Source: Sulfuricella sp. (GTDB taxonomy: Bacteria > Pseudomonadota > Gammaproteobacteria > Burkholderiales > Sulfuricellaceae). Taken from it: a DNA stretch of 64,000 nucleotides. Of this stretch, positions 1 through 64,000 are shown piece after piece. Under the pieces are notes generated by a model that saw only the letters and a list, made by a program, of their open reading frames with translations, did not search any database and was not told the DNA's origin. The translations under genes and the position numbers were made by a program. The stretch is taken from contig JAHFRP010000010.1 of assembly GCA_023266195.1 (NCBI GenBank), positions 62,001-126,000 on the forward strand, written 5' to 3'. Position 1 is the stretch's first letter. The number at the start of each line of letters is the position of its first letter.

Positions 1-1
1 C

Positions 2-820
2 GGCGCCGATCTCGCCAATCTGGTGAACGAGGCGGCGCTGTTCGCTGCTCGCAGCAACAAGCGTCTGGTCGATATGGAAGATTTCGAGCACGCCAAGGAC
101 AAGATCATGATGGGTGCGGAGCGCCGTTCCATCGTCATGCCGGAACACGAGCGCCGCAATACGGCGTACCACGAGTCCGGCCACACGGTGGTGGCGAGGT
201 TGCTGCCCAAAACCGATCCGGTGCACAAGGTCACCATCATTCCGCGTGGCCGCGCCTTGGGTGTAACCATGCAGTTGCCGACGGAGGACCGCTACAGCAT
301 GGACCGCGAGCATATTTTGCAGAACATTGCGGTGCTCTTCGGCGGGCGCATCGCCGAGGAAGTGTTCATGGGCCAGATGACCACCGGCGCCTCCAACGAC
401 TTCGAACGTGCCACCGAAATGGCGCGCCGCATGGTGACGCAGTGGGGCATGTCCGATGCGCTGGGGCCGATGGTCTACGGCGAGAACGAGGGTGAAGTGT
501 TTCTCGGCCGCTCCGTGACCACCCACAAGAACGTGTCGGAAGCCACCATGCAGAAGGTGGATGCCGAGATCCGCCGCATCGTGGATGCGCAGTACGCCCT
601 GGCGCGCCGCCTGATCGAGGAAAACCGCGACAAGATCGAAGTCATGACGCAGGCGCTGCTGGAATGGGAAACCATCGATGCCGACCAGATCGCCGACATC
701 ATGGAAGGCCACGCGCCGCGTCCGCCCAAGCCGAGCCAGACGATGCCGATGCCACCCACGGACAGCGCGCCCACCGCGCCCGCTACCCCGGCCGCCTCTC
801 ATCCGGCGCAGGAAACGTAA
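2..820 (+). CDS. ftsH: ATP-dependent zinc metalloprotease FtsH, C-terminal part (5' truncated by window)
   Basis: Only the last 272 codons are present; the reading frame is open to the window edge, so the start lies upstream. The piece begins at the end of the AAA+ module and contains the M41 peptidase domain with the zinc motif HESGH (nt about 170-184) and the family segment GASNDFERAT. FtsH is an inner-membrane hexameric protease that degrades misfolded membrane proteins and short-lived regulators. The C-terminal tail is a proline/alanine-rich, probably disordered extension. folP and glmM follow on the same strand, the conserved proteobacterial order. Confidence 0.97.
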   Translation, partial: GADLANLVNEAALFAARSNKRLVDMEDFEHAKDKIMMGAERRSIVMPEHERRNTAYHESGHTVVARLLPKTDPVHKVTIIPRGRALGVTMQLPTEDRYSMDREHILQNIAVLFGGRIAEEVFMGQMTTGASNDFERATEMARRMVTQWGMSDALGPMVYGENEGEVFLGRSVTTHKNVSEATMQKVDAEIRRIVDAQYALARRLIEENRDKIEVMTQALLEWETIDADQIADIMEGHAPRPPKPSQTMPMPPTDSAPTAPATPAASHPAQET

Positions 821-830
821 TTGGGTAATT

Positions 831-924
831 GAGTGAGGGGTCAGGAGTGAAGAGTGAGGAGTGGGAAACTGCAAACCTCACCGATTTTCTCCTCACTCCT
901 CGCTTCTCACTCCTCACTCCTCCC
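831..924. repeat. purine-rich palindromic intergenic repeat, family A copy 1
   Basis: The ftsH-folP gap consists of degenerate tandem GAGTGAGGAG units (831-865), a short spacer, and the reverse-complement units CTCCTCACTC (889-924), so the RNA could form a long imperfect hairpin. A second copy lies between nuoK and nuoL at 27490-27551. It creates an artificial upstream extension of the folP reading frame to 829, which should not be taken as coding. Confidence 0.75.
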
Positions 925-1755
925 ATGCTTCACTGCGGCAATTTCCGTCTTCCCCTTCATCGCCCGTTGATCATGGGTATCGTCAACGTCACGCCCGATT
1001 CGTTTTCCGACGGCGGGCGTTTCGTTTCGCCTTCCGCCGCTATTGAGCAGGCCTGTCGCCTGGTGGAGGAGGGCGCCGACCTGCTCGATGTCGGTGGCGA
1101 GTCGTCGCGCCCCGGTGCGCTTCCGGTCAGTGTCGAGGAAGAGCTGCGCCGGGTGTTGCCGGTCGTCGAGGCGCTACGGAACGGAAACGTGCCTGTGTCG
1201 GTGGACACCTGCAAGACGGAAGTGATGCGTGCGGTGATCGGCGCGGGGGCCGCGATGATCAACGACATTGACGCACTGCAAGGCAATGGCGCGCTGGCTG
1301 CGGTGGCGGATTCCAATGTGGCGGTGTGCCTGATGCACAAACAGGGCTCGGCGCAGACCATGCAGCTTACCCCCGGCTATCGGGACGTCGTCGCGGAGGT
1401 CGCGGCCTTCCTGGCAGCGCGAATGGCTGCGGCCGACGCGGCCGGAATAGGCCGCGAGCGGATAACGGTGGATCCCGGCTTTGGTTTCGGCAAGACGCTG
1501 GAGCACAATGTCGAGCTGCTGCGCCGGCTCGACCGCTTCCGGGCGCTGGGCGTGCCGGTGCTGGCGGGGCTGTCGCGCAAGTCCATGCTCGGCCTGTTGG
1601 CCGGCATCGAGCGGGCCGAGGCGAGGGTTCACGCCAGCGTTGCCGCGGCTATACTGGCAGTACAAAAAGGCGCGAAGATTATCCGCGTGCACGACGTAAA
1701 GGCAACCCGTGAAGCCTTGCAGATCGTGGACGCCATCGAGGGAAACCATGACTAG
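925..1755 (+). CDS. folP: dihydropteroate synthase
   Basis: 276 residues. Condenses dihydropterin pyrophosphate with p-aminobenzoate in folate synthesis; the target of sulfonamides. The signatures are [16 protein letters not shown] near residue 16-31 and the second pterin-binding segment [14 protein letters not shown], followed by VDPGFGFGK and [10 protein letters not shown] chose ATG 925 because the frame upstream is made only of the palindromic repeat and homologues begin just before the RPLIMGIVN strand. The 3' end overlaps the glmM start by 8 bases, so the two are translationally linked. Confidence 0.96.
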
Positions 1756-3103
1756 AAAATATTTCGGCACCGACGGCGTGCGCGGCAAGGTCGGCGAAGG
1801 CCCGATCACGCCAGATTTCGTGATGCGTCTGGGCTACGCCGCCGGCGGAGTGCTGGCGGCCCAAGAGAAGCTGCCGCAGGGGGAGCACCCCGCAGTGGTG
1901 ATCGGCAAGGACACCCGAATTTCCGGCTACATGCTGGAATCCGCCCTGCAGGCCGGGCTTTCCGCCGCCGGGGTGGACGTGCTGCTGCTCGGACCGATGC
2001 CGACGCCGGCGGTGGCCTACCTCACCCGTGCCTTGCGCGCTCAGGCGGGCATCGTCATCAGCGCGTCGCACAACCCGTTCGAAGACAACGGCATCAAGTT
2101 TTTCTCCGCCCTCGGCACCAAGCTGCCGGATCAAACCGAGCAAGCGATCGAGACCGCGCTGGACGAGCCGATGACGACCATGGCATCGGCGCAGTTGGGC
2201 AAGGCGCGTCGCATCAACGATGCCGCCGGGCGCTATATCGAGTTCTGCAAAAGCGCCTTTCCCAACGAACTCGATCTGCGCGGCCTCAAGATCGTAGTGG
2301 ACTGCGCCCATGGCGCGACCTACCACGTTGCGCCGCCGGTGTTCCACGAGCTGGGGGCGGAAGTGTTCGCCATCGGCGACCGTCCCGATGGGCTCAACAT
2401 CAATCGCGAATGCGGCGCCACCAGCCCGCAGGCGTTGCAGGAAGCGGTCAAGCGGCATCGGGCCGACCTCGGCATCGCCCTCGACGGCGACGGCGACCGC
2501 CTGATCATGGTGGACGAAAAAGGCGAGGTGTACGATGGCGACCAGCTGCTTTACGTGATCGCCAAGCACCGCCACCAGCAGGGTCTGCTCAAGGGCGGCG
2601 TGGTGGGCACGCAGATGACCAACCTCGGCATGGAGCATGCGCTGAGCAAGTTGAAGATTCCCTTCGAACGCGCCAAGGTAGGCGACCGCTACGTGCTGGA
2701 AATGCTCAATCAGCGCGGCTGGCAGGTGGGTGGAGAAGGCTCCGGCCATATCCTGTGCCTCGACCGGCACAGCACCGGCGACGGCATCGTCTCGGCGCTG
2801 CAAGTTTTGCTGGCGTTGCGGATGGCGAAGGCCACCCTGAGCGAATTCACCCGCGACCTGACGCTTTATCCGCAGGTGCTGATCAACGTGCCGGTGATCA
2901 AGGGCTTCGATTTCCGCGACAGCGTCCAGATCCAGGCGAAGGTGGCGGAAGCGGAATGCGGGCTGGATGGCGCCGGACGGGTGCTGCTGCGCGCATCGGG
3001 AACGGAGCCGCTGCTGCGGGTGATGGTGGAAGGCAAATCCGGCGAGAAGGTCAACCACTGGGCCGGGGTCATCGCCGATACGGTGCGCCAGGCGGTGGGG
3101 TGA
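1748..3103 (+). CDS. glmM: phosphoglucosamine mutase
   Basis: 451 residues. Interconverts glucosamine-6-phosphate and glucosamine-1-phosphate for UDP-GlcNAc, and thus peptidoglycan and LPS, synthesis. It starts with [11 protein letters not shown]; the phosphoserine loop is [16 protein letters not shown], the metal-binding loop is DGDGDR and the C-terminal phosphate-binding loop is [15 protein letters not shown] 1748 gives the standard N-terminus; the frame extends further up inside folP but that part is not conserved. Confidence 0.97.
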
Positions 3104-3284
3104 GGGGGCCGGCGTCGTGGATGGCTGGTGCGAAGGCCGATCACCAGCAGGCGTAGGGCGCAAACCGAAGGGCATCGCGCCGCATGTCTGTCAAATAGCC
3201 GGTCGCCGCGCTCATCGACGTGTTCATGGGAGAGCGCCCAAACTCGCCGGTATTCGAGGGTGTTTCATACGGCGCAGTGAATTG

Positions 3285-4130
3285 CTAATTTTTGCTTGCG
3301 GAAATCCCCAGCAGCCACGGTTCCAGCCGTTGTCCGAAAGCTACGCTGGCTTCGAACGACTGTTTCGCGGGGGCGCCGTGTGTCCGACGCGGCCCGCCTT
3401 CGAACGTGGCGTGATATTCGCGGGGTACATGGATTTCGTCGATGCCGATGCGGTCGATATAACCCGCGAGCTTGCTTTTCCCGGCAATGACCTGTGGGCG
3501 CACCAGGGCGCGCACGATGGCATAGCGGCCGCGGTCGGGATAGCGGGCGCGCAGCCCGGCAAGATTCAATCCAGCATCGACGGCGAAGAGGCGGCTGTTG
3601 TCCTGCTCCTCCCGCCTGGCGTCATCTTGTGCGCGCTTGGCGTTGTCCTTCATTGCCTTGTCGTCGGGCAGAGCCGCGAGCTTGGCAACCTGTTCTGTCG
3701 CGTTCTGTTGGGCGCGTTGCAAGGCCTGCCGGTAGGCTGGCCCATCCAGTTCGAGAACCAGCAACACTTCCTTGCCGAGCTGGCGGACTGACCGGCCTTG
3801 GTTGTCCAGCATGCTTGCGGGCGGGCCGACATCGAAGCCCAGGCTGGCCATCTTGGCTTGATCCAACCAAGCCGGACTTCCGCCGGAGTAGGAGTAATTC
3901 CAGCTCTTTTCGGCCGAAGGAACCCGCCAATTGATCCGCAAAGTGACGCCGCTGTTCTCGCGGTTTATCTCCCAGGCTTGCGGCTGCTGCAGCTCGCGTT
4001 GGGTCAGCTTGAGCATGCTTTCCGGCTCGCCCGAGCGATTCCGGTAAACACCCAGCAATGCCACGGCATTGGTCAGCATGATCAGCGCCATGCCGGCGAT
4101 CAGCGTGTGCCGCCTTGTCCAGTTTTTCAT
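3285..4130 (-). CDS. DUF4824 family membrane-anchored protein
   Basis: 281 residues of unknown function. An N-terminal signal anchor (about residues 8-27) follows MKNWTRRHTL; the rest is a soluble, probably periplasmic region with a Lys/Arg/Gln-rich helical middle. ATG 4130 overlaps the stop of the DUF2157 gene (ATGA, 4127-4130), so the two are translationally coupled. DUF4824 proteins are usually found as partners of DUF2157 membrane proteins. The family call is from memory of the sequence pattern. Confidence 0.8.
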   Translation of the reverse strand: MKNWTRRHTLIAGMALIMLTNAVALLGVYRNRSGEPESMLKLTQRELQQPQAWEINRENSGVTLRINWRVPSAEKSWNYSYSGGSPAWLDQAKMASLGFDVGPPASMLDNQGRSVRQLGKEVLLVLELDGPAYRQALQRAQQNATEQVAKLAALPDDKAMKDNAKRAQDDARREEQDNSRLFAVDAGLNLAGLRARYPDRGRYAIVRALVRPQVIAGKSKLAGYIDRIGIDEIHVPREYHATFEGGPRRTHGAPAKQSFEASVAFGQRLEPWLLGISASKN

Positions 4131-5197
4131 GCGGCCTCCCGTTTCTGGGCGGACTGACGCAGCCGTTTGATGACAAACAGGAACAGCACGGCGGTCAGGC
4201 CGACCACCAGGAAGAACAGATATTTCGGGAACAACTGCCACCACCAGTCGTAAAACTTGGTGTAGAGGAAGATCACAAAGAAGGTAATGCCGCTGTTCAC
4301 CACTTCTCCCCACTGACGGCGCAAGCCCAGCCAGATCAGTGCCGTGCTTAGCGCGAAACCGGCGATCTGGTAGAAGTGCTCGATCATGGATGCGGGCCAG
4401 CTCAGATAGCTGACAGCCCCCCAGTTGGACAGGATCAGCACCGGCAACAGAAACGACAGGATCGCGAATACCCGGTAGATCGGAGCAAAATCTTCGCGTC
4501 GCCGATGCGGCACCCATTGCGGCAGGAAGAACAGCAGCAGCGACACCGGAAAGAAATTCTCCGGGCGCTCGCCGAAATGTATCCAGTATATTCCGCTCCA
4601 GGTGCCGAAGCGCGCCGCCGTGTAAATGACGATGCAGATAATCCCCGCCGCCAGCAACAGGCGCAGGTCGCAGGCGTAGGCCAGCAGCAGGGCCAGCGCC
4701 GCCCAGGGCAACAGCGCCTTGTCCGAAGGCGTGATGTTGAAAATCTGCCCCAGCATCGCCACGTTCAGCACGAAGCAGGCAAAGGCCACCATCGCCGCCA
4801 GCTTGGTGAAATAGCCCGACGCATCGCGCCCCTGTATCCAAACCGTAACCGCGAAGGTGGAAAGTGCGGCGCCGATCAGGATAACCACCTGCGCCGCCTC
4901 GGTAAAGCGCCCCCAGAATTGGTAGAACAGGAAAAACACGCTCGCCGCCAGCGCTAGCGCGCCAAGGAACGAGGCGATGCGCATGCCCCATGACAACTGC
5001 CTGGAACGCATGTCGCGGTCGATATCGAACGACTGCGCAAAACCGGCGAGCAAATCGTCGTGATGAGAATTCACGGCGGCACGCTGCGCGTCGGCCAGTA
5101 TCAATACGCCTTCGCTTTCCAGGCGCTCCAGCTCCTTGCGGAAGATACGGATATCGTCCGCGCGCTGCTGGGCTTCGATGCGGGAAGGGGTGGTCAT
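4127..5197 (-). CDS. DUF2157 domain multi-spanning membrane protein
   Basis: 356 residues. The N-terminal 70 residues are soluble and helical (ELERLESEGVLI resembles the DUF2157 start); about nine hydrophobic segments follow and the tail is basic. Function unknown. It begins 3 nt after the stop of the ATPase gene upstream (TAA 5201-5203) and ends coupled to the DUF4824 gene, so the three could share a transcript. Confidence 0.8.
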   Translation of the reverse strand: MTTPSRIEAQQRADDIRIFRKELERLESEGVLILADAQRAAVNSHHDDLLAGFAQSFDIDRDMRSRQLSWGMRIASFLGALALAASVFFLFYQFWGRFTEAAQVVILIGAALSTFAVTVWIQGRDASGYFTKLAAMVAFACFVLNVAMLGQIFNITPSDKALLPWAALALLLAYACDLRLLLAAGIICIVIYTAARFGTWSGIYWIHFGERPENFFPVSLLLFFLPQWVPHRRREDFAPIYRVFAILSFLLPVLILSNWGAVSYLSWPASMIEHFYQIAGFALSTALIWLGLRRQWGEVVNSGITFFVIFLYTKFYDWWWQLFPKYLFFLVVGLTAVLFLFVIKRLRQSAQKREAA

Positions 5198-5200
5198 TGT

Positions 5201-7804
5201 TTACGCTTTCCGCCGTTTTGCGGTGTCCTTGCTTCGCCGTTCAATCGCATCCCGCCAAGCTTCCATCGCGCGGATGTCTGTGAGCAGTTCATCTGGCTCA
5301 GGCACTGCAACACCTCCCATGAGTGCCCTGTCGTGCGCGTAGTTGGAGCATTTCGCCATGCCGGCGTCTACTTGGATGTAGTCGTCATCATCGACGACGA
5401 TCTCGGCCAGACGCTGCGTTTCGATGCCCTTGCGGAAGCGAAGGACCACTTTGCGTAGGAGCGCTTCTTCGATGGCGCGCTCCCAGGTCATACGCAGGTG
5501 GAAGTAAGCCTCAACAGTTTGCTTTCGATGTTCTTGTTCTTCACCGTCCTTGTGCAGTTTGGCAATGACTTGGTGCTGGGCCTTCAATGCAGCGATCCGT
5601 TTGACAGTGCTCTTGCCTTCAAATGGAAGTTCCGCGTCAGCTATGCCAAAACCTTCGATGCGACGGGTAAGGCTCTGGGTGGTGATGGGTACACCTGCCA
5701 TCTCTGCTTCCTCAGCAAGGATGCAAAGAAAGTAAATGTCATGCGTGAAAATGATGACTTGGCGTTGCGCAGCCTCATTCACTAAGCGTTTCGCCACGCG
5801 CTCGCGTCGCCGATGGTCGAGCGAGGATATGGGATCATCAAACACGATGCCACCTTTTTCGTCGCTCAGGCTGACTTCGGCGAGGAATGAACCAATGGCA
5901 ATGGCGCGCTGCTCGCCTTCGCTCAGGATTTCTCCAGGGTTGCGGCTCTGCGGAAGTTCCAGCTTGAGCTTGTGCAAAGGCTTTCCCTTGTCCGAGCGGC
6001 TCTGCAATGACACGCTGAGCGTGCCTACGCCTAGCGCCTTGAATTCCCGGTTAAGCGCGTCAGCCAGTTCCTTCGAGATTACCTTGGCGGCCAGTTCCGA
6101 AGCCTTCAAGGAAATATTTCTCGTATCAACAGCCGACAAGCATTGCTTGAGTTTTGCTTGATGCCTGAGGCGAGATAGAGCGGTGACGACGGCATCCTTG
6201 ACTTGGCTCAACCGCACCCGTGCATCAAGTTCATTAAACTGTTTTTGCAATGCGCCGCGGGCCGTTTCATCCGAAGCCAGCATCAATGTTTCGGCTTCAG
6301 TGTCCAATTTGTCAGCGAGCGCCTGAAGCCGTGCTGCCGGGTCGGGCAAGGCCAGCGCGGCACTATCCCACTGATGTGAGATTACGGCTACCTTGATGGT
6401 TTCTTGCCGGGCAATAAGCACCTGCTCAAGGGCTCGTGCGTCCATGGCAAGCTGTGCATCAATGGCCTCGATCTCGCCATAGGTTACATCATCGAGATTC
6501 AGCTTCAAGATATGTGCGGCAAGCGGCGTGTACTCGGCAAACAACGCGGTGCGGTGTTCCTGTGCGGATTTTTCCGTCTCCTGTTGGATGAATGCTTCAA
6601 AGCGCAGCAAGCGCGCTGCCCCCTTGGCGAGAGGTTGTTGGCAGAGAGGGCAAAGCGCATCCGAGCCCAGATCGGGGAATGTTTTATCGGGGTGGGACTC
6701 AAGCACAAATTTGCGGGCAGCATCAAACAGTTCGCGCCATGCATCACCGCCAGTACCCGGAAGTAAATTCTCGCCTTCCTTGAATTGCTTGGCGGCGAGT
6801 CCAGCCGCAGCTTGTGCTACGCGGTAGCTATCTGACAATCCGCGCAGCCTAGCAACCACCGTTTGATCTACCAACGCACCCTTGGCGGTCGCATCCGCTG
6901 CAACGGCAGCGATGCGACGCGCACGTAAGCGCAACTGGGTGGCTTTATCCTTCGGATTGTTCTCCTTCAGGGTCTTTTCCAGTGCGGCATGCGTGGTGAG
7001 TTCTTCAGGTGACAGCGTGGCCAGCACGTCTATCTGATTTGCCGCTGTTTTGGCTGACAGATTTGTGATCAATTTGCCGACTACCGTATCGCCTTGCAAT
7101 GGCGCAAATGCGGTGAGATCGGCGGCGGTTTGCGCGTGCTCAGTCTCGATCAGCGCCTTCAACCGCCGGAAGACTTTTGCCAGCCCCTCGAAAACGTCCA
7201 GCCCATAAGGTACATAAGAAAAATCGTTTTCTTTGTCGAGGTAGGCGCGCGCGCAGTGCGAATCGAATATAGCCAGTGAAGAAAGTTCGGGGGGAGCTGT
7301 TTTGCCATTGATCCAGCATACATCTTGCGCAATGCCATCGATGGCGATCTCGAAAACCGCCTCGGCGATTGCAGATTTGCCCGCAGGGAGATTTGCGTTC
7401 GGGTGAATCGCTTCCATTTGGTCACGCGCACGGCAAGCACGCTTGAGCACACGCGAATAGCCTGACTTGCCCGAGCCGTTATCGCCGTAAATGACGGATA
7501 GCCCGTTGGAGCCGAATGGCAGGCGCTGGTTTTCGGCAATCGCGTTGACGTGCCGCAAATTCTTCATGGCACGCAACTCGACATGAGCCGAACCCTTAGC
7601 TGGTGCAGGAATCCGGTCGGCCGTCAGCGGTTTCGGTGTACGAGTTTTAGGATCGGGAATGTCATGCGCTGCTTTGAGCAGCGCAAACAAATCAGCCTCG
7701 TCATCCGGCGTCAAGTTTTGTTTCGCGAGCAAACGCGCAACAGCATCGCTCTGCCACGTGGGTAGCGATTCTGTCCATTTTAGAATTTCTTGGAGTAGCG
7801 CCAT
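5201..7804 (-). CDS. large SMC/AAA_13-like ATPase with zinc hook; candidate RloC/PrrC-type anticodon nuclease
   Basis: 867 residues. Seen: Walker A GDNGSGKSG at residues 107-115; a helical insert with a single CPLC (C385, C388) like a Rad50 zinc hook; an ABC-type signature LSEGEQRAIAIG; Walker B GGIVFDDPISSLDH; and IIFTHDIYF after it. The C-terminal 140 residues contain R771, E775 and H824. PrrC and RloC anticodon nucleases use an Arg-Glu-His triad with R and E four apart, and RloC couples it to a zinc-hook ATPase, so a tRNA-cleaving defence role is possible. That is inference: the 49-residue E-H spacing is longer than I recall for PrrC, and no restriction genes are adjacent. The alternative is a generic RecF/SMC-like repair or defence ATPase. 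The N-terminus lies near an IS5 insertion. Confidence 0.75.
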   Translation of the reverse strand: MALLQEILKWTESLPTWQSDAVARLLAKQNLTPDDEADLFALLKAAHDIPDPKTRTPKPLTADRIPAPAKGSAHVELRAMKNLRHVNAIAENQRLPFGSNGLSVIYGDNGSGKSGYSRVLKRACRARDQMEAIHPNANLPAGKSAIAEAVFEIAIDGIAQDVCWINGKTAPPELSSLAIFDSHCARAYLDKENDFSYVPYGLDVFEGLAKVFRRLKALIETEHAQTAADLTAFAPLQGDTVVGKLITNLSAKTAANQIDVLATLSPEELTTHAALEKTLKENNPKDKATQLRLRARRIAAVAADATAKGALVDQTVVARLRGLSDSYRVAQAAAGLAAKQFKEGENLLPGTGGDAWRELFDAARKFVLESHPDKTFPDLGSDALCPLCQQPLAKGAARLLRFEAFIQQETEKSAQEHRTALFAEYTPLAAHILKLNLDDVTYGEIEAIDAQLAMDARALEQVLIARQETIKVAVISHQWDSAALALPDPAARLQALADKLDTEAETLMLASDETARGALQKQFNELDARVRLSQVKDAVVTALSRLRHQAKLKQCLSAVDTRNISLKASELAAKVISKELADALNREFKALGVGTLSVSLQSRSDKGKPLHKLKLELPQSRNPGEILSEGEQRAIAIGSFLAEVSLSDEKGGIVFDDPISSLDHRRRERVAKRLVNEAAQRQVIIFTHDIYFLCILAEEAEMAGVPITTQSLTRRIEGFGIADAELPFEGKSTVKRIAALKAQHQVIAKLHKDGEEQEHRKQTVEAYFHLRMTWERAIEEALLRKVVLRFRKGIETQRLAEIVVDDDDYIQVDAGMAKCSNYAHDRALMGGVAVPEPDELLTDIRAMEAWRDAIERRSKDTAKRRKA

Positions 7805-7896
7805 GCATTTTACCTATGGAAACGCAGAACAATTCGAGTCGCGTCGGGATGAACGGATAACGGTGGCAAATTGCCGCGCTGTCGTTTCATCGCACT

Positions 7897-7917
7897 CTCC
7901 GAACGCATCGTTCGGAG
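7897..7917. repeat. perfect 9-bp stem hairpin between ATPase gene and IS5 transposase
   Basis: CTCCGAACG-CAT-CGTTCGGAG is a perfect inverted repeat with a 3-nt loop, but no T-run follows on either strand. It lies between the ATPase start (7804) and the transposase stop (7971). It may belong to the IS end or be a transcription-insulating structure. Confidence 0.5.
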
Positions 7918-7970
7918 GGATTCTTGCGCATCCAGCACCGTAGTTGCGCCTGGGGCATCGATTTCTGGCG

Positions 7971-8906
7971 TCACGGGCACAGCTTTCCCCTGGCAAGATA
8001 TAAGTTGCCCAAGGCGAAGAGCATCACCATCTGTGCGTGGTTCTTGGCCAACCCCCGGTAACGCGCCTTCTTGTGCTTGAAGATGTTCTTGACGACATGG
8101 AACGGGTGCTCGACGCGCGCCCGGATGCTGGCCTTCAGTTTCTCGGCCGCCAGGATCAGCTCCTTCTGCCAGCCTTCGGCCATTTCGCGGATCGGCTTCC
8201 TGCGGCGCGCAATGTGCCATTCGATCACCTGTCCCATCTCGGTCAGCTTCGCTTTCACCTCGGCGCGCTTCTCAACGCCGACGTAGCCGGCATCCGCACC
8301 GACACGGGTTTCTTCTCCCGTGAGCAGCGCCGCCGTCTGGCTGATGTCGCTGACGTTCGCTGCGGTGCTCACCACCGTATGCACCAGACCCGACGCGTCA
8401 TCGGCGCCGATATGACACTTCATGCCGAAGTACCACTGGTTGCCCTTCCTGGTTTGGTGCATGTCCGGGTCGCGGCCGCGATCCTTGTTCTTCGTCGAGG
8501 GCGGCGCGGCGATCAGGGTGGCATCGACCAACGTGCCTTTGCTCATCAGCAAGCCTTTCTCCTTGAGCTGCGCATTGATCTCGGCCAGCATCGCCTGCGT
8601 CAGGTCGTGCGCTTCCAGTAGGTGGCGGAATTTCATCAGCGTCGTGGCATCCGGCACCGACTCGACTGCGAAATCGATGCCGCAGAAGCTCCGTAGCGCC
8701 TGGCTGTCGTAGAGCCCGTCTTCGACCGCCTCGTCGGCCAATCCATACCACTGCTGCACGAAGTACATACGCAGCATGCGTTCAATCCCAATCGGCGGGC
8801 GACCGCGCCGACCCGATGTCGGGTAGTGCGGCTCGATCACCGCTACGAGTTTCGCAAAAGGCACCACCGTCTCCATCTTGCTCAAGAACACGTCGCGCCG
8901 CGTCAC
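7971..8906 (-). CDS. IS5-family transposase, probably with damaged N-terminus
   Basis: 311 residues from GTG 8906. The DDE catalytic parts are present: TLVDATLI (D), the block STKNKDRGRDPDMHQTRKGN, GADAGYVG (D) and SIRARVEHPFHVVKN (E). This is the IS5-subgroup arrangement. The usual leader (…KKQVSFSE…) is readable only in another frame from ATG 8967, and the joining segment is missing, which suggests a small deletion/frameshift between 8907 and 8935. Translation could still start at the internal GTG, so activity is uncertain. Confidence 0.9.
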   Translation of the reverse strand: MTRRDVFLSKMETVVPFAKLVAVIEPHYPTSGRRGRPPIGIERMLRMYFVQQWYGLADEAVEDGLYDSQALRSFCGIDFAVESVPDATTLMKFRHLLEAHDLTQAMLAEINAQLKEKGLLMSKGTLVDATLIAAPPSTKNKDRGRDPDMHQTRKGNQWYFGMKCHIGADDASGLVHTVVSTAANVSDISQTAALLTGEETRVGADAGYVGVEKRAEVKAKLTEMGQVIEWHIARRRKPIREMAEGWQKELILAAEKLKASIRARVEHPFHVVKNIFKHKKARYRGLAKNHAQMVMLFALGNLYLARGKLCP

Positions 8907-8967
8907 CTTCTTCTTCGCTGAAGCTCACTTGTTTTTTCACGCCATTCTCCGCACCGACTTCATTCAT
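7971..8967 (-). mobile_element. IS5-family insertion sequence (ends not resolved)
   Basis: The core of the element is the transposase plus its displaced leader. I could not find a convincing pair of terminal inverted repeats or a target duplication in 7805-7970 and 8968-9030. The true element is therefore somewhat longer than the interval given, or one end is lost. Confidence 0.6.
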
Positions 8968-9176
8968 AAGTCACCAATTATACCATTAGCATGAACCTGG
9001 TTGCGGCGGTTCGTGCGAATAAATCTGCGTTTCCCTATATATATTCAAATCTCAATTATTCATAATAAATATTTAAACCGTGGTGCGTTATTCTTCATGT
9101 TAGACTGTTCTTTACTCTTCCCAATACCCGCGCGTTTACGGGCATACCCGAGCAATAGAGATCGAATCTATATAAT

Positions 9177-10025
9177 TTACTTAAGGAACTGCTCTTGCCA
9201 AACCTTAAGTTTGGTCTTTGCCGGGCTGCGTAGTGGTTGAGGGGGGGGCGTGTTCTGGACAGTTAGCTTCCCCTGCTCGCTGGACTTATTACTTGCCTCC
9301 GCCGTAGCCGCCAAGCTAGCCAGCCCCGTCTTAATCGAGCATGCATCGTCGTAGTCACCGACATCGTTGATCGCATGTGAAAGGGAATACGTTTCAATCG
9401 GCTCATCCTGGCTTGCAATGATTTTTGCATATCTTTTTGTGCGCTCTGCCTTAATTGCCGCCTCCATCGCGTCAAATGTCTTGTTAACATAGAACGTTGC
9501 GTCAAAGGCTTCATAACCCTTACCAACGATCAAATTCGCGCCGCTGAGTGTCGCTGAAATCGCGGGATTTGCGTGCGCAGTACCAGCGCTGATTGCAGTT
9601 GCGATGTCCTGTAGGAAAGTCTTGCTGAATTCACTGGTCGAGCGTTGTGCAAAAGCCCGATTCATGAACTGCCGACAATTCGTATCGGAGACCGTAACCA
9701 GCGTACCAATGATTTCGTCTCGTACGCTTTTATCGACAGTCGCAGCACCGACAGCACTAACGTCGACAGATGTATAGAGACACTTCCCATTTTCCGAGTC
9801 TGATGTGTTTGGCGCACGATCTTCATATTTGACTTCGGCCGTTTCTAGACAATGGACGGTGACAAATTTCTCGATATTAGCTGGTAACGCGATGGTCTTC
9901 TTGACCGGGTAGTGAAGTGCAGGTTCCGACCCTAAATATTTAGATGTGCCTGCGGCGCATCCCGCGACGAGCGCTATGATGCTTAATAAAAACAAAGCCG
10001 TGAGCACGGTTCTGATAAGTGGCAT
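9177..10025 (-). CDS. putative lipoprotein of unknown function
   Basis: 282 residues. An N-terminal hydrophobic segment ends in a lipobox-like LVAGC-A, so the mature protein would be lipidated at that Cys. The rest is soluble with no family I recognise; two further Cys suggest a disulfide. ATG 10025 is preferred over ATG 10034 because AGGA lies about 9 nt upstream of it, whereas the first ATG has no spacing to a ribosome binding site. Codon use and lower GC than its surroundings suggest acquisition. Confidence 0.7.
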   Translation of the reverse strand: MPLIRTVLTALFLLSIIALVAGCAAGTSKYLGSEPALHYPVKKTIALPANIEKFVTVHCLETAEVKYEDRAPNTSDSENGKCLYTSVDVSAVGAATVDKSVRDEIIGTLVTVSDTNCRQFMNRAFAQRSTSEFSKTFLQDIATAISAGTAHANPAISATLSGANLIVGKGYEAFDATFYVNKTFDAMEAAIKAERTKRYAKIIASQDEPIETYSLSHAINDVGDYDDACSIKTGLASLAATAEASNKSSEQGKLTVQNTPPPQPLRSPAKTKLKVWQEQFLK

Positions 10026-10080
10026 AACTGTCATCCTGGGTAATAATGTGCTTCATTGAGAAAAATAAGATCAACTTCGT

Positions 10081-10569
10081 TTAACATTCCAACGCCTTAT
10101 CCAGTGCCGCCTCCAGTTTCCTGAAATCAATCGCCCGCTCGGACACCTTACGCGGCAGCGCCGTCTTGAACTCAATGTTGGTTACTCCGCCCGCGGCTGC
10201 CTCCCATTGCGGGCCGAAGAGCCGGACCGCCGTATAAAACAGGAGGGCGCGCGCGGGCGAGGTGCCATCCGCGAGCATGGCTTCGTAGAACATGCGGTGC
10301 GCATCTTTGGAGGTTTTGATGTGCTTTTCGCATGCCACGTCGTGCACGACGCTGGCGCGGCGGTAATCGCCGATAAAAGGCGTGCCGACGATTTCCGACC
10401 AGATCGCTTCGGGGATGCTGGCGCCGTCCACCTTGTCGCCAGCCTCGGCTTTCCATTTGAAATCGGTGCTGTCGAAAAATGCGAAATCCGCAAGCAACTG
10501 CATCCTGCGGTCTTCCCCGTCTTCCACTAGCCAACGGGCATCCACGTTACCTTCAAAATGTGCGGGCAT
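10081..10569 (-). CDS. DUF1353 family protein
   Basis: 162 residues. The pattern KVDGASIPEAIWSEIVGTPFIGDYRRASVVHDVAC is split around conserved Asp/Ser/His positions typical of DUF1353, a family of unknown function common in phages and bacteria. ATG 10569 follows GAAGGAAAAATC, a good ribosome binding site; the longer frame to 10800 runs through a REP element and pseudogene and is rejected. Confidence 0.8.
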   Translation of the reverse strand: MPAHFEGNVDARWLVEDGEDRRMQLLADFAFFDSTDFKWKAEAGDKVDGASIPEAIWSEIVGTPFIGDYRRASVVHDVACEKHIKTSKDAHRMFYEAMLADGTSPARALLFYTAVRLFGPQWEAAAGGVTNIEFKTALPRKVSERAIDFRKLEAALDKALEC

Positions 10570-10623
10570 GATTTTTCCTTCTTCGCGTTGCGGAATGTTT
10601 TTCGCGGATACTTCCAACTCTAT

Positions 10624-10683
10624 TGTAGGAGCGGCCTCCTGTCCGCGATATTCGGCAATCGCGGCCGGGAGGCCGCTCCTACA
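10624..10683. repeat. REP-like palindrome (GTAGGAGCGGCC type)
   Basis: TGTAGGAGCGGCCTCC at 10624 is mirrored by GGAGGCCGCTCCTACA ending at 10683, with a small nested palindrome between. This is the classical arrangement of two inverted REP units. It separates the DUF1353 gene from the peptidase relic. Confidence 0.7.
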
Positions 10684-10712
10684 GGGTGCGGTGGTTTTTG
10701 GGAATATCCGGG

Positions 10713-11007
10713 TTAGGCAGCCACCAACCGTATCGTCCAGAAATCGTCGGCCAGGTTCGGGGCGGTGAGGTAGGCGTGGCATGGTGAAGTAGCCACGCAT
10801 TCCCCACCCGTCGCCCTAGGAATTGCGCACGACGAAGCGCTGCGTGCTGTCGTCATGGCCCACGGCCATCACCGCGCGGCCGCCCAGGACTTTTTCTTTT
10901 GGGCTGTGCATGTTGACTTCGCCGGTTTTCGCCGTACAGGTGGTCGCGTTGGTCCGGCACCTCGGGCAGCCAACCGTAGTTGCGCTTGATTACGGCGTTT
11001 TTTTCAT
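10713..11007 (-). pseudogene. relic of a papain-like (C1) cysteine peptidase
   Basis: The start region reads IKRNYGWLPEVPDQRDHLYG, typical of C1A peptidase N-termini, but is out of frame with ATG 11007 by one base in a run of seven A. The text then jumps to the C-terminal segment KVLGGRAVMAVGHDD...RFVVRNS, so the catalytic Cys region is deleted. NSW has become NS-stop (TAG at 10816-10818), and a second frameshift near 10778 breaks the end …LADDFWTI. Four independent lesions show it is dead. Confidence 0.8.
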
Positions 11008-11190
11008 GTGAAATCCCTTTTTGGCAAGAGCTGCTGGCGGCGATTGTTCCCGTCTGCGCGGGAATCGGTCGGCGCGGTTCCATTGCCTGAACCATGCCGT
11101 CGGTGTTATGCCTAAGACAAAAAATATGCCGGTGGAAAGGACTTTATTCCGGTTTTCGGAGGAATGTCAATATTTATCTTAAAAACGCAG

Positions 11191-11315
11191 TTCAACCACG
11201 GGGAGCACGGGAGATTCAAACGATTACAACAGCTTGGCCTGCCACCCAACGGGTAAAATCCGGAATTCATTCAGATTCTTTGTTTCCCGTGTTCCCCGTG
11301 CGCCCCGTGGTTCAA
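11191..11315. repeat. palindromic intergenic repeat (ACCACGGGG type), family B
   Basis: The left arm TTCAACCACGGGGAGCACGG (from 11191) is answered by an arm at 11285-11315 containing CCCGTG repeats and ending CCCCGTGGTTCAA. It has the same design as families A and C: degenerate purine-rich tandem units, a spacer, then their complement. Confidence 0.65.
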
Positions 11316-11365
11316 ATAGGGTTTTAAGTTTATGTAAGGGGTGTCGGCGGCAGGGCAATCACACA

Positions 11366-11513
11366 TCACAGGGGCAACTCGTTCAGTCCGAAAAAATGGT
11401 GTCTGTCGGGCAAATGGTGGCTGGGCTGGCGCACGAGATCAACACGCCTCTGGGCTATGTCAAACCCTTTTTTACCACCAAGCCGGTTGGGGGTGATCGT
11501 GGGCAAGGCGGTT
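11366..11513 (+). pseudogene. relic of a sensor histidine kinase
   Basis: The frame reads [20 protein letters not shown] then INTPLGYV, a HisKA H-box with the phospho-accepting His, and jumps directly to PFFTTKPVG, the G2-region end of the ATPase domain. About 120 codons of the HATPase are missing, and the frame closes right after. No start codon with the sensor part is present. Confidence 0.75.
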
Positions 11514-11680
11514 GACGGGGCTGATCAACCAGGGCCAGATTCACCGCTTCCTGCCAAGCCGCTACGCAAGAACATATTGTTTTTGGGAGTCGAGTCGGGC
11601 CTCAAGCGCTTCAGGGAATTCAAATCCGTGCCGGAAGTCCAAACGCCACGAGGCGGAAGTTCCGGCGCGGAAATGGAAAA
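11514..11680 (+). pseudogene. relic of a response regulator
   Basis: GLINQGQIHRFLP is followed after a one-base shift by KPLRKN…GVESGLKRFREF, matching the end of receiver domains of the 'INxGQIYRFxxKP' type plus a linker. It lies directly after the kinase relic, so this is the remains of a two-component pair. Not expressed as a functional protein. Confidence 0.6.
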
Positions 11681-11740
11681 GACGGTGGTTCAGCGCATCA
11701 GGGGCTTCTTCGGGAGGCCGCTCCGCATCGGCGTTTTTGG

Positions 11741-11793
11741 CGTGAAACTCGCGAAGCGAGACCTCGTCCCCCTCGCCCGCTTGCGGGAGAGGG
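11741..11793. repeat. short hairpin repeat, family D copy 1 (3' of pstB)
   Basis: Two hairpins, CTCGC-GAA-GCGAG and a CCCGC-TT-GCGGG stem, form a unit of about 53 bp. The first 23 bases are identical to 17908-17930 downstream of tRNA-Leu. Here it lies just past the pstB stop and may serve as its transcription terminator. Confidence 0.7.
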
Positions 11794-11803
11794 TTAGGGA
11801 GAG

Positions 11804-12577
11804 TTAGCCGAATTTCCCAGTGATGTAATCTTCCGTTGCCGTCTTCTTCGGCGTGGTGAAGATCATGTCGGTATCGCCGAACTCGATCAGGTCGCCCAGG
11901 TACATGTAGGCGGTGTAGTCGGAGACGCGCGCCGCCTGCTGCATGTTGTGGGTGACGATGAGGATGGTGTAGTCTTTTTTCAGTTCGTGGATCAGCTCTT
12001 CGATGTGGGCGGTGGAAATCGGGTCGAGCGCCGAGGCCGGTTCGTCAAGCAGCACCACTTCCGGCTTTACCGCGATGGCGCGGGCGATGCACAGCCGCTG
12101 CTGCTGGCCGCCGGAAAGGCTGTTGCCGCTCTGCTTGAGCTTGTCCTTCACTTCTTCCCACAAAGCCGCCTTGCGCAATGCCCATTCGACGCGGTCGGCC
12201 ATGTCGCGCTTGCTCAGATTTTCGTAGAGCTTCACGCCGAAGGTGATGTTGTCGAAAATCGACATCGGGAACGGCGTCGGTTTCTGGAACACCATGCCCA
12301 CCTTGGCGCGCAGCCTGTTCAGATCCTGCTTTGCATCGAGGATGTTCTGTCCGTCCAGCAGGATTTCGCCGCTGGCGACCTGCTTGGGGTAGAGCTCATA
12401 CATCCGGTTGAAGGTGCGCAGCAGGGTGGATTTACCGCAGCCGGACGGGCCGATGAAGGCGGTGACTTTTTTTTCCGGGATGTTCAGGTTGATGGATTTT
12501 AGGGCATGGAAACTGCCGTAGTGGAAATTCAAGTCCTTGATGACGACTTTGGGGTTGGTGATGACAGTTCCGTTCAT
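11804..12577 (-). CDS. pstB: phosphate ABC transporter ATP-binding protein
   Basis: 257 residues. The motifs are Walker [10 protein letters not shown], the Q-loop in [10 protein letters not shown], signature [16 protein letters not shown], Walker [13 protein letters not shown] and switch His in VTHNMQQ. It powers high-affinity phosphate import by PstSCAB and takes part in PhoR/PhoU signalling. ATG 12577 has GGGA 7 nt upstream; the in-frame TTG six codons earlier is less likely. Last gene of pstC-pstA-pstB; no phoU follows. Confidence 0.97.
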
Positions 12578-12599
12578 TGTTTCATCCCGTTGCAATTTT

Positions 12600-13445
12600 T
12601 TAGTATGACTGGCTCTTCTGGCGGAAGAAGAAGCGCGCCAGAATGTTCAGGGTCAACACCGTGAAGGTGATCAGCAGCGCGCCCGCCCAGGCGAGGTGCT
12701 GCCAGTCTTCGTAGGGGCTCATGGCGAACTGGAAGATCACTACCGGCAGGTTGGCCATCGGCTGGTTCATGTTGCCGTTCCAGAATTGATTGTTGAGTGC
12801 GGTGAACAGGAGCGGCGCGGTTTCTCCGCTGACGCGCGCCACCGCCAGGAGGATGCCGGTCAGGATGCCGGTGGTGGAGGCGCGCAGGGTGACCAGGATC
12901 ACCACTTTCCATTGCGGCGCCCCCAGGGCGGCAGCTGCCTCGCGCAGGCTGTTTGGTACCAGGCACAGCATGTTCTCGGTGGTGCGCACCACCACCGGGA
13001 TCACGATCATGGCCAGTGCGAACGACCCCGCCCAGCCGGAGAAATGGCCCATGGTGACTACGTAGACTTCATAGATGAAGAGGCCGATGACTATGGAGGG
13101 TGCGGACAGCAGGATGTCGTTGATGAAGCGCGTGGTCGGCGCGAGCCAGCCCCTTTGGCCGAACTCGGCGAGGTAGGTGCCGGCGAGGATGCCGACCGGC
13201 GTGCCGATCAGCGTGGCGACCATGGTCATGAACAAGCTGCCGGCGATGGCGTTGAGCAGGCCGCCGTTGCTGCCCGGCGGCGGCGTCATCTGGGTGAACA
13301 GGCTGAGGCTCAAGCTGGGGAAGCCATGTGAAATCAGCGTCCAGAGGATCCATCCCAGCCAGAACAGGCCGAACAGCATGGCGAGCAGTGCGACGGTCAG
13401 ATTGATGCCGTTGATCAGGCGCCGGCGGGTGTAGAGAGCAATCAT
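12600..13445 (-). CDS. pstA: phosphate ABC transporter permease PstA
   Basis: 281 residues with six hydrophobic segments and the permease EAA loop ([17 protein letters not shown], about residues 183-199) that contacts PstB. Forms the membrane channel with PstC. It starts 9 nt after the pstC stop and ends 22 nt before the pstB start. Confidence 0.95.
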
Positions 13446-13454
13446 GATGTTCTT

Positions 13455-14417
13455 TTAGGACTGTTTGCCTTCACGCTTGGCGAGCTGGATCAATAGCAGC
13501 TTGGCCAGCGAGAGCACGAGGAAGGTAATGAAAAACAGGATCAGGCCGAGTTCGATCAGCGCCGAAGTATAAAGTTTGCCGACCGCTTCGGTGAATTCGT
13601 TGGCCAGGGCGGACGAAATGCTGTTGCCCGGCATCAGCAGCGATGCGCTCAGTTCATGGGCGTTGCCGATGACGAAAGTGACCGCCATGGTTTCGCCCAA
13701 GGCGCGTCCGAGGCCCAGCATGATGCCGCCGACCACGCCGATTTTGGTGTACGGCAAAACGATGTGCCACACCACTTCCCAGGTAGTGGCGCCGAGGCCA
13801 TAGGCGGATTCCTTGAACATGGGGGGGACGATTTCGAACACGTCGCGCATCACCGAGGCGATGAACGGGATCACCATGATGGCCAGGATCAAGCCGGCGG
13901 TCAGCATGCCGATGCCCATCGGCGGACCTTGGAACAAGGGACCGATCAGCGCCGCGTTGCCCAGATGCTCGGTGAGCCAGGGCTCGACATGGTCGGCGAA
14001 GGCCGGCGCGAAGACGAACAAGCCCCACATGCCGTAAATGATGCTCGGGATGCCGGCCAGCAGTTCCACGGCGATGCCGAGCGGACGCTTGAGCCAGCGC
14101 GGCGACAATTCGGTGAGGAACAGGGCGATGCCGAAGCTGACCGGAATGCCGATCAACAGGGCGATGGCGGAAGTGGCGAGGGTGCCGATGATGGGCACCA
14201 ACGCACCGAATTTTTCGGTGACCGGGTTCCATTCCGAGCTGAACAGGAAGCCGAAGCCGAACGTCCTGATCGCGGGCAGGCTGCCGATCAGCAGCGACAC
14301 CAGAGTCCCGGCCAGGATGGCGAACACGAGGAAGGCAAACAGGCGCGTCGTGTTGCGGAATGCCAAGTCCAGCAAGTGTTGTCTTTTCAGGTGCGCGGGG
14401 GAGAACGGTCTGGTCAT
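13455..14417 (-). CDS. pstC: phosphate ABC transporter permease PstC
   Basis: 320 residues with six TM segments and the EAA loop in [20 protein letters not shown]. The N-terminus [17 protein letters not shown] is cytoplasmic. I chose ATG 14417 because homologues begin shortly before the first helix; the longer frame to 14471 has no ribosome binding site. A 132-bp gap separates it from the small genes upstream. Confidence 0.95.
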
Positions 14418-14549
14418 GGAGTCACATCGCTGGATCGGATTGCCTGGCAATTTCTTATTAAAATCTTCCACGGGGTTGCCCAGCGCAGAATCTCGGGATT
14501 ATACCGGCGAAATGTTTCAAATATATTACACTTGCGCCGTTTGTGGATG

Positions 14550-14789
14550 TTACATCCCTACTTCGACGAGTTCTTTCAGGCGCTCCTTGGTTTTGGTGAA
14601 ACGGTCGAGCCGCCAGTCTTTCAGCACCGCCAGCGCCAATTCGAAATCTTCGTAATCGAGCTCGTAAATCTGCGCCAGGTTGAACGGGTCGTTCTGGTAG
14701 AGTGCCTTGATCAGATCCTTGAATACCTGTGAGGCGGTCTCGTCCGGCGTTTTCAGCAGGCGTTTCTCGACTTTCTTTAGGGTATTCAC
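14550..14789 (-). CDS. small conserved-looking protein of unknown function
   Basis: 79 residues from GTG 14789, preceded by GGGAGGTTTT, a strong ribosome binding site. The GTG overlaps the stop of the next upstream small gene by 4 nt (GTGA), which supports both. The sequence is charged and helical (KKVEKRLLKTPDE…FKDLIKALYQNDPFNLAQIYELDYEDFELAL) and predicted soluble. I do not recognise a family. Confidence 0.75.
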   Translation of the reverse strand: MNTLKKVEKRLLKTPDETASQVFKDLIKALYQNDPFNLAQIYELDYEDFELALAVLKDWRLDRFTKTKERLKELVEVGM

Positions 14790-15013
14790 AAAACCTCCCG
14801 ATTTGGGTTGCTGGGTAAACGTTGAGCCGCATGGCTCCGTACCAGAGACGTCCAATTATACTGGATATCCTCCAGGTAGGAAGCCGCCGAATCGATCTGG
14901 CGGCCTATCTCGTGGGTGTCGTCGGGCTTCATTCCGGCGATCCTGTCGCGTGCGCGGGTCAGGCCGGCAATGGCCGCGTTGATCTGATGCTGGACAACTT
15001 CGTCGATGTTCAT
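14786..15013 (-). CDS. small helical protein of unknown function
   Basis: 75 residues, MNIDEVVQHQINAAIAGLTR…, soluble and helical. It sits at the head of the group that continues into the 79-aa gene and pstCAB, after the pstS terminator. A phosphate-related role is only guilt by position. Confidence 0.7.
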   Translation of the reverse strand: MNIDEVVQHQINAAIAGLTRARDRIAGMKPDDTHEIGRQIDSAASYLEDIQYNWTSLVRSHAAQRLPSNPNREVL

Positions 15014-15318
15014 ATCTTAACTCCGTGACATAACAACCCGGAGGCAAGGCTACGCGGGGATTGTGACAGCAATATTAAGGCGGGCCGCCTCCTGATAATG
15101 CAAAGCGGTGAGACGTTCTGCGTGGAATCAATCGGTTAACATTGTTTTTTGGGTCGCGCCGGGCCGGCTGGATCCGCCGGACGCCCGATCGTCTCTCAAG
15201 AAAAAACGTACAACCCATTAGCTTCCGTGGGGTGTGCGTTGCGCGCCAGTGGGCCGCACGGCGCACAGTGTTTCGTCGGCGCAATTTGCGGCATGGGGCC
15301 GACGGGCTTCGCTAACCA
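15014..15318. other. intergenic stretch between pstS terminator and the small genes
   Basis: 305 bp without a credible gene. It should contain the promoter for the small genes and pstCAB if these are not read through from pstS. A CTGTCACA half-site occurs on the minus strand near 15063-15070, but I see no complete Pho box. Confidence 0.4.
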
Positions 15319-15346
15319 GAAAAAAACCCCGCAGCAGGCTGCGGGG
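15319..15346 (-). terminator. rho-independent terminator of pstS
   Basis: CCCCGCAGC-AG-GCTGCGGGG (15327-15346) is a 9-bp GC-rich stem. On the minus strand it is followed by a run of seven T (A-run 15320-15326 on the plus strand). It lies 41 bp past the pstS stop. Confidence 0.9.
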
Positions 15347-15386
15347 TCCAATGGCTACGAGGGGTTGCAGGTGATGTTCGCGTGTA

Positions 15387-16448
15387 TCAATGCCAAACGG
15401 CCTTGCCGGAAGCGTCCTTCATCTGGGTTTTCCAGGCATTCCTCACCAGTTTGGTTACGCCGTCCGGCATCGGGACGTAATCCAGGTCCGCTGCCATTTT
15501 GCCGCCGTTGGTGTAGGCCCAGTCGAAGAACTTCAGTACTTCCTGTGCATTGTCCGGCTTATTCTGCACTTTGTGCATCAGGATGAAAGTGGCGCCGGTA
15601 ATGGGCCAGCTATCCTTGCCGGGTTCGTCGGTCAGTATCTCGTAGAAGCCGGGCGCTTTTTCCCAGTTGGCGTGGGCGGCGGCGGCCTTGAAGGTGGTGT
15701 CGTCAGGTTTGATGAACTGGCCATCCTTGTTCTTAACCTGGCCGTAAGCCATCTTGTTTTGCAGGGCGTAGGCGTATTCCACGTAGCCGATCGAACCCTT
15801 GATGCGCTGAACGTAAGACGCGACACCTTCGTTGCCCTTGCCGCCCACGCCGGCGGGCCAGGAGACGGAGGTGCCCTCGCCGACCTTGGTCTTCCACTCC
15901 GGGCTGACCTTGGACAGGTAGTTCACCCAGATGAAGGTGGTGCCGGAGCCATCGGAGCGGTGCACCACCGTGATGTTTTCGTCAGGCAGGTTGATGCCCT
16001 TGTTCAGTGCGGCAACAGCCGGGTCGTTCCATTTCTTGATCTTGCCCAGATAGATGTCGGCCAGCACTTCGCCGCTGAACTTGATTTCGCCGGCGTTGAT
16101 GCCCTGCAGGTTATAAACCGGCACGTTGCCGCCCATCACGGCGGGAAACTGCATCAGGCCTTCCTTGTCCAGGTCTTCCGGCTTCAGGGGCATGTCGGAG
16201 GCGCCGAAATCCACCGTCTTGGCGGTGATCTGCTTGATGCCGCCACCCGAGCCGATGGACTGATAGTTCATGCTGACGCCGGTCTTGGCCTTGTAGGCTT
16301 CGGCCCACTTGGCGTAGATCGGGTAGGGGAAGGTCGCGCCCGCGCCGGTGATCGCGGTGACGTCGGCGGCGGCGGTCGTGGCTGCGGCGCTCAAGCCGGT
16401 CACGAGGGTGAGGGAGGCGATCAGGCCCCGGCCAAATTTTGCATTCAT
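15387..16448 (-). CDS. pstS: periplasmic phosphate-binding protein
   Basis: 353 residues with a signal peptide ending near TTAAAADV. The mature start ITGAGATFPYPIYAKW and the segments NYQSIGSGGG and HRSDGSGTTFIW form the phosphate site of the PstS family. It captures Pi in the periplasm for PstCA. It has its own terminator and a Pho-box-like site upstream, so it can be made in excess over the permease, as usual for binding proteins. Confidence 0.97.
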   Translation of the reverse strand: MNAKFGRGLIASLTLVTGLSAAATTAAADVTAITGAGATFPYPIYAKWAEAYKAKTGVSMNYQSIGSGGGIKQITAKTVDFGASDMPLKPEDLDKEGLMQFPAVMGGNVPVYNLQGINAGEIKFSGEVLADIYLGKIKKWNDPAVAALNKGINLPDENITVVHRSDGSGTTFIWVNYLSKVSPEWKTKVGEGTSVSWPAGVGGKGNEGVASYVQRIKGSIGYVEYAYALQNKMAYGQVKNKDGQFIKPDDTTFKAAAAHANWEKAPGFYEILTDEPGKDSWPITGATFILMHKVQNKPDNAQEVLKFFDWAYTNGGKMAADLDYVPMPDGVTKLVRNAWKTQMKDASGKAVWH

Positions 16449-16525
16449 AATTCAGATATTCTCCAGTGTGGGTTTTGGTAAAGCTCGGACTTTCCCGATA
16501 CCGACACGAATACTAGGCCCGTAAT

Positions 16526-16543
16526 GTTGCAAATTTATTACAA
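16526..16543 (-). promoter_or_regulatory. candidate Pho box upstream of pstS
   Basis: On the minus strand the site reads TTGTAATAAATTTGCAAC. Against the PhoB consensus CTGTCATAAATCTGTCAC, 12 of 18 positions agree, including the two TG cores 11 bp apart. It is 78 bp upstream of the pstS start, a fitting distance. Confidence 0.55.
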
Positions 16544-16669
16544 ATCGGGGGATTGGACGTTTGCCTTGGGTAAGCCCATTGTTAATTGCCGTTTCGGCTT
16601 CATTGTCAGGATTGACCGAGAAGGCCTTAGCCGGTAACATTGCCCGCTTTGCAAACGAGAACACGAGCG

Positions 16670-17425
16670 ATGCGGGAAAAACTGGTTGCGGGTAACTGGA
16701 AGATGCACGGCGGCCTGGCGCAGAACGAAGCGCTGCTGGAGCAGGTGATTGCGGGCATGGAAAACGTGCGCGGCATGGGCTGCGCGGTATGCGTGCCGTT
16801 TCCCTACTTGTTCCAGGCGCAATCGATGTTGCACGGCACGGCGATTTCCTGGGGCGCGCAAAACCTGAGCCAGCACGACAAGGGCGCCTTCACCGGCGAA
16901 GTATCGGCATCCATGTTGCTGGATTTTGGCTGCCGCTACGCGATTGTCGGCCATTCGGAGCGTCGTGCGATATTCGGCGACGACGATGCGACCGTGGCCT
17001 TGAAGTTCGAGGCGGCGCAAAGGGCGGGTTTGATCCCGATTCTGTGTGTGGGCGAAACCCTGGCCGAGCGCGAATCCGGCGTGACCGAAGCGGTGGTCGC
17101 GCGCCAGATCGATGCGGTGACCGGGAAACTTGGCGTCGCCGCGTTGTCGAAAGCCGTTCTGGCCTATGAGCCGGTGTGGGCGATCGGCACCGGCAAAACC
17201 GCTTCGCCGGACCAGGCGCAAGCGGTGCATGCCTTCATCCGCGGCAAGATTGCGGGGCAAAGCAAGGATGTGGCCGAGAATCTGGTCATACAGTACGGGG
17301 GTAGCGTCAAAGGGGCGAATGCGGCAGAATTGTTCGCCATGCCGGATATCGACGGCGGCCTGATCGGCGGTGCAGCCCTGGATGCACAGGAATTTTTGGC
17401 GATTTGCCGCGCCGCACAGCGCTAG
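16670..17425 (+). CDS. tpiA: triose-phosphate isomerase
   Basis: 251 residues. Interconverts dihydroxyacetone phosphate and glyceraldehyde-3-phosphate. The substrate Lys is in GNWKMHG, the catalytic His in VGHSERR, Glu in AYEPVWAIGTGK and the phosphate loop is YGGSVKGAN. ATG 16670 gives the normal N-terminus MREKLVAGNWKM. Followed 9 nt later by secG, the usual order. Confidence 0.97.
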   Translation: MREKLVAGNWKMHGGLAQNEALLEQVIAGMENVRGMGCAVCVPFPYLFQAQSMLHGTAISWGAQNLSQHDKGAFTGEVSASMLLDFGCRYAIVGHSERRAIFGDDDATVALKFEAAQRAGLIPILCVGETLAERESGVTEAVVARQIDAVTGKLGVAALSKAVLAYEPVWAIGTGKTASPDQAQAVHAFIRGKIAGQSKDVAENLVIQYGGSVKGANAAELFAMPDIDGGLIGGAALDAQEFLAICRAAQR

Positions 17426-17434
17426 ATTGAGGTA

Positions 17435-17797
17435 ATGATGGAAACAGTGGTTTGGGCGGTTCATATTTTGGCGGCGCTGGGCGTGATTGGCTTGGTGCTG
17501 ATGCAGCACGGCAAGGGCGCCGACATGGGCGCGGCGTTCGGCAGCGGCGCTTCCGGCAGCCTGTTCGGTTCCAGCGGTTCGGCTAATTTCCTGAGCCGGG
17601 CCACTGCGATTTTCGCGGCAGTCTTCTTCCTGACCAGCCTGGGGCTGACGTATTTTTCCAGCCACAAGAGCAGGCCCATGGGCGTGATGGAGTCGCAGAA
17701 AAATCTGGTGCAGCCCGTGATGCCCAAAACTCTGCCGGCCGTTCCTCCGGCGCAGGGGGGCGCGGCCGGGTCCAAGGTCGGAGAAATACCCAAATAG
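17435..17797 (+). CDS. secG: preprotein translocase subunit SecG
   Basis: 120 residues with two TM segments and the SecG loop GKGADMGAAFGSGASGSLFGSSG. Accessory subunit of SecYEG that speeds SecA-driven protein export. The C-terminal tail after residue 75 is Pro/Ala-rich and non-conserved, a common betaproteobacterial extension. Confidence 0.95.
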   Translation: MMETVVWAVHILAALGVIGLVLMQHGKGADMGAAFGSGASGSLFGSSGSANFLSRATAIFAAVFFLTSLGLTYFSSHKSRPMGVMESQKNLVQPVMPKTLPAVPPAQGGAAGSKVGEIPK

Positions 17798-17814
17798 TTT
17801 TTTAGGTTTCAAAT

Positions 17815-17899
17815 GCCCATGTGGTGAAATTGGTAGACACGCTATCTTGAGGGGGTAGTGGCGAGAGCCGTAGCAGTTCGAGTCTGCTCATGGGCACCA
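17815..17899 (+). tRNA. tRNA-Leu (anticodon GAG)
   Basis: The acceptor arms GCCCATG/CATGGGC pair perfectly, and the D-arm, the long variable arm (TGGCGAGAGCC region) and the T-loop TTCGAGT are all present. The anticodon loop CTTGAGG gives GAG. CCA is encoded (17897-17899). Position between secG and nuoA is typical. Confidence 0.96.
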
Positions 17900-17907
17900 A
17901 GTTTTAA

Positions 17908-17964
17908 CGTGAAACTCGCGAAGCGAGACCACGTCGCCCTCTCCCGCTTGCGGGGGAGGGCGAC
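17908..17964. repeat. short hairpin repeat, family D copy 2 (3' of tRNA-Leu)
   Basis: Bases 17908-17930 are identical to 11741-11763. A second hairpin CTCCCGC-TTG-CGGGGGAG follows with flanking complementary CGTCGCCC/GGGCGACG. It may end the secG-tRNA transcript. Confidence 0.7.
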
Positions 17965-18120
17965 GGTCGTGACGAATTGCCATTTCCTGATTCAGCCATG
18001 ACCGTTATAGGTCGGTGCAAAAAAATATAAGGCGCTGAATAAAGCGCTATTCAGGCAACAGGGGTAAGTGAATATCCGGCTGGGCGAGATGCTCGGCCTG
18101 GATGGGGGAGAGCGTTCCAA

Positions 18121-18477
18121 ATGTTGGAAAATTATTTTCCGATTTTGTTGTTTGTCCTGGTCGGCCTGGCTGTCGGCGTCATTCCCGTGGCGCTCGGCGG
18201 CATCCTTGCTCCCCATCGGCCCGACAGCGCGAAGAATTCTCCCTACGAATGCGGCTTCGAGGCCTTCGAAGACGCGCGCATGAAGTTCGACGTGCGCTAT
18301 TACCTGGTTGCCATCCTGTTTATCCTGTTCGACCTCGAAATCGCCTTCCTTTTCCCCTGGGCTGTGGTGTTGCAGGAAATCGGCCTGTTCGGTTTCGTCG
18401 CCATGGTGATTTTCCTCTCCATCCTGGTCGTCGGCTTCGTTTACGAATGGAAGAAGGGGGCGCTGGAATGGGAATAG
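18121..18477 (+). CDS. nuoA: NADH-quinone oxidoreductase subunit A
   Basis: 118 residues and three TM segments, with the conserved loop [20 protein letters not shown] between the first and second. Membrane-arm subunit of complex I near the quinone chamber. First gene of nuoABCDEFGHIJKLMN; a 220-bp gap from tRNA-Leu should hold the operon promoter. Confidence 0.97.
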
Positions 18478-18508
18478 CCGGCATCGTTCTTTTCGATAAG
18501 GGTGTGCG

Positions 18509-18985
18509 ATGAGCATCGAAGGCGTACTGGAGAAGGGCTTCGTCACCACCACCCTCGACACGGTTTTCAACTGGGCCAGCACCGGTTCGATGTGGCCGAT
18601 GACCTTCGGCCTCGCCTGCTGCGCGGTGGAAATGATGCAGGCCGGCGCTTCGCGCTATGACCTCGACCGCTTCGGCATCGTGTTTCGCCCCAGCCCGCGC
18701 CAGTCCGACGTGATGATTGTGGCTGGCACGCTGACCAACAAGATGGCGCCCGCCCTGCGCAAGGTTTACGACCAGATGGCCGAGCCGCGCTGGGTGGTGT
18801 CGATGGGTTCCTGCGCCAACGGCGGCGGCTATTACCACTATTCCTATTCTGTGGTGCGCGGCTGCGACCGCATCGTGCCGGTGGACGTCTACGTACCGGG
18901 CTGCCCACCCACGGCGGAGGCGCTGCTCTACGGCTTGATCCAGCTGCAGAACAAGATCAAGCGCACCCATACCATTGCCCGCTGA
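18509..18985 (+). CDS. nuoB: NADH-quinone oxidoreductase subunit B
   Basis: 158 residues. It carries the terminal [4Fe-4S] cluster N2 that reduces quinone; ligands are in [16 protein letters not shown] and GCPPTAEAL. Peripheral-arm subunit docked on NuoH and NuoD. Confidence 0.97.
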
Positions 18986-18991
18986 GCGCCC

Positions 18992-19579
18992 ATGAAACTG
19001 GATATCCTCAAACAGAATCTTGAAACCGTGCTGGGCGACAAGCTGGCCGGAATTTCCCAGCGGCTCAACGAAATCACCATCGAAATCCGGCCGGCGCAGT
19101 GGCTGGAAGCGGCGCAGACCCTGCGCGACCACCCCGACCTGCGCTTCGAGCAGCTGACCGACCTGTGCGGCATGGACTACAGCGCCTACGGCGACGGCCG
19201 CTGGCAGGGCGCGCGATTCTGCGTGGTCACGCATTTGCTGTCGGTGAGCAACAACTGCCGCGTGCGCGTCAAGGTGTTCGCCGCGGACGACGATTTTCCG
19301 CAGGTGGATTCGGCGATCGACATCTGGCCGGCCGCCAACTGGTTCGAGCGCGAGGCGTTCGATCTGTACGGCATCATTTTCACCGGCCATCCCGACCTGC
19401 GCCGCCTGCTGACCGATTACGGCTTCATCGGCTATCCCTTCCGCAAGGATTTCCCGCTGTCGGGCAACGTCGAGATGCGCTACGACCCGGAACAGCGGCG
19501 CGTGATCTACCAGCCGGTGAGCATCGAGCCGCGCGAGCTGACGCCGCGCATCGTGCGCGAGGAGAACTACGGTGGCTGA
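18992..19579 (+). CDS. nuoC: NADH-quinone oxidoreductase subunit C
   Basis: 195 residues, a separate 30-kDa subunit and not the NuoCD fusion of enterobacteria. The family signature is [20 protein letters not shown] followed by [14 protein letters not shown]. Starts 6 nt after nuoB and overlaps the nuoD start by 8 nt. Confidence 0.96.
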
Positions 19580-20831
19580 CATCCGCAACTACACCCTGAA
19601 TTTCGGCCCGCAGCACCCCGCCGCGCACGGCGTGCTGCGCATGGTGCTGGAGCTGGACGGCGAGGTGGTGCAGCGCGCCGACCCGCATATCGGCCTGCTC
19701 CACCGCGGCACCGAGAAGCTCGCCGAGTACAAGACCTTCCTCCAGGCGGTGCCGTACATGGACCGTCTCGACTACGTCTCGATGATGTCCAACGAGCACG
19801 CCTACGTGATGGCGATCGAGAAGCTGCTCGGCCTCGAAGTGCCGATCCGCGCCCAGTACATCCGCGTCCTGTTCGACGAGATCACCCGCGTCCTCAACCA
19901 CTTGTTGTGGCTGGGCGCGCACGGGCTGGACATCGGTGCGATGACGATGTTCCTCTACACCTTCCGCGAGCGCGAAGACCTGATGGACTGCTACGAGGCG
20001 GTATCGGGAGCGCGCCTGCACGCGGCCTATTACCGCCCCGGCGGCGTGTACCGCGACCTGCCGGATACCATGCCGCAGTATGAAGCGGCCAAGATGAAGG
20101 TGCACAGCGCCCAGGCCGTGGCCGACATGAATTCCAACCGGCAGGGTTCGATGCTGGATTTCATCGAGGATTTTGTGCGCCGTTTCCCGGCCTGCGTCGA
20201 CGAATACGAAACGCTGCTCACCGACAACCGCATCTGGAAGCAGCGCACCGTCGGCATCGGCGTGGTGACGCCGGAACGCGCCCTGGCGCTGGGCCTGACC
20301 GGCCCGATGCTGCGCGGCTCGGGCGTGGCCTGGGACTTGCGCAAGAAACAGCCCTACGAAGTGTACGACCGGCTCGATTTCGACATCCCGGTCGGCGTCG
20401 AGGGCGACTGCTACGACCGCTATCTGGTGCGGATGGAGGAAATGCGCCAGTCCAACCGCATCATCCAGCAGTGCGTGGACTGGCTGCGCAAGAATCCCGG
20501 CCCGGTGATCACCGACAACCACAAGGTGGCGCCGCCTTCCCGCGTCGAGATGAAGCAGAACATGGAAGAGCTGATTCACCACTTCAAGCTGTTTACCGAG
20601 GGCATGCACGTGCCGGAGGGGGAATGCTACGCGGCGGTGGAGCATCCCAAGGGCGAGTTCGGCATCTACCTGGTGTCCGACGGCGCCAACAAGCCGTACC
20701 GCCTCAAGATCCGCGCGCCCGGCTTCACCCACATGGCCGCCATGGACGAGCTCGCCCGCGGCCACATGATCGCCGACGTGGTGGCGCTGATGGGCACGTT
20801 CGATATCGTATTCGGAGAAATTGACCGCTAA
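19572..20831 (+). CDS. nuoD: NADH-quinone oxidoreductase subunit D
   Basis: 419 residues from GTG 19572. A 49-kDa subunit related to NiFe hydrogenase large subunits; it forms the quinone site with NuoB. Seen: [27 protein letters not shown] and [20 protein letters not shown]. The stop overlaps the nuoE ATG by one base (TAATG). Confidence 0.97.
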
Positions 20832-21304
20832 TGTTATCGCCTGAATCGCTCAAGAAAATCGACCGCGAAATCGCCAAGTACCCCGCCGGGCAACAGCAAT
20901 CGGCGGTGATGTCGGCGTTGCGCATCGCCCAGGACGAGAAGGGGTGGCTGGCGCCGGAAACCATCGAATTCATCGCCGGCTACCTGGGCATGCCGGCGAT
21001 CGCCGCGCACGAAGTGGCGACCTTCTACAACATGTACGACCTGCAACCGGTCGGCAAGTACAAGATCACGGTCTGCACCAACCTGCCCTGCACCCTGATG
21101 GGCGCCGAGTCGGCGGTGGACTATCTGCACCGCAAGCTCGGCATCGGCCTCGGCGAGACCACGCCGGACGGCAAGTTCACCCTCAAGGAAGGCGAGTGCA
21201 TGGGCGCCTGCGGCGACGGTCCGCTGGCCCTGGTCAACAACAAGAAAATTTGCGCCAGGCTCACGCCCGAGGCAATCGACGCAATCCTGGCGGAGATGGA
21301 GTAA
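20831..21304 (+). CDS. nuoE: NADH-quinone oxidoreductase subunit E
   Basis: 157 residues, thioredoxin-like 24-kDa subunit with a [2Fe-2S] cluster. Ligands are in CTNLPC (C…C spacing 5) and [11 protein letters not shown]. Forms the NADH dehydrogenase tip with NuoF and NuoG. Confidence 0.96.
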
Positions 21305-21306
21305 TC

Positions 21307-22572
21307 ATGGCGAACGAAGTCATATTCCATTCCATCCACCAGCCCGAATCCTGGAAGCTGGCGAATTATCTCGCCGTCGGCGGCTACGATGCGCTGAAGA
21401 AAGTGTTGGCCGAAAAAATGACGCCCGAGGCGATCATCGAGCAGGTCAAGCTTTCCGCCCTGCGCGGCCGCGGCGGCGCGGGCTTCCCCACCGGCCTGAA
21501 GTGGAGCTTCATGCCGAAGAACTACCCCGGCGACAAGTACCTGGTGTGCAACAGCGACGAGGGCGAGCCGGGCACCTTCAAGGATCGCGACATCATCCGC
21601 TTCAACCCGCATCAGCTGATCGAGGGCATGATCATCGGCGGCTACACGCTCGGGGCGAAGGCGGGCTACAACTACATCCACGGCGAAATCTGGGAAGCCT
21701 ACGAGCGCTTCGAGGAAGCGCTGGACGAGGCGCGCGCCGCCGGCCTGCTCGGCAAGAACATCCTCGGCTCGGGCTGGGATTTCGACATCCACGCCCATCA
21801 CGGCTACGGCGCCTACGTCTGCGGCGAGGAAACCGCGCTGCTCGAATCGATCGAAGGCAAGAAAGGCCAGCCGCGCTTCAAGCCGCCGTTCCCGGCGAGC
21901 TTCGGCCTGTACGGCAAGCCGACCACGATCAACAACACCGAGACGCTGGCTTCGATTCCCTACATCGTCAAGCACGGCGGCCAGAAATTTCTCGAACTGG
22001 GCAAGCCCAACAACGGCGGCACCAAAATCTTTTCGGTCTCCGGCCACGTCGAAAAGCCGGGCAATTTCGAGATCGCCATGGGCACGCCGTTCTCCGAACT
22101 GCTGGCGATGGCGGGCGGGGTGAAGGGCGGCAGGAAGCTCAAGGCGGTGATCCCCGGCGGCTCTTCGGTGCCGGTGGTGCCGGCCGAGATCATGATGGAC
22201 CTCACCATGGACTATGACTCCATCGCCAAGGCCGGCTCCTACCTGGGCGCGGGTTCGGTGATCGTGATGGACGACACGGTATGCATGGTGCGCGCACTGG
22301 AGCGGCTGTCGTACTTCTACTTCGAGGAATCCTGCGGCCAGTGCACGCCCTGCCGCGAGGGCACCGGCTGGCTGTACCGCGTCATCCATCGCATCGAGCA
22401 CGGCCAGGGCCGTCCGGAAGACATGGACCTGCTCGAGTCCGTCGCCGGCAACATCATGGGACGCACCATCTGCGCGCTGGGCGATGCCGCGGCGATGCCG
22501 GTGCAGGGCATGCTCAAGCATTTCCGCCACGAATTCGAGCATCACATTCAGCACAAGAAGTGCATGGTTTAA
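21307..22572 (+). CDS. nuoF: NADH-quinone oxidoreductase subunit F
   Basis: 421 residues. NADH- and FMN-binding subunit: glycine-rich [42 protein letters not shown], and the [4Fe-4S] site [12 protein letters not shown]. It oxidises NADH and passes electrons to NuoE/NuoG. Starts 2 nt after the nuoE stop. Confidence 0.97.
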
Positions 22573-22577
22573 ATGAC

Positions 22578-24869
22578 ATGCTAAACATCGAAATAGACGG
22601 TAAACCGTTCACCGCCGAGCAGGGCAGCACCATCATGGACGTGGCCGAGGCGGCGGGCATCTATATCCCGCGCTTCTGCTACCACAAGAAGCTGTCCGTC
22701 GCCGCCAACTGCCGCATGTGCCTGGTGCAGGTGGAAAAGGCGCCGAAGCCGATGCCCGCCTGCGCCACCCCGGTGATCGAAGGCATGAAGGTGATGACGC
22801 GCTCCGAAGCCGCGATCAAGGCGCAGAAGGCGGTGATGGAGTTTCTCCTGATCAATCACCCGCTCGACTGCCCGATCTGCGACCAGGGCGGCGAGTGCGA
22901 GCTGCAGGATCTGGCGGTGGGCTACGGCACCGGCGCCTCGCGCTACGCCGAAGAGAAGCGCGTGGTGCTGAACAAGTACATCGGCCCGCTGATCAACACC
23001 GACATGACGCGCTGCATCCACTGCACCCGCTGCGTGCGTTTCGGCCAGGAAATCGCCGGCATCATGGAAATGGGCCAGATCGGCCGCGGCGAGCATTCCG
23101 AGATCACTACCTTCGTCGAGCGTTCGATCAATTCCGAACTGTCCGGCAACGCCATCGACCTGTGCCCGGTCGGCGCGCTGACCAGCAAGCCGTTCCGCTA
23201 CAGCGCGCGGGCCTGGGAACTGACCTCGCGTCCTTCCGTCAGTCCGCACGACGGGCTGGGCAGCAACATCACGGTGCAGACCAGGAACAGCCGCGTGTTC
23301 CGCGTGCTGCCGCGCGACAACGAAGAAATCAACGAGTGCTGGCTGTCGGACAAGGACCGCTTCGCCTATGAAGGGCTGAATTCGGCCGACCGCCTGCAAC
23401 ACCCGATGATCAAGCGCGACGGCGAGTGGCAGGAATGCGACTGGAGTCAGGCGCTGGAATTCGTCGCCTCCGGGCTCAAGCGCGCCCGCGACGAGCAGGG
23501 CGAGGAGCAGATCGGCGCGCTGGCCACGCCGCACGCGACGGTGGAAGAGCTTTATCTGCTGCAGAAGCTGGTGCGCGGCATCGGCAGCGGCAACGTGGAT
23601 TCACGTCTGCGCCAGTCCGACTTCCGCGCCGACGCCGCCATGCAGGGCGCGCCCTGGCTGGGCATGAGCGTCGCCGAGCTGGACCGGCTCGACCGCGTTC
23701 TGATCGTCGGCAGCACCCTGCGCGCCGACCATCCGCTGCTGGCGCACCGCCTGCGCCAAGCGGTCAAGCGCGGCGGAGCACTCAGCCTGATCAATCCGGT
23801 GGACGACGACCTGCTGTGCGCGGTCGCCCACAAGGCGATTGTTGCGCCCGGCGCGATGGTCGAGGCGCTCGACCAGGTGCGGCGCGCGCTGGCGGGAGAA
23901 TCCGCCGACGCCTTGGGGCAGGCCATCGCGACGAGCCTCAAGGGCGGCGAGCGCACGGCCGTGTTCCTCGGCAACCTGACGCAGCACCATCCGCGCTATG
24001 CCGAACTGCACGCACTGGCACAGCAGATCGCCGAACTGGCCGGCGCCAAATTCGGTTTCCTCGGCGAAGCGGCGAACAGCGTCGGCGCTTGGCTCGCCGG
24101 CGCGGTGCCCGCTGAAGGCGGCATGAATGCCGCGCAAATGCTGGATCAGCCGCGCAAGGCCTACGTCCTCCTGGGCGTCGAGGCGGAGCTGGATGCCTAT
24201 AACCCCGCCCAGGCGCTGGCCGCTTTGCGCTCGGCCGACCTGGTCGTCGCCCTGAGCGCTTACAAACACAAGGCGCTGGATTACGCCCACGTGCTGCTGC
24301 CGATTGCGCCGTTCACGGAAACTTCCGGCACTTTCGTCAACACCGAAGGCCGCGCGCAAAGCTTCAACGCGGTGGCGAAGCCCCTGGGCGAAACCCGGCC
24401 GGCATGGAAGGTGCTGCGCGTGCTGGGCAACCTGATGGATCTGGCCGGCTTCGACTACGACAGCGCCGAGCAGGTGCGCGCCGAGGCGCTGGCCGGCGAT
24501 ATCGCCGTCAGGCTCGACAACCGGCTGAAAGCATTCAGCTCCAACGCCCCGGCCGAGGTGGCCGGCGGCCTGCAACGCATCGGCGAAGTGCCGTCCTACC
24601 AGGCCGACGCCATTGTGCGCCGCGCTGCGGCGTTGCAGCACACCGCGGCGGCGGGCGCGTCCGCCGCCTGGATGAGCGGCGCGACGCTGGATCGCGCGGG
24701 CGTGGCGGAAGGCGCGGACGTCGTCGTCAGCCAGGGCGGCGGCAGCGTCACGTTGAAAGCGAAGCGCGACGACACTTTGCCGGCCGGCTGCGTGCGGGTG
24801 GCGGCCGGACATCCGGCCACCGCCGCGCTCGGCGGCATGCTGGACGAAATCACGGTGGGACGGGCATAG
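22578..24869 (+). CDS. nuoG: NADH-quinone oxidoreductase subunit G
   Basis: 763 residues. The N-terminal ferredoxin domain has a [2Fe-2S] site (YIPRFCYHKKLSVAANCRMC), then HPLDCPICDQGGECELQD and CIHCTRCVRF for [4Fe-4S] clusters, then a molybdopterin-oxidoreductase-like region without visible cofactor ligands. The last 100 residues are Ala-rich and poorly conserved. ATG 22578 begins MLNIEIDGK, the standard N-terminus. Confidence 0.96.
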   Translation: MLNIEIDGKPFTAEQGSTIMDVAEAAGIYIPRFCYHKKLSVAANCRMCLVQVEKAPKPMPACATPVIEGMKVMTRSEAAIKAQKAVMEFLLINHPLDCPICDQGGECELQDLAVGYGTGASRYAEEKRVVLNKYIGPLINTDMTRCIHCTRCVRFGQEIAGIMEMGQIGRGEHSEITTFVERSINSELSGNAIDLCPVGALTSKPFRYSARAWELTSRPSVSPHDGLGSNITVQTRNSRVFRVLPRDNEEINECWLSDKDRFAYEGLNSADRLQHPMIKRDGEWQECDWSQALEFVASGLKRARDEQGEEQIGALATPHATVEELYLLQKLVRGIGSGNVDSRLRQSDFRADAAMQGAPWLGMSVAELDRLDRVLIVGSTLRADHPLLAHRLRQAVKRGGALSLINPVDDDLLCAVAHKAIVAPGAMVEALDQVRRALAGESADALGQAIATSLKGGERTAVFLGNLTQHHPRYAELHALAQQIAELAGAKFGFLGEAANSVGAWLAGAVPAEGGMNAAQMLDQPRKAYVLLGVEAELDAYNPAQALAALRSADLVVALSAYKHKALDYAHVLLPIAPFTETSGTFVNTEGRAQSFNAVAKPLGETRPAWKVLRVLGNLMDLAGFDYDSAEQVRAEALAGDIAVRLDNRLKAFSSNAPAEVAGGLQRIGEVPSYQADAIVRRAAALQHTAAAGASAAWMSGATLDRAGVAEGADVVVSQGGGSVTLKAKRDDTLPAGCVRVAAGHPATAALGGMLDEITVGRA

Positions 24870-24872
24870 GCC

Positions 24873-25910
24873 ATGACTGACGCACTCACGTATCTACAAG
24901 GACTGTTCGGCGCGGCCTGGCCGCTGGTGTGGAGCATGGCCAAGATCGTCGCCATCGTCGCGCCGCTGATGCTGGGGGTGGCCTACCTCACCTACGCTGA
25001 GCGCAAGATCATCGGCTACATGCAGGTGCGCATCGGCCCCAACCGCGTCGGCCCCAAGGGCTGGCTGCAGCCGATCGCCGACGCGCTCAAGCTGCTGATG
25101 AAGGAGATCGTGCTGCCGACCAGCGCCAACAAGGGTTTGTTCCTGCTCGCGCCGGTGCTGGCCATCGGCCCGGCCCTGGCGGCATGGGCGGTGATTCCGT
25201 TCTCGCCCGAACTGGTGCTGGCGAACATCGACGCGAGCCTGTTGTACATCATGGCGATCACCTCGATGGGCGTGTACGGCATCGTGCTGGCAGGCTGGGC
25301 ATCCAACTCCAAGTATGCCTTCCTCGGCGCGATGCGTGCCTCGGCGCAGATCGTCTCCTATGAAATCGCCATGGGCTTCGCCCTGGTCGGCGTGCTGATG
25401 GCGGCGCAAAGCCTGAATCTGGTCGATATCGTCAAGGGTCAGCAGGGCGGCGTGTTCAGCTGGTACTGGCTGCCGCTGTTTCCGCTCTTCGTCGTCTACC
25501 TGATCGCCGGCGTGGCGGAGACCAACCGCGCTCCGTTCGACGTGGTCGAAGGCGAATCCGAAATCGTCGGCTTCCACGTGGATTACGCCGGCATGGCCTT
25601 CGCCATCTTCTTCCTGGCGGAATACGCCAACATGATCCTGGTTTCGACCATGACCGCGCTGATGTTCCTCGGCGGCTGGAACCCGCTGTTCGATTTCGCG
25701 CCGTTCACCTGGATCCCCGGCTTCGTCTGGCTGCTGGCCAAAGTGTGCTTCATCCTGTTCCTGTTCCTCTGGTTCCGTGCCACCTTCCCGCGCTATCGCT
25801 ACGACCAGATCATGCGTCTGGGCTGGAAGGTGTTCATCCCGGTGACGCTGGTATGGATCCTCGTGGTCGGCGCGGCCATGCAGACCCCCTACGGTCACCT
25901 GTTCCATTAA
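24873..25910 (+). CDS. nuoH: NADH-quinone oxidoreductase subunit H
   Basis: 345 residues and eight or nine TM segments. Family motifs are [20 protein letters not shown] and the quinone-tunnel loop [20 protein letters not shown]. Connects the quinone site to the proton-pumping arm. Confidence 0.97.
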
Positions 25911-25920
25911 GGGCAAGAGC

Positions 25921-26409
25921 GTGAACAAGATCAAAAGCTTCTTATCGACTTACCTGCTGGTAGAACTGCTCAAGGGCCTGGCGCTGACCGGGCGCAACCT
26001 GTTCGCCCGCAAGATCACGGTGCAGTTCCCGGAAGAGCGCACGCCGCTCAGCCCGCGCTTCCGCGGCCTGCACGCGCTGCGCCGCTATCCGAGCGGCGAG
26101 GAACGCTGCATCGCCTGCAAGCTGTGCGAGGCGGTCTGTCCGGCGCTGGCGATCACCATCGAATCCGCCCAGCGCGACGACGGCACGCGCCGCACCACGC
26201 GCTACGACATCGATCTCACCAAGTGCATTTTCTGCGGCATGTGCGAGGAAGCCTGTCCGGTGGATGCCATCGTTGAAACCCGGATTTTCGACTACCACGG
26301 CGAAAAGCGCGGCGACCTGATTTACACCAAGGAAATGCTGCTGGCCGTGGGCGACAAGAACGAAGTCCAGATCGCGAAGGACAAGGCGGCGGATGCGAAG
26401 TACCGCTAA
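25921..26409 (+). CDS. nuoI: NADH-quinone oxidoreductase subunit I
   Basis: 162 residues from GTG 25921. Two [4Fe-4S] binding motifs, [12 protein letters not shown] and [12 protein letters not shown], carry clusters N6a and N6b between NuoG and NuoB. An N-terminal amphipathic helix ([19 protein letters not shown]) lies on the membrane. Confidence 0.97.
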
Positions 26410-26418
26410 AGCGAGATA

Positions 26419-26498
26419 ACCGCAGAGGACGCGGAGGACGCAGAGGAAAAATATTGAGGAAATGGAATTTGGGTGATTTCCTCCGCGTCCTCTGCGGT
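26419..26498. repeat. palindromic repeat inside nuo operon (nuoI-nuoJ), family C
   Basis: ACCGCAGAGGACGCGGAGGA at 26419-26438 is a perfect 20-bp inverted repeat with 26479-26498. A further GACGCAGAGGA unit follows the left arm, so the arm is itself a tandem degenerate repeat. It would form a strong hairpin in the nuo transcript, with no T-run after it. Confidence 0.85.
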
Positions 26499-26523
26499 AA
26501 AACGGTTTTTACTGGAACAACTA

Positions 26524-27123
26524 ATGAACTTTGAAATGTTGGTTTTCTACGTACTCTCGACGATCCTGCTGTTCGCCGGATTTCGTGTCGTGACTGCGCG
26601 CCATCCGGTGCAGGCCGCGCTGTTCCTGGTGCTGGCGTTCTTTACCGGGGCCGGGCTGTGGCTGCTGCTCGAAGCCGAGTTCCTGGCGATCACGCTGGTG
26701 CTGGTCTATATCGGCGCGGTAATGGTGCTGTTCCTGTTCGTGGTGATGATGCTGAACCTGAACATCGAAAAAATGCGCGCCGGATTCTGGGGTAATCTGC
26801 CGCTGGCGGCCTTCGTCGGGATCCTGATGGCGTTCGAAATGGTGCTGGTGCTGACGGTCGGCGGGCGCTCCGTGGGCGCCAGCCCGCAGCCTCACGGCCC
26901 CGGCTACAGCAATACCAAGGAACTTGGCCGCCTGATTTACACCGACTACGTTTACGCGTTCGAGATTGCCGCCGTGGTGCTGCTGGTGGCCATCGTCGCG
27001 GCGATCGCGATCACCCTGCGCCGCCGCACGGGCACCAAGCACCAGGATCCGGCCATGCAGGTGCGGGTCAAGCGCGACGACCGCGTGCGCCTCGTGTCGA
27101 TGCCGGCGGAAAAAGAACTGTAG
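26524..27123 (+). CDS. nuoJ: NADH-quinone oxidoreductase subunit J
   Basis: 199 residues, five TM segments. The VYIGAVMVLFLFVVMMLNL helix includes the family's pi-bulge region. The C-terminal 30 residues are basic and cytoplasmic. ATG 26524 is the start that fits homologues; the palindrome lies just upstream. Confidence 0.95.
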   Translation: MNFEMLVFYVLSTILLFAGFRVVTARHPVQAALFLVLAFFTGAGLWLLLEAEFLAITLVLVYIGAVMVLFLFVVMMLNLNIEKMRAGFWGNLPLAAFVGILMAFEMVLVLTVGGRSVGASPQPHGPGYSNTKELGRLIYTDYVYAFEIAAVVLLVAIVAAIAITLRRRTGTKHQDPAMQVRVKRDDRVRLVSMPAEKEL

Positions 27124-27166
27124 GGACGAATTCATTCGGCCAACCCGGTGAATGGACGGATCGGCA
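27120..27166. repeat. repeat between nuoJ and nuoK, family E copy 1
   Basis: GTAGGGACGAATTCATTCGG from 27120 matches 35578-35597 (GTAGGG.CGAATTCATTC) downstream of htpG. A mirrored GTGAATG lies within 27149-27155. It overlaps the nuoJ stop codon. Confidence 0.65.
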
Positions 27167-27187
27167 CCGGAAAAAAGGGAAAGTATC

Positions 27188-27493
27188 ATGCTGACGTTGA
27201 CCCATTATTTGATTCTAGGCGCGCTGCTGTTCGCCATCAGCGTGGTGGGGATATTCCTCAACCGCAAGAACCTGATCGTCCTCCTGATGGCGGTCGAACT
27301 GATGCTGCTGGCGGTGAACATGAATTTCGTCGCCTTCTCCCACTACCTGCACGACGCCGCCGGGCAAGTGTTCGTGTTCTTCATTCTGACCGTAGCCGCG
27401 GCTGAATCGGCCATCGGCCTGGCTATTCTGGTGGCGCTGTTCCGCAACCTGAACACTATCAACGTAACCGAGTTGGATCAATTGAAAGGGTGA
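27188..27493 (+). CDS. nuoK: NADH-quinone oxidoreductase subunit K
   Basis: 101 residues and three TM segments with the conserved membrane Glu residues in [14 protein letters not shown] and [12 protein letters not shown], part of the proton path. ATG 27188 is preferred to 27152 because the region before it is the family E repeat. Confidence 0.96.
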
Positions 27494-27551
27494 GGAGCGA
27501 AGAGTGAGGAGTGAGGAGCTGCTGGTTTTTCTCCTCACTCCCAACTCCTCC
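27490..27551. repeat. purine-rich palindromic repeat (nuoK-nuoL), family A copy 2
   Basis: Tandem GTGAGGAG-like units at 27490-27518 are mirrored by CTCCTCACTC and CAACTCCTCC at 27531-27551. Same design and sequence as the copy at 831-924. It overlaps the nuoK stop and ends 8 bp before the nuoL start. Confidence 0.75.
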
Positions 27552-27558
27552 GGACGTC

Positions 27559-29547
27559 ATGACTGAAATGCAAAAACTCTACCTACTGGTACCGCTGGCG
27601 CCGCTGGCCGGGGCGGCGATCGCCGGCCTGTTCGGCTGGCTGGTCGGGCGCGCCGTTTCCCACTGGGTGACGATCATCGGCGTCGCGGTTTCCTTCTTCG
27701 CCTCGGTGCTGATCTTCCAGGACGTGATGGCCGGCCACACCTACAACGGCAGCGTCTACACCTGGCTGACCATGGGCGACACCCGCCTCGAAATCGGCTT
27801 CCTGATCGACCGCCTGACCACCCTGATGATGCTGGTGGTGACCTTCGTGTCCCTGATGGTGCACATCTACACCATCGGCTACATGCAGGAAGACCCCGGC
27901 TACCAGCGTTTCTTCAGCTACATCTCGCTGTTTACCTTCTCCATGCTGATGCTGGTGATGTCGAACAATTTCGTCCAGCTGTTCTTCGGCTGGGAGGCGG
28001 TGGGCCTGGTGTCCTACCTGCTGATCGGCTTCTGGTTCACGCGGGAGTCGGCGATCTACGCCAACCTGAAAGCTTTCCTGGTCAACCGCGTCGGCGACTT
28101 CGGCTTCCTTCTCGGCATCGGTCTGGTGTTGGCCTATTTCGGCTCGCTGGACTACGCCACCGTGTTTGCCCGCGCGCCGGAAATGGCGAACCACACCATC
28201 AGCCTGATCGGCGGACAGACATGGCCGCTCCTGACGGTGATCTGCATCCTGCTGTTCGTCGGCGCGATGGGCAAGTCGGCCCAGTTTCCGCTTCACGTCT
28301 GGCTGCCGGATTCGATGGAAGGCCCGACGCCGATCTCGGCGCTGATCCACGCCGCGACCATGGTCACCGCCGGCATTTTCATGGTGGCGCGCATGTCGCC
28401 GCTGTTCGAGCTTTCCGAAACCGCGCTGTCGGTGGTCATGGTGATCGGCGCCATCACCGCGCTGTTCATGGGTTTCCTCGGCGTGATCCAGAACGACATC
28501 AAGCGGGTGGTGGCTTATTCCACCCTGTCGCAGCTCGGCTACATGACGGTGGCGCTGGGCGCCTCGGCCTATCCGGTGGCGATTTTCCACCTGATGACCC
28601 ATGCCTTCTTCAAGGCGCTGCTGTTCCTGGCGGCGGGCTCGGTGATCATCGGCATGCACCATGACCAGGACATCCGCCACATGGGCGGCCTGCGCAAGTA
28701 CATGCCGATCACCTGGATCACCTCGCTGATCGGTTCGCTGGCGCTGATCGGCACGCCGTTCCTGGCGGGTTTCTACTCCAAGGACAGCATCATCGAGGCG
28801 GTCGGCCTGTCCCATCTGCCGGGCTCCGGCTTCGCCTACTTCGCCGTGGTGGCGGGGGTGTTCGTCACCGCGTTCTATTCCTTCCGCATGTATTTCCTGG
28901 TGTTCCACGGCCCGGAGCGCTTCCGCGAGCACCTCGGCCACGGCCATGGCCATGACGGCCACGGCCATGGCGGCGAGCCTCACGAATCGCCTTTCGTGGT
29001 GACCTTCCCGCTGGTCATGCTGGCGATCCCGTCGGCGCTGATCGGCTACATCGCCATCGAACCGCTGATGCTCGGCGACTATTTCCAGAATGCGATCCAC
29101 ATCGCGGGCAGCCATCCCGCCGTGGAGGAGCTCGGCAAGGAATTCCCCGGCGCCGCGGCGATGGCGCTGCATGCGGTGACCACGCTGCCGTTCTGGCTGG
29201 CGGCCGCCGGCGTCGGCCTGTCCTGGTTCTTCTACCTGAAACGCACCGACATCCCGGAGAAAATCCGGGCCCGTTTCAGCGTGATCTACGCCATCCTCGA
29301 CCGCAAGTACGGCTTCGACGAATTCAACGACTGGTTCTTCGCCGGCGGCGCGCGCATGCTCGGGCGCAGCCTGTGGAAGGGCGGCGACGTCGCGGTGATT
29401 GACAACTTCTTCGTCAACGGCACGGCGCGCCTGGTGGGCAGGATTTCGAGCCTGGTGCGCCATTTTCAGTCCGGTTACATTTTTCACTACGCTTTCGCCA
29501 TGATCATCGGGGTGTTCGTGCTGATGACGCTGTTCGTGAAGGGATAA
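27559..29547 (+). CDS. nuoL: NADH-quinone oxidoreductase subunit L
   Basis: 662 residues, antiporter-like proton pump with about 14 TM segments and a long lateral helix at the C-terminus. Core motifs are FFGWEAVGLVSYLLIGFW, GAMGKSAQFPLHVWLPDSME and LIHAATMVTAG. A His/Gly-rich loop (GHGHGHDGHGHGGEPH, about residues 460-475) might bind metal. ATG 27559 chosen; ATG 27568 is an alternative. Confidence 0.96.
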   Translation: MTEMQKLYLLVPLAPLAGAAIAGLFGWLVGRAVSHWVTIIGVAVSFFASVLIFQDVMAGHTYNGSVYTWLTMGDTRLEIGFLIDRLTTLMMLVVTFVSLMVHIYTIGYMQEDPGYQRFFSYISLFTFSMLMLVMSNNFVQLFFGWEAVGLVSYLLIGFWFTRESAIYANLKAFLVNRVGDFGFLLGIGLVLAYFGSLDYATVFARAPEMANHTISLIGGQTWPLLTVICILLFVGAMGKSAQFPLHVWLPDSMEGPTPISALIHAATMVTAGIFMVARMSPLFELSETALSVVMVIGAITALFMGFLGVIQNDIKRVVAYSTLSQLGYMTVALGASAYPVAIFHLMTHAFFKALLFLAAGSVIIGMHHDQDIRHMGGLRKYMPITWITSLIGSLALIGTPFLAGFYSKDSIIEAVGLSHLPGSGFAYFAVVAGVFVTAFYSFRMYFLVFHGPERFREHLGHGHGHDGHGHGGEPHESPFVVTFPLVMLAIPSALIGYIAIEPLMLGDYFQNAIHIAGSHPAVEELGKEFPGAAAMALHAVTTLPFWLAAAGVGLSWFFYLKRTDIPEKIRARFSVIYAILDRKYGFDEFNDWFFAGGARMLGRSLWKGGDVAVIDNFFVNGTARLVGRISSLVRHFQSGYIFHYAFAMIIGVFVLMTLFVKG

Positions 29548-29555
29548 GAACAAGC

Positions 29556-31034
29556 ATGTCTGGTTTGCCATTGTTAAGTCTGGTTATCTGGGTGCCGATT
29601 GCGGCCGGCGTCGCCGTGCTCGCCACCGGCAGCGACCGCAACGCCGGATTGGCGCGGGTATTGGCGCTGATCGGCGCGGTGGCCGGCCTCGTCGTCAGCC
29701 TGCCGCTCTATACCCAGTTCGATGCCCAGCAGGCGGGCATGCAGTTCGTCGAAATCAGCCCCTGGATCGAAACCTTCAAGGTGACCTACCATCTCGGCGT
29801 GGACGGCATTTCCATGCTGTTCATCCTGCTCACCAGCTTCACCACGGTGCTGGTGGTGCTGGCCGGCTGGCAGGTGATCGAGAAGCGCGTCGCCCAGTAC
29901 ATGGCGGCGTTCCTGATCATGTCCGGGCTGATGAACGGCGTGTTCGCGGCGCTCGACGGCATCCTGTTCTACGTGTTCTGGGAAGCGATGCTGATCCCGA
30001 TGTTCCTCGCCATCGGCGTCTGGGGCGGCCCGAACCGGGTCTACGCGGCGGTCAAGTTCTTCCTCTACACCCTGATCGGCTCGCTGTTGATGCTGGTGGC
30101 GCTGATTTATCTTTACAGCAAGAGCGGCACGTTCGAGATCCTCGATTTCCACCGCCTGCCGCTTTCGATGACCGAGCAGGTGCTGATTTTCTTCGCCTTT
30201 TTCATGGCGTTCGCGGTCAAGGTGCCGATGTGGCCGGTGCATACCTGGTTGCCGGACGCCCACGTCGAGGCGCCCACCGGCGGCTCGGTGGTGCTGGCGG
30301 CGATCATGCTGAAAGTCGGCGCCTACGGCTTCCTGCGCTTCTCCCTGCCGATCGCGCCGGACGCCAGCCATGCCCTGTCCGGCTTCATCATCACCCTGTC
30401 GCTGATCGCGGTGGTCTATATCGGCCTGGTGGCGCTGGTGCAGGCCGACATGAAAAAGCTGATCGCCTATTCCTCGATTTCGCACATGGGCTTCGTCACC
30501 CTGGGCATCTTCATCTTCAACACCTACGGCCTCGAAGGCGCGCTGGTGCAAATGGTTTCCCACGGCTTCATTTCGGCGGCGATGTTCCTTTGCGTCGGCG
30601 TACTGTACGACCGCATGCACAGCCGCCAGATCGCCGATTACGGCGGCGTGGCGAACCGGATGCCGATCTTCGCCGCGTTCTTCATGCTGTTTGCCATGGC
30701 CAACTCCGGCCTGCCCGCGACCAGCGGTTTCGTCGGCGAATTCATGGTGATCATGGGCTCGATCAAGGCGAATTTCTGGTATGCCTTCCTCGCCGCCAGC
30801 ACGCTGATCTTCGGCGCCGCCTACACGCTGTGGATGGTGAAACGGGTGGTGTTCGGCGCGGTCGCCAATAGCCATGTCGAGCAGTTGAACGACGTCTCGC
30901 CGCGCGAATTCCTGGTGCTCGGGCTGCTGGCCGTCGCCGTGCTCGGCATGGGCCTGTATCCGCTGCCCTTTACCGAGGTGATGCACCAGTCGGTAAGCAA
31001 CCTGCTGTCCCACGTGGCGCAAAGCAAGATATAA
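29556..31034 (+). CDS. nuoM: NADH-quinone oxidoreductase subunit M
   Basis: 492 residues, antiporter-like subunit. Key residues are in FYVFWEAMLIPMFLAIGVWGG (Glu), KVPMWPVHTWLPDAHVEAPTGGSV (Lys) and KKLIAYSSISHMG. Starts 8 nt after nuoL. The last codons plus stop (AGCAAGATATAAG) are duplicated 17 bp downstream at 31041-31053. Confidence 0.97.
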   Translation: MSGLPLLSLVIWVPIAAGVAVLATGSDRNAGLARVLALIGAVAGLVVSLPLYTQFDAQQAGMQFVEISPWIETFKVTYHLGVDGISMLFILLTSFTTVLVVLAGWQVIEKRVAQYMAAFLIMSGLMNGVFAALDGILFYVFWEAMLIPMFLAIGVWGGPNRVYAAVKFFLYTLIGSLLMLVALIYLYSKSGTFEILDFHRLPLSMTEQVLIFFAFFMAFAVKVPMWPVHTWLPDAHVEAPTGGSVVLAAIMLKVGAYGFLRFSLPIAPDASHALSGFIITLSLIAVVYIGLVALVQADMKKLIAYSSISHMGFVTLGIFIFNTYGLEGALVQMVSHGFISAAMFLCVGVLYDRMHSRQIADYGGVANRMPIFAAFFMLFAMANSGLPATSGFVGEFMVIMGSIKANFWYAFLAASTLIFGAAYTLWMVKRVVFGAVANSHVEQLNDVSPREFLVLGLLAVAVLGMGLYPLPFTEVMHQSVSNLLSHVAQSKI

Positions 31035-31064
31035 GCGCGCAGCAAGATATAAGAAAGACGTTAG

Positions 31065-32513
31065 ATGATCATCGCCATGCCCGACCTGACTCCCGCGCTG
31101 CCCGAAATTTTCGTGCTGATCATGGCATGTTCGATTCTGGTGGTGGACCTGTTCCTTACCGGAAAAAATCGCTTCATCAGCTACGCCCTGACCCAGCTGA
31201 CCCTGCTCGGCGCGGCCTGGATCACCGTGACGACCAGCACCGCGGACGTGACGAGCACGTTCGGCGGCCTGTTCGTCGATGATGCGTTGTCCGACGTGCT
31301 CAAGCTGATGACCTACATCGCGGTTTCGGTGATGCTGATCTATTCGCGCAACTACACCCACGTGCGCAACCTGTTCAACGGCGATTTCTTCGTGCTGGTG
31401 CTGTTCGCCCTGCTCGGCATGATGGTGATGATTTCGGCCAGCCATTTCCTCAGCCTGTACCTCGGCCTGGAACTCCTGTCGCTCTCCCTGTATTCGCTGG
31501 TGGCGCTGCAACGCGATTCGGCGCAGGCGACCGAGGCGGCGATGAAGTATTTCGTGCTTGGCGCACTGGCCTCCGGCTTGCTGCTCTATGGCATGTCGAT
31601 GATCTACGGCGCCACCGGCAGCCTGGAACTGGCCAAGGTGGCGGAGGCGGTGCAGCAGGGCGCGGGCGGCAGGACGCTGCTGGTGTTCGGCCTGGTATTC
31701 GTCGTCGCCGGCCTGGCGTTCAAGCTCGGCGCGGTGCCGTTCCATATGTGGGTGCCCGACGTGTACCACGGCGCGCCGACCGCGGTTACGCTGTTCGTCG
31801 GCTCCGCGCCGAAGATCGCCGCTTTCGCCTTCGTCCTGCGCCTCCTGGTGCAGGGGCTGCCGAGCCTGGTGCACGACTGGCAGGGAATGCTGATGATCCT
31901 GGCGGTGCTGTCGATGGCGATCGGCAACCTCACCGCCATCGCGCAAACCAACATCAAGCGCATGCTGGCCTATTCCACCATTTCCCACATGGGCTTCCTG
32001 CTGCTCGGCTTCCTCTCCGGCAGCCTCAACGGCTACAGCAGCTCGATGTTCTACGTGCTGACCTACGTGTTGATGACGCTGGGCACCTTCGGCATGGTCA
32101 TGCTGCTGTCGCGCAAGGGCTTCGAGGCGGAAAACCTGGACGATTTCAAGGGGCTCAACCAGCGCAATCCCTGGTACGCCTTCCTGATGTTGCTGCTGAT
32201 GTTCTCCATGGCCGGCGTGCCGCCGACGGTGGGCTTCTATGCCAAGCTGTCGGTGCTCCAGGCGGCGCTCCAGGCGGGCTTCGTCTGGCTGGTGGTGTTT
32301 GCCGTGCTGATGTCGGTGATCGGCGCGTTTTACTACCTGCGCATCGTCAAGCTGATGTATTTCGATGCGCCGACGGATCGGGAAGCGATTACTCCGCAGC
32401 CCGACATGACCACCCTGCTGAGCCTGAACGGCCTGGCCGTGCTGGCGCTCGGCATCCTGCCGCAGCCGTTGATGGCGCTGTGCGCCTACAGCATCCAGCA
32501 CTCGCTGCTATGA
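31065..32513 (+). CDS. nuoN: NADH-quinone oxidoreductase subunit N
   Basis: 482 residues, third antiporter-like subunit, with about 14 TM segments, [16 protein letters not shown] (Glu), [20 protein letters not shown] (Lys) and [14 protein letters not shown]. The start is ATG 31065 or 31077 ([14 protein letters not shown]), four codons later; both lack a strong ribosome binding site. Confidence 0.96.
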
Positions 32514-32806
32514 GCCAGGCCCTGGTCCTCCTGGCGCTGGCGTTTGCGGCCGCCAATTTGCCGTTCCTGACCGAGCGCCGCCTGTTCGTCCTGCCGACCG
32601 AGGGCGGCAAAAGCTTGGCTTGGCGCCTGCTGGAGCTGGTGCTGATGTATTTCGTGGTCGGCGGCCTGGCCTGGGCTGTGGAAAGAAACCTGGGCCCGGT
32701 ACAGGCGCAGCACTGGGAGTTCTACGCCACCACCGTTTGCCTGTTTTTGGTGTTCGCCTATCCCGGCTTTACCTATCGCTATCTCTGGCGCCATCACGGC
32801 GCCTGA
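32510..32806 (+). CDS. DUF2818 family membrane protein
   Basis: 98 residues and three hydrophobic segments; ATG overlaps the nuoN stop (ATGA). Homologues follow nuoN in betaproteobacteria, which suggests a complex I-related accessory role that is not established. Confidence 0.88.
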
Positions 32807-32822
32807 ACGACTCCAACCACCC

Positions 32823-32895
32823 GTAGGCCGGGTACGCTGTGCCTGACGGTTTGCTGGAGCGGGGCAAATTGTCGGGCACGGGGTGCCCGACCTAC
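32823..32895. repeat. palindromic repeat after the nuo operon (GTCGGGCAC type)
   Basis: GTAGGCCGGGTACGC near 32823 is answered by GTCGGGCACGGGGTGCCCGA and CCTAC at 32871-32895; the right part forms a GTCGGGCAC-GGG-GTGCCCGAC hairpin. No T-run follows, so it is a repeat more than a classical terminator. Confidence 0.65.
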
Positions 32896-32932
32896 GCTAG
32901 TGTCTCGCCGCCATTGATCCCCTGAGAATTTT

Positions 32933-33502
32933 ATGGATAAGCCGGATTTGACGGAAAAACAGTTGTCCAGCAGCGCCGTCTACGACGGCCGCCTGCTTCA
33001 CGTGCGGGAAGACGAGGTGCTGCTGCCCAACGGCAACACATCGAGGCGCGAGTACATCGTTCACCCCGGCGCGGTAGTGGTCGTGCCCCTGCTGGCCAAC
33101 GGCGACGTGCTGATGGTGCGCCAGTTCCGCTATCCGCTGCGGTGCGAGTTCCACGAACTGCCCGCCGGCAAGATCGATCCCGGCGAGGATACCCTGGTCT
33201 GCGGCCAGCGCGAGCTGCTGGAGGAAACCGGCTACAAGGCCGGCGCCTGGGATTTCCTCACCACCATTCATCCCTGCATCGGCTACTCGGACGAACGGAT
33301 ACTGGTCTATCTGGCGCGCGACCTGACCGAGCACGGCCACCGCCGCGACGAGGACGAGTTCCTGGAAAATGTCCGGCTGCCGCTGGATACCGCCCTGGCA
33401 TGGGTGCGCGAAGGGCGCATCAGCGACGTCAAGACCATGGTCGGCCTGTTCTGGGCGGAGAAAGTGGCGCAAGGGATTTGGCAAACCGGCGAACTGGCGT
33501 AG
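32933..33502 (+). CDS. NUDIX hydrolase, ADP-ribose pyrophosphatase type
   Basis: 189 residues. The NUDIX box is GKIDPGEDTLVCGQRELLEE followed by TGY, fitting GX5EX7REUXEEXGU. The preceding RQFRYPLRCEFHELPAG is characteristic of ADP-ribose/ADP-sugar pyrophosphatases (NudF-like). Commonly found close to nuoN in betaproteobacteria. Confidence 0.88.
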   Translation: MDKPDLTEKQLSSSAVYDGRLLHVREDEVLLPNGNTSRREYIVHPGAVVVVPLLANGDVLMVRQFRYPLRCEFHELPAGKIDPGEDTLVCGQRELLEETGYKAGAWDFLTTIHPCIGYSDERILVYLARDLTEHGHRRDEDEFLENVRLPLDTALAWVREGRISDVKTMVGLFWAEKVAQGIWQTGELA

Positions 33503-33599
33503 ATGGCATTCTCGTGCGCGGCTGATGCACCGCCTTCAGCGTTGCCCCCCGGCGGCAAGTGTTGAAGCCCCGGTTCGGCGCCACGATCCAGCCGCATCT

Positions 33600-33628
33600 C
33601 TTGAAATCCACCTTTCATGGCCCCATTA
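33600..33628 (+). promoter_or_regulatory. sigma-32-type heat-shock promoter of htpG
   Basis: CTTGAAA (33600-33606), a 14-bp spacer and CCCCATTA (33621-33628) match the sigma-32 consensus CTTGAA-N13-15-CCCCAT. It lies 34 bp before the htpG start, within range for a short leader. Confidence 0.8.
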
Positions 33629-33662
33629 ACAACCCGTTCGTTAACCGGGAGAACCAACCATC

Positions 33663-35573
33663 ATGACCGTACAAACTCACAAAGAAACCTTGGGCTTCCA
33701 GACCGAAGTCAGCCAGCTGCTGAAGCTGATGATCCATTCCTTGTACAGCAACAAGGAGATTTTCCTGCGCGAGCTGATTTCCAACGCGTCGGACGCCGCC
33801 GACAAGCTACGCTTCGAAGCGCTGGCGGACGATGCCCTGATGGCCGGCGATGCCGAGCTGAAAATCCGGATTTCCTTCGACAAGGACGCGCGCACCCTGA
33901 CCCTCGCCGACAACGGCATCGGCATGTCGCGCCAGGAGGTGATCGACCATATCGGCACCATCGCCAAGTCCGGCACGCGCCAGTTCTTCGAATCGCTCAC
34001 CGGCGACCAGGCCAAGGACGCCAACCTGATCGGCCAGTTCGGCGTGGGTTTCTACTCCGCCTTCATCGTCGCCGACAAGGTGACGCTGACCACCCGCCGC
34101 GCCGGCCTCACCGCCGAGCATGGCGTGCGCTGGGAATCCGCCGGCGAGGGTGACTACACGCTGGAAACGGTGGAGAAGGCCGAGCGCGGCACCGAAGTTG
34201 TCCTGCATTTGCGCGAGGGCGAGGACGAGGTGCTCAATAGCTGGCACATCAAGGGCATCGTCAAGAAATACTCCGACCACATCACCCTGCCGATCATGAT
34301 GGTGAAGGAAGAGTGGGACGAGGAGAAGAAGGAAACCGTGCCCACCGCCGAGGAAGAAGCGGTGAACCAGGCCAGCGCCTTGTGGGCGCGGCCGAAGAGC
34401 GAAGTGACCGCCGACCAGTACGAGGAATTCTACAAGCACGTGGCGCACGACTTCGAGGCGCCGCTGGCCTATACCCACAGCAAGGTGGAGGGCAAGCAGG
34501 AATACACCCAGCTGCTCTACATCCCGGCGCGCGCGCCGTTCGACCTGTGGGACCGCGAGGCGCGCCACGGCATCAAGCTCTACGTGCGCCGCGTGTTCAT
34601 CATGGACGACGCCGAGCAGCTGATGCCGCGCTATCTGCGCTTCGTGCGCGGAGTGATCGATTCCAACGATCTGCCGCTCAACGTGTCGCGCGAGATTCTC
34701 CAGCACAGCAAGGATATCGATTCCATCCGCGCCGGCTCGGTCAAGAAAGTGCTCGGCCTGCTCGACGATCTGGCCGCGAACGACAAGGAAAAATACGCCA
34801 AATTCTGGGGCGAGTTCGGCAAGGTCATCAAGGAAGGCGCCGGCGAGGACCACGCCAACAAGGAACGCATCGCCAAGCTCCTGCGCTTCGCCTCGACCCA
34901 GGCCGACACCGCCGACCAGACGGTGGGGCTGGCCGACTACATCGGCCGCATGAAGGAAGGCCAGGACAAGATTTACTACGTCACCGCCGACAGCTTCGCC
35001 GCCGCCAAGCACAGCCCGCACCTGGAAATTTTCCGCAAGAAAGGCATCGAGGTGCTGCTCCTGTCCGACCGGGTGGACGAGTGGGTGGTGTCCAACCTCA
35101 CCGAGTTCGACGGCAAGGCGCTGCAATCGGTGGCGAAGGGCGAGCTCGACCTGGGCAGGCTGGAAGACGAGGCCGACAAGAAAGAGCAGGAGAAGGAAGC
35201 CGACGAGTTCAAGGGCCTGACCAACCAGGTCAAGGAGGCGCTGGGCGACAAGGTCAAGGAAGTGCGCGTCACCTACCGCCTGACCAGTTCCCCGGCGTGC
35301 CTGGTGGCCGACGCGCACGACATGGGCGGCAACCTCGCCCGTCTGCTCAAGTCGGTCGGCCAGGACGCGCCGCAGAGCAAGCCGATTCTGGAAATCAACC
35401 CGCACCACCCGCTGGTGCAGAAGCTCAAGGGCGAGGCGGGCGGCGAGCGCTTCGGCGACTGGAGCCACACCCTGTTCGACCAGGCGCTGCTGGCCGAGGG
35501 CGGCCAGCTGGAAGACCCGGCGGGCTTCGTGCAGCGGCTGAACGGGCTGTTGCTGGCGATGTCGGGGAAGTGA
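33663..35573 (+). CDS. htpG: Hsp90 chaperone HtpG
   Basis: 636 residues. The GHKL ATPase N-domain shows [29 protein letters not shown] and [11 protein letters not shown]; the middle domain carries the client/ATP-regulating Arg in [10 protein letters not shown]; the C-domain dimerises. The spacing from 34301 is rich in Glu/Lys, the charged linker. ATG 33663 follows GGGAGAACC. ATP-driven folding chaperone induced by heat. Confidence 0.97.
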
Positions 35574-35577
35574 ACCT

Positions 35578-35633
35578 GTAGGGCCGAATTCATTCTGCCA
35601 GCTGGCTTGGCTCGGCCGAATGACCGGCCCTAC
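35578..35633. repeat. repeat downstream of htpG, family E copy 2
   Basis: GTAGGGCCGAATTCATTC at 35578-35595 is mirrored by GAATGACCGGCCCTAC at 35618-35633. It shares CGAATTCATTC and the leading GTAGGG with the copy at 27120. Confidence 0.7.
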
Positions 35634-35638
35634 GTTCA

Positions 35639-35666
35639 AGGGCGCCTCAAGCGGGGCGCCCTTTTT
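35639..35666 (+). terminator. rho-independent terminator of htpG
   Basis: GGGCGCC-TCAAGCG-GGGCGCCC followed by TTTTT. It sits 66 bp after the htpG stop and ends at the 3' end of the convergent NUDIX gene, so it may act on both if A-rich pairing suffices on the other strand. Confidence 0.85.
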
Positions 35667-36213
35667 ATTCGCGCAAGATTCGCTCGATATCGCCCACGTG
35701 CAGGCTGAATGCGCCCTTGCGCCGGTCCGCGAAGAAGTGGCGCAGGGTGTTGCGCACGCTGGAAAAGGCCAGCTCGTCCCAAGGCATCGCCTCCTCGCCG
35801 AACAGGGCGACTTCCAGGCTTTCGCTGCCGGGCCTGAAATCGAGGTCGAGCAGGCGGCTGCGGAAAAATACGTGCACCTGGCTGATGTGGGGAATGCTGT
35901 ATACCGTGTAGAGCTTGTCGATTTCCACTCGGGCGCAGGCTTCCTCGGCGGTTTCGCGCGCCGCGGCCTGGGCCACGGTCTCGTTGTTTTCCATGAATCC
36001 CGCCGGCAGGGTCCACTTGCCGTGGCGCGGCTCGATGGCGCGGCGGCACAGCAATATCCGGCCTTCCCACTCGGGGATCGCGCCGACCACCAGTTTCGGG
36101 TTTTCGTAGTGAATCGTACCGCATTGCGCGCAGACATAGCGCGGACGGTCGTCGCCGGGAGGTATCCCGAGGCTGATTTTCGCGCCGCATTGGCTGCAAT
36201 AATTCATCGTCAT
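35665..36213 (-). CDS. NUDIX hydrolase with N-terminal zinc ribbon
   Basis: 182 residues. The first 35 residues hold two CxxC knuckles, CSQC and CAQC, followed by YENPKLVVGAIPEWEGRILL; the NUDIX box is GFMENNETVAQAAARETAEE. This arrangement resembles the zinc-ribbon NUDIX group near NudC (NAD/RNA-cap pyrophosphatases), but the NudC substrate motif SQPWPFPxS is absent, so the substrate is unknown. Confidence 0.85.
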   Translation of the reverse strand: MTMNYCSQCGAKISLGIPPGDDRPRYVCAQCGTIHYENPKLVVGAIPEWEGRILLCRRAIEPRHGKWTLPAGFMENNETVAQAAARETAEEACARVEIDKLYTVYSIPHISQVHVFFRSRLLDLDFRPGSESLEVALFGEEAMPWDELAFSSVRNTLRHFFADRRKGAFSLHVGDIERILRE

Positions 36214-36606
36214 GGGAGCGCCAAGGTATCAAAAAACAGGGTTGATGGATAGGGGGGTAAAGCCTGACGGATTATGCACAGATTCTGTGGATAATATTGT
36301 GGAAAATTTAGGGCAAACTGGCCTAAGTGCTTTTCCGGCAAGACGGTTTATTACTGTCACCAAAAAACAGGCTACAATTTTATCGTTTAAAAACAATTCT
36401 ATAAATAATTATGCAGAGTTTGTCAATTTGCTCGATAATTGATGTTCAGATTTCGCAAATTGTGCATTATTCACATATTTAAGGCTGTTTCTGTCATCGG
36501 TCATCCCGCCGAGGGACGATGATTTTTGATTCGGGGTAAACTTGCTCCCGTTTCGGCCGATATACAAAGATTGGCGATTCAAAATCTGGTGCGCTAGGCG
36601 GATTCG
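36214..36606. other. AT-rich intergenic region with a perfect DnaA box
   Basis: 393 bp without a gene, markedly AT-rich compared with both sides. TGTGGATAA (36286-36294) is the complement of the consensus DnaA box TTATCCACA; a weaker TTGTGGAAA follows at 36297. The region must also contain the promoters of the divergent NUDIX and adhesin-like genes. Confidence 0.5.
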
Positions 36607-37281
36607 ATGCAAAATACGATTATGAAAATGAAATGGCAACATGCGGCGGTGGCAGCGGTATTGCTGCTTCCGTTGCGGGTGGGAGCTGCCGCCTGGTCGG
36701 CGGTGATTTCAGAAGCAAGTATGCGCAGCGAAGTCGATGTCGCCAGTTTCATCCGGCAGGGCAAAGTCGTGACCGCCTGGGAACGCGAAGTTTATACCGA
36801 GCAGACGCAGGCGCAGCCCGGCGATTTCTACTTCAAGTCGGCAAAAACCCTGGTGCGCTACAACTGCGACGGCCGCACCATGGAACAGCTGATGAAGGTG
36901 TATTACGACCAGGACGGCAGCGAGATCAAGACCGTCAACGCCAACTACTACGGCCGGCCGGATTTTATCGTTCCGGATACCGATGGCGAGCGGATGTTCG
37001 AGTATGTCTGCAACTACAAGAAACCCGTGGAAAAAAAGGCCATCGTCGCCAGGAAGACGGTAAAATCGAAAGTGGCGGACACGACTCCCGATCCACTTGC
37101 CGGTAAGGGAAAAGACGCCGCGCCGTCCAAGGCGACCAAGACGGCCGAAACAGGCGCCAAACCCGCCGAGGCCAAACCTGCGGCCAAACTTTCCACGCGA
37201 TCGTTGCCGATCCTCAAACCCCCGGGTGTGATAGTCAAACCGGTTTCCGCCGAAGCGCCCAAGGGCGCGGCCGAGAAATAA
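36607..37281 (+). CDS. surface-adhesin protein E-like exported protein
   Basis: 224 residues (ATG 36607; 36622 and 36628 also possible). A signal peptide ends near VGAAAWS. Residues 30-140 have the layout of the protein E family (short beta strands, two conserved Cys in YNCDGRT and YVCNYK likely forming a disulfide). The C-terminal 80 residues are Lys/Ala/Pro-rich and low in complexity. The family call is moderate; binding partners unknown. Confidence 0.65.
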   Translation: MQNTIMKMKWQHAAVAAVLLLPLRVGAAAWSAVISEASMRSEVDVASFIRQGKVVTAWEREVYTEQTQAQPGDFYFKSAKTLVRYNCDGRTMEQLMKVYYDQDGSEIKTVNANYYGRPDFIVPDTDGERMFEYVCNYKKPVEKKAIVARKTVKSKVADTTPDPLAGKGKDAAPSKATKTAETGAKPAEAKPAAKLSTRSLPILKPPGVIVKPVSAEAPKGAAEK

Positions 37282-37320
37282 CCTGCTAGTCCACCCCATG
37301 TCCAATCAGGGGCGACGATA

Positions 37321-40300
37321 ATGGCGATCGACAAACCAGCGTTGCGTATCGCCGGACTCTATGCGGTGCTAGGCATGGCGTGGATCGCCGTGTCGGGCCG
37401 GTTCATGCTGGCCTTCGCGCCGGATATCGTTTTTTTTCCTCAGATCGGTGTCTGGAAGGGAACGATTATTATCCTGGTTACGGCATTTGCACTTTATCTC
37501 GGATTGAACAGGTACGCCCTCAGGCACGTCTATCCGGCAAAAACATCCTCTCTTGAAGCCAATGCAAAGCCGCCGATCCGGGGTTTCGTCGCGCTCGCCG
37601 CCGTTGTGGTCATGGCCGGCCTGAGCGCGGCATCCTATCTGGCCAGCCAGCAGAAGGAACGGGAGATAGGAAAGTTGCAGGCTGTCGGCAATCTCAAGGC
37701 CAGCCAGGTTGAAACCTGGATGGCCGAGCGCAAGGGCGATGCGCAAAATATCCACACCAATGAATACCTGGCTGAACTGTATCAACGCAACGACGAAGCC
37801 AGTCGCGGGAAATTGCTGAAACGTCTGGAGAGCTACCGGAACGCCTACCACTACAAGCGCGTGCTGCTGCTCGACGAGCGTGGAAACGTGTTGATGTTAG
37901 CCGGCAGCACCCATCTCGATTCGCCCAGGCTGCGGGATACGGTACGGCGGGCGATTGCCGAAGACAGGGTGCTCGATACCGACCTTTACCGCCTGGAGGA
38001 TGGGGCCGGTGAGGTGCACCTGGAATTCGTTGCTCCGCTCCCGTCCGCAGCCGGACAACCCAGGCTGGCCGTGGTGCTGGATGCCGACCCGGAGCAGTTC
38101 CTGTTTCCCTTCATTCAGTCCTGGCCGGTTCCGAGCGCCAGCGCCGAAACCCTGCTGTTCCGGCGCGACGGCGACAATGTCCTGTTTCTCAACCAGTTGC
38201 GCTATCGCCAGGATGCGGCGCTCAAGTTGCGCATTCCCTTCAGCCGGGAGAAGCTGCTTGCTGTCCAGGTGGCCGCGGGGCAGGTTGCGGTGGGCGGCGC
38301 GGTGGAAGGTGTCGATTACCGCGGCGTGCCCGTGCTGGGCGTGGCGAGGGCGATATCGGGCACCTCCTGGTCCCTGGTCGCCAAGATGGACAAGGATGAA
38401 CTGTATACGCAGTCGCGGCGGGATGCGGCGTGGATCATCCTGGGCGGCACGCTGGCCCTGATCCTCGTCGCTGCCGCCGCCATCGTCGTGCTTCAGCGCC
38501 GGGACCTGCATTCTTCCCTGATTCAGCGCGAACAGCAGGAAGGAAAGCTGCGCGCCCTTCAATTGCTCGACGCCATTGCCGAAGCGTCTACCGATATCAT
38601 CTTCGTCAAGGATGCCGCCGGCCGCTATCTGCTCGCCAATCCGGCGGCCGCAGCCTTTCTGGGCAAGACGCAGGAGGAAATGCTGGGCAAGGACGATGCC
38701 GCTCTTTTCCCGCCGGACAAGGCCGAACGGGTCCGGGCCATCGATCAGGAGATACTGCGGGGCGGAAAAATCAAGGCTTACGAGAATGACCTCCCCAGTG
38801 CGGATGGGGCGCGCGCCCTGCTGGAAACCAAGGGGCCGCTGCGCAATGAGCGGGGCGAGGTGATCGGCCTGTTCGGGGTTGCCCGCGACATCACCGAGCG
38901 CAAACGGGCGGAGGAAAAGATGCGCCAGGCCGCGATGGTGTTCGAGAGCACTCAGGACGGTGTTTCGATCACCGACCCCGCAGGGCGTATCCTGGCGGTC
39001 AATCACGCATTCACCAAGGTTACCGGTTATGCCGAGGCCGAGGTGCTGGGCCGGAACCCGCGCATTCTCAAGTCTGGCCAGCAGGGGGAGGAGTTCTACC
39101 GGGAATTGTGGGCCACGCTGCTCAAAACGGGTTCGTGGCAGGGAGAGGTCTGGAACCGGCGCAAGGACGGCGAAACCTACCCTGAATTTCTGACGATCAG
39201 TGCCGTGCATGACGAACAGGGCAACGTGACCAATTACGTCGGAGTGTTCACCGATATCAGCCAGCTCTGGCGCAGCAAGAAAGACCTGGAACATCTGGCC
39301 CACTACGATCCGCTGACCGACCTGCCCAACCGGTTGCTGGTGCAGTCGCGGCTGGAGCATGCCCTGGAGCGCGCCCAGCGCCATGGGCATCGTGTCGGGA
39401 TGCTATATCTCGACCTGGATCACTTCAAGACGGTGACCGACAGCCTGGGGCACCATGCCGGCGATGACTTGCTGGTTTTCGTGGCGCGGCGCCTGAAGGG
39501 CCGGTTACGCGAGGAAGATACCCTGGGGCGTCTGGGCGGCGACGAATTCTTGATTGTGCTGGAGTCGCTCAATGGGCCGCAGGACGCCGCGCTGGTGGCG
39601 GGAAATATCCTGGCTGCGCTGGTGGAACCGTTCGATTTGCCGAGCAGTCAGGAAGTTTTTATCAGCACGTCCATCGGCATCGGCATCTTTCCCGAGGACG
39701 GGGCCACTTCGGCCGAATTGCTGCGCAATGCCGACACGGCGATGTATCGGGCCAAAGACAGAGGCCGCAACCAGTTCTGTTTCTACACCGGCGACATGAA
39801 CGTCGACGCGCTGGCCCGGTTGGAGCTGGAAGCCGCATTGAGGCGGGCGCTGGAACGCAACGAGCTGCTGCTCCACTATCAGCCCAAGGTCGATCTGAAG
39901 ACCGGCTGCATGTCCGGCGCCGAGGCTTTGATTCGCTGGCAGCGGGAAGGCGTGGGCTTGGTGCCGCCGGTGCAGTTCATTCCACTGGCGGAAAAGTCCG
40001 ACCTGATCGTCTCCATCGGAAACTGGGCGATCGATGCCGCTTGCCGCGAGATACGGGGCTGGCTCGATGCCGGCCTGCCCGACGTGCATGTGGCGGTGAA
40101 TTTGTCGGCGCGCCAGTTCCGTTCCGGCGAACTCGACGGCATTGTCGCGGCGGCGCTGGAAAAATATGGCGTCGCGCCCGGCTGCCTGGAGCTGGAAGTC
40201 ACCGAGAGTATGCTGATGGAGCGGCCCGACGAGGCGGTTTTGATGCTCAACAAGCTCAAGCAGATCGGCGTGAAGCTTTCGCTCGACGATTTCGGCACCG

Positions 40301-41013
40301 GTTATTCGAGCCTGACCTATCTGATGCGTTTCCCGATCGACAACCTCAAGATCGACCAGTCGTTCGTGCGCGATATCGTGTCCGACCCCGATTCCGCCGC
40401 GATCGCTGCTTCGATCATCGCCCTGGCCCACCGCATGCGGCTGAAGGTGGTGGCGGAAGGCGTGGAAACGGAGGCGCAGCTGGGCTATCTGCGGATGCGC
40501 GGCTGCGACGAAATGCAGGGCTATTATTTCAGCAAGCCGGTGCCGGCCGGGGCTTTCTTCGAAATGATGCAGACCGGGAAAGCGTTGCCGCCGGTCGAAC
40601 CGGAAGCGCCGGAGGCGCGCACCCTGCTGATCGTGGACGACGAACCCGACATATTGGCCGCCCTGCGCTGTTCGCTGAGGGGGGGCGGCTACCGCATCCT
40701 GTCTGCCGGCAGCGCGCGCGAGGGCCTGGAAATCCTCGCCTGCAATGCCGTGCACGTCATCCTTTCGGATCAGTGCATGCCGGAAATGAGCGGCACCGAA
40801 TTCATGGACCGGGTCAAGGAACTGCACCCGAATACCGTGCGCATCGTGCTGTCTGGCTACACCAACCTGGAGTCGATTACCCGTGCGGTGAACGAGGGAA
40901 CCCTCTACAAGTTCATCTCCAAGCCATGGGACAACGATCTGTTGCGCGAACACATGCGCGACGCATTCCGCTATTACGAGGCGGTCGTCCAGCCGAGAAT
41001 TGCTCCGCCATAG
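37321..41013 (+). CDS. membrane PAS-PAS-GGDEF-EAL protein with C-terminal receiver domain
   Basis: 1230 residues. TM helices near 8-30, 46-64, 86-108 and 368-392; residues 110-365 form a periplasmic sensor-like region; two PAS domains (about 413-530, 535-650); GGDEF with intact RLGGDEF near 740; EAL with GAEALIRW near 867 and DDFGTGYSSL; then a receiver domain (about 1100-1215) with LLIVDDEPD, phospho-acceptor Asp in ILSDQCMPEMSG and Lys in FISKPW. Both cyclic-di-GMP synthesis and hydrolysis appear possible. Receivers usually lie at the N-terminus of such proteins, so this order is less common. No kinase is adjacent. Confidence 0.93.
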   Translation: MAIDKPALRIAGLYAVLGMAWIAVSGRFMLAFAPDIVFFPQIGVWKGTIIILVTAFALYLGLNRYALRHVYPAKTSSLEANAKPPIRGFVALAAVVVMAGLSAASYLASQQKEREIGKLQAVGNLKASQVETWMAERKGDAQNIHTNEYLAELYQRNDEASRGKLLKRLESYRNAYHYKRVLLLDERGNVLMLAGSTHLDSPRLRDTVRRAIAEDRVLDTDLYRLEDGAGEVHLEFVAPLPSAAGQPRLAVVLDADPEQFLFPFIQSWPVPSASAETLLFRRDGDNVLFLNQLRYRQDAALKLRIPFSREKLLAVQVAAGQVAVGGAVEGVDYRGVPVLGVARAISGTSWSLVAKMDKDELYTQSRRDAAWIILGGTLALILVAAAAIVVLQRRDLHSSLIQREQQEGKLRALQLLDAIAEASTDIIFVKDAAGRYLLANPAAAAFLGKTQEEMLGKDDAALFPPDKAERVRAIDQEILRGGKIKAYENDLPSADGARALLETKGPLRNERGEVIGLFGVARDITERKRAEEKMRQAAMVFESTQDGVSITDPAGRILAVNHAFTKVTGYAEAEVLGRNPRILKSGQQGEEFYRELWATLLKTGSWQGEVWNRRKDGETYPEFLTISAVHDEQGNVTNYVGVFTDISQLWRSKKDLEHLAHYDPLTDLPNRLLVQSRLEHALERAQRHGHRVGMLYLDLDHFKTVTDSLGHHAGDDLLVFVARRLKGRLREEDTLGRLGGDEFLIVLESLNGPQDAALVAGNILAALVEPFDLPSSQEVFISTSIGIGIFPEDGATSAELLRNADTAMYRAKDRGRNQFCFYTGDMNVDALARLELEAALRRALERNELLLHYQPKVDLKTGCMSGAEALIRWQREGVGLVPPVQFIPLAEKSDLIVSIGNWAIDAACREIRGWLDAGLPDVHVAVNLSARQFRSGELDGIVAAALEKYGVAPGCLELEVTESMLMERPDEAVLMLNKLKQIGVKLSLDDFGTGYSSLTYLMRFPIDNLKIDQSFVRDIVSDPDSAAIAASIIALAHRMRLKVVAEGVETEAQLGYLRMRGCDEMQGYYFSKPVPAGAFFEMMQTGKALPPVEPEAPEARTLLIVDDEPDILAALRCSLRGGGYRILSAGSAREGLEILACNAVHVILSDQCMPEMSGTEFMDRVKELHPNTVRIVLSGYTNLESITRAVNEGTLYKFISKPWDNDLLREHMRDAFRYYEAVVQPRIAPP

Positions 41014-41077
41014 CGCGGGAATGGCGTTGATTCATCGGCTTCCTGATTTATTGGACTAGAATTTGCCGATTCGGCCG

Positions 41078-41228
41078 TTAACAGGGCGTTGAAAAAACGT
41101 AGCGAGGGGGCGTCAGGCTAGGAAAAAACAGGCGAAGAAGCGGAGTTTACATGGAGTAAATGAGCATTCTGAGCCTGTTTTTTGACCGCGCATCACGCCT
41201 CCGCAGTAGTTTTTCAACGCCCTGTTAA
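41078..41228. mobile_element. 151-bp MITE-like element with perfect 19-bp terminal inverted repeats
   Basis: TTAACAGGGCGTTGAAAAA at 41078-41096 is repeated in inverse at 41210-41228. Inner arms (AAAAAACAGGC near 41126 and GCCTGTTTTTT near 41173) are also complementary, so the whole folds into one long hairpin. No coding capacity. The sequence type is one I associate with repeats in betaproteobacterial genomes. Confidence 0.8.
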
Positions 41229-41231
41229 ATG

Positions 41232-41303
41232 TCGCCATTCCGGGCTTGACCCGGAATCCAGGGGCCTTGTCGATACCGGATTTCCGCTTGCGCGGGAATC
41301 CGG
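41232..41303. repeat. tandem small palindromes (ATTCCGGG and CCGGATTTCCGC types)
   Basis: ATTCCGGGCTTGACCCGGAAT at its core (41238-41258) and an arm pair CCGGATTTCCGC / GCGGGAATCCGG at 41276-41303. Dispersed-repeat look; directly abuts the MITE-like element. Confidence 0.55.
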
Positions 41304-41821
41304 AGCATCGATATTTATATGTGGCCGTCCCTATTAATATTGAACCCGGATTGTCCATTAGCCGACATTGACGGGCGCCGGGATGACGGGCGGACATTGG
41401 CCCAGAGACCATCGAACCGGGTGCGTCGTCGCGGCACAGGGAGCATGAGCGTATTGCGTTGCGGTTGGTGAATTTAATCTCGAATCCGCCAGCAGTCGCG
41501 CTGGTTAACTCTGAAATCCTCAAAATATCAAAATGTTGTTCTAATGGATTCCTTTGGAACCATGAGTCCACGATCGCATATTAGCCATCGGCTAATGGAT
41601 AATCTGGGTTGAATTCAAAGGGAAAATATCTAAAATAGAGGCAAATGGAAAAAGGGGGAAGTTGGCCGTTGGCGCTAGAGCTAGCCCGGCGGTTTATTAT
41701 TGTAACGATAGCCGACTAGGAAAGTGCGGCATTGAACAAATCCGGTCACAAACCGGTTGCATTTTGCGAAACAGATCGTCGATAAAAAACCAACGTCTCT
41801 GCAAGCCTTGTAAATATTGGT
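41304..41821. other. non-coding flank left of the integrated element
   Basis: About 520 bp with moderate AT content. The possible frames here are not protein-like; the last one simply translates the tRNA fragment. Nothing further seen. Confidence 0.4.
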
Positions 41822-41863
41822 GCCCCAGAGACGAATCGAACGTCCGACCTACCCCTTAGGAGG
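41818..41863 (-). other. attL: 3' fragment of tRNA-Arg(CCU)
   Basis: Bases 41822-41863 are identical to 59889-59930 inside the intact tRNA-Arg (42 of 42). On the minus strand the fragment continues into A-CCA (41818-41821), so it preserves the original tRNA 3' end with discriminator A. It marks the left edge of the integrated element. Confidence 0.92.
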
Positions 41864-41980
41864 CGAACGGTCTATTCAAAGTTAACGATAAATCAATCTG
41901 TTACGCGAGCACGCCCCGCGCAAGTGTGACTGAATTGGACAAGGATGCTCAGCACGTGACAGCAGCGCGTCACGATCTGG

Positions 41981-42415
41981 TCACGTTGGGCTGATGGCTC
42001 GAACGGTAATGAGCAGCTGGACGTAGCCGTCTTTGCTGATGCCTTTTGGCAGGTCGATGGAGCGCAGGGTTAACCATTCGGCTTCGGTGATCCTGAGCGC
42101 GTCAACCAGGGACTTGTCGCCGGCGAGCTCGCGCAGACCGCTGGGAGCACCATGATCCGAGAGGATTTCGCGGGCGGGATGGTCGCTCGCATATTCCTTG
42201 CGGGTTTGATCGAGAGCATCGCCGACGAGATCGGAGAGAGTAACATCGAGCGCGCCGGAAATGGCCCGCAAAACGTCGGTCGAAACGCCTTTCTCGCCAC
42301 CCTCGAAACGCGAGATATGGCTTTGGTCGATCCCCGCGAGCTTTGCTAGTTGAGCCTGGGTCAGACTCTTGGATTTACGCAAGGCGCGGAGCCTGTTGGG
42401 TAGTGTGTCATTCAT
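41981..42415 (-). CDS. XRE-family repressor (CI-like)
   Basis: 144 residues. HTH in RLRALRKSKSLTQAQLAKLA and QSHISRFEGG near residues 6-45; the C-terminal half has no peptidase motif, so it is not a LexA/CI-type autocleaving repressor. Divergent from the small Cro-like gene. ATG 42415 lies only 6 nt from a TATACT -10 element, implying a leaderless mRNA as for lambda cI from PRM. Confidence 0.85.
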   Translation of the reverse strand: MNDTLPNRLRALRKSKSLTQAQLAKLAGIDQSHISRFEGGEKGVSTDVLRAISGALDVTLSDLVGDALDQTRKEYASDHPAREILSDHGAPSGLRELAGDKSLVDALRITEAEWLTLRSIDLPKGISKDGYVQLLITVRAISPT

Positions 42416-42421
42416 GCGCGA

Positions 42422-42450
42422 AGTATAACACTTGATCATTTTCATATGAA
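42422..42450 (-). promoter_or_regulatory. repressor promoter, leaderless
   Basis: Minus strand: TTCATA (42450-42445), 17-bp spacer, TATACT (42427-42422), then 6 nt to ATG 42415. The -35 lies inside the palindrome TTCATATGAA (42441-42450), a likely operator half. Confidence 0.6.
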
Positions 42451-42469
42451 CGAAAGACATAATTTCGCC

Positions 42470-42499
42470 TTGAAACATGCCCGAAGTGCATAGTATAAT
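42470..42499 (+). promoter_or_regulatory. early rightward promoter of the element
   Basis: TTGAAA (42470-42475), 18-bp spacer, TATAAT (42494-42499), ahead of the Cro-like gene whose ribosome binding site is GGAGGG. AGTATAA occurs in this -10 region and again at 42422 in the opposed promoter, a candidate shared operator element. Confidence 0.75.
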
Positions 42500-42528
42500 G
42501 ACCAAAAGGCATATATGGAGGGCTCAAA

Positions 42529-42723
42529 ATGAGAATCAGAGAGCTACGAAAACAGGCCGGCATGACTCAGGCGCAGCTTGCCCAAGCGGTTGGTGTTGGG
42601 CAGAGCGATATCAGCCGCATCGAGAGCGGGCAGCGTCAGGTCACGGTCCCGCAGCTTTGCGCCATTGCCATGGCGCTCAAGGTGCATCCGGCGGAACTGC
42701 TGCCAATGCCGGCGGCGGCGTAG
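42529..42723 (+). CDS. small XRE-family regulator (Cro-like)
   Basis: 64 residues, essentially a single HTH: MRIRELRKQAGMTQAQLAQA, then VGQSDISRIESGQRQVTVPQL. Ribosome binding site GGAGGG 6 nt upstream. Faces the repressor gene and heads the rightward operon with the O-like initiator. Confidence 0.85.
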   Translation: MRIRELRKQAGMTQAQLAQAVGVGQSDISRIESGQRQVTVPQLCAIAMALKVHPAELLPMPAAA

Positions 42724-42733
42724 GAGCGATGGC

Positions 42734-43567
42734 GTGAACGCGCTTGTCGAGGCAATCATCAAGGGACGATTGACTCACCGACAGGCGCGCATCGCTTTGG
42801 CTGTGGCGACGGGCGGCAAGATGGGCGCGCGCCGGCTGGAGGCAGTAACGGGCATCGACCGGGCGCACTGTGTGCGCGCCTTGGCGGAACTGGTGGCAAT
42901 GGGTTGGATTGCGCGGGATGGTGACGGCGCGCGGCCTGTGGATAATTCGGCGGAGGCGTGTGCCGAATCAGCACACGGCGTGTGCCGAAAGAGCACACAG
43001 GGGGTGCCGAATCAGCACACGTGTGCCGAAAAAGCACACGTCCCGGAATCCGCGCCAGTGGCCGAATCCGGCGGGCGTGTGCCGAAAGAGCACACCCCCC
43101 TTTGTAGTAGTGGTAGTAGTTATTTAAATACTACTACCACTACACACCACGGCGAAGATGCCGAATTGGTGTTTCCAAACGGCTTCACGGCGGAACAGCA
43201 GAAGGCAGCAAAGCATCTGCTGGCCCCAATCAACGGCCAGGCTCAGGCGCTACTGGACGAAATGGCGGGCAGGGCTGCGATACACCCGATCAAGAACCAG
43301 TTGGCCTACCTTCGCGGGCTCGTGCAGCGGGCGCAGGGCGGGGTATTCATCCCCGAGGCCGGTATTTCAGTGGCCGAGGCGAGGCACCGGGCCGAGCAGG
43401 CCAGGAAACTACGAAAGGAGCAAGAGGATGTTTTCACCGCAGAGATCAAGAAGCACCCCCCACCCGCTGGCGCGCTCGAATCCGTCAAGGCAGCGCTCCA
43501 CCGTCCGGGCACCCAAGGACGAGCACACCGAACAGGCTGCGCTGATGCAGTGGGCGCGCCTCCATAG
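42734..43567 (+). CDS. replication initiator, phage lambda O-like, containing the origin iterons
   Basis: 277 residues from GTG 42734 (ribosome binding site AGGAGC). Residues 1-70 form a winged-helix-like region (LTHRQARIALAVATGGKMGA, GIDRAHCVRALAELVAMGWI). Residues 75-125 are encoded by five iterons and so are repetitive (Ala/Glu/His/Cys). Residues 140-225 hold the block LLDEMAGRAAIHPIKNQLAYLRGLV, seen in phage replication proteins. The 3' end overlaps the VRR-NUC gene by 140 nt in another frame. Role inferred from architecture; no helicase loader gene is recognised next to it. Confidence 0.7.
   Translation: MNALVEAIIKGRLTHRQARIALAVATGGKMGARRLEAVTGIDRAHCVRALAELVAMGWIARDGDGARPVDNSAEACAESAHGVCRKSTQGVPNQHTCAEKAHVPESAPVAESGGRVPKEHTPLCSSGSSYLNTTTTTHHGEDAELVFPNGFTAEQQKAAKHLLAPINGQAQALLDEMAGRAAIHPIKNQLAYLRGLVQRAQGGVFIPEAGISVAEARHRAEQARKLRKEQEDVFTAEIKKHPPPAGALESVKAALHRPGTQGRAHRTGCADAVGAPP
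42958..43095. repeat. five 19-bp palindromic iterons (putative origin)
   Basis: Copies at 42958-42976, 42980-42998, 43002-43020, 43021-43039 and 43077-43095; consensus GTGTGCCGAAWNAGCACAC, each with GTGTGC/GCACAC dyad symmetry. A degenerate copy lies near 43057-43074. Spacing is about 22, 22, 19 and 56 bp. Lambda has four iterons of similar length inside its O gene. Confidence 0.9.
43107..43143. repeat. AT-centred 14-bp inverted repeat beside the iterons
   Basis: GTAGTGGTAGTAGT (43107-43120), loop TATTTAAAT, then its exact complement (43130-43143). It follows the iterons by 12 bp and could be the unwinding or initiation structure of the origin. It also encodes the Ser/Thr-rich stretch of the initiator. 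Confidence 0.8.
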
Positions 43568-43871
43568 TTACCGCCTGCCGGCGCTGGCCCTGCTGTTCGC
43601 CATTCCGAACGGCGGGCGCCGCGATGCCGTGACCGGTGCCAAGCTCAAGGCGGAAGGCGTCAAGGCCGGGGTGCCCGATCTGTTCCTGCCGGTGCCGTCC
43701 GGGCCGTTTTATGGCCTGTTCATCGAAATGAAGATCCCCGGAAACCGGGTGTCGAGGGAGCAAGCCCAATGGCTGCGGCAGTTGTCCGCCAGCGGTTACC
43801 GGGCTGAGGTGTGCTATGGCTGGGAGGCCGCGGCGAAAGTGTTGAGCAACCATCTGGAGGGCACGCAATGA
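43428..43871 (+). CDS. VRR-NUC domain nuclease
   Basis: 147 residues. The motif GVPDLFLPVPSGPFYGLFIE followed by MKIPGNRVSREQAQWLRQL is the PD-(D/E)XK core of VRR-NUC proteins (PD, then E-M-K), a phage/repair nuclease family for branched DNA. ATG 43428 has GAGCAAGAGG before it and lies inside the end of the initiator gene. The stop overlaps the next start (ATGA). Confidence 0.88.
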   Translation: MFSPQRSRSTPHPLARSNPSRQRSTVRAPKDEHTEQAALMQWARLHSYRLPALALLFAIPNGGRRDAVTGAKLKAEGVKAGVPDLFLPVPSGPFYGLFIEMKIPGNRVSREQAQWLRQLSASGYRAEVCYGWEAAAKVLSNHLEGTQ

Positions 43872-44125
43872 ACGATCTGAGCATTCCGCACGACAACGAG
43901 GCGATGGATTTCGCCGGGCTGGCCATGGTATCGGACTTCCCGGCCACCATCAGGAAAATCACCACCACCGACGATGGAAAGCTCCAGATCGTGCTGGAGT
44001 CCGCCGGTCTGGATTCCGCTGCCATCGCACAGGTGCAGCGCATGCTGGAGCTGCAGCGCGGGGCCGTGCTGCTCACTCTCGAATCGGCACAAGGGAGCCT
44101 GAATTTTGAAGTTCCTCCGACTTAA
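43868..44125 (+). CDS. small acidic protein of unknown function
   Basis: 85 residues, soluble and acidic (MNDLSIPHDNEAMDFAGLAM). ATG overlaps the VRR-NUC stop; the 3' end overlaps the ATPase start by 20 nt. No family recognised. Confidence 0.65.
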   Translation: MNDLSIPHDNEAMDFAGLAMVSDFPATIRKITTTDDGKLQIVLESAGLDSAAIAQVQRMLELQRGAVLLTLESAQGSLNFEVPPT

Positions 44126-44798
44126 AAAACACCGCGTCCGCGCCGATGGCGTGCGCTCGGTTTTGCCGGTGATCGTCGAAAAGAACCGTAAGTTCGGGCT
44201 GACGCTCAGCGAGCAGAAAATCAGCGTGCGTCAGGACGTGCTCATCACCGGAGCGCACCAGGCGGGGAAAACGCGCTGGCTGAGCAGGATGGAAGAAGAA
44301 GCCGCCGGGATCTGGCGTAACAAGCCGGTCGTCATGCTGCGGGTCGTCAATCCGTTGATTAGCTGGGTGCACAACGATGCGATCAGCGGATTCGGCGAAG
44401 AAATGCTTGGCAAGCCGTGGACAAAGACGCGGTGCTGGGAGCGCTCGAAAGTGCTGGTCGAATGGGTGCGAGTCAATAAGGCGGTGGTGCTGATCGACGA
44501 CGCGGACAAACTTTCCAGCCGAAAGCTGGATATCGCGCTGCAGGTTCTGCGGGTATCCGGCCAGGCGGTGGTCACGGCGAGTCACGAGAATCGGCTGCCG
44601 GTATCTTTCCGCATGGTGCTCCAGTCCCGCAACCCGCAGCGCATCAACCTGAAAACGGACGCACCCTACGACGTCACTGTTGTGGTGGTGTGGTTTTTGT
44701 CATTGGCGGCAATGAGCGCAGGAGCGTGGCAGCTTGCCGCGGTCATTGCAGGGCTGAACATGTTCAAGAGTGGCCGCAGGGCGGCGAGGCAAACATGA
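44106..44798 (+). CDS. membrane-anchored P-loop ATPase (Zot-like topology)
   Basis: 230 residues, start codon TTG 44106 with GGGAG about 9 nt upstream. Walker A GAHQAGKT (residues 49-56), Walker B VVLIDDADK (128-136), a sensor-like TASHENRLP, then one or two TM helices (about 190-218) and a basic tail. A cytoplasmic ATPase tethered to the membrane by its C-terminus recalls Zot/gpI assembly proteins of filamentous phages, although those have Walker A at the very N-terminus. Function unknown. Confidence 0.7.
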   Translation: MKFLRLKKHRVRADGVRSVLPVIVEKNRKFGLTLSEQKISVRQDVLITGAHQAGKTRWLSRMEEEAAGIWRNKPVVMLRVVNPLISWVHNDAISGFGEEMLGKPWTKTRCWERSKVLVEWVRVNKAVVLIDDADKLSSRKLDIALQVLRVSGQAVVTASHENRLPVSFRMVLQSRNPQRINLKTDAPYDVTVVVVWFLSLAAMSAGAWQLAAVIAGLNMFKSGRRAARQT

Positions 44799-44881
44799 TA
44801 CGGACGCTGAATCTTATTTTGCTGGTGTTGCTGGTGGTCACCGTGGCTCACGCGGCGTTTTTGCTCGCGCTGCTGACGTGA
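44795..44881 (+). CDS. 28-residue single-TM peptide
   Basis: MIRTLNLILLVLLVVTVAHA plus FLLALLT: an almost pure TM helix. ATG overlaps the ATPase stop (ATGA), and its own stop overlaps GTG 44878 (GTGA), so translation coupling on both sides supports it. It may be an ATPase partner or a minor coat-like peptide. Confidence 0.55.
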   Translation: MIRTLNLILLVLLVVTVAHAAFLLALLT

Positions 44882-44979
44882 TTCTGTGCCGCTCCTGCCG
44901 CTGGTCAAGAGGCACGGCAGCGGGTTTGAGGTGTTTAAACGACTGGCCCGCAAGTCGGGCGGATTGCAGGGGTACGAAT

Positions 44980-45714
44980 ATGAGCCGGGAACAGATGCGG
45001 AAGATGGCGGCAGCGCTGGCGACGCTGAGCCTTGTCGGGCTGGTCAGAGCGGACGCGCCGCCTCCGCCGCCATTCGTGGTACCACTGTTTGACGGCAAGG
45101 ACGGGCGATCTCATGCCATCCCCATGGAAGGCTTTAAAGACCCCGCCACGCCGTCACCGCTCAAATTGATGGATATGGTCATGCGCTGCTATCCGCAGCA
45201 GTCCTGGTTCCGTCCTGAGCTTCGCATGGAGGCGCGCGCAGGCCATCAGACCGGCGATTCGACGGCAACGACAATTTACGATTCATCGACCGGCACAACC
45301 ACCACAACCGCGAACCGGTATATCGGGCTGGTGGCATCGATTCCGCTCTACTCGGCGATAGAGGTCAACAACGAGCGCGAGAAAGAAGCAAAGCGACGGA
45401 TAGAGGTTGCAACGGCGGTGGGCAGCTTCACGCAGGCGCTGGCGACCTACGCGAAAACCGCCAGGATGCTATCTATCGCCAAGCCGCTCGAACGTCGGGC
45501 GCAAGAGCGCGTTATCACCGGCGTTGCCATGGCTGCCGAGCAGGTTGCGGCCATGCAGCAAGTGGCGACGCTGGAGGGCGATTTGTGGGCGTCTCGGGCG
45601 GCGATCACGGCAAACCGGCTAACGCTGGTCGGAATGTGTGAGGAAGGCGAACGAGCGGACACGGTGGACAGGTACTTGCAAACCTTGCTCCCGGACGATA
45701 AGGCGATGCGATGA
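44980..45714 (+). CDS. exported protein resembling one TolC-type (OEP) repeat
   Basis: 244 residues. A signal peptide (MRKMAAALATLSLVGLVRADA) is followed by a Pro-rich stretch. Residues 75-130 read like two beta strands with a Ser/Thr loop (FRPELRMEARAGHQTG … NRYIGLVASIPLY), then long helices, then ERVITGVAMAAEQVAAMQQV and a last helix ending RLTLVGM. That strand-strand-helix-hairpin order matches one half of a TolC family protomer, which normally contains two. Inference only. ATG 44980 has CAGGGG upstream; the frame is also open back to GTG 44878. Confidence 0.6.
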   Translation: MSREQMRKMAAALATLSLVGLVRADAPPPPPFVVPLFDGKDGRSHAIPMEGFKDPATPSPLKLMDMVMRCYPQQSWFRPELRMEARAGHQTGDSTATTIYDSSTGTTTTTANRYIGLVASIPLYSAIEVNNEREKEAKRRIEVATAVGSFTQALATYAKTARMLSIAKPLERRAQERVITGVAMAAEQVAAMQQVATLEGDLWASRAAITANRLTLVGMCEEGERADTVDRYLQTLLPDDKAMR

Positions 45715-46232
45715 AGTGGATCAGCCACACGGCGATTGCCGCCGCCATCTGCGCGCCGATCAACCCGGCAGCCGTTCCGGCCGCATGTCTCGGCGCCACC
45801 GCTCCGGACTGGCTGGAGTGGGTTGAACGTGCCGCCCTCGGGCACCATGTCAAGCACCGCGGCCACACTCATTACCTCGCCGTCTGGCTGTTGGTGGCCG
45901 CGTTCGGTCTGTTCGTGTGGGATTTTCGGGGCTGGATAACGTGGTTCGGCCTGGGCGGCTCGTCCCACTGGCTGTGTGATGCGCTGACCATCCAGGGCGT
46001 GCCGATCGGCTGGTGGTCAGATCGGCGCGTTCACGTATTCGGGGGCCGCATCCGAACCGGGGGCGGCGCGGAATTTATCATCGCGGCGATGGTGGTTGGC
46101 ATTGCCGCCGTCGTGACCTGGCAAACCGGGGCCGGCGGATTCCTGCCTTTTTTTTATCATTGGGGAGGGCTCTACGATCAGGGTATCATTGACGGCATCG
46201 AGTGGCGTGCCCACCGCTTTGATTTTCTGTAA
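45711..46232 (+). CDS. YdjM/DUF457-like membrane-bound metal-dependent hydrolase
   Basis: 173 residues, three or four TM segments. Conserved-looking acidic/His residues: APDWLEW, HHVKHRGHTHYL and GGSSHWLCDALT, the His/Asp layout of YdjM-type membrane hydrolases. ATG overlaps the stop of the exported protein gene. Last gene before a strong terminator. Confidence 0.75.
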   Translation: MKWISHTAIAAAICAPINPAAVPAACLGATAPDWLEWVERAALGHHVKHRGHTHYLAVWLLVAAFGLFVWDFRGWITWFGLGGSSHWLCDALTIQGVPIGWWSDRRVHVFGGRIRTGGGAEFIIAAMVVGIAAVVTWQTGAGGFLPFFYHWGGLYDQGIIDGIEWRAHRFDFL

Positions 46233-46307
46233 GGGCGGCGCTATCGCGTAACTCTTGCCGGTGACGGAGGCCGTCAACTAGCCCGCCGCCACAACGCCAC
46301 ATTTTCC

Positions 46308-46332
46308 GGCGCTCTTACGAGCGCCTTTTTTT
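46308..46332 (+). terminator. rho-independent terminator of the rightward operon
   Basis: GGCGCTC-TTAC-GAGCGCC then seven T. It closes the transcript running from the Cro-like gene to the YdjM-like gene, separating the core from the defence cargo. Confidence 0.92.
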
Positions 46333-46357
46333 GCGCCTGCATCTTGAGGGGGGAAAT

Positions 46358-46831
46358 ATGCGCACTTTTCTGCCTGTTCTTTTGCTGCTCACAACCACCA
46401 CGGCGCTTGCCGAACCGTGCACCATTGACCATTGCCACGACGGCGACACCTGCACGCTGATTTGCGGCATGGGTACGGATACCGCGCGGCGGGTCAAAGT
46501 ACGGCTGTACTGCATCGACGCGCCGGAGATCGCGCAAACGCCTTGGGGCAAATTGAGCAGGGACAACCTGCACCGGATGGCTGACGCCGGGGATGTTGTT
46601 GATCTGGAGGCCATGACGCGGGATAGGTACGGGCGAACGGTGGGCGTGATTTACCGGCAGGGCGTGAATCTGAACCTGGAGCAGGTCAAGAGCGGCAGCG
46701 CGGCGGTATATCCGCGCTACTGTTCCGACCAGCAGTTCTACAGCGCCCAGGATTCGGCAAAGGGTGCACACAAGGGGATTTGGTCAGAGCAGGGCGCCCA
46801 GCAGACGCCTTGGGAGTGGAGGCGGCAATGA
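46358..46831 (+). CDS. secreted thermonuclease (SNase-like)
   Basis: 157 residues with a signal peptide (cleavage after ALA-E). Staphylococcal-nuclease fold: HDGDTCTLIC (Asp), VRLYCIDAPEI (Arg, Asp), GRTVGVIY and a late Arg-containing helix. Four to six Cys suggest disulfides in the periplasm. Strong ribosome binding site GAGGGGGG. Typical plasmid/ICE cargo. Confidence 0.85.
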   Translation: MRTFLPVLLLLTTTTALAEPCTIDHCHDGDTCTLICGMGTDTARRVKVRLYCIDAPEIAQTPWGKLSRDNLHRMADAGDVVDLEAMTRDRYGRTVGVIYRQGVNLNLEQVKSGSAAVYPRYCSDQQFYSAQDSAKGAHKGIWSEQGAQQTPWEWRRQ

Positions 46832-46846
46832 GGTTACAGGAATATA

Positions 46847-48343
46847 ATGGCCCCTATTGCTGACCGTAGAGGTGGTTATATTTTGTTGAAGCATGTAGAT
46901 GAAATGCGCCGTAAGGTAGTCCAACGCATCACACCGAAGCACAAAGCCGTGTTTGGCCAATTCATGACGCCATTGACAGTGGCCAGCTATCTGGCGTCAA
47001 TGTTCCCGCCCAGCATGTTGCATACTTGCCGTCTACTTGATGCTGGCGCGGGCCTAGGTTCGTTGACGTGCGCATTTTTGGATCGTTGGGTGACGGGTGA
47101 CTTCGGCTTCAAATCAGTGGAGGCGACAGCTTACGAGATCGACGATAATTTGCGTGGTCATTTGGCGCGTCATTTAGCTAGTTACAATGGTGTGAAGCCG
47201 CACATCATCGCGGGTGACTACATCGAGTTAGCAACCGCCGAGGGGGTGCATAGTGAAGGCTATACACATGCGATCCTCAATCCGCCATACAAGAAGATAA
47301 ACAGCAATTCTGCGCATCGGCTAGCTTTGCGCCGTGTTGGCATAGAGACAGTGAATCTGTATTCAGCCTTTGTCGCATTGGCTGTTGCACAGGCGGCGCC
47401 TGGCGGGCAGATCGTGGCGATCATTCCGCGCAGCTTTTGTAACGGGCCGTATTATCGCCCGTTCCGTGACTTCATCCTTGAGCGTGCAGCCATCCGGCAC
47501 ATGCACCTATTCGACTCGCGCAGCAAGGTATTCAAGGACGATGAGGTACTGCAAGAGAACATCATCATCCGGCTTGAGCGCGGCGGCCAGCAAGGACCGG
47601 TGACGATCACGACTTCGACCGATGACAGCTTCGTGGACATTTCCACGAACGAACACCCTTTTGAGCGAATCGTGTTCCCGGACGACCCCGAGCGGTTTAT
47701 CCATGTGCCCACCACTACCGAGAAAAGCACCATTGAGCTATCACCCGCTGTGCGCTGCACGCTGGCCGATCTTGGCATTAAGGTGTCGACCGGGCCTGTG
47801 GTGGACTTCCGCCTGAAAGAACAACTGCGTGACATGCCAGAGGATGGCACCGTGCCCTTAATCTACCCCAGACATCTGAGCATCACCGGGACGGTGTGGC
47901 CGGTGCAGGGCTTGAAGAAGCCGAACGCCATCTTGCGCAACGCCGAGACGGAAAAGTGGCTTTATCCCAATGGCTTCTATTGCGTGGTGCGCCGGTTCTC
48001 ATCGAAGGAAGAGAAGCGCCGCGTGGTGGCGAGCGTGGTTGATCCTGCGGCCTTTGGCGACCATACCGTGCTGGGCTTCGAGAACCACATGAACCTCTTT
48101 CACGAGAACAAGCGCGGCTTGCCGGAGCTGTTGGCCCGAGGGCTGGCCGTGTTCCTGAACACCACCGCCGTGGACGAGAGCTTCCGCCGCTTCAACGGGC
48201 ATACGCAGGTCAACGCAACCGACCTCAAGCTGATGAAGTACCCGAGCCGTGAGGCGCTGACCGAGCTTGGCAAGTGGGCCAAGCAGCACAGCGAACTCAC
48301 GCAGGAAATGATTGATGAACAACTAGGGAAACTGACTGCATGA
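46847..48343 (+). CDS. type II adenine-N6 DNA methyltransferase, PstI/BsuBI type
   Basis: 498 residues; M.PstI and M.BsuBI are about 500. SAM motif LLDAGAGLGSL, catalytic NPPY in AILNPPYKKI, and the FGQFMTP N-terminal motif of gamma-class methyltransferases. The following gene is a PstI/BsuBI-type nuclease overlapping by 4 nt, so CTGCAG is the likely target, with the inner A methylated. An internal start at MRRKVVQ is possible. Confidence 0.92.
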   Translation: MAPIADRRGGYILLKHVDEMRRKVVQRITPKHKAVFGQFMTPLTVASYLASMFPPSMLHTCRLLDAGAGLGSLTCAFLDRWVTGDFGFKSVEATAYEIDDNLRGHLARHLASYNGVKPHIIAGDYIELATAEGVHSEGYTHAILNPPYKKINSNSAHRLALRRVGIETVNLYSAFVALAVAQAAPGGQIVAIIPRSFCNGPYYRPFRDFILERAAIRHMHLFDSRSKVFKDDEVLQENIIIRLERGGQQGPVTITTSTDDSFVDISTNEHPFERIVFPDDPERFIHVPTTTEKSTIELSPAVRCTLADLGIKVSTGPVVDFRLKEQLRDMPEDGTVPLIYPRHLSITGTVWPVQGLKKPNAILRNAETEKWLYPNGFYCVVRRFSSKEEKRRVVASVVDPAAFGDHTVLGFENHMNLFHENKRGLPELLARGLAVFLNTTAVDESFRRFNGHTQVNATDLKLMKYPSREALTELGKWAKQHSELTQEMIDEQLGKLTA

Positions 48344-49296
48344 CAGACAAGAACGACAACATAGAGGCCGCACACCAGATCATCATTTCGCTGGGCCTAC
48401 CCCGAGCGCAGCAAAACGAGCGATCCGCCCTGTCACTGCTGGCCCTGCTGAACCTCACGCCGGGCAAGGCATGGGCACAGGCAGAAAACCCGCTTGTGGG
48501 CATCACGCCGATCATGGATTGGGCACGCGAGCACTATGGCAAGGAGTACGCGCCGAACACCCGCGAGACGTTCCGTCGCCAGACCATGCACCAGTTCTGC
48601 GACGCTGGCGTGGCCCTCTACAACCCGGACAAGCCAGACCGCCCGGTGAACAGCCCGAAGGCTGTCTATCAAGTCGAACCCGCCGCCCTCAAGCTGCTGC
48701 GCAGCTTCGGCACGGTTCAGTGGCACGACAACCTCGCCGCCTACCTAGCCGAGCGTGAAACGCTGGTTGCCAAGTACGCGATGGAGCGCGAGCAGAACCG
48801 CATCCCGGTTGAGATTGCACCGGGGAAGGAAATCACCCTCAGCCCCGGCGAACACAGCGAACTCATCCGTGCCATCATCGAGGACTTCGCGCCCCGCTTT
48901 GCGCCGGGTAGCGTGCTGGTCTATGCCGGTGACACCGGCGACAAGTGGGGGTACTTCGACGCCGCGCTGCTGGCCGAGCTGGGCGTGGACGTGGACTCAC
49001 ACGGCAAGATGCCCGATGTGGTCTTGGACTTCGTTGAGAAAAATTGGCTGCTGCTGGTCGAGTCCGTCACCAGTCACGGCCCGGTCGATGGCAAACGCCA
49101 CGCCGAACTCGCCAAGCTCTTTGCCGGTTCCAAGGCCGGGCTGGTCTATGTGACCGCCTTCCCGAATCGTTCGATCATGGGCCGCTACCTGCCCGAAATC
49201 GCATGGGAGACAGAGGTGTGGGTGGCCGATGCGCCTTCGCACCTGATCCACTTCAACGGCGTGCGCTTTCTCGGCCCCTACGCGACCGAGGGTTGA
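48340..49296 (+). CDS. type II restriction endonuclease, PstI/BsuBI family
   Basis: 318 residues; R.BsuBI is about 316. The family block is VYAGDTGDKWGYFDAALLAE, then LGVDVDSHGKMPDVVLDF and WLLLVESVTSHGPVD, which carry the catalytic D…E-x-V/K-like residues. The N-terminal domain is helical and recognition-related. ATG 48340 overlaps the methyltransferase stop. Expected cut: CTGCAG. Confidence 0.92.
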   Translation: MTDKNDNIEAAHQIIISLGLPRAQQNERSALSLLALLNLTPGKAWAQAENPLVGITPIMDWAREHYGKEYAPNTRETFRRQTMHQFCDAGVALYNPDKPDRPVNSPKAVYQVEPAALKLLRSFGTVQWHDNLAAYLAERETLVAKYAMEREQNRIPVEIAPGKEITLSPGEHSELIRAIIEDFAPRFAPGSVLVYAGDTGDKWGYFDAALLAELGVDVDSHGKMPDVVLDFVEKNWLLLVESVTSHGPVDGKRHAELAKLFAGSKAGLVYVTAFPNRSIMGRYLPEIAWETEVWVADAPSHLIHFNGVRFLGPYATEG

Positions 49297-49300
49297 GGCG

Positions 49301-49867
49301 ATGACGAACAGCCAAGTCCACCCGCAAGGATGGATTTCTCTTTTTATCGCGCCGGAGTACGAAAAGCGTGCCAAGCAGATGCGGGCCAAGCGTGACCGCC
49401 AGTATGGGAACATCTACACCGAGGCAGCCACCGATGAACGATGGGTAGGCGACTTGGGCGAGATGGTTTTCAATTCATGGTTCAATCACGAGGGTATCAA
49501 AGACTTCGAGTGGGTGCTGGACGATGCCGCTGGCCAGCCCGACTTTGTTACCGCGTTAAACATCCGAGTCGGGGTAAAAACGGTCAAGCGCAAGGTGCCT
49601 CCGCGCAAGGATTTTACTGCCCAGATCACCGCCCGCCATGCAAACGAGCCCATCGACCAGTTTTTCTTCATGACCTACGAGATAACCAAGCGCCGCATGT
49701 GGCTGCTGGGTGGTATCCACCGCGAGCGCTTCTTACAAGAAGCCCGCTACTACGGAGCCGGTGAAATGGTGCATGCGAACTACCAAGTTCGACAGGGTCA
49801 TGAGATTTACAACATCGAGCTTACCAAGCTGATCTTGCCGATGGATTGGATTAAGCAAGTGGCATAA
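49301..49867 (+). CDS. R-M-linked protein, possible PD-(D/E)XK nuclease
   Basis: 188 residues, 4 nt after the endonuclease stop, so part of the same operon. GDLGEMVFNSWF (E54), GQPDF (D81) and VGVKTVKRK (K93) follow the order of a PD-(D/E)XK core, with Val in place of the last acidic residue. It could be a second nuclease, an inactive partner or an unrelated protein. No family name recognised. Confidence 0.55.
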   Translation: MTNSQVHPQGWISLFIAPEYEKRAKQMRAKRDRQYGNIYTEAATDERWVGDLGEMVFNSWFNHEGIKDFEWVLDDAAGQPDFVTALNIRVGVKTVKRKVPPRKDFTAQITARHANEPIDQFFFMTYEITKRRMWLLGGIHRERFLQEARYYGAGEMVHANYQVRQGHEIYNIELTKLILPMDWIKQVA

Positions 49868-50480
49868 CAGAGGCTATTGATACCGTAGATGGTGCGCTGA
49901 AATCAACGTTTCGGCAGTAGGATTTGGTTGGCGACTGGCACCCAGCAGGTGCTGTGGGACTAGTGACTGGAGTGAGAATGGTTCTGATTTGTATCCCCCT
50001 AACAAAGACTGAAATGATGAATAAATCGCCTGTCGTATGCGTTAAACGAATTTCGCCGCGCACGACGACAGGACGCACCGCACGCATCTTGACCGCGTCG
50101 TCACGCCCCTTGCGCCTGCGCTGACGCGCGCAATGGCCGCGCCGTCGCTACCGCATCACAACGCCACCACGCCGCCAGCTTCGCTCGCGGCTCTGTGCCC
50201 ATAGGTACACCTGCCGTGCTGGCCCGCAGTCGCTGCGCACTCGCCCGGCACGGCTGCGTCAAGCCGTGCGGCGCTTGCGGACTGCTACGCCATGCAGAAC
50301 AGACGCAAACCCCGCTCGCTTCGCTTCGCTCCCGCCGCCTCCCCCGCCCGCCTTCCCGGCCCCCTGGGTAGCCCCCGGACACTCCGCGCCGAACCCCGAG
50401 CCGTGCCGCCCCCGCAGCCCGCGCCTGTCCGGGCCGGGCTGGTGGGCGGTGTCGTCGGCTACGGCTCGATTGTCGCCGGA
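49868..50480. other. non-coding region, C-rich from about 50100
   Basis: 613 bp without a credible gene. The right 380 bp are extremely GC-rich with strand asymmetry (C-rich plus strand), like the block at 53800-54130. The two blocks bracket the HNH / two-nuclease pair. Confidence 0.5.
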
Positions 50481-51404
50481 TTACTCCAAGCGTGCTTGCG
50501 CGAGGTGCCAGGCGAGTGCGTCCTTGCTAGGACGTTGCGAAAGTGCGTTTGGTAAAGTGGCTGGGCGCGACGCGAATTCTTCGTATGCGGTACCGTGCAA
50601 ACGGCTGGAAATAACCACTGTTGAAGTGCTTGGGTCGATCCCAATCAGCCCGAGATCGAACAACGTGTGAAGATCGGCACGGAGCAATAGCCCGTTGGTG
50701 ACGTCGTTAGTGTGCGCACCCTGATAGGGGTAAATGTGCGCGGCTTCCAGCGCCTCTTTCACATCGCAGCCGGTAATGGCGCACTTGCCGTCATACGCCA
50801 CCATAAGCGCCCGCCGGAAAGCTGGTTGTCCTTGGCGACGGACAATCGCCGCCAGCGCGCGCTTCCGGGCATCTTCAACGCTTGACGGGGAGAATGCGCC
50901 GGCCTGGTCGGCTTCCTGTGCCGTTTCGCCAAGCGGATCGTTGACGCACTGAAATACGAAATTCGTGGGGTTGCTTCCGCTGTGGCGAATATGGCGAAAG
51001 ATGCCTTCATACCGGAAGCCGGCGCCGGGGTGCTCATACTTCTTGCGCCGGTAGAAAACCATGACTTCCTGCCCCCGAGCCTCGTGCTCGATAAGCTTAA
51101 TATCGGTCCTGCCGCTGGTCTGGCCCTGAAAATAGAGCGTGTCACCGATAAGGCTGTCCTCATAGGCTGTGCGATCAGATGTTTTATGCTCGGTGACGAA
51201 TAGCCAAATCGATTCATATCCCTTGGGGCTGAATATCCCCGTATTGATCGTGGCATCGTTGATCTTGAACAGATCTTGAAGGTCCGCGCGAGTGTAGACT
51301 TTGCCTGGCTCCAAGTAATCACTGGTTCGGGTGGACTGTATCAATATTTGCCTCGCGTCGTTTCCGGCTATGCGTCTACAATATGCCAACCGAGCATACA
51401 GCAT
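50481..51404 (-). CDS. HNH endonuclease with DUF3427-like N-terminal domain
   Basis: 307 residues. N-terminal region: LFKINDATINTGIFSPKGYE, LFVTEHKTSDRTAYEDSLIG, GQTSGRTD, characteristic of DUF3427-like modules found beside nucleases. HNH: KCAITGCD (C208, C213), LEAAHIYPY (H223), NGLLLRADLHTLFDLG (N237, H246). Plausibly a modification-dependent or defence endonuclease. The start is uncertain: ATG 51404 lacks a ribosome binding site and the real start may be further in. Confidence 0.8.
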   Translation of the reverse strand: MLYARLAYCRRIAGNDARQILIQSTRTSDYLEPGKVYTRADLQDLFKINDATINTGIFSPKGYESIWLFVTEHKTSDRTAYEDSLIGDTLYFQGQTSGRTDIKLIEHEARGQEVMVFYRRKKYEHPGAGFRYEGIFRHIRHSGSNPTNFVFQCVNDPLGETAQEADQAGAFSPSSVEDARKRALAAIVRRQGQPAFRRALMVAYDGKCAITGCDVKEALEAAHIYPYQGAHTNDVTNGLLLRADLHTLFDLGLIGIDPSTSTVVISSRLHGTAYEEFASRPATLPNALSQRPSKDALAWHLAQARLE

Positions 51405-51522
51405 TAATACGTTTGCGATAACAGGTCAGGCGCGACTTTGTTTGAAAGCGCGCGCCGACGTGAGCGGTCAACGGGGAAAATGGACCCAATTAATTTGCCC
51501 ATAAGTGCAAGGATCCAAAAAA

Positions 51523-53739
51523 ATGAGTGTTCAACATGTAGACGACATCCTGTTCGGGTATCTAATTCCGAATCTTTCGGGGGCGAGGTTTGAGGCGTTA
51601 GCTAAGGTACTTTTCGCCGCAGAGATTGGTGAAGGCTTCGTGCCGTTGGGTGGTATGCATGATGGGGGAGCCGACGGTTTCTTAGATGTCCCGGTCGCTG
51701 AAGGGAAAAAGCCGGGCACTTTTTTTCAATTCAGCGTGACGGACCAGAGTCGGGTGAAAACGAAAATCCGGCAAACGATTGAGGCACTAAGGAATGCAGG
51801 CCGTGCACCAAAACAGCTTGTTTACGCTACCAACATATCGCTTCCAAAGCAGGACGTCATTCGAGAAAAGGTGTTTGATGATTACGAAGTCCTACTGATC
51901 GTCAAAGACGCGGAAAAGCTGAAGCAGCTAGTCAATTCTGAGCCTCGCGCGAACGAGGCCTTCCTTGAGTTTTTCGCGGCTGACATTATGGCGGTGAAGC
52001 ACAGTGCGGAAAATCTGCGCGGCTCGGTCAACCAGTTCGTTAGGGATCCGACGGTTTTTGCTTTCCTTGATTACGAGTTGAAAGATCGCTTCGCCAGAGA
52101 TCACCTCGAAGATCGCATTTTGGATTCTCTGATTTACTGGGCGTTACGAGAAACGGACCCTGTCGTAGGGAAGTATTTGAGCCGCGAGGAAATCGCGGAG
52201 GCGATCAACGCGGTGTTCCCGACGGCCACTTCGGTTCTCGCACCCAAATTGAGTGCAAGATTGACAGAACTTTCGAAGAAATCCATGGATGGGGAACGAG
52301 TAAGGCATCACAAGTCGAAAGACTCATACTGCCTTCCGTTCATAATGCGTAAGCAACTAGCGGAGAGGGCGCTTGCTGAATCCAGATTACAGGATGATTT
52401 TATTGATTCAATAAAATGTCGTCTGAGGGCGCAGGCCAAACAATCACTCTCGGAGGACTCGGAGCGGTTAGGCGCTTCCCTGGTATTTGATTCAGTCCAT
52501 GACTACTTTGTTGAGCAAGGGCTTGTTCTGGCCGCATATCTGGAAAATAAAGTTAGCGTTCTCTCCATTTCGGATCAAATTGTCGAGCAGCAGGTAGAGC
52601 GTGTTCTAGCAAAATCGCCCGATAAGGATCGCGTGTCGCCGATGCTGATTGAAGACGGGTTGAACGTTCTTAGGGGTGTGTTTTATGCGCCATCAGATGT
52701 GGAAAGACTTTATCTTGGGTATCTAAGCAGAACCGCTTTGCTATTCATGACGCTTCAGAAAGCACCTAAGATGGTTGAGTATTTCAACCAGATGGGAGGC
52801 AATTTCCGCCTGCTAATCGGCTCGGACATGCTGGTCAAGGCGATGTCGGAGCAGCAGCTGCCTCCAGAGCGAAGACAGGTGGAAATTCTCTTGAAGGCCG
52901 GCAGGGAACTTGGGGCCAAACTTGTCCTGACCGAACCGGTGGTCGACGAGGTTTTCACTCACCTTCATGCAGTTGATCTCGAATACCGGAACCACTATCT
53001 TCCCAACGAAGCATATCTTTCCGCAAGGGAAGTGTCTGAGTGCGATCGCATTCTCATTCGGGCCTATTATTACACTCGATTCGAGGGCAAGAAGGTTGCC
53101 TGGGACAAGTTTATCAATCAGTTCCTAGATCCGATGGCCCTACGTTCCAAATCTGAGAAGGGGCGTCGGGAATTGGTAGCATTGCTCGTTCAGCGTTTCG
53201 GTATGGATTATCTCTCCAGGGAAGATATCTCTTCTGGGGTCAACCAGGATGAAGTGAATAACCTCGCTGAAAAACTCGTCGAAACGCGGGCTGCGAAGAA
53301 CCAAGAACTCTCTTATAACGATGCATTGATGGTACATGCTGTGTATCGGCAGCGGAAATTGCATGGGGAGCAGGCTATTTATGATGGATTCGGCTATCGC
53401 TCATGGTGGCTGACCAAGGAAACACGCGTGCTCAGTCATACGGTACCGCTTGTCATAAAGGAGGGCGGCGTTCCATACATCATGCGGCCCGAGTTTCTTC
53501 TGAATTTCATCGCATTAGCCCCCAAGGCTGCACATGTCCGAAAATCATTCAGGGATCTGCTGCCAACTACGGTGGGTCTGCAATTGGGCCAACATCTTAA
53601 ACCCGAGGTGATGCACCAGCTGCTCTCTGGTACAGCGGAGTGGGCTTCTCTGTCCCCAGAACGCGTGGCCGTAATGATCGGGGAAAAAGTCAATCGGTTG
53701 AAGCATGATCGGCTTAAACAGTACGTAGCGAAGGTTTAG
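51523..53739 (+). CDS. 738-residue protein with PD-(D/E)XK-like N-terminus and PIN-like C-terminus
   Basis: N-terminal 130 residues: FEALAKVLF (E24), GGMHDGGADGF (D51), TFFQFSV (Q69/S71) and KQLVYATN, the order of Mrr/restriction-type PD-(D/E)XK domains that use Q in place of E. Residues 200-300 are helical and include a possible winged helix. C-terminal: LLIGSDML (D435), LVLTEPVVDEVF (E471, E476), LSYNDALMVHAVY (D600) and WWLTKETRVL (631), the acidic spacing of a PIN-like nuclease. Both assignments are inference from motif order. Divergent from the HNH gene across 118 bp. ATG 51523 follows AAGGATCC. Confidence 0.6.
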   Translation: MSVQHVDDILFGYLIPNLSGARFEALAKVLFAAEIGEGFVPLGGMHDGGADGFLDVPVAEGKKPGTFFQFSVTDQSRVKTKIRQTIEALRNAGRAPKQLVYATNISLPKQDVIREKVFDDYEVLLIVKDAEKLKQLVNSEPRANEAFLEFFAADIMAVKHSAENLRGSVNQFVRDPTVFAFLDYELKDRFARDHLEDRILDSLIYWALRETDPVVGKYLSREEIAEAINAVFPTATSVLAPKLSARLTELSKKSMDGERVRHHKSKDSYCLPFIMRKQLAERALAESRLQDDFIDSIKCRLRAQAKQSLSEDSERLGASLVFDSVHDYFVEQGLVLAAYLENKVSVLSISDQIVEQQVERVLAKSPDKDRVSPMLIEDGLNVLRGVFYAPSDVERLYLGYLSRTALLFMTLQKAPKMVEYFNQMGGNFRLLIGSDMLVKAMSEQQLPPERRQVEILLKAGRELGAKLVLTEPVVDEVFTHLHAVDLEYRNHYLPNEAYLSAREVSECDRILIRAYYYTRFEGKKVAWDKFINQFLDPMALRSKSEKGRRELVALLVQRFGMDYLSREDISSGVNQDEVNNLAEKLVETRAAKNQELSYNDALMVHAVYRQRKLHGEQAIYDGFGYRSWWLTKETRVLSHTVPLVIKEGGVPYIMRPEFLLNFIALAPKAAHVRKSFRDLLPTTVGLQLGQHLKPEVMHQLLSGTAEWASLSPERVAVMIGEKVNRLKHDRLKQYVAKV

Positions 53740-54465
53740 CGCGGCTGGCTGCTGCTCCGACGTCAGTTCTGCCCCTGCCCTTCACTTTTACTTGCGGATG
53801 TCGGGCGTGCCCTCCGCTACGCTCCGGGCCGGGCTGTCGCGCTGCGCGTCAAGCCGGCCGGGGCAAAAAGCGCGCCCCGTCCGTCTTGCCCCTTCGGGCT
53901 TCCATCCCTCACGCCTCCGGGCTTCGCCCTCCGCGCTCCGCTTGGCCTCCGCACAGGCCGCGTCCGGGCGGATCGGGCGCAGACGCGACCGCTACGCGGA
54001 CGCGCGCCCTCGCGCAAGGCTTCGCCCTGCACGCCTCCCTTCCGTCGCCTCTGCTGCGCGCTTCGTTTGCCGGGCGTGGTGCGGCTCTGTTCCGTTCCGC
54101 TGCGCTCCACTTCTCAAAGCCGCGCTGTTGCTCGCTACGCTCGCACCCCAAAAGAGCAAACCCGAAAAAAAGATAAAACGGCAAAGGCTGCCAGCAGGAT
54201 AAGGCCATACAAGCCCAAGCCCTTCGGGTTTGCCTGCCTGCTCACAGCCGCCGCGTCTTGATGCGCCTTTCTCCGGTCACACTTTCGCGTCATGTCACCA
54301 ACCGCGCCCAGGCAGTCAAAGGCTTGCATGGCCTTATCCCGCCGGCGTGGTTCGGGCCGTTTTCTCTTTTTTCCGGTTTTTCTCTTTTGGGGCGGTGCCT
54401 TGCCTTCTGGTGGGGCGCCTTCGGCGGGTTGTTTGGGTGCCGGCTCGTTGGCCGGGCTTGGCGTT
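53740..54465. other. non-coding GC-rich region
   Basis: About 725 bp. 53800-54130 is C-rich low-complexity DNA in which several frames stay open by composition; 54150-54190 is A-rich. No convincing start, ribosome binding site or family motif. May contain the promoter for the SLOG-like gene. Confidence 0.5.
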
Positions 54466-54482
54466 GGGGGGGGGGGGGGGGG
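54466..54482 (+). repeat. homopolymer tract of 17 G upstream of the SLOG-like gene
   Basis: Bases 54466-54482 are all G and end 6 nt before ATG 54489, inside an open frame that continues in phase into the gene. It also overlaps the ribosome binding position. Tracts of this length slip in replication; the exact count in the assembly may be unreliable. Confidence 0.9.
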
Positions 54483-54488
54483 CATGTC

Positions 54489-55049
54489 ATGGGTGGTAAT
54501 GGGGTGTGGGCCGTCGCGGGTTCCCGTTCGCTGCCGCCGGGCGGCGCGTCGGTCATCCGTTCGGCGCTGGCGGCAGTGTCGCCGTTGTCGGTGGTGGTGG
54601 GGTGCTGTGTCGGGGCTGATGCGGCGGCGCTGGCCGGCTTGCCAGTCTCGCGGCTGCATATTTTCGCGGCTTTCGGGCCGGGCGGGGCGGGCGCCTGTTC
54701 GCTTTCGGCGGTGCAGGCGGTGGCCGGCGCTGCCGCTGCCGGGGCTGCTGTCACCTGGTGGGCCGGGGGCGGTGTGGTGGTGCCGCTGCCTGCTCGCCTG
54801 GCGGCGCGCACTCGGGCGGTGGTGTCGGCAGCGTCCGCCGGGCTGCTGCTGTTCCCGGCCTCGCTGGTTTCGCGCGGCTCCTGGCTGGCCGCCCGGCTGG
54901 CGGTTTCGCGGGGGCTGCCGGTGGTGGCTTTCCCCATCGGCTTCCCCGCTTCGGCTTTGCCGCCGCTCGGGGCCGGGCAGTGGGCGCCATCGGCTTGGCC
55001 GGGCGGGTGGCGGTGGGTTGTGGCGAGCTCACTTTTCGCATTTATTTAG
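54489..55049 (+). CDS. SLOG/DprA-like Rossmann protein
   Basis: 186 residues. AVAGSRSLPPGGASVIRSAL and VVVGCCVGADAAALAG give the nucleotide-binding loops of SLOG/DprA/LOG-type folds, followed by FGPGGAGACSLSAV and TRAVVSAASAGLLLF. No C-terminal winged helix, so not full DprA. SLOG proteins often sense nucleotide signals in defence. Expression may vary with the G tract in front. Confidence 0.6.
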   Translation: MGGNGVWAVAGSRSLPPGGASVIRSALAAVSPLSVVVGCCVGADAAALAGLPVSRLHIFAAFGPGGAGACSLSAVQAVAGAAAAGAAVTWWAGGGVVVPLPARLAARTRAVVSAASAGLLLFPASLVSRGSWLAARLAVSRGLPVVAFPIGFPASALPPLGAGQWAPSAWPGGWRWVVASSLFAFI

Positions 55050-55117
55050 GGGTGGTTCGCATTTTGTTATGCTTTTCGCATTTATTCGCTTGACATTATG
55101 GCGCAAAAGCATATAAT
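55032..55117 (+). promoter_or_regulatory. consensus promoter with repeated upstream operators
   Basis: TTGACA (55090-55095), 16-bp spacer, TATAAT (55112-55117). Upstream, CTTTTCGCATTTATT occurs at 55032-55046 and 55072-55086, with a shorter TTCGCATTTT at 55056-55065: three near-regular repeats suited to a repressor. It drives the operon 55150-59860 (recombination genes to integrase). Confidence 0.8.
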
Positions 55118-55149
55118 TATGACTGTAGGGCATTTATAGGGAGGCTATC

Positions 55150-55335
55150 ATGGACGATTTGGAGTTTCTGCAATTTGCCGTTGCGCAGCTCGAGGCAGCA
55201 GCCGACGACCTACGCGAGATCAACAGCCAGCCGCTGCATTGTGATGGGGCCGACTGGTGGCAGCACCAGGAACAGCTTGAGCAGCAGCAGGCTATTTTTT
55301 TGCCCGGAGGCATGACCCAAGGTCATAAAAAATGA
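55150..55335 (+). CDS. small acidic protein of unknown function
   Basis: 61 residues, MDDLEFLQFAVAQLEAAADD then a Gln-rich middle. Ribosome binding site GGGAGG 7 nt upstream, directly behind the consensus promoter, and coupled (ATGA) to the next gene. First gene of the rightmost operon. Confidence 0.75.
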   Translation: MDDLEFLQFAVAQLEAAADDLREINSQPLHCDGADWWQHQEQLEQQQAIFLPGGMTQGHKK

Positions 55336-55523
55336 CGCCGGTGCATTACAACTCGCCGACCTACGGCGAGGCGAGAAGCCAGCTCCTGGCGGACATTGCC
55401 GCCCGCCTAGGTAAGCCGGTGATGGAATTGCGCGGGTGGGAAGACTACGACCCGGTAACGGTAGACGAGGCCGCTCACAACATGAGCAAAGGGCGGATCG
55501 GCGTTGTTTGGACAGGTGACTAA
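55332..55523 (+). CDS. small protein of unknown function
   Basis: 63 residues, soluble, ATG overlapping the preceding stop. Sequence IAARLGKPVMELRGWEDYDP suggests a small helical domain. No family recognised. Confidence 0.7.
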   Translation: MTPVHYNSPTYGEARSQLLADIAARLGKPVMELRGWEDYDPVTVDEAAHNMSKGRIGVVWTGD

Positions 55524-55534
55524 GGGGAGAGAAC

Positions 55535-56365
55535 ATGCAAGCGATCGAAGCCGCACCACAACAACCGCAGGGCGCCCAGGTTTCAATGCTGGCGCCGATA
55601 CATCAGCCAGCGAACCCGCTGGATTTGCCGGCCGAGGTTTTCCGCGCCGGGCTGGATCGCAGGAAGGCGAACCGGGGGGCAATGATGGAATGGATCAGGT
55701 CCGCCATGGTTGAGGGCGTGGACTACGGTGTTATCCAGACCAAGCGCGGCCCGAGCAAGCCCAGCCTGTGGAAACCGGGCGCCGAGAAGATATGCGGCAT
55801 GCTGGGCGTCACCATCCACTTTCCAACCCTGCACGACTACGAGCAGGCCGCGCTGCATGGCGTGGACATCAAGCATGTGATTATCCGCTGCGAAATCCAC
55901 GATGCGGCTGGGCGCGTGGTGGCGGATGGGGTGGGGGCGCGCACCATCAGCCAGGACTACGGCGACCTGAATAAAGCCCTCAAGATGGCCGAGAAATCGG
56001 CGCACATCGACGCCGCGCTGCGCATGGCCGGGCTGTCGGAAGTCTTCACGCAAGACCTGGAGGACATGAAAAATACCGATCTGGACACCAAGACCACCAC
56101 CACAAAACCAGCCCAACCGGACGCGGCGGATGAATCCGCAGCGGGAGGGCGTGAGCCGCGGCTAATTTCTGGCGCGCAGAAAAAGCGCCTGGAAGCCCGC
56201 ATTGGGGAGCTTGGGCTTGATCGGGAGCGGATCAAATCGTGGATTGGCAAGGCGTGGGGCATCGAGCATTTCAATGAACTGAACCAAAAACAGTATGCAC
56301 GGTTGGACGACAAAATGGATGAATGGTACGACCAAATGGCTGATGAAGAAGAGGTGACGCCATGA
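55535..56365 (+). CDS. phage-type recombination protein, possible ssDNA-annealing/mediator
   Basis: 276 residues. The central block GPSKPSLWKPGAEKICGMLG, then VIIRCEIHD and QDYGDLNKALKMAEKSAHID, is common in phage genomes. The C-terminal segment LISGAQKKRLEARIGELGLD…WGIEHFNELNQKQYARLDD resembles the tail of RecT/Rad52-like phage recombinases. Position in an early-gene operon with Gp157 and an SSB-tail-like protein fits replication/recombination. Exact family not certain. Confidence 0.6.
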   Translation: MQAIEAAPQQPQGAQVSMLAPIHQPANPLDLPAEVFRAGLDRRKANRGAMMEWIRSAMVEGVDYGVIQTKRGPSKPSLWKPGAEKICGMLGVTIHFPTLHDYEQAALHGVDIKHVIIRCEIHDAAGRVVADGVGARTISQDYGDLNKALKMAEKSAHIDAALRMAGLSEVFTQDLEDMKNTDLDTKTTTTKPAQPDAADESAAGGREPRLISGAQKKRLEARIGELGLDRERIKSWIGKAWGIEHFNELNQKQYARLDDKMDEWYDQMADEEEVTP

Positions 56366-56676
56366 ACGCGCAGCACACACCGGGGCCATGGCACGGCGGC
56401 AAACTGAGGGAGGGGGGCGGCTGGCCGGGCGTGGATGTCGGCGCCGACGACGGCTCGAACATAGCGCTTGTATGGCACGACCCGACGGACCGAATCGCCT
56501 TGGAAACCATAGCCAACGCGCAATTGATCGCCGCCGCGCCCGATCTGCTGGAAGTGTTGAAGATCACCGCGGGCAACATCCGCAGCCTGGGCGCGGCTGG
56601 TGTACTGCCGGAGCCATATACCGTCTGGCTTTCAGAAGTGGAATCAGCCATCGAAAAAGCTAGGAGACGGGCATGA
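56362..56676 (+). CDS. phage 'HTPGPW…LIAAAPDLL' protein
   Basis: 104 residues beginning MNAQHTPGPW with the C-terminal helix ANAQLIAAAPDLLEVLK. This layout is very frequent in phages and has no known function. A diverged relative lies at 58255 in the same operon. ATG overlaps the upstream stop. Confidence 0.8.
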   Translation: MNAQHTPGPWHGGKLREGGGWPGVDVGADDGSNIALVWHDPTDRIALETIANAQLIAAAPDLLEVLKITAGNIRSLGAAGVLPEPYTVWLSEVESAIEKARRRA

Positions 56677-57245
56677 CGCGCGAGGAATGGCTGGTCGCGG
56701 CTGTTGATGCCATGCGGCCTTGGTTCGAGGTGGAGCGCTCGCCACTGCCCGCAGCGGTGCGCGCCTCGTGCGGCTGGCCGAGCAGCAAGGGATTATCTGC
56801 AAGCCGGCGTCGCATCGGCGAATGCTGGGACTCGAAGGCGTCAGCGGCTGGAGTGTCCGAAGTGTTCATTTCCCCTTGCCTGGACGATCCCGCCAAAGTG
56901 CTCGACGTGCTGACACATGAGCTTGTGCATGCCGCTGTAGGAGTGCAGCAGGGGCATAAAGGCCCGTTTCGGAAGGTGGCGAAGGCACTGGGGCTCGAAG
57001 GGAAGATGACGGCGACTCATGCCGGGCCGCAACTGGCAGAGCGTTTAAACGCTCTCGCCGGAAAACTCGGCCCATATCCTCATTCGGCACTCGATCAGAC
57101 GGCACGGAAAAAGCAGTCCACACGCCTGCTCAAGGCGACGTGTCAGGGGTGCGGTTTCACGGCGCGTGTTACGCGGCAATGGGCCGAATACGGCCTGCCG
57201 ATCTGTGTTTGTGGGAATCAGATCGAGTTGGAGAGCGGGGCGTGA
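56673..57245 (+). CDS. SprT-like zinc metallopeptidase
   Basis: 190 residues. HELVHAAVG…QGH is the HExxH plus third His zinc site, near residues 89-106; the end holds a zinc ribbon CQGCGF…PICVCGNQIELE. SprT/Spartan-type proteases deal with DNA-protein crosslinks. ATG overlaps the preceding stop (ATGA). Confidence 0.85.
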   Translation: MTREEWLVAAVDAMRPWFEVERSPLPAAVRASCGWPSSKGLSASRRRIGECWDSKASAAGVSEVFISPCLDDPAKVLDVLTHELVHAAVGVQQGHKGPFRKVAKALGLEGKMTATHAGPQLAERLNALAGKLGPYPHSALDQTARKKQSTRLLKATCQGCGFTARVTRQWAEYGLPICVCGNQIELESGA

Positions 57246-57493
57246 TCCTGCCGGGGCTGACGCTGGACGAGGCGGCGCGCCTCGCTCGGCTCGGGTATGC
57301 GGTAACTCTGATTAACGGGCTGCCGCATGTTGAAAAGGAAGGGAGGGAGCATGGCACGGAAAATTTACAACGTCTGCAGGGGCAGGGACTACGAGGCCAG
57401 CGGCAAGCAGAAAACCCAATGGCAACGGGTGGGGGTGCTGGTGATCGACGGCGAGAAGATCAGCCTGCGCCTGGATGCGATCCCGGCGGGTGA
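57242..57493 (+). CDS. possible small gene overlapping the SSB-tail protein
   Basis: 83 residues from GTG 57242, which overlaps the SprT stop (GTGA). The first 38 residues (LTLDEAARLARLGYAVTLIN) look protein-like; the rest overlaps the next gene by 143 nt and is basic and low in complexity. It could be real with a degenerate tail, or only a coupling peptide. Confidence 0.35.
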   Translation: MILPGLTLDEAARLARLGYAVTLINGLPHVEKEGREHGTENLQRLQGQGLRGQRQAENPMATGGGAGDRRREDQPAPGCDPGG

Positions 57494-57596
57494 GTGGGAC
57501 GGCTGGCTGAAAGTGTTTCCGAAGGACGACGGGCGACCGGGAGAAAGGCAGGCTGCCGGTGGTGGTAGTGATTTTGAAGATGACATTCCATTTTAG
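57351..57596 (+). CDS. small protein ending in an SSB-like acidic tip
   Basis: 81 residues, ribosome binding site GGGAGGGAGC. Compact N-terminal beta-rich part (KIYNVCRGRDYEASGKQKTQ, VGVLVIDGEKISLRLDA), Gly-rich linker, then SDFEDDIPF. SSB proteins end in DDIPF, the docking peptide for DNA-repair enzymes, so this may be a short OB-fold SSB mimic or recruiter. Confidence 0.65.
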   Translation: MARKIYNVCRGRDYEASGKQKTQWQRVGVLVIDGEKISLRLDAIPAGEWDGWLKVFPKDDGRPGERQAAGGGSDFEDDIPF

Positions 57597-57608
57597 GGAG
57601 AGGAAACC

Positions 57609-58112
57609 ATGAATCTTGCACTGTACCAACTTGCAGACGAATACCGCACCGCCCTGGTGGCCCTGGAAGATTCCGACCTGCCGCCGGAGGTGGTGGCTGA
57701 CACGCTGGAAGGGCTGGCCGGAACATTGGAGGTGAAGGCCGTCAACGTCGCCGCCTACTGCCTCAACATCGAGGCCGAGGCCGAGGCGATCAAGGCCGCA
57801 GAAACCAAGCTGGCGACCCGCCGCAAGGCCCTGGACAGCCGGGCCGCGTGGCTGCGCGACTACCTCAAGGCCAACATGGTGCGGTGCGGCATTAAGGAAA
57901 TTGCCGCAATAGACAAGACATTCCGGCTGCGATTGCGCCAGAACCCCGAGGCGGTGGAACTGGATAGCAGCCTGCCGGAATTGCCGGAGGGCTTCTGGCG
58001 GACAAATACCACACGGGAGCCGGACAAGCCCGCCATCATAACCGCACTCAAGGCCGGGCAGGACGTGCCCGGCGCCCGCCTGGTGCGCCGCACGCGGCTG
58101 GAGATTAAATAA
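57609..58112 (+). CDS. siphovirus Gp157-like protein
   Basis: 167 residues, with long coiled-coil middle (VAAYCLNIEAEAEAIKAAET, LATRRKALDSRAAWLRDYLK) and the C-terminal block of the Gp157 family. Found in phage early regions; implicated in phage resistance in streptococci, mechanism unknown. Confidence 0.85.
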   Translation: MNLALYQLADEYRTALVALEDSDLPPEVVADTLEGLAGTLEVKAVNVAAYCLNIEAEAEAIKAAETKLATRRKALDSRAAWLRDYLKANMVRCGIKEIAAIDKTFRLRLRQNPEAVELDSSLPELPEGFWRTNTTREPDKPAIITALKAGQDVPGARLVRRTRLEIK

Positions 58113-58258
58113 TGCAGCGCCCGCTGACCGAGAAGGAGCGGGCCTGCTTCGGCTGCACGCTGCCGGACTGTGTGCCGGAGAACAGGCGTTGTCAGCAGAT
58201 CATCCTTGAGCGGATGAAGCGCCGCGAGAGGAAAAACAGGAAGGAGGCAGGACAATGA
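58112..58258 (+). CDS. 48-residue cysteine-rich protein
   Basis: MQRPLTEKERACFGCTLPDC continues with VPENRRCQQ and a Lys/Arg-rich tail. Cys at 12, 15, 20 and 27 could bind one zinc. ATG shares a base with the Gp157 stop (TAATG), and the stop overlaps the next ATG (ATGA), so coupling supports it. Confidence 0.6.
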   Translation: MQRPLTEKERACFGCTLPDCVPENRRCQQIILERMKRRERKNRKEAGQ

Positions 58259-58554
58259 AAAACACTCCAGCACCTTGGGTGGTGCGCGCGATACACAACC
58301 GCTCCATCCGCTACGAAATTAGGGCGGAAAGCGGGTGTGTAGCGGATGTTTGGGGTGATCTACCGAATGACGGCATCGGCAAAGAGGAAGCGGCAGCGAA
58401 CTCCGCACTGATTGCGGCGGCACCTGAGCTGCTGGGCGTGCTGCGGGACTGCCTGAGCTACATGGACGCCATGGCAGTCATCAGAGGCGGCGAGGCGCTG
58501 GAGCTGCGGGACAAGTGCCGCAGCGCCATCGCCCAGGCAGAGGGGCGGGCGTGA
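58255..58554 (+). CDS. phage 'LIAAAPELL' protein, relative of the gene at 56362
   Basis: 99 residues: NTPAPWVVRAIHN … AAANSALIAAAPELLGVLRD. Same two-part layout as 56362-56676, so probably an old duplication. Function unknown. Confidence 0.75.
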   Translation: MKNTPAPWVVRAIHNRSIRYEIRAESGCVADVWGDLPNDGIGKEEAAANSALIAAAPELLGVLRDCLSYMDAMAVIRGGEALELRDKCRSAIAQAEGRA

Positions 58555-58961
58555 TGCTGCTCTGGAGCCTGGACGAAACAGCAAAGCAGCTCGGGGGCCT
58601 CTCCGCCCGATCCGTGAGGCGCATGATCGACCGCGGGGAGCTGCCAACCGTCCGGGTTGGTCACTTGGTGCGTATACCGGCGGAAGCGGCGAGGGAGTGG
58701 GTGGAAAGGCACATGCAGACCGCGCATAATCAGGATTGCGTGGGGCGTGGCGCGGGAAAAGGAGGTAACCCATGCCATACAAACGCAAAGATAGTGAAGT
58801 TTGGTGGGTCAGCTACACCGACCCAAGCGGCCAGAGAATTAGGCGCTCTACTGGCACAACCGACCGGCGTGAAGCCGACGCCCTTGAAGCAAAGTGGAAA
58901 CTCGAAGCGTACCGGGCCGCAAAGTGGGAAGAGCAGCCGGGCCGCAATTTCGACGAGCTAA
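58554..58961 (+). CDS. excisionase-like MerR/HTH_17 protein
   Basis: 135 residues; HTH in LWSLDETAKQLGGLSARSVR then MIDRGELPTVRVGHLVRIPA, typical of Xis-type and helix-turn-helix 17 proteins. The last 60 residues overlap the integrase gene in another frame and are probably unstructured. Likely directs excision with the integrase. Confidence 0.75.
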   Translation: MLLWSLDETAKQLGGLSARSVRRMIDRGELPTVRVGHLVRIPAEAAREWVERHMQTAHNQDCVGRGAGKGGNPCHTNAKIVKFGGSATPTQAARELGALLAQPTGVKPTPLKQSGNSKRTGPQSGKSSRAAISTS

Positions 58962-59860
58962 TGCTCCTCTACATGCAAATCATGCTGAGGGAAAGGCGCC
59001 AGAAACCGGCGTCGCTTCGGGCAGCCGCGCGGCACCTCTACGAAGCGTTTAGCGGGCGTGACCTCATCGGCATGAAAAGCCACGATGTGCGGGGTTATAT
59101 CCAGAAGCGCCGCGCGGAGGGCGTGGCAGCGGGCACGATCAACAAGGAAATCGGCTTGTTGTCGGCGGCGATTAACTACGCTCGCCGTGAATGGGGCTGG
59201 GAGCTGGTCAATCCGGTTTCCGGCTGCAGGTTGCGCGAACCGGAAGGGCGGGTACGGTGGATCAGTCGCGCCGAGTCGGATGCTCTTATCCGCGCGGCGG
59301 AAAAGGAGCCAAGATCGCCACACCTGCCGGATTTCATCCGGCTGGCGCTGCATACCGCATGCAGACGGGGCGAACTGCTCGGGCTTGAGTGGCGGAGGAT
59401 TGATCTCCAGGCGGGTCTAATTTACCTGGAGGCCGAACACACCAAGGCCGGCAAGCGCCGCAGTGTGCCGCTGAACGCGATAGCCAGAGCCGCCATCATG
59501 GGGCGGCTGCGCTTCCGGGCGCAGTTTTGCCCGGCGTCGCCCTGGGTATTCGCGAGCAAGAGCGGCGGCAGAATCGGCGATATCAAGCGGTCGTTCGCCG
59601 GCGCCTGCAAAAAGGCGGGGATCGCGGATTTCCGCATCCATGACCTTCGCCACACCTGCGCGGCCTGGCTGGTGACCGCCGGTGTCCCGCTGGCCGAGGT
59701 GCGCGACTTGCTTGGTCACAGTACGATCAAAATGACTGAGCGATACGCGCACCTTGCCCCGGAAAACATCAGGGCTGCGGTGGCGGTTTTAGAGTCTCCG
59801 TCACGTTTTGGTCACGGTGCGGAAATGGACAGTGGCGCGGTTGCGAAAATGGTTCTGTAG
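58772..59860 (+). CDS. tyrosine-type site-specific integrase
   Basis: 362 residues. Catalytic residues: Arg in TACRRGELLGLEW (about 194), HxxR in RIHDLRHTCAAW (about 290), His in LLGHSTIKM (about 315) and nucleophile Tyr in TERYAHLAPE (about 323). SAM-like N-terminal core-binding domain. Excellent ribosome binding site AAAAGGAGGTAACCC before ATG 58772. It ends 28 bp from attR in tRNA-Arg, as expected for the enzyme that inserted the element. Confidence 0.95.
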   Translation: MPYKRKDSEVWWVSYTDPSGQRIRRSTGTTDRREADALEAKWKLEAYRAAKWEEQPGRNFDELMLLYMQIMLRERRQKPASLRAAARHLYEAFSGRDLIGMKSHDVRGYIQKRRAEGVAAGTINKEIGLLSAAINYARREWGWELVNPVSGCRLREPEGRVRWISRAESDALIRAAEKEPRSPHLPDFIRLALHTACRRGELLGLEWRRIDLQAGLIYLEAEHTKAGKRRSVPLNAIARAAIMGRLRFRAQFCPASPWVFASKSGGRIGDIKRSFAGACKKAGIADFRIHDLRHTCAAWLVTAGVPLAEVRDLLGHSTIKMTERYAHLAPENIRAAVAVLESPSRFGHGAEMDSGAVAKMVL

Positions 59861-59884
59861 CCCATTGACGCATAAGGAAATTAT

Positions 59885-59959
59885 GGCGCCCCAGAGACGA
59901 ATCGAACGTCCGACCTACCCCTTAGGAGGGGGTCGCTCTATCCACTGAGCTACTGGGGC
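59885..59959 (-). tRNA. tRNA-Arg (anticodon CCU)
   Basis: Acceptor arms GCCCCAG/CTGGGGC pair, D-arm GCTC…GAGC, anticodon stem ACCCC/GGGGT with loop CTCCTAA, T-arm GGACG/CGTCT with TTCGATT. CCA encoded (complement of 59885-59887), discriminator G. The element is integrated at its 3' half, which the element restores. Confidence 0.96.
59889..59930 (-). other. attR core within tRNA-Arg
   Basis: 42 bp identical to attL (41822-41863), running from the anticodon loop to acceptor position 72. Crossover occurred within this segment, typically in the anticodon stem-loop for tyrosine integrases. Confidence 0.92.
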
Positions 59960-60137
59960 GAGTGCGGTATTTTACGCTAAAATCACAGGATGGATAAATC
60001 AAACGTGCGGCCTGCGTCGGTGGCGCATCAGGGCGGTTTTTCCGGAAAAAAAACGAAAAACCATGGCGGGACGGGCGGTTTGGCATCTTGTGATAAGATA
60101 ATTTCCTTGGCGCCGGTATTTTACAAGGAGTTTGAAC

Positions 60138-60533
60138 ATGGCTGCATTGACTGCCCACGAAACCGCGCAGCTTAAACAAATAATGGAGCAGCGCCGGCAG
60201 CGGTTGCTGGAAGAAATTCGCGACGAACTGGCCAATTCCGGCGAGCAGCATTATATCGACCTGGCGGGCCGCGTGACCGACCCCGGCGACGAGTCGGTGG
60301 CCGACATGCTGGCCGATCTGGATGCCGCGATGGTGGACCGGCAGGTCGCCGAAGTGCGCGAGATCGAGGCGGCCTCGAAACGCCTCGACGCCGACCGCTA
60401 CGGCGTTTGCGCGGATTGCGGCGGCGAAATCGGCTTCGCGCGGCTTGAGGTTTACCCGACTGCCGTGCGCTGCATCGCGTGCCAGTCCATCCATGAGAAA
60501 ACTTACGCCCACGAGGGGAATCCCACCCTTTGA
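60138..60533 (+). CDS. DksA/TraR-type C4 zinc-finger protein
   Basis: 131 residues; N-terminal coiled coil (LTAHETAQLKQIMEQRRQRL), then the C-terminal finger CADCGG…RCIACQ. The DksA tip motif DxxDxA is seen only loosely (DLDAA), so it may act on RNA polymerase's secondary channel like short DksA homologues or otherwise. ATG 60138 follows AAGGAG; the in-frame TTG 60132 is less likely. Confidence 0.85.
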   Translation: MAALTAHETAQLKQIMEQRRQRLLEEIRDELANSGEQHYIDLAGRVTDPGDESVADMLADLDAAMVDRQVAEVREIEAASKRLDADRYGVCADCGGEIGFARLEVYPTAVRCIACQSIHEKTYAHEGNPTL

Positions 60534-60637
60534 AGAGATGTTGACAGGACGGGCCGTCCACTCCATACCGAAACCGCCCATCGGGTGAATCCACAAATCA
60601 TGCCAAAGCGAATTGGAAACATGGTGTCGATCATCCA

Positions 60638-62299
60638 ATGAAGCGGCCAACAGCCGTTTTCCGGTCCAAGCTGCTGGACCAACTTGCCGATCGCCTCAAG
60701 GTGGCCAGTCTGTCGGAGTTTCTAGCGGTGACGATGAGCGTTTCCGTGTTGCTGACGGAAACGATCGTGGCTGCCATGAGCTGGCTCCTGCATGGCAGGA
60801 TTGCGGACGATTTCGTGCTGACCGGCACGGTGGCTGCCGTGCTCGTGTCCGGCACGGTTTGCCTCCTGCTTTACTACCTGATCGATCAGCTGCGCGAAAC
60901 TGAAAGTCTGCTGACGGAAAAAACGCTGCTTTTGACCCAAGCGCTCTATACCCATCAGACGTCGGAAAAGAACCTGGCCCAACTGGCCCACTACGATGCT
61001 CTGACCACCTTGCCGAACCGTTCCCTGTTTACCGACCGCCTCGACCATGCGGTCATGCGCTCTGCCCGCAGCAGCGAGATGGTGGCGGTGGTGTTGCTCG
61101 ATATCGATAATTTCAAGACGGTCAACGATATCCTCGGCCACCAGCTGGGCGATGTCCTGCTGCAGGAAATCGCGCAGCGCCTGCGCCATTGCGTGCTCGA
61201 AGACGATACGCTGGCGCGGCTGGGAGGCGACGAGTTCGCCGTCATCCTGGAGGGCATCTCGGAAATCGAGGAGGCGGCCAACATCGCGCAAAAAATCGTG
61301 GATGCGTTCTCCCAGCCATTCGCGCCGGACGGCCAGGAGATTTTTGTGACCACCAGCCTGGGCGTTTCGGTCTACCCGCTGGATGGGCCGGACGGCGTCA
61401 ATTTGCTGAAGAACGCCGATACCGCGATGTATCGCGCCAAGGAATCCGGCCGCAACCATTTCCGCTTCTACACCGCCGACATGAATGCCCTGGCGGTGGA
61501 GCGCTTCGCCATGGAAGGCGGCTTGCGGCGGGCGTTGGAACGCGGCGAATTCCAGCTGCACTACCAGCCCCAGGTGGACATCAAGAGCGGGCAGATGGTC
61601 GGGGTGGAGGCGCTGCTGCGCTGGAACCATCCGGAGCGCGGTCTGGTGCCGCCCAACCAGTTCATCCCGCTCCTGGAAGAAAACAACCTGATCGTTCCGG
61701 TCGGAGAGTGGGTGCTGCGCACGGCCTGCGCGCAGAGCCATGCCTGGCAGGAGGCCGGACTGCCGGAATTGCGCATCGGCGTCAACCTGTCCGCCCGCCA
61801 GTTCAGTCACGGCGATCTGGTGGAGACGATCGACACCGTCCTGCGGGACACCGGCCTCAACCCCAAGCTGCTGGAACTGGAGCTGACCGAAGGCATGCTG
61901 ATGGAAAACACCAAGGCGACCAGCGCCATCCTGGAGCAGCTCAAGCGCAAGGGCGTGTTCATCGCGATCGACGATTTCGGCACCGGCTATTCCTCGCTCG
62001 GCTACCTCAAGCGCTTTCCGATCGACCGGCTCAAGATCGACCGCTCGTTCGTGCGCGACATCATCACCGACCCGAACGACGCGGCGATCGCCGTGGCCAT
62101 CATCAGCCTGGGGCGCAGCCTGGGCATGAACGTGATCGCCGAGGGCGTGGAAACCCAGGACCAGCTTGAATTTCTCGGCGTGCAGAAATGCGACGAGTAC
62201 CAGGGCTATTATTTCAGCCGGGCGGTGCCCGCCGAGGAAATCGCCTACCTACTTAAATCGCCCTCCCGCGCCGCGCGGTGTAAAATCCGCCCTTCGTAA
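60638..62299 (+). CDS. membrane GGDEF-EAL protein
   Basis: 553 residues. Two TM helices (about 25-50 and 56-84) with a short periplasmic loop, a coiled linker, GGDEF domain with intact RLGGDEF near 196, and EAL with GVEALLRW near 322 and IDDFGTGYSSLGYL. Bifunctional or conditional cyclic-di-GMP turnover. The GGDEF-EAL half is similar to that of the protein at 37321. Confidence 0.93.
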   Translation: MKRPTAVFRSKLLDQLADRLKVASLSEFLAVTMSVSVLLTETIVAAMSWLLHGRIADDFVLTGTVAAVLVSGTVCLLLYYLIDQLRETESLLTEKTLLLTQALYTHQTSEKNLAQLAHYDALTTLPNRSLFTDRLDHAVMRSARSSEMVAVVLLDIDNFKTVNDILGHQLGDVLLQEIAQRLRHCVLEDDTLARLGGDEFAVILEGISEIEEAANIAQKIVDAFSQPFAPDGQEIFVTTSLGVSVYPLDGPDGVNLLKNADTAMYRAKESGRNHFRFYTADMNALAVERFAMEGGLRRALERGEFQLHYQPQVDIKSGQMVGVEALLRWNHPERGLVPPNQFIPLLEENNLIVPVGEWVLRTACAQSHAWQEAGLPELRIGVNLSARQFSHGDLVETIDTVLRDTGLNPKLLELELTEGMLMENTKATSAILEQLKRKGVFIAIDDFGTGYSSLGYLKRFPIDRLKIDRSFVRDIITDPNDAAIAVAIISLGRSLGMNVIAEGVETQDQLEFLGVQKCDEYQGYYFSRAVPAEEIAYLLKSPSRAARCKIRPS

Positions 62300-62318
62300 A
62301 TTTTCCCGCCATTTCGCC

Positions 62319-64000
62319 ATGCCCCTGCTCACGCTCGACAAAGTTTCCCTCGCCTATGGCCACCACCCCTTGCTCGCCGAGGCCGATCTCCAGCTCGATG
62401 CCGGCGAGCGGGTCGGCCTGATCGGGCGCAACGGCGGCGGCAAGTCGAGCCTGCTGAAAATCGTCGCCGGCACGGCGATGGCCGACGACGGCAAGGTGTG
62501 GCGCGAGCCGGGATTGAATTTGGCCTATGTGCCGCAGGAACCGCAGATCGATCCGAACCACACCGTGTTCGAGGCGGTAGCCGAGGGTCTGGTGGGATTG
62601 AGCCAGCTGCTGATCGATTACCATGCCGTATCCCACGCCTTGGGCGAGGAGGGCGCCGACATCGAAGCGCTGCTCGAACGCATGCAGGCATTGCAGGGCG
62701 AGCTGGAAGCGCGCGACGGCTGGCGCCAGCAAAGCCGCATCGACGCGGTGATGAGCCGCCTCGCGCTGCCCGAGGACGCGCTGGTTTCCACCCTTTCCGG
62801 CGGCTGGAAAAAGCGCGTGGCGCTGGCCCGTGCGCTGGTCGCCGAGCCGGACGTGCTGGTGCTGGACGAGCCCACCAACCACCTCGATTTCGCCGCCATC
62901 GAATGGCTGGAGGAACTGCTCAAGTCGTTCGGCGGCAGCGTGCTGTTCGTCACCCACGACCGGCGCTTTCTCGACAACGTCGCGACCCGCATCGTCGAGC
63001 TCGACCGCGGGCAACTGGCGAGCTTTCCCGGCAATTTCGCCGCCTACCAGCGGCGCAAGGAGGAAATGCTGGCGGCTGAGGCGGTCCAGAACGAGAAGTT
63101 CGACAAGTTTCTCGCCCAGGAAGAAGTGTGGATCCGCAAGGGCGTCGAAGCGCGGCGCACCCGCAACGAAGGCCGGGTGCGGCGGCTGGAGCAGCTGCGG
63201 CGCGAGCACACCGCGCGCATCGACCAGGTCGGCAAGGCCCGCCTCTCGGTCGATGCCGGCGAGCGCTCAGGCAAGCTGGTGGCCGAGCTGGAGCATGTCA
63301 CCAAATCCTTCGGCGACAGGACCATCGTGCGCGATTTTTCCACCCGCATCATGCGCGGCGACCGCATCGGCCTGATCGGCCCCAACGGCGCCGGCAAGAC
63401 CACCCTGCTCAAGCTCATCCTGGGCGAGCTTCAGCCCGATTCCGGCGAGGTGCAGAGCGGCACCAAGCTCGCCGTGGCCTATTTCGACCAGCTGCGCGAA
63501 CAGCTCGACGAAAACGCGACGTTGGCCGACACCATCAGCCAGGGCAACGATTTCGTCGAAATCGGCGGGGTCAAAAAGCACGTCATCAGCTACCTCGGCG
63601 ATTTCCTGTTTCCGCCGCAGCGGGCGCGCGCCAAGGTGGTGTCGCTGTCCGGCGGCGAGCGCAACCGGCTGTTGCTGGCGCGGCTCTTCACCCGGCCGGC
63701 CAACGTGCTGGTGCTGGACGAGCCGACCAACGACCTCGACATCGAAACTCTTGAGCTGCTCGAAGAACTGCTGCTGGATTATTCCGGCACGCTGTTCCTG
63801 GTCAGCCACGACCGCGCCTTTCTCGACAACGTGGTGACCTCAGTGATCGCCTTCGAGGGCGATGGCAAGCTGGTCGAATACGCCGGCGGCTACGACGACT
63901 GGCTGCGCTGCCGCCCGCAGGCCGGAAGCGAGCCCGAGAAGAAGTCCGCCGCTCCGGCCAAGCCCCAGCCGGCGCCGGAAAAGCCGGCGGCGAAGCCCAA
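62319..64000 (+). CDS. ABC-F ATPase, Uup type (3' end beyond window)
   Basis: The first 560 codons are present and the frame is open at the edge. Two ABC domains: Walker A GRNGGGKSS and GPNGAGKTT, signatures LSGGWKKRVALARAL and LSGGERNRLLLARL, Walker B VLVLDEPTNHLD and VLVLDEPTNDLD, with the ABC-F linker between. No TM segments. Uup acts on DNA/ribosome-associated processes. The last visible residues begin a Pro/Ala/Lys-rich linker to the usual C-terminal coiled coil. Confidence 0.95.
   Translation, partial: MPLLTLDKVSLAYGHHPLLAEADLQLDAGERVGLIGRNGGGKSSLLKIVAGTAMADDGKVWREPGLNLAYVPQEPQIDPNHTVFEAVAEGLVGLSQLLIDYHAVSHALGEEGADIEALLERMQALQGELEARDGWRQQSRIDAVMSRLALPEDALVSTLSGGWKKRVALARALVAEPDVLVLDEPTNHLDFAAIEWLEELLKSFGGSVLFVTHDRRFLDNVATRIVELDRGQLASFPGNFAAYQRRKEEMLAAEAVQNEKFDKFLAQEEVWIRKGVEARRTRNEGRVRRLEQLRREHTARIDQVGKARLSVDAGERSGKLVAELEHVTKSFGDRTIVRDFSTRIMRGDRIGLIGPNGAGKTTLLKLILGELQPDSGEVQSGTKLAVAYFDQLREQLDENATLADTISQGNDFVEIGGVKKHVISYLGDFLFPPQRARAKVVSLSGGERNRLLLARLFTRPANVLVLDEPTNDLDIETLELLEELLLDYSGTLFLVSHDRAFLDNVVTSVIAFEGDGKLVEYAGGYDDWLRCRPQAGSEPEKKSAAPAKPQPAPEKPAAKP

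Follow-up and report, generated by a model that had tools for sequence, protein, structure and literature searches.

A 738-aa protein encoded in a 64,000-nt stretch of a Sulfuricella sp. genome (contig JAHFRP010000010.1, positions 62,001 to 126,000; hereafter the window) combines an Mrr-like N-terminus, a helical middle and a PIN-like C-terminus, carries Mrr-type and altered PIN-type residue patterns, sits within a mobile element and is without a fixed partner gene. Tentatively, and somewhat short of calling it probable, we read it as a protein of defence type that acts as a single gene, stands alone, moves horizontally and joins an Mrr-like effector to an altered PIN-like sensor. For the window copy, the residue comparisons appear to favour one nuclease with the PIN fold kept as a sensor or binder, whereas a dual nuclease would fit clade C of the family, which includes copies on Escherichia coli plasmids. 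We infer folds, nuclease activity, sensing and a defence role for the protein, the last because of its mobility, its rarity and some of its neighbours.

The open reading frame (51505-53739, plus strand) comprises 744 codons counted from GTG, and the likely start is the ATG at 51523, with an AAGGA ending 9 bases upstream. Between the window and its relative L002, residues 421-660 differ at codon positions 1/2/3 in 44/22/140 places, from which we conclude that the gene evolves as a protein. The GC content is 0.503 in the ORF and 0.597 in the surrounding element. The residues singled out in the initial annotation (E24, D51 in GGADG, Q69-F-S71, D435, E471, E476, D600 and WWLTKETRVL) all lie where it had placed them (Table 1). 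They go beyond chance, since E24, D51 and Q69, together with K81, are invariant in 9/9 N-termini and E476 in 11/11 rows with a letter at that position.

Table 1. Features of the 738-aa gene and of the element around it, in window coordinates
Feature	Position	Strand	Basis
Outer 42-bp direct repeat (attachment site copy)	41822..41863	.	exact repeat
PstI/BsuBI-type R-M pair	46847..49296	+	Pfam and PADLOC models
MTase of PstI/BsuBI-type pair	46847-48343	+	Pfam and PADLOC models
REase of PstI/BsuBI-type pair	48340-49296	+	Pfam and PADLOC models
HNH endonuclease, 307 aa, divergent neighbour	50481..51404	-	HNH_2, 8.3e-17
738-aa protein, Mrr-like / helical middle / PIN-like	51523..53739	+	ORF list, relatives, alignments
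Mrr-like PD-(D/E)XK domain, residues 1-150	51523..51972	+	hhalign to 17 Mrr_cat domains
E24 (N-terminal domain)	51592	+	
D51 (N-terminal domain)	51673	+	
Q69 (N-terminal domain)	51727	+	
S71, where a lysine is usual (N-terminal domain)	51733	+	
K81 (N-terminal domain)	51763	+	
Helical region, residues 151-420	51973..52782	+	secondary structure of model
PIN-like domain with long insertion, residues 421-660	52783..53502	+	model, profiles, alignment
G433 (PIN-like domain)	52819	+	
D435 (PIN-like domain)	52825	+	
E476 (PIN-like domain)	52948	+	
D600 (PIN-like domain)	53320	+	
E633 (PIN-like domain)	53419	+	
C-terminal tail, residues 661-738	53503..53736	+	sequence comparison
Tyrosine integrase of element	58772..59860	+	PF00589, 7.5e-34
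tRNA-Arg	59884-59959	-	tRNA gene call
Inner 42-bp direct repeat, within tRNA-Arg	59888..59929	.	exact repeat

Searches with the whole protein returned no full-length match in Pfam, NCBIfam, PHROGs or PADLOC; hmmscan matched no Pfam or NCBIfam model to the window protein, and PADLOC-DB 2.0.0 gave partial or weak matches only. By sequence, no relative of the window protein was found in the PDB at E up to 10, and the best hits there with two family profiles (E 0.2 and 0.15) appear to be chance matches. The whole-chain structure model is weak (mean pLDDT 66.9, pTM 0.39), with block means of 68-89 across residues 431-610, and a second model reached a pLDDT of 40.1. Foldseek with the whole-chain model gave no significant match (best E 0.29), the weak ones including PIN chains (VapC-type, PRORP) and a Can2 chain. 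The tail (661-738), modelled at pLDDT < 50, is the best conserved of the four regions, with 87% identity to L001, 88% to L002 and 64% to L026.

For the N-terminus, a nine-row family profile scored 43.1 against 17 Mrr_cat domains (hhalign; 6 of the 23 Mrr_cat matches left out), compared with a maximum of 16.7 in 150 column shuffles; an earlier control, in which 1/100 shuffles had scored 133.6 without explanation, was repeated with these 150. The Mrr-like relationship of the N-terminus in the initial annotation is thereby supported. Similarity of the profile extended to one fetched Mrr-type protein and to the N-terminus of an unrelated long ORF in genome G684. Among single sequences, the window protein is matched over residues 13-137 by the PADLOC REase-TIR model (9.4e-7) and is not matched by Mrr_cat (PF04471) at the Pfam gathering score of 21 bits, to which the best family member, L028, comes close (9.6e-4, 19.7 bits).

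The Mrr active site is an E, D, Q pattern, and the catalytic lysine of PD-(D/E)XK enzymes can move to the next helix. The fetched Mrr domains show the pattern, with a lysine two residues after the Q/E in most. Our family shares with Mrr_cat these residues, the order of strands and helices (strands 39-42, 50-54 and 66-71, helix 75-91 and strand 98-103 in the model) and a profile similarity well above shuffles. It differs in that position 71, where the usual lysine would stand, is occupied by S or T in 9/9 rows and that an invariant lysine, K81, is found at the beginning of the helix that comes next and may replace the Mrr lysine. As every row lacks the Mrr lysine, the N-terminal domain might be inactive as well. 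The helical middle (151-420) matched no family in Pfam, PADLOC or NCBIfam; its modelled helices (195-207, 221-231, 233-250) and strands (261-263, 268-270) could form a winged helix.

The long ORF in G684 is a 1076-aa open frame, partly fetched (L036, 1-2094, minus strand), and close to its N-terminus it has an Mrr-like domain related to that of the family. It suggests that the Mrr-like domain may be a mobile effector head. G684 and a further genome, G518, were not counted as carriers of the family, as their matches are other proteins and cover the N-terminal domain only.

On modest evidence, the C-terminus appears to be related to PIN domains. In the model, strand 428-432, helix 434-445, strand 466-470 and helix 471-492 are followed, after a long insertion, by helix 594-613 and strand 626-630, overall a PIN-like order. 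Over its first half, the nine-row profile scored 26.8 against three PIN_12 (PF16289) domains (probability 9.8, E 0.0033, 53 columns), with maxima of 17.8 in a first control of 100 shuffles and 20.4 in 150. Clades A and B alone scored 22.2, as high as 1/100 shuffles (maximum 22.5), and clade C alone 18.3, above all 100 (maximum 18.1). The PIN-like C-terminus proposed initially is modestly supported by the full profile and by the order of elements in the weak model, but clade subsets lie at the edge of their shuffles. This weaker signal makes the readings without defence or without a PIN fold slightly more likely, and those of a sensor or a dual nuclease slightly less so. In Pfam, PIN_12 was found below the cut-off of 32 bits in 2/8 members scanned and in 3/5 C-termini (L026, L027 and L035, best 13.4 bits), where these weak matches are rightly placed; the window protein, P0001 and L009 had no such match, and hhalign of the region with the single PIN protein of G748 aligned 17 columns only.

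The PIN active site consists of four acidic positions. These read D-E-D-D in clade C, G433-E476-D600-E633 in clade A, to which the window belongs, and G-E-S/T-Q in clade B. Because the alignment is near-ungapped over 425-445 (L-L-I-G-S-D in the window, I-W-L-D-T-T/S in clade C), the canonical first aspartate corresponds to G433, which is conserved in 7/7 rows of clades A and B and is D in 4/4 of clade C. D435, initially taken for the first PIN acid, sits two residues past that position, in place of T/S, and is itself invariant in the seven A and B rows. With PIN_12 the window protein shares E476 and, in the weak model, the strand and helix order; it differs in G433 for the first Asp and E633 as the fourth acid. 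D600 and E633 are invariant in 4/4 clade A rows, but clade B has S/T for D600 (3/3 rows) and Q for E633 (2/2 with a letter, and likewise in the separate piece L007), so that in clade B the expectation that homologues keep the acidic residues is not borne out. The glycine at the first position makes two active ends doubtful in the window copy. Even so, the PIN-like part is better conserved than the N-terminus, with identities of 0.75 (L001) and 0.79 (L002) against 0.63 and 0.62, a contrast that is small for L026 (PIN-like part 0.62 and tail 0.64 versus 0.57).

Relatives of the same layout were found in 12 other carriers, 10 of which could be placed in the three clades; the closest, L001 and L002, are 71% and 73% identical to the window protein. 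In a midpoint-rooted tree of 11 rows, a branch separates each clade from the others (support 94/96 for A, 100/99 for B and 100/100 for C), and the deepest join was flagged as a long-branch risk. L035 is included in this alignment and tree, the tree omits the N-terminal piece of L027, and the Gordonia C-terminal fragment L032 was kept out of the alignment. For G781, the N-terminal piece (L008/L010) was set aside, and a letter at position 24 in the C-terminal row of that copy is an alignment artefact. Broken copies are common: frames are interrupted in G781 and G1250, the G748 copy is split over contigs, that of G865 is cut by, or lacks its N-terminus at, a contig end, the Gordonia copy is a fragment, and G994 (L028/L041) is cut by a contig end, so that its N-terminus alone was used.

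Within the genomes, plasmids and phages searched, the family is rare and patchy. Whole-genome searches, which used overlapping samples, found it in 2/22 genomes at family level, 4/399 at order level, 2/369 at class level and 1/398 at phylum level, own genome included in each; a broader profile raised the phylum count to 4/398, namely the own genome and G401 with the family and G684 and G518 with the N-terminal domain only. In the order of G141, a sample without the own genome, 3/195 carried it. Neither the window protein nor a clade B protein matched any of 72,556 plasmid records, and a clade C protein gave 10 matches, a Gordonia fragment and nine from Enterobacteriaceae of at least 99%, one of which covers 37%. 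A search of E. coli that needs roughly 85% identity found the clade C form in 5/5426 genomes, identical in all five and plasmid-borne only. A phage origin was considered and rejected: none of 50,697 phage records matched the window or the plasmid protein, and no copy was confirmed in viral contigs by a pattern-based search, which could miss distant ones.

The window copy sits on an element of 18,108 bp bounded by exact 42-bp direct repeats, one of them within a tRNA-Arg gene, and an integrase and a PstI/BsuBI-type pair were found on it, in agreement with the mobile setting next to an R-M system described initially. Directly after the PstI-like REase lies a 188-aa ORF (49301-49867), possibly the third gene of the R-M operon, with no match in Pfam, PADLOC or NCBIfam. 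Elsewhere the settings vary. In most carriers no scanned defence gene stands beside the relative of the 738-aa gene. The clade A copy in G1032 is followed by genes for an Eco57I-type MTase and an XhoI-type REase; no R-M pair was seen among the ORFs listed for the remaining carriers, most of them not model-scanned. On plasmids, a Ppl-like TrlF gene adjoins the copy in 4/4 Enterobacteriaceae records viewed, and the TrlF-family AAA gene in L031 (10179-12800, minus strand) matches the Ppl model at 6.2e-35. L002 has a RelE-type gene nearby, and the copy in G748 lies close to PIN-type genes. The G141 copy is flanked on either side by glycosyltransferase genes, that of G401 adjoins a UDP-GlcNAc 2-epimerase gene, and that of G1250 lies near two tRNA-Lys genes.

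Two loci deserve separate mention. Partial ABC-F 3′ ends (L038, 3058-3623, 4629-5194 and 10478-10548) flank the G1032 gene together with its R-M pair; copies agree at 92% over 567 bp, with a 30-bp exact match at 3587/10494. The ABC-F gene, which we take to be ettA, may be a hotspot for insertions; in G748, too, the clade B copy (L014) lies downstream of an ettA-like gene. The frame-broken clade B copy of G781 (L012, 7488-9430) stands between rpoC and rpoB, an unusual site for cargo that may reflect an assembly error.

The initial annotation had paired the 738-aa protein with its HNH neighbour. The head-to-head arrangement is as described, with a gap of 118 bp (51405-51522). As to the DUF3427-HNH label, Pfam recovers HNH_2 but DUF3427 was not found on the window protein; an S. 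meliloti homologue, 51% identical to the window HNH, is annotated DUF3427. Residues 40-156 show an SRA match below cut-off (E 0.0034) and the C-terminal half a match to a phosphorothioate-restriction model, also below cut-off (5.1e-16, 58.6 of 180 bits); on account of these sub-threshold matches the HNH protein may read modified DNA. The proposed pairing itself is not conserved. When 16 further fetched loci, representing 12 distinct carriers, were searched by tblastn, the HNH gene adjoined the family in 0/12, and the MTase, REase, integrase and 188-aa ORF were likewise missing at all 16, an absence that weighs less at short or contig-cut loci (L001 with 6.7 kb, L007, L011, L014 and L041). The two best plasmid homologues of the HNH protein sit beside other genes, and HNH-domain-only matches elsewhere, present in 9/22 genomes of the taxonomic family (own included), do not adjoin the 738-aa gene, the one in G748 being on a different contig from its relative. 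A divergent two-gene defence system, for which the head-to-head genes speak, is thus highly improbable, and the 738-aa protein stands without a fixed partner gene.

In the mechanism we propose, the Mrr-like domain would be the likely effector and cut DNA, as its E24, D51 and Q69 suggest, with K81 as the candidate lysine; the helical, perhaps winged-helix, middle would be the coupling part; and the PIN-like domain, with its active site altered at G433 and E633, would sense nucleic acid (RNA), or offer a platform for its binding, and so restrain the nuclease until infection. We read the PIN-like end in this way because its site is altered and yet it is better conserved than the N-terminus. That this is a so far undescribed family of single-gene defence, in which a PIN ribonuclease turned stepwise, from D-E-D-D through G-E-D-E to G-E-S/T-Q, into a sensor controlling an Mrr-like nuclease whose catalytic lysine was displaced to K81, seems to us somewhat unlikely. 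Unvarying D435, D600 and E633 in all four clade A rows would be surprising if the domain served only for binding, and together with D435 throughout clades A and B they would suit a dual nuclease, one chain with both ends cutting, in which 435 took over from 433 as the first metal ligand in the window's clade. Clade C fits such an enzyme as well, with D-E-D-D in every row and E24, D51 and Q69 in the three rows that have an N-terminus. It is harder to square with the canonical glycine of the seven A and B rows and with the loss of D600 and E633 in clade B (L007 included), and we regard it as unlikely.

Two further readings leave the altered PIN-like sensor aside. The Mrr-like end might cut foreign-methylated DNA while the rest reads DNA, a type IV-like, modification-dependent restriction enzyme that elements would keep as a weapon against other elements. 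The relationship to Mrr and the R-M neighbours in two carriers (window and G1032) point that way; Pfam found no known DNA-reading domain, however, and the remaining carriers' ORF lists, mostly not model-scanned, show no R-M pair, so that we rate this as distinctly improbable. Quite unlikely, too, is a role outside defence, be it as an RNA or DNA processing factor, a protein with a non-PIN C-terminal fold or a decaying gene. Copies amid ordinary genes (G781, rpoC/rpoB), the incomplete or broken copies in G781, G1250, G748, G865, G994 and Gordonia, and the modest PIN evidence would accord with it, but the strong third-position bias in clade A and a patchy distribution, confined in E. coli to plasmids of five genomes, run counter to it.

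Can2 is a CARF-fused PD-(D/E)XK nuclease. The title of PMC7969007 names it as a nuclease of dual specificity in CRISPR defence, and a Can2 chain matches our model weakly in Foldseek (E 1.0). The PADLOC model of the short-Argonaute-associated REase (PDLC02416) resembles our protein in its N-terminal nuclease-type domain (profile positions 3-123 of 572); the rest of the model is unmatched, and no Piwi or Argonaute family occurs among nine window proteins scanned. SPARDA (PMC12205087) is the short-Argonaute-associated system compared. Fusions of Mrr-type REase domains with domains associated with HEPN or AbiJ, described in PMC3710099, also unite a DNase-type part with an RNase-type or abortive-infection part in one chain; the partner there is HEPN or AbiJ, and here PIN-like. 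NTP-dependent conflict systems use Mrr-like REase or PIN effectors, the PIN domains being combined, in the part of PMC7159879 at hand, with FHA or NACHT and not with Mrr. Pfam found no NTPase in the 738-aa protein. The Ppl/TrlF-family ATPase is a neighbour of the plasmid copies, but is a separate gene on the opposite strand.

No single Mrr-PIN protein is named in the titles and abstract beginnings searched, a scope outside which most subscription papers and preprints fall, and the plasmid accession of the clade C copy is mentioned in no paper within that literature. The family, a rare and scattered mobile cargo, may represent an as yet unstudied phage defence of a single gene. It has often been proposed that enzyme domains of immune proteins lose catalysis to become sensors; to our knowledge, apparently intact and altered forms of such a domain are seldom seen in one family. 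As the apparently intact form resides on E. coli plasmids, the idea of a nuclease turned sensor is testable in laboratory strains.
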